A stretch of DNA of 30,643 bases from a virus. Positions 1 through 30,643 of this stretch are shown one piece after another. The stretch spans positions 1-30,643 of IMG/VR virus record IMGVR_UViG_3300042914_000102; one strand, given 5' to 3'. Position 1 is the stretch's first letter. Every line of letters begins with the position of its first letter. Under the pieces are notes generated by a model. The model had not been told where the DNA came from and made no database searches. It saw nothing but the letters and a program-made list of their open reading frames with translations. Both the position numbers and the translations under genes were made by a program.

Positions 1-42
1 AGAGGTATGGGGTCAGACTATGGGTTGGGGGTGGGACTATTA

Positions 43-1215
43 GTGAACTACTTATCAGTTTGTAGTGGTATAGAAGCAGCAACAGTAGCTTGGCATGATA
101 TGGGATGGAAGCCTGTAGGCTTTTCAGAGATAGAAAAATTCCCTAGTCAGTTATTACAACATCATTATCCACATGTTACTAATTATGGTGACATGACAAA
201 ATTTAAGGAGTGGAAATTAAATGACACAGTCGGACTTTTGGTCGGAGGAACTCCATGCCAATCATTCTCAGTTGCTGGACTTAGAAAAGGTCTTGAAGAC
301 CCAAGAGGAAACCTCATGCTCACCTATCTTGCAATTGCAGACCACTTTAAACCAAAATGGCTTTTATGGGAAAATGTCCCCGGTGTTCTCTCTAGTAACG
401 GAGGAGAAGACTTTGCCTGCCTCCTTAAAGGGATGGCTGAACTCAGGTATGGGTTCGCCTACAGAGTTCTTGACGCTCAACATTTCGGAGTGCCACAAAG
501 ACGCAAACGTGTGTTCGTTGTCGGATGTCTTGGAGACTGGAGAAGTGCCGCAAAAGTATTATTTGAGTCCGAAAGCTTGCAAAGGGATATTACGCCGAGC
601 AGAGAAGAGAGACAAAAAACTTCCTCATTTACTACAAGTAGCTTTGGAAACTACAGCGAAGGAGTTGGAACAATTAGAGCAAACGGAGGTGATATAGGCG
701 GTGGAAGTGAAACATTGTACATTCCAAATGTTGCTAATTGTTTACAAACAACAAGTAATGATTACTCAAGAGCTGATGGATTTAATATGATTGCAATGGG
801 CATATATAACGATATTTCAGATACTGTAACTGCAAAATTTGCAAAAGGTGCTGAGTTATTACAGCAAGGAGCTAAAAATGGAGGAAATTGTATATTTCAT
901 TCAACATTATTAGAACCAAAGTCTTATGGAATACCAGGAAATTGGATAGGACGAAAACCTGAAAATGGTGGAAATGCAACAACTCCTATGAATGATATTT
1001 CTCCATGTCTAACTAAAACTGACGTTCATGGAGTATCATATAATATGAGAGTAAGACGTTTAACTCCAATTGAATGTGAAAGGCTACAAGGATTTCCTGA
1101 TAACTATACCAATACACCTACATCTAGTGATACTACACGTTATAAAGCATTAGGTAACTCTATGGCAGTACCTGTAATGAAATGGATAGGACAAAGAATA
1201 AATGAATTATCGTAA
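43..1215 (+). CDS. C5-type DNA cytosine methyltransferase (phage Dcm-like)
   Basis: Transfers a methyl group from S-adenosylmethionine to C5 of cytosine in a specific DNA site. Family motifs appear in order: motif I SVCSGIEAA near the N-terminus; motif IV GGTPCQSFSVAG with the catalytic Cys (residue 72 from this start); motif VI WENVPG; motif VIII QRRKRVF; a variable recognition region; then motif IX RRLTPIECERLQGFP and motif X ALGNSMAVPV. I chose GTG 43 because the protein then begins VNYLSVCSG, the usual start in phage homologues, with a G-rich stretch upstream; an ATG at 7 would add 12 residues of no family character. It overlaps the next gene by 14 nt. No cognate restriction enzyme is obvious, but three nuclease-like genes follow. 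GC is about 50% in 421-480 but 27% in 781-840 (hand counts); the high-GC part coincides with the overprinted frame. The family call is firm; the target site is unknown. Confidence 0.93.
   Translation: MNYLSVCSGIEAATVAWHDMGWKPVGFSEIEKFPSQLLQHHYPHVTNYGDMTKFKEWKLNDTVGLLVGGTPCQSFSVAGLRKGLEDPRGNLMLTYLAIADHFKPKWLLWENVPGVLSSNGGEDFACLLKGMAELRYGFAYRVLDAQHFGVPQRRKRVFVVGCLGDWRSAAKVLFESESLQRDITPSREERQKTSSFTTSSFGNYSEGVGTIRANGGDIGGGSETLYIPNVANCLQTTSNDYSRADGFNMIAMGIYNDISDTVTAKFAKGAELLQQGAKNGGNCIFHSTLLEPKSYGIPGNWIGRKPENGGNATTPMNDISPCLTKTDVHGVSYNMRVRRLTPIECERLQGFPDNYTNTPTSSDTTRYKALGNSMAVPVMKWIGQRINELS
205..210 (+). promoter_or_regulatory. Shine-Dalgarno site AAGGAG for the overprinted gene
   Basis: AAGGAG matches the anti-Shine-Dalgarno consensus and ends 10 nt before the ATG at 221. 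It lies inside the methyltransferase coding sequence, where it encodes Lys-Glu, so methyltransferase synthesis does not need it. It is the main local signal that the internal ATG is used. Confidence 0.65.
221..697 (+). CDS. Overprinted phage protein in the +1 frame of the methyltransferase gene
   Basis: A 158-residue open frame lies wholly inside the methyltransferase gene, shifted +1, over its residues 60-218. It has a consensus AAGGAG 10 nt before its ATG. From memory of phage proteins, the segment from residue 75 resembles a recurrent small hypothetical family: SGMGSPTEF, then VCSLSDVLETG (98-107), then LSPKACKGILRRAEKR (115-130). The same DNA in the other frame reads conserved methyltransferase sequence (GVPQRRKRVF, LGDWRSAAKVLFE), so both frames appear to be under selection. 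The C-terminus is predicted helical and charged (ETTAKELEQLEQ). No membrane segment, signal peptide or catalytic motif is seen and the function is unknown. The alternative is a chance open frame kept open by conserved methyltransferase codons; the Shine-Dalgarno site, the length in AT-rich DNA and the local GC rise argue against that. Confidence 0.68.
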   Translation: MTQSDFWSEELHANHSQLLDLEKVLKTQEETSCSPILQLQTTLNQNGFYGKMSPVFSLVTEEKTLPASLKGWLNSGMGSPTEFLTLNISECHKDANVCSLSDVLETGEVPQKYYLSPKACKGILRRAEKRDKKLPHLLQVALETTAKELEQLEQTEVI

Positions 1216-1492
1216 CCCTAAATTACTTAAACTAGCAGATGGCGCACCATGTATGATGTGTTCTATACAAAACGGAACAGTAGTGGCAGCACATAGCAAT
1301 CAATTAAGAGATGGTAAAGGCACATCTATAAAGGCACATGATTACCGTATAGCGTTTCTATGCCATCAATGTCATCACATGATAGATAATGGAAATAAAT
1401 TATCAAAAGAAGAAAGAATTCAGTTGTTCGAACACGCACACCGTGCTACAATAGGATGGTTATTTTTAAATAATCATTTGGGGGTAAAATGA
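1202..1492 (+). CDS. YbcO-like HNH-fold nuclease domain protein (DUF1364)
   Basis: A 96-residue protein that matches the DUF1364/YbcO family by pattern: start MNYRNPKLLKLADGAPCMMC, then VVAAHSN, KAHD and a C-terminal CHQCHH. Candidate zinc or catalytic residues are Cys17, Cys20, His31, His46, Cys54, Cys57, His58 and His59, consistent with the compact His-Cys nuclease fold known for E. coli YbcO. Family members are found in lambdoid prophages close to recombination and late-regulation genes, and this gene holds the same kind of position here. The ATG lies within the last 14 nt of the methyltransferase gene, suggesting coupled translation. The natural substrate is not established. Confidence 0.82.
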   Translation: MNYRNPKLLKLADGAPCMMCSIQNGTVVAAHSNQLRDGKGTSIKAHDYRIAFLCHQCHHMIDNGNKLSKEERIQLFEHAHRATIGWLFLNNHLGVK

Positions 1493-1974
1493 AAGCACTA
1501 GATATAACTGGACAAAGATTTGGAAGATTAGTAGCAATTAAGCCGTTAGAAAGTACAAAACAAGGAATTAAATGGGCTTTTAAATGTGATTGTGGAAAAG
1601 ACTATGTAAAATTTGCAAAAGCTGTTAAAATAAATGCAGACAAAAAAAGTTGTGGATGTTTACAAAAAGAAATACACTCAAATCGTTGCAAAACATTAAA
1701 TAGAACTCATGGCATGACATATACACCAGAATGGAATTCTTGGGTACATATGAAAGAAAGATGTTCAAATCCTAATAATCCAAAATATCAATACTATGGA
1801 GGAAGAGGAATCTCAGTATTTAATGAATGGTTAAAATTTGAGAATTTTTTTAAAGATATGGGACATAGACCAAAAGGAACTACATTAGATAGAATTGATG
1901 TAAATGGTAATTATGAACCTGGTAATTGTAGATGGGCTACACATTTAGAGCAAAGACATAATAGGAGAAAATAA
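1489..1974 (+). CDS. HNH/AP2-like phage DNA-binding protein
   Basis: A 161-residue protein with an N-terminal zinc-ribbon-like part (RFGRLVAI, Cys33/Cys35 and Cys55/Cys57) and a C-terminal block typical of phage HNH/AP2-associated proteins: YYGGRGISV, then TLDRIDVNGNYEPGNCRWA near residues 132-150, and a basic tail. Relatives often occur as free-standing genes inserted among phage genes and resemble homing-endonuclease DNA-binding parts. A full HNH catalytic triad is not obvious, so it may bind DNA without cutting it. It overlaps the previous gene by ATGA. The gene looks more AT-rich, with long A runs, than its neighbours, which fits recent acquisition. Family character is fairly clear; the biochemical role is not. 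Confidence 0.75.
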   Translation: MKALDITGQRFGRLVAIKPLESTKQGIKWAFKCDCGKDYVKFAKAVKINADKKSCGCLQKEIHSNRCKTLNRTHGMTYTPEWNSWVHMKERCSNPNNPKYQYYGGRGISVFNEWLKFENFFKDMGHRPKGTTLDRIDVNGNYEPGNCRWATHLEQRHNRRK

Positions 1975-2186
1975 TGGGCAAAGGTTCGTCACCTAGACCT
2001 TTTACAGATAGAGAAGTATTTGAATCTAACTTTGATAAGATATTTAGGTCTAAAAAACCAAGTGATGATGTATCACCACATACACTTGAATATGAATACG
2101 AACTAAATAAATCTACAGGTGAAGTAGAAAAGCGTTTCCTTGATGGCATATCTAAACCTAACGAAAGTCAATTTGATGGCAACTAG
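1974..2186 (+). CDS. Small conserved phage protein of unknown function
   Basis: A 70-residue protein beginning MGKGSSPRPFTDREVFESNFDKIF, a start I recognise from small phage hypothetical proteins near methyltransferase and nuclease genes. It is charged and soluble, with no membrane segment or cysteine pair. It overlaps the stop of the upstream gene by one base (TAATG), and its last 11 nt overlap the downstream nuclease-like gene, so it is very probably translated as part of this operon. No function can be assigned. Confidence 0.72.
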   Translation: MGKGSSPRPFTDREVFESNFDKIFRSKKPSDDVSPHTLEYEYELNKSTGEVEKRFLDGISKPNESQFDGN

Positions 2187-2493
2187 CCCAACGCAGTTAA
2201 GTCTTAAGAAGTTAAGAGAAGAAGGATATACTGTTCAAGTAGTAGAGTACTGGAATAGTTTTGCAAGGATAAGAATTGACCTTTTTGGTTTTATAGACAT
2301 TATAGCTTTAAAAGGTAAAGAAACATTAGCAGTTCAAACAACGTCAGCAAGTAACATGAGTGCTAGATGTAAAAAGATAGCAGATCACGAAAATGTAGGT
2401 GCAGTTCGTGAAGCTGGTTGGACTATTCATGTACATGGTTGGCATCAAGATGATAAAAGGAAATGGCATTGCAAAGTGAAAGATGTATCGTGA
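2176..2493 (+). CDS. PD-(D/E)XK-like nuclease or resolvase-fold protein
   Basis: A 105-residue protein. The pattern IDLFGFIDIIALKG (Asp35, Asp41) followed by LAVQTTS (residues 51-57) is the layout of a reduced PD-(D/E)XK core, with D-x(n)-D then Q-x-T/S in place of E-x-K. The conserved tail ARCKKIADHENV...AGWTIHVHGW matches a common phage hypothetical family. The replacement of Glu-x-Lys by Gln-Thr-Thr means it may be catalytically altered or a DNA-binding relic. I chose ATG 2176 over 2140 because homologues start just before the TPTQLSLKKLREEG-like helix and the longer start would overlap the upstream gene by 47 nt. Overlap with the next gene is GTGA. Confidence 0.66.
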   Translation: MATSPTQLSLKKLREEGYTVQVVEYWNSFARIRIDLFGFIDIIALKGKETLAVQTTSASNMSARCKKIADHENVGAVREAGWTIHVHGWHQDDKRKWHCKVKDVS

Positions 2494-2834
2494 AAGAAAA
2501 GATATTAGCTTATCTTACAGAACCACGAACCATAAACGACATAGCAGAACATATACAATCTAACTATCCTATTACAAAGAACATACTTGTAGAAATGAGA
2601 GATGCAAATGTTATTCACGCTTATAAAGATAACCAAAATAGGCTAATGCACTATTACGTTCCACAACCACATCCATTACAAACTATATTTGGACATACAG
2701 TAAACTTTACACCAGACCAAATAAAAGGCGTTACAAGTCATAATGCAGATGACGCTAAACATAATCTACAACACAAGACTACACAAGAAACTTATGGAGA
2801 AAGCGTAGCATATACGCTAACAAGATATGATTAG
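2490..2834 (+). CDS. Winged-helix-like phage regulatory protein
   Basis: A 114-residue protein. The N-terminal 50 residues (KEKILAYLTEPRTINDIAEHI...ILVEMRDANVIHAY) have the spacing of a winged helix-turn-helix: helix, TINDIAEHI turn helix, recognition helix, and then a wing from the NQNRLMHYYVP segment. The C-terminal half is unassigned. Start GTG 2490 is preferred because it overlaps the previous stop as GTGA and follows an AAAG-type ribosome site; an upstream ATG at 2463 would add nine non-family residues. It sits just before the Q-like gene, in the place where phage middle regulators are common. The DNA-binding role is inferred from the fold only. Confidence 0.6.
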   Translation: MKEKILAYLTEPRTINDIAEHIQSNYPITKNILVEMRDANVIHAYKDNQNRLMHYYVPQPHPLQTIFGHTVNFTPDQIKGVTSHNADDAKHNLQHKTTQETYGESVAYTLTRYD

Positions 2835-3156
2835 TATGGAACGTTTATTATCTATTATGCAAGACTGGTCTTTATGGATGAAGTCGGATAATCATAAGCT
2901 AGGTTATCCATCTAAAAGCATAGGTATGTCATCAGGAGGTGAGTCAACTTCAGAAGTATTCGAAGAAATGTGTTCAGCTCAAGATATGGCTAACATACGC
3001 ACCATAGACGCTATTATCCATAGCTTACCTAAAGAACAACAAGACGCTATATATGCTAGATACCTAGACGCTAAGAAACCATTAGCCTATCCATACAAGC
3101 TAGAACTAGCCTTTGACAATCTAATTACTATGGCTGCGAGAAGGATAAACGCATAA
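2827..3156 (+). CDS. Putative late-gene regulator (Q-like antiterminator)
   Basis: A 109-residue, mostly helical protein. The central part (TIDAIIHSLPKEQQDAIYARYL) resembles the sigma-like or antiterminator helix-turn-helix of small phage late regulators, where a LP...QQ.A...RY motif precedes a second helix (PYKLELAFDNLITMAARRI). Size and position fit: last gene of the early/middle block, directly before a strong promoter and an intrinsic terminator. That context is what suggests antitermination, as with lambda Q; no direct sequence proof of RNA polymerase contact is visible. It overlaps the upstream gene by 8 nt. An internal ATG at 2836 is an alternative start. Confidence 0.6.
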   Translation: MISMERLLSIMQDWSLWMKSDNHKLGYPSKSIGMSSGGESTSEVFEEMCSAQDMANIRTIDAIIHSLPKEQQDAIYARYLDAKKPLAYPYKLELAFDNLITMAARRINA

Positions 3157-3161
3157 TCTTG

Positions 3162-3191
3162 TTGAACAAAAATAGTAAAGTATGCTATAAT
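3162..3191 (+). promoter_or_regulatory. Candidate late promoter (extended -10, sigma70 type)
   Basis: TTGAAC at 3162-3167 and a perfect TATAAT at 3186-3191 are separated by 18 nt, with an upstream TG at 3183-3184 giving an extended -10 (TGCTATAAT). The start would fall near 3198. It lies in the only sizeable gap in the first 12.7 kb, directly after the Q-like gene and ahead of the whole late operon. The lambda late promoter pR' is placed in the same way. Confidence 0.8.
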
Positions 3192-3201
3192 AACGCCTGT
3201 A

Positions 3202-3218
3202 AGGGCATCCTATTGCCT
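3202..3218 (+). other. Small leader hairpin
   Basis: GGGCA (3203-3207) pairs with TGCCT (3214-3218) around the loop TCCTAT, only a few bases after the predicted transcription start. It is a short stem of five pairs including one G-U. It could act as a pause site or protein-binding element in the leader RNA. Its role is inferred from position alone. Confidence 0.35.
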
Positions 3219-3236
3219 AAAGAAACGTAATCCCAC

Positions 3237-3280
3237 AAAAGCCTGACTGCACTCTCTCCGTGGTTGGGCTTTTTCTTTTT
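3237..3280 (+). terminator. Intrinsic terminator in the late leader (tR'-like)
   Basis: AAAAGCCTGACTGC (3237-3250) pairs with GTGGTTGGGCTTTT (3260-3273) over 14 positions including four G-U pairs, around a nine-base loop, and is followed by a T-rich tract to 3280. It lies about 40 nt after the predicted late start, so an unmodified polymerase should release a leader RNA of roughly 80 nt. The first late gene starts at the very end of the T tract. Confidence 0.75.
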
Positions 3281-3451
3281 ATGAAACTATCTATTTGCGA
3301 ACAATGCGGTGAACCTTTTGACTTCACCGAATACTCTTTATGTAATGATTGTAGATACGATCACAGATTTATTAAGTTAAGGAAGAAGCATGAAGTCAGC
3401 ACCGAAGACAAAAGCAGGAAAGATGAAGAAAGTTGGGAAAGTAATGCGTGA
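3281..3451 (+). CDS. Small zinc-ribbon protein
   Basis: A 56-residue protein with two Cys pairs, CEQC at residues 6-9 and CNDC at 21-24, spaced like a treble-clef or zinc-ribbon knuckle, followed by a highly charged tail (KHEVSTEDKSRKDEESWE). I chose ATG 3281 because the earlier GTG at 3260 lies inside the terminator stem and adds a hydrophobic stretch coded by the T tract. No Shine-Dalgarno site precedes it; the leader before the ATG is nearly all T. The last 62 nt overlap the next gene in another frame. Function unknown; metal binding is inferred from the cysteines. Confidence 0.6.
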   Translation: MKLSICEQCGEPFDFTEYSLCNDCRYDHRFIKLRKKHEVSTEDKSRKDEESWESNA

Positions 3452-3566
3452 GTTTAAAACTGGCACATTACATTCAGGTAAGGGTGGTAAAGTAGTAAAA
3501 TCTCCTAAACAAGCTATTGCTATTGCTTTATCAGAAGCTGGCATGGCTAAAAAGAAAGGTAAATAA
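3390..3566 (+). CDS. Lys-rich small phage protein (DUF6496-like)
   Basis: A 58-residue basic protein. The block VMREFKTGTLHSG...GKVVKSPKQAIAIALSEA matches what I know as the DUF6496 family of phage and bacterial proteins, ending in a Lys/Gly tail. A good AAGGAAG ribosome site sits just before the ATG. It starts inside the zinc-ribbon gene and is followed two bases later by another basic protein. Function is unknown; the charge suggests contact with DNA or RNA. It is too short for many gene callers but is supported by the family pattern. Confidence 0.8.
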   Translation: MKSAPKTKAGKMKKVGKVMREFKTGTLHSGKGGKVVKSPKQAIAIALSEAGMAKKKGK

Positions 3567-3568
3567 TT

Positions 3569-3700
3569 ATGCCAATGGTAGACGGAAAAAAATACGCTTA
3601 TACTAAAACAGGTATGGCAGCAGCTAAAAAAGCAGCAGGCAAATCAGGTAAAACTATGGCAGCTAAGCCTATGAAAAAGGCAGCTAAACGTGGCAAATAA
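3569..3700 (+). CDS. Tiny Lys/Ala-rich basic protein
   Basis: A 43-residue protein starting MPMVDGKKYAYTKTGMAAAKKAA, which recurs in small phage proteins next to DUF6496 genes. Lys and Ala make up most of the rest, as in the tails of histone H1-like proteins. A GAAAGG ribosome site lies about 10 nt upstream. It overlaps the next gene by 11 nt. Nucleic-acid binding is inferred from composition only. Confidence 0.68.
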   Translation: MPMVDGKKYAYTKTGMAAAKKAAGKSGKTMAAKPMKKAAKRGK

Positions 3701-3842
3701 GCCAGGTCTATACGCTAACATTGCAGCCAAGAAAGCTAGAATTAAAGCTGGCTCTGGTGAAAAAATGCGTAAAGTAGGCACTAAAGGCGCACCAACTGCT
3801 AAAGCATTTAAACAAGCAGCAAAGACAGCTAAAAAGAAATGA
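3690..3842 (+). CDS. Tiny basic phage protein
   Basis: A 50-residue protein, VANKPGLYANIAAKKARIKAG then GEKMRKVGTKGAPTAKAFKQAAKTAKKK in separate blocks. The pattern GLYANI.AK..RI..GSGEKMR..G.KGAPT is one I recognise as recurrent in phage late regions. It starts at GTG 3690 with an AAGG site about 9 nt upstream, and its TGA overlaps the ATG of the next gene (ATGA). Strong positive charge; function unknown. Confidence 0.7.
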   Translation: MANKPGLYANIAAKKARIKAGSGEKMRKVGTKGAPTAKAFKQAAKTAKKK

Positions 3843-4132
3843 GTGTTTGGCAAAAGAAAGCAGGTAAGAACCCTAAAGGCGGTTTAAACGCTAAAGGTCG
3901 TGCATCTTACAATAAAGAAACAGGCGGTAATCTAAAAGCACCAGTTAAGTCAGGTGATAATCCTAGACGTGCATCATTCTTAGCTCGTATGGGTAATATG
4001 CCAGGACCAGAACGTAAGCCTAACGGTGAGCCAACAAGACTATTACTATCATTAAAGGCTTGGGGTGCTTCTAGTAAAGCAGATGCAAAAGCAAAGGCAA
4101 AGAATATTAGTTCACGCAACAAAAAGAAATGA
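3839..4132 (+). CDS. Basic phage protein, DUF6321-like
   Basis: A 97-residue protein with the conserved KKAGKNPKGGLNAKGRASYN block (residues 6-25), then GNLKAPVKSGDNPRRASFLARMG and MPGPERKPNGEPTRLLLSLKAWG. This is the pattern of DUF6321 proteins found in phages and some cyanobacteria. It ends in a Lys/Ala tail similar to the three preceding genes. The role is not known; a chromatin-like or DNA-packaging role is a guess from charge. It is coupled to its neighbours by ATGA overlaps at both ends. Confidence 0.8.
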   Translation: MSVWQKKAGKNPKGGLNAKGRASYNKETGGNLKAPVKSGDNPRRASFLARMGNMPGPERKPNGEPTRLLLSLKAWGASSKADAKAKAKNISSRNKKK

Positions 4133-4203
4133 ATTGGTTGTATATACTTTTAGCTGTTATAGCTGACATAGCACTATTAGTGAATGTATGGCATCATTGG
4201 TAA
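4129..4203 (+). CDS. 24-residue single-span membrane peptide
   Basis: The frame MNWLYILLAVIADIALLVNV, ending WHHW, is almost one continuous hydrophobic helix. Its ATG overlaps the previous stop (ATGA), and the next gene starts one base after its stop, so it fills the gap exactly. A similar membrane peptide begins at 30587. Small membrane peptides of this kind occur often in phage late operons; the role is unknown. The gap-filling position and composition are the evidence. Confidence 0.55.
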   Translation: MNWLYILLAVIADIALLVNVWHHW

Positions 4204-4204
4204 T

Positions 4205-4912
4205 ATGCAAAAACTAGATATATATGTAGGATATGATGGCAAAGTAGAACCAATTGCTTATCATAACTTTTGCCAGTCAGTTATAGAGAAGTCATCTATA
4301 CCGGTAAGTTTTACACCATTAGCACTAAATACTTTAAAAGATTACGAAGAAACACATAAAGACGGTAGTAACGCATTTATCTACTCACGCTTTTTAGTTC
4401 CATATCTAAATAACTTTAAAGGTATCGCACTATTCGTAGATGGCGATATGATATGTAGAACAGATATAGCAGAGATACTAGCTAACTTTGATAATGACGA
4501 AGCAGTCAAAGTCGTAAAGCATAACTACACAACAAAGCATCCAGTTAAATATCTAGGTGCAAAGAACGAGGACTATCCTAAAAAAAACTGGTCAAGCGTT
4601 ATGTTATGGAACTGTTCACATTGGCTCAATAAACAATTAACACCTAAGTTTGTCCAGGAACAAACAGGTAAATACCTACACAGGTTTGAATGGCTCAAGT
4701 ATCCGGAAGAGCAAGTAGGTAAGTTAGACGAAACATGGAACTGGCTAGAAACAGAATACGAATACAATCCAGATGCCAAACTAGTGCATCACACATTAGG
4801 CACACCATGCTTTAAAGACTATCAGAATACAGACTATAGTCAAGAATGGTGGGACTGCTATAAACGAATGATATATCCTCTAAAAGGAAAAGATAAAGAA
4901 AGCGAGCTCTAA
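4205..4912 (+). CDS. Glycosyltransferase, GT8-like (GT-A fold)
   Basis: A 235-residue protein beginning LDIYVGYDGKVEPIAY, the nucleotide-sugar binding strand of GT8-type enzymes. FVDGDM gives the DxD metal motif (Asp79-Asp81), followed by SSVMLWNCSHW and the C-terminal HHTLGTPCFKDY, with a His expected to bind the diphosphate. It would transfer a sugar from a nucleotide donor to an unknown acceptor in the host cytoplasm. I chose ATG 4205 because the earlier ATG at 4184 runs through the membrane-peptide gene. It lies in the late operon ahead of the terminase, so it could modify a virion protein or host surface glycan. The fold is clear, the substrate is not. Confidence 0.82.
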   Translation: MQKLDIYVGYDGKVEPIAYHNFCQSVIEKSSIPVSFTPLALNTLKDYEETHKDGSNAFIYSRFLVPYLNNFKGIALFVDGDMICRTDIAEILANFDNDEAVKVVKHNYTTKHPVKYLGAKNEDYPKKNWSSVMLWNCSHWLNKQLTPKFVQEQTGKYLHRFEWLKYPEEQVGKLDETWNWLETEYEYNPDAKLVHHTLGTPCFKDYQNTDYSQEWWDCYKRMIYPLKGKDKESEL

Positions 4913-4913
4913 C

Positions 4914-5726
4914 ATGGCAGGTTTACTTGAATACACCAAGAATGGTCAAGTAACAGAGCCACCATTGTATCGTTTTATGCGAGGCAATGTTCAGTCTTTC
5001 TTAAATTCTATACCTGACCCTAGTGGTCTTACTAGAGAAGAACAGTTAAATTTAGGACTAAATGTTAATCCTATGTTAGCATTATCTACTGCATCAGGTA
5101 ATATAGCAAAAGGTTTACTAAGCAAGACACAGTTTGAGAAAGCTCAAGAAGTAGCCTCTAAGAACGCAGAAACGCTATTAGGACTACCTAAAGGCAATAC
5201 AGCTATGGATAGAGCTAAGGCATTAAGTTTTGAGTTTGGATATGGTCATGGAAGCCCAAATCCCAATATTACAGAATTGTTGCCAAGTAGAATGGGAGCA
5301 GAAGGAACTGGCGTATATGCAACAAATTATCTACCAGAAACAGCACAATATGCAGGAAAAGAAATTGGTGCTACATCTTATCCTTTAGCAGTAAGAACAG
5401 ATAGAGCATTAAACGTAGGAACTGCAAATCCATTTGAATATCTAAATGTATCTGGAACAGAGAATTTATCTAAAAACCTAAATAAATTAGGTAAAGATGC
5501 AATTATAAGAACACACGAAGAAACACCAGAATGGTTAATTAATGCAGGAGCAGATATGTTGCCATCAAGACAGCATTATGTTTCTAATCTACCTGCAAAT
5601 TTTAGGTCACCATTCGCAGCTTTTGACCCAGCAAGAGTAAATGAACCAGATTTATTAGCAGCACTCATGGCAATACCAGTAAGTGGACTATTAGAACAAC
5701 CCAAAGACAAGAAGAAAAAGAAATAA
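4914..5726 (+). CDS. ADP-ribosyltransferase-like (ART) phage protein
   Basis: A 270-residue protein. An N-terminal segment of unknown role is followed by GNTAMDRAKALSFEFGYGHGS (His112), then GTGVYATNYLPETAQYAG (131-148) and, near the C-terminus, RSPFAAFDPARVNEPDLLAAL. This order (a HG[ST] strand, a G.G.Y..........YA block, and a final AxFDP strand) is that of the PARP/ART-like domains carried by many phage polyvalent or virion proteins. The usual form is HGT; here it is HGS. A catalytic Glu cannot be placed with confidence. Such proteins may travel in the virion and modify host targets using NAD+. It sits directly upstream of the small terminase. It ends in a Lys run. Confidence 0.62.
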   Translation: MAGLLEYTKNGQVTEPPLYRFMRGNVQSFLNSIPDPSGLTREEQLNLGLNVNPMLALSTASGNIAKGLLSKTQFEKAQEVASKNAETLLGLPKGNTAMDRAKALSFEFGYGHGSPNPNITELLPSRMGAEGTGVYATNYLPETAQYAGKEIGATSYPLAVRTDRALNVGTANPFEYLNVSGTENLSKNLNKLGKDAIIRTHEETPEWLINAGADMLPSRQHYVSNLPANFRSPFAAFDPARVNEPDLLAALMAIPVSGLLEQPKDKKKKK

Positions 5727-5735
5727 CAATAGAGG

Positions 5736-5757
5736 GCAACCAACCTAAGGGAGTTGC
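5736..5757 (+). promoter_or_regulatory. Hairpin presenting the terminase small-subunit ribosome site
   Basis: GCAAC (5736-5740) and GTTGC (5753-5757) can pair, leaving the AAGGGA core (5747-5752) in the loop 7 nt before the ATG at 5764. The stem is only five pairs, so it may tune rather than block initiation. It lies in a 37-nt gap, one of the few gaps in the late operon. Confidence 0.35.
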
Positions 5758-5763
5758 AAAATC

Positions 5764-6093
5764 ATGGACAAAGAAGAACAATTAGCATTAGCTAGAGAGA
5801 AAGCAGCCGAAGTAAACAAAGGCAACACATATTCTAGTAAAAACAATAGGTTATGGGCAGATACTCTGAGACGTGCTGTTATTCAATCAGATGCAGAACG
5901 TTTACGTATGATAGCAGAGGCTTTAATAGATAAAGCAGCATCAGGTGATGTATCAGCTATAAAAGAACTAGGTGATAGAATAGATGGTAAGTCAGTAGCA
6001 ACTACAGAGTTGACTGGCGCAGATGGTAAAGATTTACCTATTGGAATAGGAATTAGCTTTGTCAAGCCAGACGATAGCTCAGTTTCCGAGTAA
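5764..6093 (+). CDS. terS: Putative terminase small subunit
   Basis: A 109-residue protein just upstream of the large terminase, overlapping it by 35 nt. The central block GNTYSSKNNRLWADTLRRAVIQ...RLRMIAEALIDKAASGDVSAIKELGDRIDGK matches a common family of short proteins in this position in phages. It has a basic N-terminal helical part suited to binding DNA and a helical centre suited to oligomer formation. It should recognise phage DNA and hand it to the large subunit. The assignment depends on position and pattern, since small terminases vary widely. The start follows a clear AAGGGAG site. Confidence 0.7.
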   Translation: MDKEEQLALAREKAAEVNKGNTYSSKNNRLWADTLRRAVIQSDAERLRMIAEALIDKAASGDVSAIKELGDRIDGKSVATTELTGADGKDLPIGIGISFVKPDDSSVSE

Positions 6094-7315
6094 GCTAGAC
6101 TTCTTATTTGAGCCACACCGTTACAAAGTAGCATACGGTGGTAGAGGTTCAGGTAAGTCATGGTCTATGGCAAGAGCATTGCTTATAAAAGCAGCTAATG
6201 AGCCAACACGTGTCTTATGCGCACGTGAAATACAAAAGTCTATCAAGCAGTCAGTTCATACATTACTTAATGACCAAATACAATCATTAGGTCTAGGAGC
6301 TTTCTATGAAGTCTTGGAAGCAGAAATACGAGGTCTTAACGGTAGCTCATTTAGCTTTACTGGGTTGGCTACTAATACTGTGGAAAGTATTAAGTCTTTT
6401 GAAGGATGTGATATCGTCTGGGTGGAAGAGGCACAAACGGTATCGCGCAAGAGCTGGGATATACTCATTCCTACGATCCGTAAACCAAACTCAGAAATCT
6501 GGGTAAGCTTTAACCCTAACATAGATACGGATGATACATACCAAAGGTTTGTAGTTAATCCACCAGAGAACGCTAAGGTTGTAAAAGTAAACTATACTGA
6601 CAATCCTTGGTTTCCTGAAGTATTAGAGATAGAACGCCAACACAGTTTAAAGACTAACCCTGACTATGCAAATATATGGGAAGGTGATTGTAAAGCTGCT
6701 GTAGATGGTGCTATCTATGCTAACGAGATACGTGAAGCACAAGAAGATAATCGTATTACTAACGTTCCTTATGATCCTATGTTAAAGGTTCATGTAGTAA
6801 TGGACCTCGGCTGGAATGATGCTATGTCTATTATCCTATGTCAAAAAGGCATATCAGACTTACGCATTATTGGTTACATAGAAGATGACCACAGGACTTT
6901 AGATAGCTATTCTGCACAACTCAAGAACTTACCATACAATTGGGGTACAATGTTCTTACCACATGACGGACAGTCTAAAGACTTTAAGCATGGCATATCA
7001 GCAGAAGATATTATGCGTAAACTAGGATGGGATATTCGTATCGTTCCTAAGCAAGATATAGAGTCCGGTATTAAACTAGCAAGAATGAACTTCCACCGTA
7101 TATACTTTGATAAGTCAGCTAATAGACTTGTGGAATGTTTAAAGAATTATCGCAGAAGTATAAACTCTGCAACTAACGAACCTGGTGCACCATTGCATGA
7201 TGAGTTCTCTCATGGTGCAGACGCATTTAGATACTTATGTACTTCCATAGATGCTATGAAGAATGAATCATGGTCTAGTGGTAAGATACAATACAATAAC
7301 AGAGGAATTGTTTAA
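6059..7315 (+). CDS. terL: Terminase large subunit (Terminase_3/PBSX type)
   Basis: The packaging motor: ATPase plus nuclease. Walker A is GGRGSGKS (residues 27-34), Walker B DIVWVEEA (118-125) with the catalytic Glu, and the coupling motif WVSFNPN (148-154). The C-terminal RNase H-like nuclease begins at VVMDLGWND (Asp249) and includes HDEFSHGADAFRY near residue 385. The 418-residue length is normal. Start is TTG 6059, with an AGGAA ribosome site about 7 nt upstream; no ATG or GTG is available before the conserved FPSKLDFLFEPHRYKVAYGG block, so the start overlaps the small subunit by 35 nt. It ends with TAATG, coupling it to the portal. Confidence 0.95.
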   Translation: MSSQTIAQFPSKLDFLFEPHRYKVAYGGRGSGKSWSMARALLIKAANEPTRVLCAREIQKSIKQSVHTLLNDQIQSLGLGAFYEVLEAEIRGLNGSSFSFTGLATNTVESIKSFEGCDIVWVEEAQTVSRKSWDILIPTIRKPNSEIWVSFNPNIDTDDTYQRFVVNPPENAKVVKVNYTDNPWFPEVLEIERQHSLKTNPDYANIWEGDCKAAVDGAIYANEIREAQEDNRITNVPYDPMLKVHVVMDLGWNDAMSIILCQKGISDLRIIGYIEDDHRTLDSYSAQLKNLPYNWGTMFLPHDGQSKDFKHGISAEDIMRKLGWDIRIVPKQDIESGIKLARMNFHRIYFDKSANRLVECLKNYRRSINSATNEPGAPLHDEFSHGADAFRYLCTSIDAMKNESWSSGKIQYNNRGIV

Positions 7316-9540
7316 TGAAGTTACAAGACATGGAAATCATAGCTCGTGTAGAAGCTGAAGAGAACATTGCATATGGTGTCAATGACTCTGCATTATCTAA
7401 CGATAGAGCCGCTGCAATTGACTACTACTTAGGTCAACCTTTCGGTAACGAAGAAGAAGGTCGTTCACAAGTTATTAGCTATGACGTACAAGATACGATT
7501 GAAGCTGCATTACCACAATTACTTAAAGTATTCGTAGCTGGTGACAAGGTTGTTCAGTTTGACCCTAAAGGTCCTGAAGACCAAGACGCAGCAGAACAAG
7601 AAACAGATTACATTAACCATGTCGTTATGGAAAAGAACGAAGGGTTCAAGATATTCTACGTATGGTTTAAAGACGCATTACTCTCTAAGAATGGCTATGT
7701 AAAAGTCTATGCTGAAGAAGAGGAAGAAGTAGAAGAATACGAGTATAAAGGTCTTACAGATGCACAACTACAAATGTTGGCTGCAGATGAGAATACAGAA
7801 GTATTAGAGCATACTGCATACGCTGACCCAACTGTCAATATGGATGCACTATACCAACAAGCTATGGCTAACGGTGTAGACCCATCTACCATTATGCAAC
7901 CTATGCTACATGATGTTAAGCTCAAGGTTACAGAGAAAAAGACAGAGATTAAGATTGAGAACGTAGCACCTGAAAACATGATGGTATCTGTAGAAGTATC
8001 AGGTCCTAACCTAGAAGATGCTAGATTCGTTCAACATAGAGAAGTAATGCAATTATCAGAAATTGCAGAGGCATTTAACAAGCCACTAGAATACATCAAA
8101 GGCATCATGTCAGATTTACGTGATACGTTTGAAGAAGAGTCTAATGCACGTGATATTTATGACGAAGAATATGACAGAGCTATTGAGTCAGATGAAGCAT
8201 TAGTTAAAGACACATATATTAAACTAGACGGTGAACGTCATAGAGTGGTTATCTTAGGTAATACTATTCTCTACAAAGAGAAAACAGAGTATGTACCTTT
8301 CGCATGTATCACACCTATGATTATGCCACATAGACATATCGGTAGATCATACGCTGATCTTACTATGGACATTCAGTTAATCAAGTCTACACTTATTCGT
8401 GGTCAGTTAGATAATATGTATCTAGCTAACAATGGTCGTTATGCAATATCAGATCGTGTAAACCTAGATGATATGCTTACATCACGTCCAGGTGGTATTG
8501 TTCGTGTAGAAGGTGATCCAGGTTCAGGCATTATGCCTTTATCACATCCACCATTACCAGCTTCATCTTTCACCATGGTTGAATACATGGACTCTATGAA
8601 AGAAAAGAGAACAGGTGTCACAGCTTACAATCAAGGCTTAGATGCTAACAGTCTAAACAAAACAGCTACAGGTGTAGCACAAATTATGAATGCGTCACAA
8701 CAACGCATAGAGTTAGTAGCTAGAACATTTGCAGAAACAGGTGTAAAAGAGTTATTTAAGTTAGTGCACAGATTAGTCAGAACTACACTTACTAAACCTG
8801 ACATTGTGCGTATGCGTAACAAGTGGGTAGAAGTAGACCCAAGAGAATGGGAAGACCGTAAAGACTTATCTATCTCTGTAGGCTTAGGTGCTGGTAATAA
8901 AGACCAACAACTTACACATCTCATGTCTATCTTACAAATGCAAAAAGAAGCTATCCAAATTGGTATTACTTCACCGGATAAGATATACAATGCGTTGGCT
9001 AAACTTACACAGAACGCAGGATTTAAGAACCCTGAAGAGTTCTGGACTAACCCAGCTAATAATCCACCACCAGCACCACAAGGTCCTTCTATAGAAGAAC
9101 AAGCTATCCAAGCTCAAAAAGAAATTGATGCTATGAAAGTTCAAGCAGAAAATGCACGTAAGGCTGCTGAACTAGAAGAACGTCAACGTAAAGATGCTGC
9201 TGACTATGAAATGAAACAACGTCAACTAGCGTTTGATGAGTGGAAGACTAAACTAGAAAACGATACTAAACTTATGATAGCTGAACTACAAGCTAACAAA
9301 GATATTAAGACTACAGCTATGGGTATAAAAGGTGCTAATCCTGACACATTCACAGAGTTTGATGAATATGGTCAAGAGCAACCTAATAATGCGTTAGCAG
9401 GGCTTGTAGAGGCTATAAACGCTAATATGGCTAAGTTAGTAGAACAACAAACTCTTAATCATCAACAAATGGTAGAAACATTAAACAGACCTAAACAAAT
9501 TGTTCGTGGTCCAGATGGTAAAGCACAAGGTGTTGTATGA
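7315..9540 (+). CDS. Portal protein (SU10/P22-like)
   Basis: A 741-residue protein forming the dodecameric DNA gate at the capsid vertex. The N-terminal block (AAAIDYYLGQPFGNEEEGRS, then VQDTIEAALPQLLKVFVAGD) and the middle FACITPMIMPHRHIGRSYAD and KRTGVTAYNQGLDANSLN segments are typical of the large portals of SU10-like podoviruses. The C-terminal part from about residue 595 is a long Gln/Glu/Lys-rich coiled coil (EEQAIQAQKEIDAMKVQAEN onward), as in P22-type barrel extensions. It follows the large terminase with a one-base overlap, the standard order. The last four bases overlap the next gene (ATGA). Confidence 0.92.
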   Translation: MKLQDMEIIARVEAEENIAYGVNDSALSNDRAAAIDYYLGQPFGNEEEGRSQVISYDVQDTIEAALPQLLKVFVAGDKVVQFDPKGPEDQDAAEQETDYINHVVMEKNEGFKIFYVWFKDALLSKNGYVKVYAEEEEEVEEYEYKGLTDAQLQMLAADENTEVLEHTAYADPTVNMDALYQQAMANGVDPSTIMQPMLHDVKLKVTEKKTEIKIENVAPENMMVSVEVSGPNLEDARFVQHREVMQLSEIAEAFNKPLEYIKGIMSDLRDTFEEESNARDIYDEEYDRAIESDEALVKDTYIKLDGERHRVVILGNTILYKEKTEYVPFACITPMIMPHRHIGRSYADLTMDIQLIKSTLIRGQLDNMYLANNGRYAISDRVNLDDMLTSRPGGIVRVEGDPGSGIMPLSHPPLPASSFTMVEYMDSMKEKRTGVTAYNQGLDANSLNKTATGVAQIMNASQQRIELVARTFAETGVKELFKLVHRLVRTTLTKPDIVRMRNKWVEVDPREWEDRKDLSISVGLGAGNKDQQLTHLMSILQMQKEAIQIGITSPDKIYNALAKLTQNAGFKNPEEFWTNPANNPPPAPQGPSIEEQAIQAQKEIDAMKVQAENARKAAELEERQRKDAADYEMKQRQLAFDEWKTKLENDTKLMIAELQANKDIKTTAMGIKGANPDTFTEFDEYGQEQPNNALAGLVEAINANMAKLVEQQTLNHQQMVETLNRPKQIVRGPDGKAQGVV

Positions 9541-11291
9541 CAGTAACCGTCAAGCATAGTAAAACAAATGCTATCTCTGACTGGACACAAGCACAGTTAG
9601 ACGAGCAAATAGAGTTAGGTAACTTTGCACCAGGCACAACGTTAGCTGATATTGTTTTACCTAGCGATTGGAACAATGACCATACACTCACAGGTGTAGG
9701 CACAATGGCAGAACAAGATGCCGATACTGTAGCTATCACAGGTGGAACAGCAACACTTTCATCTGTAACCACACCATCAGTCACAGCAACAACTAACAAC
9801 TTAACATTAAGTGCTATTAGCACAGGTAAAATTAACCTAAATACTGCTACAGCCAATCAAGTTCAAATTACAGATTCAGCAGTATCAGCAGGACAATATA
9901 CATTATTATCAAGAGATAATTCAGGTAACGAGCAAAGAGTTTCTGCCGCCGCATCATCAGGTGGTGTAAATTTAGGACTATCATCAGCAGTTGCAGGTGC
10001 AGTTAAGTTTTATACAAATAGCTTTGCAGAATTACAAATGCAAGTATCTCGCACCGCTTCTGCTGTAAACTATGTTCAAGTAACAGGTGCGGCAACAACA
10101 TCTTTCCCAATTATTTCTGCTCAAGGCTCTGATACTAATATCAGTTTGCAATTGTATGCAAAAGGCACAGGCGCAATAAATTTTTGGACAAATAATGGTG
10201 GCACAAGACAATTACAAATAGCAAATGCAACATCTTCTGTAAATTATGCAACAGTTTCAGGTTCTGCAACAACCAATGCAATTCCTTTTAGTGTAGCTGG
10301 TACAGACACCAACATCTCTATGGCTTTCCAACCTAAAGGCACAGGTGCTATAAACCTAGCCGCAGGTAGTAGTGGTGTAAATATAAGTAATGGTGGAACA
10401 GTAACAGCTATTACGAGGACAGCAGGTGGTTCAGGTTATGCAACCGCTCCAACTGTAACAATATCACCACCAACTACCGCAGGTGGAGTTCAAGCTACAG
10501 CTACTTGTACCATAACTGCTGGTTCTGTAAATACTACATTTACAATCACCAACGCAGGTTCAGGCTACATAGAACAACCTACAATCACCTTTAGTGGTGG
10601 TGGTGGTAGTGGTGCGGCTGCTTATGCTACTGTGGGTAGTGGAACAATTGTAAGAAGTTTAGGAACAAATATACAATTTTTTACTCCAGGTGGATTACAA
10701 TTAAATGTAACAGATACAGCAGCTACAGCAGCAAATTATGTTCAAATACAAGGTAGAGCTACTGGTAATGGAACAATAATTTCTTCTCAAGGTTCTGATG
10801 CAAGTATTAACTTTGAAGTACAAGCTAAAGGAACAGGCGGTGCAGTAAGATTTTTTGCAGGAAGTGCAGAACAAGTAAGATTTACACCAACAGCATCAGC
10901 AGTTAATTATGTGCAGGTGACAGGGGCTACTACTTTAAATCCACCTGTAATTTCTGCTCAAGGCTCTGATACTACAGTTGCATTATTATTTCAAGCTAAA
11001 GGTGGTCAAAACATTAGATTCTTTTCTAATGCAGGTTCAGCAGAGCAATTTAGAATATTACATACAGGAGGAACAATAGCAAATTATTGTTCAGTTACAG
11101 GCAATGTAGCAGGGTCAGCACCAGCATTTAGTGTAAATGGTTCAGACACTAACATAGACCTAGCACTAACACCTAAAGGAACAGGATTAGTAAGATTTGG
11201 AACTTATGTAGCAGGAGCATTAACAGCTACAGGGTATATAAATATAAAAGCAGCAGATGGCACTACTTACAAAGTGCTAGTATCAACTTAA
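9537..11291 (+). CDS. Repeat-rich fibre or receptor-binding-type protein
   Basis: A 584-residue protein rich in Thr, Ser, Ala and Gly. The N-terminus (VKHSKTNAISDW, then LPSDWNNDHTLTG) is a recurrent start in phage fibre-like proteins. At least five repeats of about 60-80 residues follow, each with NYVQVTGA, then ISAQGSDTNI and AKGTGAI-type strands, predicted to form a beta-rich, possibly trimeric shaft. A separate insert at about 10391-10640 carries two GGSGY.TAPTVTIS-type units. Position directly after the portal is unusual for a fibre, so a head decoration or capsid fibre is an alternative. No enzymatic domain is seen. It overlaps the portal gene by ATGA. Confidence 0.72.
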   Translation: MTVTVKHSKTNAISDWTQAQLDEQIELGNFAPGTTLADIVLPSDWNNDHTLTGVGTMAEQDADTVAITGGTATLSSVTTPSVTATTNNLTLSAISTGKINLNTATANQVQITDSAVSAGQYTLLSRDNSGNEQRVSAAASSGGVNLGLSSAVAGAVKFYTNSFAELQMQVSRTASAVNYVQVTGAATTSFPIISAQGSDTNISLQLYAKGTGAINFWTNNGGTRQLQIANATSSVNYATVSGSATTNAIPFSVAGTDTNISMAFQPKGTGAINLAAGSSGVNISNGGTVTAITRTAGGSGYATAPTVTISPPTTAGGVQATATCTITAGSVNTTFTITNAGSGYIEQPTITFSGGGGSGAAAYATVGSGTIVRSLGTNIQFFTPGGLQLNVTDTAATAANYVQIQGRATGNGTIISSQGSDASINFEVQAKGTGGAVRFFAGSAEQVRFTPTASAVNYVQVTGATTLNPPVISAQGSDTTVALLFQAKGGQNIRFFSNAGSAEQFRILHTGGTIANYCSVTGNVAGSAPAFSVNGSDTNIDLALTPKGTGLVRFGTYVAGALTATGYINIKAADGTTYKVLVST

Positions 11292-11309
11292 CTTTAACAA
11301 GGAAACAAC

Positions 11310-11579
11310 ATGGCACTATTAAAATCAGTAGATACAGACTTTGGTATTCCAGCGGAATATTGGAATATCGGAGCGGTTCAAGAAGACTTTAAAGGTAAAG
11401 GCACAGAAGTAACATTCTATGGCTACGCATCTAAAGAAGCAAGGGACGCAGGTAAACAACCTTTATCAGCAGGTAAAGTTCAAATCGCAGGTGATGATTA
11501 TGTAGCAGGTGCAGATAGAGCAGCACTATACGCTATTATCAAACAAAAGCCTGAATTTGAAGGTGCTGAAGACGCTTAA
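11310..11579 (+). CDS. Small conserved phage protein
   Basis: An 89-residue protein beginning MALLKSVDTDFGIPAEYWNI, then FYGYASKEARDAGKQPL and a short C-terminal helix. I recognise this start from small phage proteins next to fibre-type genes, with no assigned function. A clear AAGGAAA ribosome site precedes it. Its TAA overlaps the ATG of the next gene. It is soluble and acidic with no cysteines; a structural or accessory role is plausible from its place among head and tail genes. Confidence 0.75.
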   Translation: MALLKSVDTDFGIPAEYWNIGAVQEDFKGKGTEVTFYGYASKEARDAGKQPLSAGKVQIAGDDYVAGADRAALYAIIKQKPEFEGAEDA

Positions 11580-12064
11580 TGTATTCATCTGCTTTTCAAA
11601 GTAACGCTTTCCAAAGCAATGCGTTTGAGATAGCAAGAGCAATATCCACCATTATCGGTGGTGTTACTGGTGGTCGTAAAAAGAAAAAGCCTGTAGTTAG
11701 GGCAAGACAAAGACGTTTCTTCGTAGAACATAAAGGCGAGATACTTATATTCGCCAATGCTGAACAAGCTCAAGCATGGACTTTAGCCCAACAGCAATTA
11801 GCTAAATCAGTTAAGAAACGCAAGAAGATATCACTTCCTATTGCAGAACCATTAGAGAAGTTAGACATATCACAGATTAAAGATGTAGCAGAGAAGTATG
11901 GTAAGACTACATCTGTGAATAAGTTACTAGAGTCACATAACTATGCTAAAATAGTCACTATGTATGAAACAATCATACAACAGGACTTCTACATAGAGTC
12001 TTTAAGAAGAAGAATTGAAGACCAAGATGAAGAAGATATAGCAATGTTATTGATGGCACTATAA
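11579..12064 (+). CDS. Small phage protein with N-terminal AFQSN repeats
   Basis: A 161-residue protein. The first 16 residues repeat the unit S-N-A-F-Q/E (SSAFQSNAFQSNAFEIA), a start seen in many phage late proteins. A Lys/Arg-rich stretch follows (GGRKKKKPVVRARQRR), then a charged, mostly helical body ending in DEEDIAMLLMAL. It is coupled to its neighbours by a one-base overlap upstream and an 8-nt gap downstream. No function is known to me; the basic patch could bind DNA or the acidic portal. Confidence 0.72.
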   Translation: MYSSAFQSNAFQSNAFEIARAISTIIGGVTGGRKKKKPVVRARQRRFFVEHKGEILIFANAEQAQAWTLAQQQLAKSVKKRKKISLPIAEPLEKLDISQIKDVAEKYGKTTSVNKLLESHNYAKIVTMYETIIQQDFYIESLRRRIEDQDEEDIAMLLMAL

Positions 12065-12072
12065 GGATAGAT

Positions 12073-12342
12073 ATGGATAAATCGTTAGAAGAAATTAAGT
12101 TAGGTGAACAAGCAGCACAGATATTAGATAATCCTGTGTATAAAGATGCTATAGAACGTGTTAGAGAAAACATTGTATCTAGCATGACTAATAGCCCACT
12201 TGGTGACGAAAAGACACACAACAGATTAGTAATCGCATTACAACTACTAAACCAAATTAACAAGCAACTTACTGACGTTATGCAAACAGGTAAGTTAGCA
12301 GCTATCCAAACAGATAGACCTAAGTTTAAGATATTCGGATGA
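12073..12342 (+). CDS. Small helical phage protein
   Basis: An 89-residue, mostly helical protein (LGEQAAQILDNPVYKDAIERVRENIVSS in parts, then NRLVIALQLLNQINKQLTDVMQTGKLA). The pattern, with an LDNP.Y.DAI...R segment and a C-terminal ETGK-like turn, is familiar from small proteins between the portal and capsid genes of podoviruses. An AAGGA ribosome site lies just upstream. No function is established. Confidence 0.75.
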   Translation: MDKSLEEIKLGEQAAQILDNPVYKDAIERVRENIVSSMTNSPLGDEKTHNRLVIALQLLNQINKQLTDVMQTGKLAAIQTDRPKFKIFG

Positions 12343-12345
12343 TAT

Positions 12346-12747
12346 ATGGACTATACACAATTACTACAAGGATTATTTGGATCTTCTCCGAATATGGGTG
12401 GTTTATTGTATATGGACTATCCAAACCCATACGGAACTAGAGCATATCCAATTAAAGACAAGCAAGGTAACATAACTAGCTATGGTGGTGAAATGCTACC
12501 AAAAAGCACTGGTTGGTTAGGTCTATTACAAACACCTAGTGGTGAAACTATGACAGAGTTATCTTCTTCAGATGAAAGAGGTAATTATCCATTAGTAGTT
12601 CCAACACTTACACAAACAGAACGTGATTTAATTACTAAAGAAATAGTAACAAAGGAAATGCAAGATAAGGCAAGAGCATATCGTGATTTAATGCAATCAC
12701 AAGGCATCTCACCTTTTTATAATGCTTTTCCATACGGTAACAGATAA
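12346..12747 (+). CDS. Phage protein resembling large-polyvalent-protein segments
   Basis: A 133-residue protein. The order GGEMLPKSTGWLGLLQTPSG, then a TELS segment, then YPLVVPTLTQTERDLI and a final helix KARAYRDLMQSQG matches a domain found both as separate proteins and inside large phage polyvalent proteins. No catalytic residues are apparent. It is the last gene before a strong terminator, so it ends the portal-associated transcription unit. The role is unknown, perhaps head-associated. Confidence 0.7.
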   Translation: MDYTQLLQGLFGSSPNMGGLLYMDYPNPYGTRAYPIKDKQGNITSYGGEMLPKSTGWLGLLQTPSGETMTELSSSDERGNYPLVVPTLTQTERDLITKEIVTKEMQDKARAYRDLMQSQGISPFYNAFPYGNR

Positions 12748-12774
12748 AGAATTTAGGTAAGGACAAGCCTACTT

Positions 12775-12796
12775 AGGACTCTTCGGAGTCTTTTTT
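12775..12796 (+). terminator. Intrinsic terminator with TTCG tetraloop
   Basis: GACTC (12777-12781), loop TTCG, GAGTC (12786-12790), then a run of six T. Two further pairs (A-T and G-U) extend the stem at its base. The UUCG loop makes it very stable. It separates the portal-side genes from the scaffold and capsid genes and may lower read-through; I see no clear promoter just after it. Confidence 0.88.
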
Positions 12797-12821
12797 ATTG
12801 TCTAATTTCAAGGAAAATATT

Positions 12822-13805
12822 ATGAGTGACCAAGTCGCTGAACAGTCACCACAAAGCCGATTAGAGGCTATGCTAGGTGATGATATTGTAACTGATGTTA
12901 AACCAACAGAAGTTCAAGAAGAAGAGAAAGAACAACCACCACTAGAGGCTGAAGCAGAAACTTCTGAAACAGAAGAAGAAGCTACAGAAGAATCTCCAGA
13001 TGACCAAGCTGAAGAAGAGGAACAGTCGGAAGATGAAGTTCCTGCTATCCTAAAGCTAAAGGTTAATGGCGAGGAAATTGAAAAGCCAATAGACGAAGTC
13101 GTAGCATTAGCACAACAAGGCTTAGACTACACACAAAAAACACAGCAAGTAGCAGAACAACGTAAAGAGTTAGAAGACTATGCTAAGAGTATAAAAGCTC
13201 AAGAGGAAATCTTTAAACAAGAAGTTGAGCTACAAAATGTGTTGATTAATGAAGTCGCACAAATCACAGCATTAGACCAAAAGTTAGCTGCCTATCAAAA
13301 TGTAAATTGGCAACAACTTTCTGATAATGACTTTGTAGAAGCACAAAAGTTATTTTTTACTTATAACCAGTTACAGCAAGATCGTAACCAACTTGTTTCA
13401 CAGTTTGAAGCCAAAAAGCAAGAAGTCGTTCAGAAGCAAACGCAATTGTTATCTGAGAAGATAGCTAAAGGTAAAGAGATTCTAGCAAAAGAGATACCAA
13501 ATTGGAGTCCTGAGACTAACCAAGCATTGTTATCTACTGGCAAAGAGTATGGCTTTTCTGATGCAGAACTCAATGCAATTGTTGACCCACGTCACGTAAA
13601 GGTGTTGCATGACGCTATGCAATGGCGCAAATTACAACAGAACTCAACGGTAAAAAATAAGATTTCCAATGCTAAACCAGTCGTGAAACCTGGTGCAAAG
13701 GACAGCAAAGCAGAAGCTAATTCTAATCACCGACAATTACGTGATTCGTTACGTAAGACAGGTAAGGCAGACTTAGCACAAAAACTTATCGAAAATATGA
13801 TTTAA
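12822..13805 (+). CDS. Scaffold / capsid assembly protein
   Basis: A 327-residue protein directly upstream of the major capsid gene, where tailed phages place the scaffold. The N-terminus is very acidic (Glu-rich, residues about 25-75), followed by a short LKLKVNGEEIEKPIDEVVAL domain and a long Gln/Lys/Glu coiled coil, then a basic C-terminal end (LRDSLRKTGKADLAQKLI), the arrangement of a scaffold that binds coat protein through a basic helix. I chose ATG 12822, with an AAGGAAAA ribosome site; an earlier ATG-like start at 12798 lies at the terminator T tract and adds eight residues without support. It is expected inside the procapsid and to leave on maturation. Confidence 0.85.
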   Translation: MSDQVAEQSPQSRLEAMLGDDIVTDVKPTEVQEEEKEQPPLEAEAETSETEEEATEESPDDQAEEEEQSEDEVPAILKLKVNGEEIEKPIDEVVALAQQGLDYTQKTQQVAEQRKELEDYAKSIKAQEEIFKQEVELQNVLINEVAQITALDQKLAAYQNVNWQQLSDNDFVEAQKLFFTYNQLQQDRNQLVSQFEAKKQEVVQKQTQLLSEKIAKGKEILAKEIPNWSPETNQALLSTGKEYGFSDAELNAIVDPRHVKVLHDAMQWRKLQQNSTVKNKISNAKPVVKPGAKDSKAEANSNHRQLRDSLRKTGKADLAQKLIENMI

Positions 13806-13826
13806 TTTATAAAGGAAACCATAATC

Positions 13827-14780
13827 ATGGCAGCATCAGCAACCAATAGCTACACCGGTAAAGGTATAGCAGAGTCATTTGAGGATATCATTTTTGATAT
13901 TTCTCCAGAAGACACACCATTGCTTTCATTAGCAAAAAGAATGTCAGCAGGTCAAACATACCATCAATGGCAAACAGATGCCTTAGCAGCAGCAGGCACT
14001 AACACAGCAGTTGAAGGTGATGACGCTTCATTCGCAACATTACCTGCTACAACAGTATTAGGTAACTACACACAAATCTCACGTAAAACAGTTCAAATTT
14101 CTAACACTTATGACGTTGTTCGTAAATATGGTCGTAAGTCTGAAGTTGCTTACCAACTTATGAAAGCTGGTAAAGAAATGAAACGTGACATGGAATATGC
14201 AATTGTACGTAACCAAGCATCATCAGCAGGTGGTCCAGCAACAGCTAGATCAACAGCAGGTATTGAATCTTGGATTACTAACCGAGTAATTGCAACAGGT
14301 TCTACAGCAGGTACAACACCTGGCTTCTCAAATGGCACAGTAGCATCACCAACAGATGGTACTTCTGTAACATTCATTGAAGCAGACTTGAAATCAGCAT
14401 TACAATTAGCTTGGACAGATGGTGGCGAACCATCATTAATTCTTATGTCAGCAACTAACAAAGCTCGTTTCTCAGGCTTTGCAGGTATTGCTACTAAGTT
14501 CAACAATGTTCAAGGTACAACACAAGCAACAATTACTGGCGCTGCAGACGTTTACGTTTCAGACTTCGGTAACCACACAGTTAAACTAGACCGTTTCATG
14601 AGAGATCAAGCTGTTCTCTGCGTTGATCCTGGTTATGTTGGTTTAGCTTCACTACGCCCATTAAGCAAAGAAGAACTTGCTAAAACAGGCGATAGCACAA
14701 AATGGTTACTCACAGCAGAATACGCATTAGTGGTTCAAAACCCAGATGCACATGCTAAAGTACAAAACGTAGGTGCTTAG
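13827..14780 (+). CDS. Major capsid protein (SU10/DUF5309 family)
   Basis: A 317-residue protein with an HK97-type coat fold by family. The N-terminal SYTGKGIAESFEDIIFDISP and PLLSLAKRM blocks, followed by YHQWQTDAL, AVEGDDA and RKTVQISNTYDVVRKYGR, match the DUF5309/SU10 major head protein family. The late segment FGNHTVKLDRFMRDQAVLCVDP and EYALVVQNPDAH complete it. It follows the scaffold by 21 nt with an AAGGAAA site and is closed by a strong terminator. Base use looks less AT-biased at wobble positions than its neighbours, fitting high expression. Confidence 0.93.
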   Translation: MAASATNSYTGKGIAESFEDIIFDISPEDTPLLSLAKRMSAGQTYHQWQTDALAAAGTNTAVEGDDASFATLPATTVLGNYTQISRKTVQISNTYDVVRKYGRKSEVAYQLMKAGKEMKRDMEYAIVRNQASSAGGPATARSTAGIESWITNRVIATGSTAGTTPGFSNGTVASPTDGTSVTFIEADLKSALQLAWTDGGEPSLILMSATNKARFSGFAGIATKFNNVQGTTQATITGAADVYVSDFGNHTVKLDRFMRDQAVLCVDPGYVGLASLRPLSKEELAKTGDSTKWLLTAEYALVVQNPDAHAKVQNVGA

Positions 14781-14792
14781 TAAGTAGATGTG

Positions 14793-14829
14793 ATACAATA
14801 GAGGGTGTTAATTCGCCCTCTTTGTATTT
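14793..14829 (+). terminator. Intrinsic terminator after the capsid gene
   Basis: AGAGGG (14800-14805) pairs with CCCTCT (14816-14821), and the flanks ATACAA and TTGTAT extend the stem with one bulged T. It ends in a T-rich tract. It probably caps the abundant capsid transcript and protects its 3' end while allowing some read-through to downstream genes. Confidence 0.88.
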
Positions 14830-14835
14830 TTATAT

Positions 14836-15159
14836 ATGCCAATATTATTTGATCACAATAGCGTAACAGGTGTAACTCAATACTTTGATTACGACCCAGC
14901 TAAAGATACATATTACCTAACTTCTACACAAGATATAAGTGGAATGTTAGACAAGATTAAACAAGCAAGAGATAACCCAGATACATGGGATAAAGGCGTT
15001 AAGCAAGAATGGGCGCACTTTGCTAGTATTCCACCAGTAGTGGAAATGCAGCTAAAACAAAAAGGGATAGATATATATAACCCTAACCAAACAAAAGAGT
15101 TGATGAAAGAAATCAACGAAAATTATCCATATTTAAAACTGACTACAAAACGTGGCTAA
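14836..15159 (+). CDS. Small structural-type phage protein
   Basis: A 107-residue protein starting MPILFDHNSVTGVTQYFDYD. The rest, with WDKGVKQEWAHFASIPPVVEMQLKQKGID in parts and NPNQTKELMKEINENYPYLK, matches a family widely found after the capsid gene in T7-like and SU10-like phages. The function has not been assigned; position suggests a head or connector accessory. The last eight bases overlap the next, hidden gene. There is little Shine-Dalgarno signal, so it may depend on the terminator-proximal leader. Confidence 0.78.
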   Translation: MPILFDHNSVTGVTQYFDYDPAKDTYYLTSTQDISGMLDKIKQARDNPDTWDKGVKQEWAHFASIPPVVEMQLKQKGIDIYNPNQTKELMKEINENYPYLKLTTKRG

Positions 15160-15286
15160 ATATATTCTAGTTATCTGTATGTTACTTACAGGATGCACAC
15201 AATTTGCAGCATCTGTATCAGGAACATTTATAGGTAACATTGCTTCAGATAGAGTAATAAAAGATATGGATAAAAATAAGAAGTAA
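15152..15286 (+). CDS. Small lipoprotein (hidden gene)
   Basis: A 44-residue frame from GTG 15152: VAKYILVICMLLTGCTQFAA, then a Gly/Ser segment and a basic end DRVIKDMDKNKK. A Lys, a hydrophobic stretch and the lipobox LLTGC form a classic lipoprotein signal, so the mature peptide would be about 30 residues anchored by a lipidated Cys. It fits exactly between its neighbours: the GTG overlaps the upstream stop, and its TAATG overlaps the next start. Small phage lipoproteins include Rz1 spanins, but no Rz partner is visible here, so an envelope role such as exclusion is equally possible. Confidence 0.72.
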   Translation: MAKYILVICMLLTGCTQFAASVSGTFIGNIASDRVIKDMDKNKK

Positions 15287-16614
15287 TGGATAAAGACGAA
15301 TTAAAGAATATACAATTAGCTATACACGACCTTATCACTAAGGAAGCGTATGACGAAGCATTACCTCTAATCTACACAGTATTAGAAATATATCCTAATG
15401 ATGCAGCTACACTAAACTTCTTAGGTTATATTTGGCTACAAGGCGATAAGCCAGCATTTGCTTACCAATTCTTCCGTAGAGCATTACAAGAACAACCAGG
15501 TAACAAAGCATTATGGACATCTTTAGGTCGTGCAGCTCACGAAATGGATATGCCAGAGGAAGCTATACAATACTTCCTAAAGTCAGCAGAACTAGACCCT
15601 AGTTATCATTTAGCTTATTCTAATGCAGCAGCAACGCTAGTACAGATGTCTAAATGGGATGATGCAGAAAAGTCATGTAAGATGGCTTTAGAATGCAATT
15701 CTACAGATTTACACGCACAATTAAACCTAGCACATAGTTATCTAGCCAAAGGTGAATATGATAAAGGCTGGAAAGAATGGGGTAAGTCTTTAGGTGGTAA
15801 GTTCCGTAAAGAATGGGTATATGGTAACGAAGTAAGATGGGATGGAACACCAGATAAAACATTAGTTATCTATGGAGAACAAGGTTTAGGTGATGAGATA
15901 TTTTATGGCTCATGTATTCCTGACGCTATAAAAGCTAGTAAGAAAGTCTATATAGACTGTGATCCTAAACTAGAAACATTATTTAGACGTAGTTTTCCTG
16001 AAGCAGAAGTACATGGTACTCGTAAAGAAGCTCATCCTGAATGGATAGCAGATAAAGAATTTGATTACAGATGTGGTGTAGGTGGATTACCAGAGTTCTT
16101 TAGACATAACAATAAAGACTTTCCTGGTACGCCTTATTTAAAAGCTGATCCTGAAAAACGTATTATGTGGAGAGCTTTGTTTGACTCTTATAAAAAGAAA
16201 GTCATAGGTATTACTACAAAAGGTGGTATTAAACTCACCAATGCTAAAGGTCGTAAGCTTACAGAAGATGACTTACAACCATTATTAAGACGCAAAGACA
16301 TACAATTAGTAAGCCTAGATTATAGCGTAGAACGCAAAATTGATGGCGTAAAATACTTTGAATTTGCGACAGACGCAAAAGATTATGATGACACAGCAGC
16401 TATGATTGCTGAACTAGATATGGTTCTAGGTGTCAATACTACAGCTCAACATTGTGCTAGTGCTATGGGTGTTAAAACATGGTGTCTAGTACCTAAGTAT
16501 CACCAATGGCGTTATGCTCAACCTAGTATGCCTTGGTATCGCCACATGAGACTAATTTATCAAGATAACAGAACATGGCGAGAAGTCATTGAAAGTGTAG
16601 CCACCCAAATATAA
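15286..16614 (+). CDS. TPR-containing glycosyltransferase-like protein
   Basis: A 442-residue protein. Residues 1 to about 165 hold roughly four or five tetratricopeptide repeats (A...Y.....P.N..ALW..LG.A pattern). From about residue 190 follows a GT-B-like domain beginning TLVIYGEQGLGDEIFYGS, the loop seen in TPR-linked GT41/GT9-type proteins, and later MVLGVNTTAQHCASAMGV, the nucleotide-sugar site. This layout suggests a sugar transferase acting on protein or lipid acceptors. It begins a block of three such genes placed between capsid and adaptor genes. Activity has not been shown for such phage genes; the fold is well supported. Confidence 0.82.
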   Translation: MDKDELKNIQLAIHDLITKEAYDEALPLIYTVLEIYPNDAATLNFLGYIWLQGDKPAFAYQFFRRALQEQPGNKALWTSLGRAAHEMDMPEEAIQYFLKSAELDPSYHLAYSNAAATLVQMSKWDDAEKSCKMALECNSTDLHAQLNLAHSYLAKGEYDKGWKEWGKSLGGKFRKEWVYGNEVRWDGTPDKTLVIYGEQGLGDEIFYGSCIPDAIKASKKVYIDCDPKLETLFRRSFPEAEVHGTRKEAHPEWIADKEFDYRCGVGGLPEFFRHNNKDFPGTPYLKADPEKRIMWRALFDSYKKKVIGITTKGGIKLTNAKGRKLTEDDLQPLLRRKDIQLVSLDYSVERKIDGVKYFEFATDAKDYDDTAAMIAELDMVLGVNTTAQHCASAMGVKTWCLVPKYHQWRYAQPSMPWYRHMRLIYQDNRTWREVIESVATQI

Positions 16615-17369
16615 TGGGCATGGGTGATTGGATCATGGCTTCAGGTGAAGTTAAGGAAGCAAACGAAAGAACCGGTAAGAAGGTTAAGCTAGGTGATGGT
16701 GTAAGAATGTATGCAGATGGTCAAATATTTGCTAACAATCCTAGAATGGCATCCAATTCAGATACCAATGTTGTATGGGTAAAGAATTACCAAGGGCATA
16801 GACCATATATCGCAGGTAGTAAAAATGGACACATGATATTTAATGACGAATATAAACCTAAAGCAGGTGAGATATTCTTTAGTCACGAAGAAAAGAAGTG
16901 GATAGATAGTTTTGATAAAGGTGACTACATTGTCGTAGAGCCTAATGTTAAAAAAACATATATACACACAGTTAATAAAGCATGGGATAAATGGGAAGCA
17001 TTACTTAAACATGATTTACCATGGCTACAATTAGGTGATGTATCTACACCTAAATACACAAGGTGGCAAGAAACACCTACCTTTAGAAACGCATTACAAG
17101 TATTAAGCAAAGCAAAGTTATTTGTAGGAACAGACGGTGGTTTACATCATGCAGCAGCAGCTTTAGGCATACCATCTGTAGTTATTTGGACAGGATTTAC
17201 TTCACCGAGGCATTTAGGATATGACACCCATAGAAATATACATGACGGTTCAGAGCCATGTGGGACTTTTCATAGCGTATGTCAACATTGCCTTCTAAAA
17301 GCGAAAAACATATCTGTAGAACAGGTTTTAGATGCAATTAATACTGAGTGGTATAGAACGCAGAGATAA
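16614..17369 (+). CDS. GT9-like glycosyltransferase domain protein
   Basis: A 251-residue protein beginning MGMGDWIMASGEVKEANERT, a start common in marine and freshwater phages. The middle RGHRPY-like strand (here YQGHRPYIAG) and the C-terminal KLFVGTDGGLHHAAAALGIPSVVIW match the GT9/ADP-heptosyltransferase donor-binding half. The conserved GT9 pattern is GxDGGxxHxAxA. A CGTFHSVCQHC stretch near the C-terminus could bind metal. It overlaps the upstream gene by one base and the next by 38 nt, so all three are read together. Substrate unknown. Confidence 0.78.
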   Translation: MGMGDWIMASGEVKEANERTGKKVKLGDGVRMYADGQIFANNPRMASNSDTNVVWVKNYQGHRPYIAGSKNGHMIFNDEYKPKAGEIFFSHEEKKWIDSFDKGDYIVVEPNVKKTYIHTVNKAWDKWEALLKHDLPWLQLGDVSTPKYTRWQETPTFRNALQVLSKAKLFVGTDGGLHHAAAALGIPSVVIWTGFTSPRHLGYDTHRNIHDGSEPCGTFHSVCQHCLLKAKNISVEQVLDAINTEWYRTQR

Positions 17370-18045
17370 CGTCTTAAAACGCTTACAAACGCATTGTAAG
17401 GGTACTTTAACAAGAGATTGGGATGGTAAGTCTATTCCTGTAGTTGTTGGCAATTTACATGGTGCTGATAACATACAAATAGAGTGTAGAAAACAAAATA
17501 TACCATATATTCTTATAGATCATGGTTATTTTCACAGAGCTTCAGACTTATCTTGGGCTAGATTCTGCGTAAATAACTATCATTGCACAGATTGGCGTAG
17601 TTCAGATAGAGAAATACCTAAAACACACGAATATCGGTCAGGTGAAAACGTAGTAATACTGCCACCTGCTGACAAAATAGCCTATATCTACCAAAAATAT
17701 AATTGGTTAGACCAAAAGATAGAGGAAATACGCAAATATACAGAACGTAAAATTGTAGTTAAGCGTAAAGGTGAAGGTGATTTTAAGCAAACTATGAAAA
17801 AAGCTCATGTTATTGTGAGTTTTGGTAGTGTTGCAGATGTAGAAGCAAGTATTCATGGTATCCCTGTGATTGTTTCAGATCATAGTCCGGCAATACCTAT
17901 TTCAAACAAGATTCAAGATATAGAAAACTTAAAATACCCAGATAGAACTGAATGGTTACGTTCACTAGCTAGTGCTGAATGGCATAAAGACGAAATGGAC
18001 AAATGCTGGGAAAGATTAAAAGGACAATTAGATGGCATTAACTAA
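17332..18045 (+). CDS. Capsular/sugar-synthesis-like GT-B protein
   Basis: A 237-residue protein of a family often next to the GT9-like gene in aquatic phages. The blocks IPYILIDHGYFHRASDLSWA (residues about 57-76), KIVVKRKGEGDF and HVIVSFGSVADVEASIHGIP resemble the acceptor and donor parts of capsule polysaccharide transferases, including the SFGS...E loop used for nucleotide-sugar binding. It overlaps the upstream gene by 38 nt. A CTG or nearby later start could also be used; ATG 17332 keeps the IERRDNVLKRL helix. The exact reaction is unknown. Confidence 0.68.
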   Translation: MQLILSGIERRDNVLKRLQTHCKGTLTRDWDGKSIPVVVGNLHGADNIQIECRKQNIPYILIDHGYFHRASDLSWARFCVNNYHCTDWRSSDREIPKTHEYRSGENVVILPPADKIAYIYQKYNWLDQKIEEIRKYTERKIVVKRKGEGDFKQTMKKAHVIVSFGSVADVEASIHGIPVIVSDHSPAIPISNKIQDIENLKYPDRTEWLRSLASAEWHKDEMDKCWERLKGQLDGIN

Positions 18046-18640
18046 CTACACCACGTTTACAGCGACAGTAGAAAGCTACTTAGCTCGTAATGACTTGACA
18101 AGTGTTATTCCTGACTTCGTTCAGTTAGCACAGTTAAGATTAAGTCGTGATTTAAGAACAGAAAGAATGTTAAAGGTAGCAACGACTAGCCCAACTGATA
18201 ACAAAGTAGCGTTTCCATCTGATTTCTTAGAGTTAAGAGAGATGCACTTACAAGGCAATCCTCCTATTCTATTAGAGTTCCAAACACCTGATCTATTCTT
18301 CCGTAATGGTCAAACAACATTATCAGGTCGTTCACACTACTTTACAATGTTAGGTACAGAGTTCCAATTTGCACCTAGCCAAGATACATCATATACAGTT
18401 CAAATTTTATATTATGCTCAACCTACATTTATCTCTAGCACAACAGCTAGTAACTTGTATTTAGCATACTACCCAGACGCTTTACTTTACGCAACTCTAG
18501 CAGAAGCAGAACCATACTTAATGAATGATCCTAGAATTGCAACATGGTCAGCATTGTATGATAGAGCAATTGCTAATATTAAGAAAAGCGATCTTGGACA
18601 AACCTATTCATACACAACATTAAGCGTTACGCCACGATAA
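18032..18640 (+). CDS. Head-tail adaptor (SU10 adaptor family)
   Basis: A 202-residue protein whose layout matches phage adaptors of the SU10/P22 gp4-like group: an N-terminal helix (TNYTTFTATVESYLARNDL), VIPDFVQLAQLRLSRDLR, the loop FPSDFLELREMHL and the C-terminal LYLAYYPDALLYATLAEAEPY helix. It would form the ring under the portal that connects head to tail. It overlaps the preceding sugar-transferase gene by 14 nt and ends with an AAGGAAAA ribosome site for the next gene. The sugar genes upstream look inserted between capsid and adaptor. Confidence 0.85.
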   Translation: MALTNYTTFTATVESYLARNDLTSVIPDFVQLAQLRLSRDLRTERMLKVATTSPTDNKVAFPSDFLELREMHLQGNPPILLEFQTPDLFFRNGQTTLSGRSHYFTMLGTEFQFAPSQDTSYTVQILYYAQPTFISSTTASNLYLAYYPDALLYATLAEAEPYLMNDPRIATWSALYDRAIANIKKSDLGQTYSYTTLSVTPR

Positions 18641-18650
18641 GGAAAATATT

Positions 18651-19037
18651 ATGGCAGAAATGAGTAACTATTTAGAGAACGCACTTATAAATGCAACTCT
18701 AAGAGCAACAACATATACATCACCAGCAACAGTATATGTGTCACTATGGACTTCAGACCCTACAGATGCAGGTAGTGGCACAGAAGTATCAGGTGGTTCA
18801 TACGCTAGAACAGCAGTTACATTTAATGCACCTTCTAATGGTGTGACTACAAACAATGCAGACGTTACATTCCCAACAGCAACAGCTTCATGGGGAACAG
18901 TAGGTTGGATAGGCATTAATGATGCTGTGACATCAGGTAATCTTTTATATCACTCACCGTTAGATACTTCTAAAGTTATTGACTCAGGTGATATATTTAA
19001 AATCATCACAGGTAATCTTTCGGTTACATTGAGTTAA
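18651..19037 (+). CDS. Tail fibre-type protein, short
   Basis: A 128-residue protein of a common phage family: MSNYLENALINATLRATTYT, then VYVSLWTSDPTDAGSGTEVSG, YARTAV, and a final ITGNLSVTLS strand. It is beta-rich with Gly, Thr and Ser. Databases often label members as tail fibre protein, though direct evidence is thin. It starts a run of beta-rich proteins (18651-23980) and probably forms part of the distal tail. An AAGGAAAA site precedes it. Confidence 0.75.
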   Translation: MAEMSNYLENALINATLRATTYTSPATVYVSLWTSDPTDAGSGTEVSGGSYARTAVTFNAPSNGVTTNNADVTFPTATASWGTVGWIGINDAVTSGNLLYHSPLDTSKVIDSGDIFKIITGNLSVTLS

Positions 19038-19046
19038 GGATAAAAC

Positions 19047-19484
19047 ATGGCTTTAGTCGTTAAAGATAGGGTAAGAGAAACCACTACGACCACAGGCACA
19101 GGCACAGTTACACTAGGTGGTGCTGCAACAGGCTTTCAGTCATTCTCTGTAATTGGTAATGGCAATACTACTTTCTACACTATTCAATTAGCTAATACAA
19201 ATGAATGGGAAGTAGGTATTGGTACATATACATCTTCAGGAACGACTTTATCTAGGGATACTATACTAGAGTCTAGCAATAGTGGAAGTGCAGTTAATTT
19301 TAGTGCAGGTACAAAAGATGTATTTGTAACTTATCCTGCTGAAAAAGCAATTTATCAAGGTAACTTACCTACTAAATTAGTAGTCACAAAAAGAGATACC
19401 ACAACTGCTGACGTTACTTTAGCTAATGGTTATTTACCTGTATTAAACAGAAGTGGCTCAACAATTAACGTTACAGTAAGTTAA
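19047..19484 (+). CDS. Tail-associated beta-rich protein
   Basis: A 145-residue protein. The start (VVKDRVRETTTTTGTGTVTL), GFQSFSVIGNGNTTFYTIQ, and WEVGIGTYTSSGTTLSRDTI...AGTKDVFVTYPAEKA pattern recurs in phage fibre and base-like proteins, where the module ends with Y..P....... It is followed by a short shaft-like tail. The fold is probably a beta sandwich or fibre tip; no enzyme motif is visible. It follows its neighbour by 9 nt with AAGGA. Confidence 0.75.
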   Translation: MALVVKDRVRETTTTTGTGTVTLGGAATGFQSFSVIGNGNTTFYTIQLANTNEWEVGIGTYTSSGTTLSRDTILESSNSGSAVNFSAGTKDVFVTYPAEKAIYQGNLPTKLVVTKRDTTTADVTLANGYLPVLNRSGSTINVTVS

Positions 19485-19492
19485 GGATAATT

Positions 19493-19969
19493 ATGGCAAC
19501 AAGATATTCATTAGTTTTAAATGGCACAACAATACAAGAATTACAGTCAGGTGATACTGTTATTGGCTTAACTTCTAGTACAGCACTTCAAAAAGGTGAT
19601 GGCTCTACTGGACTTACTGCAGCTTCTGCCGGTTCAGATTATGCAGCACCTGGCACAGCATCTACATGGACTGCTTCACAACGTGGTACAATTACTACTG
19701 ACAATGATGGTTCTTTTGATCTATCAGTCACTAATAACTTTGTATGCACACCTACAGGCACATTTACTTTGACATTTACTAATCATACTGCTGGTCAATC
19801 AGGCTATGTATTACTTATTAACTCTAGTGGTTATGCAGTAAGTGCAGCAGCTACAACTAAAGTAAGTGCAACATTCTTATCAACAGTAAGTGCAGCAGGT
19901 ACATATTTAATTTCATACCTAGATAACGGAACTAATGCTTATTGCACTTGCTCTGGAGCTTTAAGCTAA
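19493..19969 (+). CDS. Tail-associated Ser/Thr-rich protein
   Basis: A 158-residue protein. After a short N-terminal part (RYSLVLNGTTIQELQSGDTV) it has a segment TALQKGDGSTGLTAASAGSD, common in phage fibres, and a beta-rich C-terminal domain (TWTASQRGTITTDNDGSFD, FTLTFTNHTAGQSGYVLL). No catalytic motif is seen. It lies in the fibre cluster and starts with a clear AAGGA site. Probably structural; the exact role is unknown. Confidence 0.7.
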   Translation: MATRYSLVLNGTTIQELQSGDTVIGLTSSTALQKGDGSTGLTAASAGSDYAAPGTASTWTASQRGTITTDNDGSFDLSVTNNFVCTPTGTFTLTFTNHTAGQSGYVLLINSSGYAVSAAATTKVSATFLSTVSAAGTYLISYLDNGTNAYCTCSGALS

Positions 19970-19970
19970 T

Positions 19971-22385
19971 ATGGCTATACTAAACAATAGCAATGCCATC
20001 TCTGCTGGTGGATATGATGTAAATAATTCTGTTAGATTAAGAAGAAGTGCAACTGGTTATTTATCACGAACACCAAGTACTTCTAATAGAAAAACTTGGA
20101 CTTGGAGTGGATGGGTAAAAAGAGGTGTATTAAGTTATAACTATTCTAGGTTTTTTGCAGCATCAGATGGTTCTGGAAATAATGAGGCAGTGCTTAGTTT
20201 TGGTGCGTCTGATACACTATCAGTTTATTCTTATATTGGTGCATATCAATTATTACTTACAACAACACAAGTATTTAGAGATCCATCAGCTTGGTATCAT
20301 ATAGTTGTTGCCTTAGACACAACTCAAGCAACATCATCTAATAGATGTAAAGTTTACGTAAATGGTGTTCAAGTTACAGCATTTGGAACTGCTACTTATC
20401 CTTCACAAAATTATGATGGATATATAAATATTAACCAACCTCATGCTTTAGGATATGATAGAGCTACAGGTGAATCTTTTGATGGTTACATGGCAGAAGT
20501 AAACTTCATAGACGGTTCTGCTAAAACACCTTCAGATTTTGGTGAAACAGATACAACCACAGGTGTATGGAAGCCTAAAGCATACACAGGCACATATGGC
20601 ACTAATGGTTTCTACCTTAAATTCTCTGACATAGCTACTACATCAGGTTCTAACGCAGGTCTAGGTAAAGACTTCTCAGGTAATAGTAACTACTGGACTA
20701 CTAATAACATATCTGTCACATCAGGCACAACCTATGATGCTATGAAAGATAGTCCTACTAATACAAGTGCGACTGTGGCTAATTATGCTGTATGGAGTCC
20801 ATTAGTTGGTTCTGTAGGTGTAACTTTATCTCAAGCTAACTTATCAGCTACATTTGATAGTGCTAGTGGAACTAGATACGGAACAATAGGAACAATAGGT
20901 GTTTCTAGTGGTAAATGGTATTGGGAGTATGAATTTAGTGCTGGTGGCAATAGTGCATTATTAGGCATTACTCAAAAACCATTTGCTGTTCAAATGGGAT
21001 CATGGCCTGGTGAACAAACAGGTGACTACGGATATTTTGGTAGCAATGGTAATAAATATACTGCTGGTTCAGGTTCAGCTTATGGCGCAACATTTACAAC
21101 AGGTGATGTCATTGGTGTAGCGTTAGACCTAGATGCTGGAACACTTACTTTTTACAAAAATAATACTTCTCAAGGCACAGCATTTTCAAGTATTACCGGA
21201 ACATTTTTCCCAGCTATTGGTAAAGGTATAACTGCAACAGGCATTACATCATTTATAAATTTTGGTCAAAGACCATTTGCTTACACACCTCCTACAGGCT
21301 ATGTAGCACTAAACACTTACAACCTACCTACACCTACTATATTGCAAGGTAATAAGTATATGGATGCAACGCTATATACAGGAAATGGCTCTACACAATC
21401 TATTACTAACGCTGGTGCATTTAGACCTGACTTTGTGTGGATAAAAAGAAGAGATGGTGCTGGTCAAGACCATGTATTGCAAGACAGTAATAGAGGTTTT
21501 GGTGGAACTACAAAGCTAGCATCAAGTTCTACTGCGGCAGAAAATACTACAGGTGGTGCAACAGGTTCAGAATGGGGTTCTGTAACTGCTGCAAACTCAA
21601 ACGGATTTAGTATTACTGCAAGCACAAGTGGTGACCAAGTTAATAAAAATACTTGGACTTATGTAGGCTGGCAGTGGCAAGCTGGTCAAGGTTCAACATC
21701 ATCCAATACGAGTGGTAGTATCACGAGTACTGTATCTGTAAACACAACTGCTGGGTTTAGTATTGTGACATTTACATCTGATGGAACTACTGCTGGTGGA
21801 ACAGTTGGTCATGGTCTTGGCGTAGCTCCAAAAATGGTGATTTATAAAGGGCGTAATACTGTAGAAAATTGGTATGTTTATCATACTTCAGTTTTAGCTA
21901 CACAAACTATGGCTTTAAATACAACTAATGCTGCGGCTAATTCTTTGGTATATAATAATACAGCTCCAACAAGCACAGTTATACAATTAAGGCAATCAAC
22001 TTGGGGAGCAGGTAATCTTGTAGCCTATTGCTGGGCAGAAATAGCAGGGTTTAGTAAGTTTGGTTCTTACACAGGTAATGGTAGTGCTGATGGTCCGTTT
22101 GTATATACAGGTTTTAGACCTAAATTTGTAATGATAAAATGTTCAAGTGCTGGTTCAACAGATTGGTTTATGCTTGATACATCAAGAGATACATACAATG
22201 TAGAAGTTAATATGCTTTTCCCTAACCTATCAAATGCAGAAACAAATGTAGGAGCAATTCTTGATGGATTATCCAATGGGTTTAAATTAAAAATTGCTGG
22301 TGGTGCAGCTACTAATACTAATGGTTCTACATACATATTTATGGCATTTGCAGAAAACCCATTCAAGAATAGCTTGGCAAGGTAA
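19971..22385 (+). CDS. Large tail fibre with LamG-like and SPRY domains
   Basis: An 804-residue protein. Residues about 30-190 form a concanavalin/LamG-like domain (RKTWTWSGWVKRG, AWYHIVVALDTTQA, KVYVNGVQV, YMAEVNFIDGSA). Residues about 270-445 form a SPRY domain (SSGKWYWEYEFSAGGN, TGDVIGVALDLDAGTLTFYKNN, FFPAIG). Two copies of a repeated C-terminal module follow, each starting YTGNGS.....NAGAFRPDFVWIK or GFRPKFVMIK; this matches the DUF7483-type repeat ending in YIFMAFAENPF. Such domains bind sugars or proteins, so it is the best receptor-binding candidate in the window. The domain order is unusual but known in aquatic phages. Confidence 0.82.
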   Translation: MAILNNSNAISAGGYDVNNSVRLRRSATGYLSRTPSTSNRKTWTWSGWVKRGVLSYNYSRFFAASDGSGNNEAVLSFGASDTLSVYSYIGAYQLLLTTTQVFRDPSAWYHIVVALDTTQATSSNRCKVYVNGVQVTAFGTATYPSQNYDGYININQPHALGYDRATGESFDGYMAEVNFIDGSAKTPSDFGETDTTTGVWKPKAYTGTYGTNGFYLKFSDIATTSGSNAGLGKDFSGNSNYWTTNNISVTSGTTYDAMKDSPTNTSATVANYAVWSPLVGSVGVTLSQANLSATFDSASGTRYGTIGTIGVSSGKWYWEYEFSAGGNSALLGITQKPFAVQMGSWPGEQTGDYGYFGSNGNKYTAGSGSAYGATFTTGDVIGVALDLDAGTLTFYKNNTSQGTAFSSITGTFFPAIGKGITATGITSFINFGQRPFAYTPPTGYVALNTYNLPTPTILQGNKYMDATLYTGNGSTQSITNAGAFRPDFVWIKRRDGAGQDHVLQDSNRGFGGTTKLASSSTAAENTTGGATGSEWGSVTAANSNGFSITASTSGDQVNKNTWTYVGWQWQAGQGSTSSNTSGSITSTVSVNTTAGFSIVTFTSDGTTAGGTVGHGLGVAPKMVIYKGRNTVENWYVYHTSVLATQTMALNTTNAAANSLVYNNTAPTSTVIQLRQSTWGAGNLVAYCWAEIAGFSKFGSYTGNGSADGPFVYTGFRPKFVMIKCSSAGSTDWFMLDTSRDTYNVEVNMLFPNLSNAETNVGAILDGLSNGFKLKIAGGAATNTNGSTYIFMAFAENPFKNSLAR

Positions 22386-22406
22386 CAATTTAACAAAGGA
22401 AAAATT

Positions 22407-22868
22407 ATGTTTTTAATTAACGGCAAACACCTTCCAGAAGGAGTAGGCTTTAGAGATGCTAATGGCACACAATATTCTGCCAACTGGCTTAACCTATCTA
22501 CAGAAGAAGAAAAACTAGCTATTGGTATCACATGGGTAGCTGAACCAGCACCTATTGATACTCGTTTCTATTGGGATACAGACTTGCCTAAAGCTCTTGA
22601 AGACAAACTAGAAGAAGATGGTTCTACAACTAAAGGTTTAAAGTCACAGTTTATCGCACAAATTAAAGATACAGCAGGTAAACTATTAGCTAATACAGAC
22701 TGGTATGTTATTCGTAAGATAGAACGTAATGTAGATATCCCATCAGAAATAGCTCTAAAACGCACACAAATCGTCACAGAAGCGAATAGATTAGAAGCTG
22801 ATATCAAAGCATCAACTACTGTAGAAGGTCTTATAGAGGTATTAAACGCACAAAATTGGGGTGAATAA
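22407..22868 (+). CDS. Tail fibre accessory or assembly-like protein
   Basis: A 153-residue protein downstream of the large fibre, the usual place of a fibre chaperone. The blocks LPEGVGFRDANGTQYSANWL, then RFYWDTDLPKALED, then LIAQIKD-like helix (FIAQIKDTAGKLLANTDWYV) and a final VEGLIEVLNAQNW match a small phage family related to DUF4376-type fibre-assembly proteins. The WYVIRK segment is characteristic. An AAGGAAAA site precedes it. The function is inferred from family and position. Confidence 0.72.
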   Translation: MFLINGKHLPEGVGFRDANGTQYSANWLNLSTEEEKLAIGITWVAEPAPIDTRFYWDTDLPKALEDKLEEDGSTTKGLKSQFIAQIKDTAGKLLANTDWYVIRKIERNVDIPSEIALKRTQIVTEANRLEADIKASTTVEGLIEVLNAQNWGE

Positions 22869-23227
22869 TGTTTGGTATATCTGCATTTGCTGAAACCTCG
22901 TTTAGTACGCTAGGCAGAATAGGTGGCATAATATTAGCTTCTGCTCAAATAAATGCAGATGCAATTGTAACAGCAAGTGGTAGTTTAACTAATCCATTTA
23001 GTGCTTCTATTACAGTCGTAACCACTATTACAGCAAATGGCATGATACAAGGTGAAGGATGGACACCTATTACACCATCTTCAGATACATGGACAGACTC
23101 AACATTCTCAACAGATACATGGACTACAATAGCATCATCTACAGACACATGGTCAGATACAACAGCAAGTTCAGATGTATGGACAGAAGTAACATCAAGT
23201 AACGATATATGGCTCAGACAAGGATAA
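22868..23227 (+). CDS. Tail-type protein with five 10-residue tandem repeats
   Basis: A 119-residue protein starting MFGISAFAETSFSTL, a recurrent start in small phage tail proteins. From about residue 68 the C-terminus is five tandem decapeptides of form SSDTWTDST (variants TDTWT, TDTWS, SDVWT, NDIWL). At DNA level this is an exact 30-bp period. It overlaps the previous stop by one base. Function unknown; the repeats resemble short beta-strand adhesion or fibre-tip repeats. Confidence 0.72.
   Translation: MFGISAFAETSFSTLGRIGGIILASAQINADAIVTASGSLTNPFSASITVVTTITANGMIQGEGWTPITPSSDTWTDSTFSTDTWTTIASSTDTWSDTTASSDVWTEVTSSNDIWLRQG
23081..23218 (+). repeat. 30-bp coding tandem repeat, five units
   Basis: The core CAGATACATGG recurs at 23081, 23111, 23141, 23171 and 23201 with exact 30-nt spacing. 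Later units diverge (CAGATGTATGG, ACGATATATGG). Unit number could change by slippage or recombination without breaking the frame. Confidence 0.85.
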
Positions 23228-23230
23228 AAC

Positions 23231-23980
23231 ATGGCAAAAACCAAAATTTCAGAATTTAGCTCAACAGCAGCAGATAATACGGATATTACCAATATCAATA
23301 TTGCTGAAGGTTGTTCACCAGCTAACGTAAACAATGCTATACGTTCTCTTATGGCTTTACTTAAAGACCAACAAGCAGGAACAAGTGGTGATCCATTTAC
23401 AGTAGCAGGCACATTAGTAGCATCAGGTCAAATATTATCATCTGGTACTTTAAATGTAACAGGTGGATTTCAATTAGACGGAACTGCTGGAGCTTCAGGT
23501 CAAGTATTATTATCAGCAGGTGGTAGCAATACTCCTACATGGGGTAATGCTTTCGTAGCTGGTATGATTATGTTATGGTCAGGTTCATCTGCAACTATTC
23601 CTACTGGCTGGTTATTATGTGATGGCACAAATTCAACACCTGACTTACGTAATCGCTTTGTAGTAGGTGCGACATCTACTTATGCTGTAGGTGCTACTGG
23701 TGGTAGTGCAGACGCTATTGTAGTAAGCCATACTCATACTGCAACAGTAACTGATCCTGGTCACAACCATACACCACAAACATTAGGTTCTGCACAAGCA
23801 GGTTCAGATAATGGTGGCGCACCAGTTGATGCAAGTACAGGTTATGGTACAGGTAGAACATCATCTGTGACAAGCACGAGTACTACAGGCATCACAGTAG
23901 CAAATAGCACAACAGGATCAAGTGGCACTAATGCTAACTTACCTCCATACTACGCACTTTGCTATATTATGAAAGCTTAG
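23231..23980 (+). CDS. Phage tail collar domain protein
   Basis: A 249-residue protein. The N-terminal part (KTKISEFSSTAADNTDI, then CSPANVNNAIRSLMALLKD) is a fibre-attachment start. A short shaft follows, then the collar domain from about residue 112: AGMIMLWSGSSATIPTGWLLCDG (Ile-Pro-x-Gly-Trp, CDG) with TPDLRNRFVVGA, and the His-rich loop SHTHTATVTDPGHNH, which in T4 gp12-type proteins can bind metal. The final PPYYALCYIMKA is the usual end. Likely a short tail fibre or receptor-contact protein. Confidence 0.85.
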   Translation: MAKTKISEFSSTAADNTDITNINIAEGCSPANVNNAIRSLMALLKDQQAGTSGDPFTVAGTLVASGQILSSGTLNVTGGFQLDGTAGASGQVLLSAGGSNTPTWGNAFVAGMIMLWSGSSATIPTGWLLCDGTNSTPDLRNRFVVGATSTYAVGATGGSADAIVVSHTHTATVTDPGHNHTPQTLGSAQAGSDNGGAPVDASTGYGTGRTSSVTSTSTTGITVANSTTGSSGTNANLPPYYALCYIMKA

Positions 23981-23981
23981 T

Positions 23982-25592
23982 ATGCCAATACAACGCATAG
24001 CTTTTAAAGATTGGTTACCTGACCAACCATCTATCCTAGACGCAGTATCAAAAGCTAATAATGTTATTCCATTAGCTGTAGGATATGGTCCATTTAAGTC
24101 AGCAGTAAACTATTCAGGTGACGCATCTGAAAACTTAACTAACGTATATGCTACTAAAGTAGATAATGACGTATCTGTATTTGCAGGTGGTCTTACTAAA
24201 CTATACAAACTAGATAGTTCAGACTTATCCCTAGATGACGTATCTAAATCAGGTGGCTATACAGGTATTAACAGATGGCAATTTGTTCAGTTTGGTAACT
24301 ATGCACTTGCTACTAATGGTTCTGAAAAGATACAATATTATGATGTAAACTCATCATCATTATTTGCAGACTTAGCTGCAGCAGCTCCAGTTGCTAAATA
24401 TGTTACAGCAGTTCGTGACTTTGTCGTAGGTGCTAATATTGGTGCAGGTACATACCCTACACGAGTTCAATGGTCAGATATAAATAATCCTACAGATTGG
24501 ACACCAGGTGCTGCATCACAATCAGATTACCAAGATATTCCTGATGGTGGTGATATTACCGGTATTACAGGTGGCGAATTTGGTATTGTATTCTTAGAAA
24601 AAGCCATTGTACGTATGTCATATATTGGCTCACCATTATTCTTCCAATTTGACACGATTTCACGAAACATTGGTTGTATAGAAGGTGGTTCTATTGCACA
24701 ATATGGTGGTATTACATACTTCTTATCAGATGATGGATTCTATTCTTGTGATGGTCAAAACATCATTGGTATTGGTGCAGAAAAGGTAGATAGATACTTT
24801 TATAATAACGCTAACATTGGCGATATTGATTCTATATCAGCAGCAGTTGATCCTGAACGTAATCTTGTAACTTGGAACTATACTAACGTATCAGGTGGTC
24901 GTTCATTACTTATTTATAACTATGAAACTAAAAAATGGTGTGAAGCAGATACAGATGTAGATTATCTTTCTACACTAGCTACTTCAGGCACATCTTTAGA
25001 CGCACTAGATTCTGCTTACAATATATCAGCAGGATCATTTGTAGTAGGTAAATCATATACTATCAGAACAGTAGGCACTACAGACTTTACACTTATAGGT
25101 GCAGTTGCTAACACAGTAGGCGTATTATTCACAGCTACAGGCGTAGGTACTGGAACAGGTGTTGCTATAGATATGGCAGCAAGTGCAACAGCTCTTAAAA
25201 CAATAGATACACTTGTAACTACTATGGATGATAGACTTTATAAAGGTGGTAAGTTCTTATTTGGTGGTGTTCGTGATGCTAAGATTGTGACATTTACAGG
25301 CACTTATGCTACAGCTAATTTAACTACTAACGACCTAGAATATGGTTATAACTCTGTAGTCACACTTATTAGACCATCTGTAGATAATGGATCAGCTACT
25401 ATACAAATAGCAAGTCGTAAGATGCTAGATGATACTATTACATACTCTACATCTAAAACTACAGACCAAGAAGATAGATGTTCTGTAAGAAGTGCAGGTC
25501 GTTATCATAGAGTAAGTTTAACACCTACAGGTGCTAACTGGTTCTCTGCAATTGGAATGGATATAGAATACTCTGAACAAGGTACTAGATAA
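23982..25592 (+). CDS. Tail accessory/stabilisation protein (P22 gp10-like)
   Basis: A 536-residue protein following the pattern of phage stabilisation or hub proteins: a DWLPDQPSILDAVSKANNVIP start, RDFVVGANIGAGTYPTRVQWSDINNPTDW, then FLEKAIVRMSYIGSPLFFQFD and GGITYFLSDDGFYSCDGQ, a beta-propeller-like fold. An unrelated insert of about 50 residues (FVVGKSYTIRTVGTTDFTLI and GTGTGVA, at about 25024-25171) interrupts it. It would seal the tail tube below the adaptor. It overlaps the next gene by one base. Confidence 0.8.
   Translation: MPIQRIAFKDWLPDQPSILDAVSKANNVIPLAVGYGPFKSAVNYSGDASENLTNVYATKVDNDVSVFAGGLTKLYKLDSSDLSLDDVSKSGGYTGINRWQFVQFGNYALATNGSEKIQYYDVNSSSLFADLAAAAPVAKYVTAVRDFVVGANIGAGTYPTRVQWSDINNPTDWTPGAASQSDYQDIPDGGDITGITGGEFGIVFLEKAIVRMSYIGSPLFFQFDTISRNIGCIEGGSIAQYGGITYFLSDDGFYSCDGQNIIGIGAEKVDRYFYNNANIGDIDSISAAVDPERNLVTWNYTNVSGGRSLLIYNYETKKWCEADTDVDYLSTLATSGTSLDALDSAYNISAGSFVVGKSYTIRTVGTTDFTLIGAVANTVGVLFTATGVGTGTGVAIDMAASATALKTIDTLVTTMDDRLYKGGKFLFGGVRDAKIVTFTGTYATANLTTNDLEYGYNSVVTLIRPSVDNGSATIQIASRKMLDDTITYSTSKTTDQEDRCSVRSAGRYHRVSLTPTGANWFSAIGMDIEYSEQGTR
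25024..25171 (+). mobile_element. Inserted promiscuous protein module in the gp10-like gene
   Basis: About 49 codons reading ISAGSFVVGKSYTIRTVGTT, then DFTLIGAVANTVGVLFTATG and a GTGTG end. I recognise this module in many unrelated phage tail and structural genes, where it sits in frame inside other domains. Its flanks here are ordinary parts of the gp10-like fold. It behaves like an in-frame domain cassette rather than an insertion sequence; the edges are approximate. Confidence 0.55.
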
Positions 25593-25906
25593 TGTCACGT
25601 GATATGTATAGAAAGTTACCTTGGACAGGTGGAGACCCTAGAAGTGTAGCAGAAATTGTAAACAATCTTGTAGAAGGAAAGTCTAACAATACAGGTGATT
25701 TTTCTACTGCAACAAGTACAACTACAACAACACTTAATAATGAACGTATAGGGTTTAATTCTGTTATATTATTTATGCCATTAGACGCTAACTCTGCATC
25801 AGAACTTAAAGATATTTACTTTACTAATTTTGCACAAGGCAGTTGTACAGTTAATCATGGAAGTCATGGTGTTTCAAGGAACTATCGTTATATAATAGTA
25901 GGATGA
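25592..25906 (+). CDS. Small conserved tail-region protein
   Basis: A 104-residue protein. It begins MSRDMYRKLPWTGGDPRSVAEIVNNLVEG in two blocks, then a Thr-rich TSTTTTTLNNERIG segment and a beta-rich end with HGSHGVSRNYRYIIVG. This combination recurs in podoviruses between the gp10-like and GNAT-like genes. No function is assigned; it is probably a virion component. Its last four bases overlap the next start (ATGA). Confidence 0.74.
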   Translation: MSRDMYRKLPWTGGDPRSVAEIVNNLVEGKSNNTGDFSTATSTTTTTLNNERIGFNSVILFMPLDANSASELKDIYFTNFAQGSCTVNHGSHGVSRNYRYIIVG

Positions 25907-26301
25907 TATTACACTATATACCTAAAGATCAATTACGTGCTAATTGGCAGTTTATCAAGCATGGTTTAGAGATTATAAGAAGTAAAGGCAGTCCTGAATG
26001 GATTGTAGAAGATGTCTATTGTGATTGTTACGAACAACGGTCTATGGCATTTCTAGCAATTACTAATAATCAACCTTATGGTTTTGTAGTATTACAGCCT
26101 ATAGGAAATGCACTTCATGTATGGGCAGCATGGTCATCTATCAATGATGAAGATTTACTTCAACAAGCATGGCAAGAAATTCAAGCAATAGCAAAACAAG
26201 GCAGTAAAACAAAAATTACTTTTACATCTCAAAGACGTGGTTGGGATAGAAAAGCTATCAAAATGGGTTTAAAACCTTCAACATGGGAATTTACACTTTA
26301 A
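25903..26301 (+). CDS. GNAT-like acyltransferase-fold phage protein
   Basis: A 132-residue protein with the strand-helix order of GNAT proteins: AFLAITNNQPYGFVVLQPI (strands 2-3), then LHVWAAWSS (strand 4) and a helix, ending in SQRRGWDRKAIKMGLKPSTWEFTL. The acetyl-CoA loop Q/RxxGxG/A is weak or absent, so it may be non-catalytic. A related small protein accompanies the internal virion genes of T7-like phages (the position of T7 gp13). Probably a virion assembly or internal protein. Confidence 0.68.
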   Translation: MILHYIPKDQLRANWQFIKHGLEIIRSKGSPEWIVEDVYCDCYEQRSMAFLAITNNQPYGFVVLQPIGNALHVWAAWSSINDEDLLQQAWQEIQAIAKQGSKTKITFTSQRRGWDRKAIKMGLKPSTWEFTL

Positions 26302-26310
26302 GGAAATAAT

Positions 26311-27420
26311 ATGTTTAAGTTACACAATTGGGTACAAGAATTAGTACAATCATTCACATTCTATGGTGGTGGTGGAGGTGGCGGTCAGTCACAAACTACG
26401 ACTTCTGGTATTGATCCGTCTATGAGACCTTATGTTGAAAAAGGTTTATCAGAAGCTCAAAAACTATACGAAACATACACACCTAAATACTATGAAGGTC
26501 AAACATTCGTAAGTCCATCTACACAAACAGAATCAGCATTAAGAATGGCAGAAGCTAATGTTGGAGCTACTACACCTGTTATTGGTGAATTGTTAGGTCA
26601 ACAAAGAAATGTATTGGGTGGTCAATATTTAGGTCCTAATCCATATCTTGAAGCAGCTTTAAAACCTGCACAAGACTTAGCTGCAAAACAATATTATGAA
26701 GCTATCAATAAAACAAGAAGTAATTTAGCTGGTGCTAATCGTTTAGGTTCAGGCGCACAAGTTCAATTAGAAAGTTTAGCAGGTGAAAATTTAGCTAATG
26801 CTTTAGTTAATCAAGCAGGTAATGCAGCATATCAAAACTATGCTACGGAACGTGGTTTACAAGAAAACACAGCTAGATATATTCCACAACTTTTACAATC
26901 AACATATACACCTTCATCACAATTATTAAATGTTGGTCAAGCACGTGAAGAATATGCTAATAGAGCTTTACAAGCAGATATTGATCGCTTTAACTTTGCA
27001 CAAAACTTACCATACCAAAGACTTGCACAATTTACATCTACAGTCGCAGGTCAACCATTAACTACAAGATCAGAAACAACATCTAGTGGTGGTGGTAAGA
27101 TTGTATGTACAGCTATGAACGCTGAATATGGCTTTGGTAGCTTCCGTAATGCTATTTGGTTAGCACAATCTAAAGACTTAGACCCAGCATACGAAAAAGG
27201 TTATCACACTCTATTCTTACCATTAGTAAACTATGCTTACAAAGCAGGTGAAAAGAATGCCCTACAACGCATTTTAAGGGGTGTTTTAGAGCATATCGCA
27301 AGACACCGTACTGCTGATATATGGAAACAAAAAAGAGGTAAAAAACGTGATAATTATGGCATGATTTATCGTGCTATCTTAGAACCAATCTGCTACGTAG
27401 TAGGAAAGGTAGGCAAATAA
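26311..27420 (+). CDS. Internal virion-type protein with distinct C-terminal domain
   Basis: A 369-residue protein. After a Gly-rich stretch (FYGGGGGGGQSQTTTSG) a helical body follows with YVEKGLSEAQKLYETYTP, GANRLGSGAQVQLESLAGE and AREEYANRALQADIDRFNFAQ, typical of phage ejection proteins. From about residue 260, after a second SSGGGK linker, a different domain begins: CTAMNAEYGFGSFRNAIWLA, GYHTLFLPLVNYAYK and EHIARHRTADIWKQKRG. I have seen this domain at the end of many phage virion proteins; its role is unknown. It overlaps the next gene by one base. Confidence 0.75.
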   Translation: MFKLHNWVQELVQSFTFYGGGGGGGQSQTTTSGIDPSMRPYVEKGLSEAQKLYETYTPKYYEGQTFVSPSTQTESALRMAEANVGATTPVIGELLGQQRNVLGGQYLGPNPYLEAALKPAQDLAAKQYYEAINKTRSNLAGANRLGSGAQVQLESLAGENLANALVNQAGNAAYQNYATERGLQENTARYIPQLLQSTYTPSSQLLNVGQAREEYANRALQADIDRFNFAQNLPYQRLAQFTSTVAGQPLTTRSETTSSGGGKIVCTAMNAEYGFGSFRNAIWLAQSKDLDPAYEKGYHTLFLPLVNYAYKAGEKNALQRILRGVLEHIARHRTADIWKQKRGKKRDNYGMIYRAILEPICYVVGKVGK

Positions 27421-28040
27421 TGAGTGATCCAGTAACGGCAGCAATGGTAGGAGCTGGTGTAGGCGGTGGTACATCTTTACTCAGAGGTAAAAGTCTAGGT
27501 TCTTCTCTACAAAATGCAGCATTAGGTGGTGTATTAGGTGGTGGTGGTAGCTATCTAGGTGGCGCTATGGGTGGTGCAGGTAATGTTGGTGGCGCTGCAA
27601 AAGGTGGCATTAACTTTAATAGCATTGGTTCTGGTTTAGGTGGAACAAATTTACCAGTAGGTGGACAAGGCATTAATTTAGGTTCTTTAGGATATGATGC
27701 TACGCAAGGTGCTAACTTATTAGGTAATTTTGGAACTGGCATTACTCAAACATCAAATCCTTTACTATATTTAGATGATGCAGCTAACTTAACAAACCCA
27801 GTAAGTAATAGCGTATTTAATAAAATGGGTAATGCAGTTTTAGATTCAGTTAAATCTAATCCATTACAAGCAGTAGGATTAGGTATGAATGTATATGACA
27901 GAATGAATCCATCTGCAGCACCATTACAACCATCTCCAATGTTAAGCGCACAACAGCTTATGGGTCAACAAGGTGCAGTTCCCATTCCACAATTTAACAG
28001 CATGGCACAATTACCAAGAAAACCAATTTACATAGGATAA
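27420..28040 (+). CDS. Gly-rich internal virion/ejection protein
   Basis: A 206-residue protein. The N-terminal 110 residues are Gly/Ala-rich with short hydrophobic runs (AAMVGAGVGGGTSLLRG, LGGGGSYLGGAMGGAG), able to enter membranes. The C-terminal part (ANLLGNFGTGI, PLQAVGLGMNVYDRMNPSAAP, QLMGQQGAVPIPQF) is ordinary low-complexity. Proteins of this sort follow the previous family in many podoviruses and are thought to help DNA cross the cell envelope. It is coupled by a one-base overlap upstream. Function inferred from composition and place. Confidence 0.68.
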   Translation: MSDPVTAAMVGAGVGGGTSLLRGKSLGSSLQNAALGGVLGGGGSYLGGAMGGAGNVGGAAKGGINFNSIGSGLGGTNLPVGGQGINLGSLGYDATQGANLLGNFGTGITQTSNPLLYLDDAANLTNPVSNSVFNKMGNAVLDSVKSNPLQAVGLGMNVYDRMNPSAAPLQPSPMLSAQQLMGQQGAVPIPQFNSMAQLPRKPIYIG

Positions 28041-28043
28041 ATC

Positions 28044-29264
28044 ATGGCATTACAAGACTATTTAGGTGGTATTAATATCTTTGGAACACCAATTCCTACA
28101 GGTATTTTAGACCCACAACAAGAAGAAAAACTACGTAATCAAGCATTGGTTTCAGGTATTATTGGAACTGCTGCTAATTATCTTGCAACACCTAAAAACT
28201 TAAATGCAGGTAGCGCATTACCATATCTAGCTAAAGCATACATTGGTGGTATGGGTGCATCTCAAGGCACAGTAGATACTGCATTAAATAACTTATATAG
28301 ACAACAATTATTAGCAGGTAGAAATGATCCATTTGGCACTATTGATATTGCTAAATTTACACCTGAATCTATTTCTGAGTTTCAAAAAACAAAAGATTAT
28401 GGCAAGTTAGTTCCTATATCTACAGAACGTGGCACTAATATTGGTAATATTGATCCTACTAAATTTACACCTGAATCATTAGCTGCATATCAACAATCAG
28501 GTAACTTAGGTGATCTTAAACAAATCTCTGCTATGGAAAAAGGTGAAAGCCCATTTGGTAAGATTAACACATCTGACTATACACCTAAGTCATTAGCAGC
28601 ATTCCAAAAGTCAGGTAACTTTGAAGATTTAGTTCCAAAACCTGATGCTATTAAAGCAACACAAGATTATACAGAACCACAATTAGATCAGTTATCTGGT
28701 AAATATGTTTTCTTACCTAAACGACCAGGGTTACCTATTAGAGACTTATCAGGTGGTATTGTCACAGATGTTAAACTTGCTGAAAAAGCAGGTGAAAAAT
28801 TAACAGAAGGTGAAAGAACAGCAGGTTTCTTATCTGAAAGACTTAATAATTCACTTAATCAATTAAAAACAGTAACAGGTGAAAAACCATCTGCTGCTAG
28901 TCCAAATATAAAAGCTGAAGCTGTTAAGTTCTTTACTCGTTCTGATTATCTTAAAAACTTAACTAATCCAGAAGCAAGACAACAAGTAGAAGCTGCACAA
29001 TATGATATTCTTGATTCAGCACTAACATTAGGCACAGGTGCTGCTTACACAAGAGAGCAATTAGAATCATATCGTCAATCTTACTTCCCACAATTAGGTG
29101 ATAAACCTAAAACAGTTGCAGATAAAGCTAAACGATTAGAAGGATTACTTGATGCAGCATATAAGAAAGCTGGTCGTGCTGCACCTAAAGAAGCTCAACC
29201 ACAACCTTCAATGACTATGCCAGCACAACAAGGTTGGTCTATTAAGAAAAAATCAGGGGGTTAA
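28044..29264 (+). CDS. Internal virion protein with 36-residue repeats
   Basis: A 406-residue protein. N-terminal hydrophobic helices (ALVSGIIGTAANYLATP) are followed by three repeats at residues about 97-127, 133-163 and 169-199: FGTIDIAKFTPESISEFQKT, NIGNIDPTKFTPESLAAYQQ and FGKINTSDYTPKSLAAFQKS. The rest is a long helical region. The (F/Y)TP(E/K)S repeat occurs in other phage ejection-type proteins as I remember them. Likely part of the ejected core. Confidence 0.72.
   Translation: MALQDYLGGINIFGTPIPTGILDPQQEEKLRNQALVSGIIGTAANYLATPKNLNAGSALPYLAKAYIGGMGASQGTVDTALNNLYRQQLLAGRNDPFGTIDIAKFTPESISEFQKTKDYGKLVPISTERGTNIGNIDPTKFTPESLAAYQQSGNLGDLKQISAMEKGESPFGKINTSDYTPKSLAAFQKSGNFEDLVPKPDAIKATQDYTEPQLDQLSGKYVFLPKRPGLPIRDLSGGIVTDVKLAEKAGEKLTEGERTAGFLSERLNNSLNQLKTVTGEKPSAASPNIKAEAVKFFTRSDYLKNLTNPEARQQVEAAQYDILDSALTLGTGAAYTREQLESYRQSYFPQLGDKPKTVADKAKRLEGLLDAAYKKAGRAAPKEAQPQPSMTMPAQQGWSIKKKSGG
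28332..28640 (+). repeat. Three imperfect 36-38 residue coding repeats
   Basis: Three units of about 108-114 nt, each with the core [FY]TP[EK]S followed by [IL]..[FY]Q..., and each ending in a YG/GN..DL turn. The DNA is diverged but the reading frame is kept, which indicates old duplication under selection on the protein. Confidence 0.7.
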
Positions 29265-29266
29265 TA

Positions 29267-30367
29267 ATGGCAGTATTTGAAATCACTTCACCAAGTGGAG
29301 AAGTATTTGAGATTACAGCACCAGAAGGTGCTAGTGAGCAAGATGTATTATCTTATGCACAATCTCAATTTGCTAATCAACCTGCACCAGTAGCGCAACC
29401 ACAAGCAGAGCAAACAACATTTGAAAGAATTAGATCAGGTAACTTTCCAGCAGCAGAAAAATTTAGAGCTGCATATGAGCAAATGCCAAAGTTTTTACAA
29501 GACCCTTATTTAGGATTAAGTGCTGGAACTTTAGGTAAAGTAGGTGCAGAAATGTTTCCTAATATTGCTAAAACAGTTAGCCAAACAATACCTGAAAAGC
29601 TCATGCAAAGTGCTTTAAAACCTACTCTAAAGCAATTAGAAACAGGTCAAGCAGCTACAGCAGTTAAAACTATGCTAGAAGAAGGTATTAATCCTACTCA
29701 AGCTGGTGTGCAAAAGATACAATCTAAGATTAAAGACTTAAATACTCAAGTAGCTAATAAGATTGAATCATCTACAGGCACAGTTAAAAAGACTGATATT
29801 CTTAAATACTTAGATGAATTAGAAGCTAAAAAACTTAAACAAGTAAATCCTGCTGACGATATTGCAGCTATAGATAGAGTTAAGCAAGAGTTTATGAACT
29901 TTAACAAGCCTGTTATTAAAACACCAGGTCAAGCTATTCCTGTTCAATTAGCACAAGAATTAAAACAAGGAACTTATGGTTCTCTTGCTAAAAAATATGG
30001 TCAACTTGGTTCTACAGAAGTTGAAGCTCAAAAAGCATTAGCACGTGGTTTAAAAGAAAAAGTAGGTGAAGCAGTACCTGATGTTTTAGGTTTAAACAAA
30101 AAAGAATCACAACTTATTAATACATTAGATGTTGTAGAACGCAGAGCATTAATGGAATTAAATAAGAATCCAGGTGGTTTAACTTGGTTATCTGAAAATC
30201 CAATGGCAGCAGCAGGTTTTATGGCTGATAAAAGTGCTTTGTTTAAATCTTTACTTGCTAGAGGTCTTTACAATATTGGGCAAGGTACAAGTAAAATTAA
30301 AGGGCTTTTGAATAGACCACAAGCAGCAAGAGCTGGTGGACTTTTAACACAACCTACAGAAGAGTAA
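29267..30367 (+). CDS. Internal virion/ejection protein
   Basis: A 366-residue protein. The first 40 residues (FEITSPSGEVFEITAPEGAS, then EQDVLSYAQSQF) match a short N-terminal domain found on many phage virion proteins, probably a folded tag. A Pro/Gln-rich linker and a long helical body follow, with FNKPVIKTPGQAIPVQLAQELKQGTYGSLAKKYG in parts and GLKEKVGEAVPDVLGLNKKES, as in P22/T7-like ejection proteins. It is the last large virion gene before the holin-like gene. No catalytic motif (such as a transglycosylase Glu) is evident. Confidence 0.72.
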   Translation: MAVFEITSPSGEVFEITAPEGASEQDVLSYAQSQFANQPAPVAQPQAEQTTFERIRSGNFPAAEKFRAAYEQMPKFLQDPYLGLSAGTLGKVGAEMFPNIAKTVSQTIPEKLMQSALKPTLKQLETGQAATAVKTMLEEGINPTQAGVQKIQSKIKDLNTQVANKIESSTGTVKKTDILKYLDELEAKKLKQVNPADDIAAIDRVKQEFMNFNKPVIKTPGQAIPVQLAQELKQGTYGSLAKKYGQLGSTEVEAQKALARGLKEKVGEAVPDVLGLNKKESQLINTLDVVERRALMELNKNPGGLTWLSENPMAAAGFMADKSALFKSLLARGLYNIGQGTSKIKGLLNRPQAARAGGLLTQPTEE

Positions 30368-30378
30368 AGGATTTTAGA

Positions 30379-30585
30379 ATGAGTGATATTGACCCATTCA
30401 AATATGGACAACTTGTAGCTCAAGTTGAGCAAATGGAAAAAAAGATAGATAAGTTAGAACAAGGCATGGATGAACTTCTAGCATTAGCAAATCGTGGTAG
30501 AGGTGGATTCTGGGCTGGTATGACTATAGCATCATTTTTAGGTGGTTTAGCTACATTCTTTATGCACAACTTGCTAGGAAAATAA
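30379..30585 (+). CDS. Putative holin-like membrane protein (XhlA type)
   Basis: A 68-residue protein. The N-terminal part is a short coiled coil (LVAQVEQMEKKIDKLEQGMDEL) and the C-terminal part is one membrane span (GFWAGMTIASFLGGLATFFM) with a short basic end. This coil-then-span order and size match XhlA/DUF-type phage lysis accessories and some holins. The position after the virion genes fits a lysis cassette that continues past the window edge. No endolysin is in view, so the lysis role is inferred. Confidence 0.72.
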   Translation: MSDIDPFKYGQLVAQVEQMEKKIDKLEQGMDELLALANRGRGGFWAGMTIASFLGGLATFFMHNLLGK

Positions 30586-30586
30586 T

Positions 30587-30643
30587 ATGAAAAACTTTCT
30601 TATGGGTATTACTTTAATACTCTTATGGTTATTTTTATATGAC
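30587..30643 (+). CDS. Partial membrane peptide at the window edge
   Basis: An open frame from ATG 30587 reading MKNFLMGITLILLWLFLY runs off the window. It is one hydrophobic helix starting one base after the holin-like stop, like the small membrane peptide at 4129. It could be a lysis-cassette protein or a signal peptide of a longer gene; the length cannot be known here. Confidence 0.5.
   Translation, partial: MKNFLMGITLILLWLFLYD

Follow-up and report, generated by a model that had tools for sequence, protein, structure and literature searches.

A predicted Q-dependent late-gene switch

Analysis of the window, that is, the whole 30,643-base virus record, points to a Q-dependent late-gene switch of the pR'-tR' type (probability about 0.85), in which the product of the gene at 2827, here called mini-Q, would let RNA polymerase read through a terminator in the leader of the late transcript. 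A Q-type gene is directly followed by a promoter and an intrinsic terminator at the head of the late genes (Table 1); this anatomy is conserved across related loci and tightly linked to mini-Q, which itself shows distant kinship to the PF06530 family. The layout of the switch is of a known kind, while the step by which the protein is loaded is possibly its new part.

Table 1. Elements of the predicted late switch and their positions in the window
Feature	Position	Strand	Basis or remark
mini-Q, 109-aa Q21-family-like antiterminator candidate	2827-3156	+	PF06530 sub-threshold match, annotated relatives, AlphaFold model
CATAATSTTG, conserved	3152-3161	+	adjoins -35 on the upstream side
-35 element TTGAAC of the predicted late promoter	3162-3167	+	read from sequence
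Spacer, 18 nt	3168-3185	+	extended -10 TG at 3183-3184 (TGC); its other positions are almost as variable as the 4-fold sites of Q
-10 element TATAAT	3186-3191	+	expected start near 3198
5' RNA hairpin GGGCA-TCCTAT-TGCCT	3203-3218, about +6 to +21	+	arms 3203-3207/3214-3218
Conserved AACGTAAT box	3224-3231, about +27	+	in the cousin group as CCGTAAT
Predicted intrinsic terminator, tR'-like	3237-3280	+	14-pair stem 3237-3250/3260-3273 and T tract
First late-region ORF, zinc-ribbon-like, 56 aa from ATG	3281-3451	+	start codon abuts the T tract

The promoter, the leader terminator and the late region

The earlier note had described a TTGAAC and, beyond an 18-nt spacer, TGCTATAAT, with a 14-pair hairpin and T tract downstream. 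The hairpin and T tract lie at 3237-3280, and the description is borne out by both the sequence and RNA folding. The mini-Q ORF ends six bases before TTGAAC. On the two strands of the 30.6 kb window TGNTATAAT is found once, and the pattern TTGNNN-15..19-TATAAT has two matches in the window, one of which is the late promoter. A scan with a generic promoter consensus recovered 27 sites as against 34.7 in shuffled sequences, i.e. not above chance, and the weight for the promoter therefore rests on its conservation. Folding of 3197-3281 with RNAfold gave a terminator hairpin with a 9-nt loop and a T-rich stretch at 3270-3280; the fold has a z of -2.9 and none of 200 shuffles was equally stable. 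This hairpin was missed by a stock terminator scan because the loop limit of that scan is 8 nt. Only two strong + strand terminators are present in the window, namely that of the leader (-16.3 kcal/mol) and another at 14787-14830 (-19.3 kcal/mol), directly after the capsid-type gene 13827-14780 (major capsid). Late transcription must get past the terminator at 14787-14830.

From 3281 to the end of the window the main ORFs, including the terminase and portal genes, lie on the same strand, amounting to ~27 kb of co-directional genes. The late region opens with small ORFs (3281-4132) coding for zinc-ribbon-like, DUF6496 and DUF6321 proteins, and the first late start codon, at 3281, has no clear ribosome-binding site. 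Lying amid the structural genes are a glycosyltransferase-family-8-like gene (4184-4912) and, as judged by eye, TPR/glycosyltransferase-looking ORFs (15286-17369).

Conservation of the block across related loci

A scan of viral contigs with the Q protein recovered 307 relatives, 80 of which were kept, and further scans with the Q proteins of MW202481 (63% identical) and Venkman (52%) as queries added more relatives. In the first two groups of loci, i.e. that of the window and the MW202481-like cousin group, a TTGNNN-15..19-TATAAT promoter follows Q in 173 of the 174 loci that remained after removal of fragments, some of which overlap on the same contig; upstream of Q the same pattern has 23 matches in 466 kb (0.005 per 100 nt). 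A search with a DNA pattern, blind to Q, fetched 54 leaders, every one of which (54/54) has mini-Q upstream, within 60 nt in 49 of them; a terminator is present in 53 of the 54, and the remaining contig ends at that point. With these counts the layout on which the earlier note had based Q-dependent late control, a short leader with the Q gene upstream of it, is strongly supported, and the control itself is a function predicted from sequence.

In about ten loci of the window's group an extra gene lies between Q and the promoter (L004, L005, L008, L014, L029, L044, L050, L059, L068, L077), and the block of promoter, hairpin, box and terminator is found intact 570-950 nt downstream of Q, all of it 3' of the inserted gene. 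Conservation at the upstream edge of the block extends to the TTG just before the -35 element, which has a pi of about 0 in the window's group, and ATAATSTTG is largely kept in the loci where the inserted gene separates Q from the promoter. The start of the inserted gene reads as a DNA methyltransferase in several loci, and in some relatives the gap between Q and promoter is a cargo hot spot just ahead of the late switch.

In the cousin group (L085-L164) the -35 element TTGACA contains the TGA with which Q ends, and the terminators, located 60-80 nt after TATAAT, differ widely in sequence and sometimes come as tandem pairs. This pattern bears on a reading in which the terminator merely insulates early from late transcription, the promoter being incidental and no antitermination taking place. 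Intrinsic terminators between operons are common, which speaks for such an insulator; however, it would be expected upstream of the late promoter, and in the leaders seen here the terminator is 3' of the promoter, where in the absence of an antiterminator it would shut the late operon off. Moreover, a terminator persists downstream of the late promoter even as the sequence that provides it turns over, as expected of a Q-type switch but not of an insulator. The insulator reading is very improbable. More remote relatives extend the picture in two directions: in EBPR podovirus 1 and two relatives, whose Q is 34% identical, reading by eye places a promoter, then a short hairpin and a terminator after Q, with terS following this array in EBPR podovirus 1; in the group of Methylophilales phage Venkman, a cultured relative, Q is present with no such block right after it, which counts against the switch reading, and the late genes are on the other strand. 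A search by eye for a Venkman late promoter settled on none.

The mini-Q protein

The small Q-like helical protein that the earlier note had placed before the promoter is recovered as the product of 2827-3156, with five helices in its AlphaFold model. A Pfam scan with mini-Q detected PF06530, the phage-21 Q family, at 19.2 bits (E 0.0012), under the cut-off of 26; eight of ten mini-Q relatives match the same family (best E 2.3e-4), and relatives carry annotation as antitermination proteins. A profile of the mini-Q family was aligned by hhalign with ten lambdoid Q21/QuuD-type proteins over residues 5-73 (E 2e-4, probability 46%); single-sequence hhalign with QuuD was uninformative. The NCBIfam scan gave weak sub-threshold matches only, some of them to sigma factors, the PDB sequence search gave spurious PPR repeats with the single sequence and nothing with the profile, and a scan of GTDB genomes with the mini-Q profile found no relative. 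The Q proteins comprise three families, PF06530, PF03589 (lambda) and PF06323 (phage 82) (PMC7171158), and mini-Q did not match the lambda Q family PF03589 in the Pfam scan, which admitted hits up to E 1. These sequence comparisons set mini-Q apart from lambda Q and make it, probably, a compact protein distantly related to the phage-21 Q family. The unlikeness to lambda Q was thus rightly noticed, but the newness drawn from it does not follow from that unlikeness alone, because mini-Q is probably a distant relation of a structurally solved Q family.

AlphaFold models of two family members (pLDDT 80 and 77) place helices at about residues 4-19, 41-48, 51-66, 69-80 and 88-106, with residues 22-40 as a disordered loop. 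Fold searches gave no significant PDB match; among the weak matches, entries for sigma region 4 and Q21 stand out. The 21Q protein is described as sigma-R4-like, with a mobile segment that makes a ring inside the RNA exit channel (PMC6606751). The two proteins appear to be alike in three respects: the N-terminal half can be aligned by profile, the helices resemble sigma region 4, and the disordered loop that separates the first helix of mini-Q from the later ones sits at the place of the ring-forming segment of 21Q. They differ towards the C-terminus, where the mini-Q models have helix 69-80, a loop and helix 88-106 with no separate first HTH helix: merely ~7-8 residues remain between these last two helices, at the place where lambdoid members have the first HTH helix. 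In the models the first helix of the DNA-binding HTH hence appears to be missing, and ST64T-type Q21 members are roughly 160-170 aa long as against 108-109 aa for mini-Q. Together, the models and the alignment suggest that mini-Q keeps the RNA-channel half of the family, with the DNA-reading half reduced.

The promoter spacer and the search for a Q site

The Q site of phage 21 lies between -35 and -10 and is made up of direct TGAGCA repeats, to which two Q protomers bind (PMC6606751); the repeats are 8 bp apart. The same switch could operate here through a canonical phage-21-type QBE, with mini-Q binding the -35/-10 DNA at a sigma-dependent pause and the site being degenerate. Kinship to PF06530 would fit this, but locus L001, whose Q protein is 100% identical to that of the window, has a spacer only 39% identical (61% of positions differ), and spacer diversity is 0.39 versus 0.49 at 4-fold sites of Q in the window's group and 0.39 versus 0.42 in the cousin group. 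Several members of the window's group, among them the window itself, have in the spacer a weak repeat that matches at 5 of 6 bases and has the 8 bp phage-21 spacing; against this, the direct repeats of the present family do not exceed those of shuffles (median P 0.8 and 0.59). By the same test, in contrast, P was about 0.01 for SE10 and MII_001, two of the four lambdoid PF06530 controls (HK639 and ST64T have repeats at 5 of 6 bases, not significant alone). Similarly, many leaders of the cousin group have an extended -10-like TGGGATAGT, of the pause element type, near +3 to +11, which would favor a phage-21-like pause, but leaders of the window's own group have no such element above shuffles. 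Because an identical Q occurs with a 39% identical spacer, there is, as far as the sequences go, no conserved QBE of the phage-21 kind in the spacer; this, together with the apparently truncated HTH, disfavors recognition of two direct repeats as in phage 21, and the degenerate QBE is a possible if doubtful reading. Conservation in the block falls instead on the promoter hexamers, the CGTAAT box and the 5' hairpin and, within the window's group, on the TTG that precedes -35. The proposal of a new mechanistic variant in the earlier note can accordingly be kept for the truncated-looking HTH and the spacer without a conserved Q site, and given up where it drew newness merely from unlikeness to lambda Q.

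The repeated AACG (after -10, at +27 and at the end of the Q gene) was also considered as a Q site and dropped, because the copy after -10 is not conserved. Among the lambdoid PF06530 phages (L216-L219) SE10 has Q repeats of the TGAGCA type, whereas those of MII_001 and ST64T are of the TAGCCA type; that the sites differ between phages with Q proteins about 85% alike suggests specificity swaps. The leader terminator of the same phages contains a conserved GTGACTCTTAAGT stretch.

The leader RNA

The smaller second hairpin of the leader (3203-3218) is a feature absent from the earlier note. In the window's group it occurs in 13 arm/loop combinations; all nine of its 5-bp stem types pair fully, with G-C/A-U exchange at two positions, and one hairpin type has a single pair missing on both sides. 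With the arms in structural register, re-pairing reaches the observed pairing with P 0.025, the arms having been picked for best pairing and relatedness not controlled. In the MAFFT register 81.5% of the cells pair, as compared to at most 46% when the arms are slid, and covariation is not above column shuffles, partly because loops of 5 and 6 nt shift the stems out of register. An alignment of leaders from mixed groups yielded no structure, and an Rfam scan gave chance-level matches only, e.g. algC at E 0.88. Covariation in these sequences lends modest support to the hairpin, which could stabilise a pause, bind Q or shield the 5' end of the mRNA. The CGTAAT box at about +27 is common to both groups.

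The terminator hairpin including its loop is near invariant in the window's group (pi of about 0 versus 0.49 neutral). An unpaired CUCUCCG is conserved in both groups at different places, being in the terminator loop in one (window 3251-3262) and between the hairpins in the other (L085-L164). Late leaders of some Stx phages have been reported to function as small RNAs, and both of these observations would be explained if the terminated leader were itself a functional small RNA, an explanation compatible with the switch, since both may hold. However, the cousin group replaces its terminator freely, and the sole + strand GGAGAG in the window (16169) does not coincide with a start codon; within the window no complement of the conserved CUCUCC, as a target of such an RNA, lies near starts. 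A small RNA role for the leader hence appears unlikely.

Comparison with known systems and a proposed mechanism

The closest counterpart of the predicted switch is the pR'-QBE-tR' system of phage 21 (PF06530), which likewise has the Q gene right before the late promoter and a short leader ending in an intrinsic terminator. It differs in that the present leader of ~78 nt has an extra 5' hairpin and the CGTAAT box, and the spacer, besides the apparent loss of the first HTH helix from the protein, lacks a direct-repeat QBE of the Q21 family. The circuit logic is also like that of lambda Q at pR'-tR', where the leader is far longer. AlpA of Pseudomonas aeruginosa has a Q21-like fold without sequence similarity (PMC9371919), and it too is an antiterminator that loads at a promoter followed by a terminator. 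It differs in reading a GGGACG element between -35 and -10, of which the present phage family has no conserved equivalent.

We infer promoter activity, termination, antitermination and an exit-channel mechanism, which would combine as follows. Host RNA polymerase of the sigma-70 type would use the extended -10 promoter constitutively, starting at about 3198, and as long as the phage protein is absent it would stop at the intrinsic terminator to give the ~78-nt leader RNA. The 2827 product would join the polymerase near the promoter and close its RNA exit channel, whereupon terminators would be read through and the ~27 kb of structural genes transcribed. As the signal that loads mini-Q, the strongest candidate is the 5' RNA hairpin together with the CGTAAT box, which may be a pause site. 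In HK022 put and lambda N-nut a hairpin in the nascent RNA is the antitermination signal; these are not Q-family systems, and any likeness would lie in the 5' hairpin. By analogy, mini-Q might be loaded by nascent RNA and not by DNA reading with a full HTH, the +6 to +21 hairpin with the CGTAAT pause site acting as a nut/put-like signal; we offer this tentatively, as a rather improbable version of the loading step.

Significance

Q proteins are the textbook processive antiterminators, and the solved complexes of 21Q and AlpA load by reading promoter DNA. A large natural collection of environmental phages in which Q is small, no DNA site can be recognised and a 5' RNA hairpin is conserved could reveal a minimal antiterminator, and this set of mini-Q phages permits a direct test of RNA loading of a Q. 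Furthermore, mini-Q together with the leader block provides a simple genomic marker by which to locate where the late operon begins in uncultured phages.
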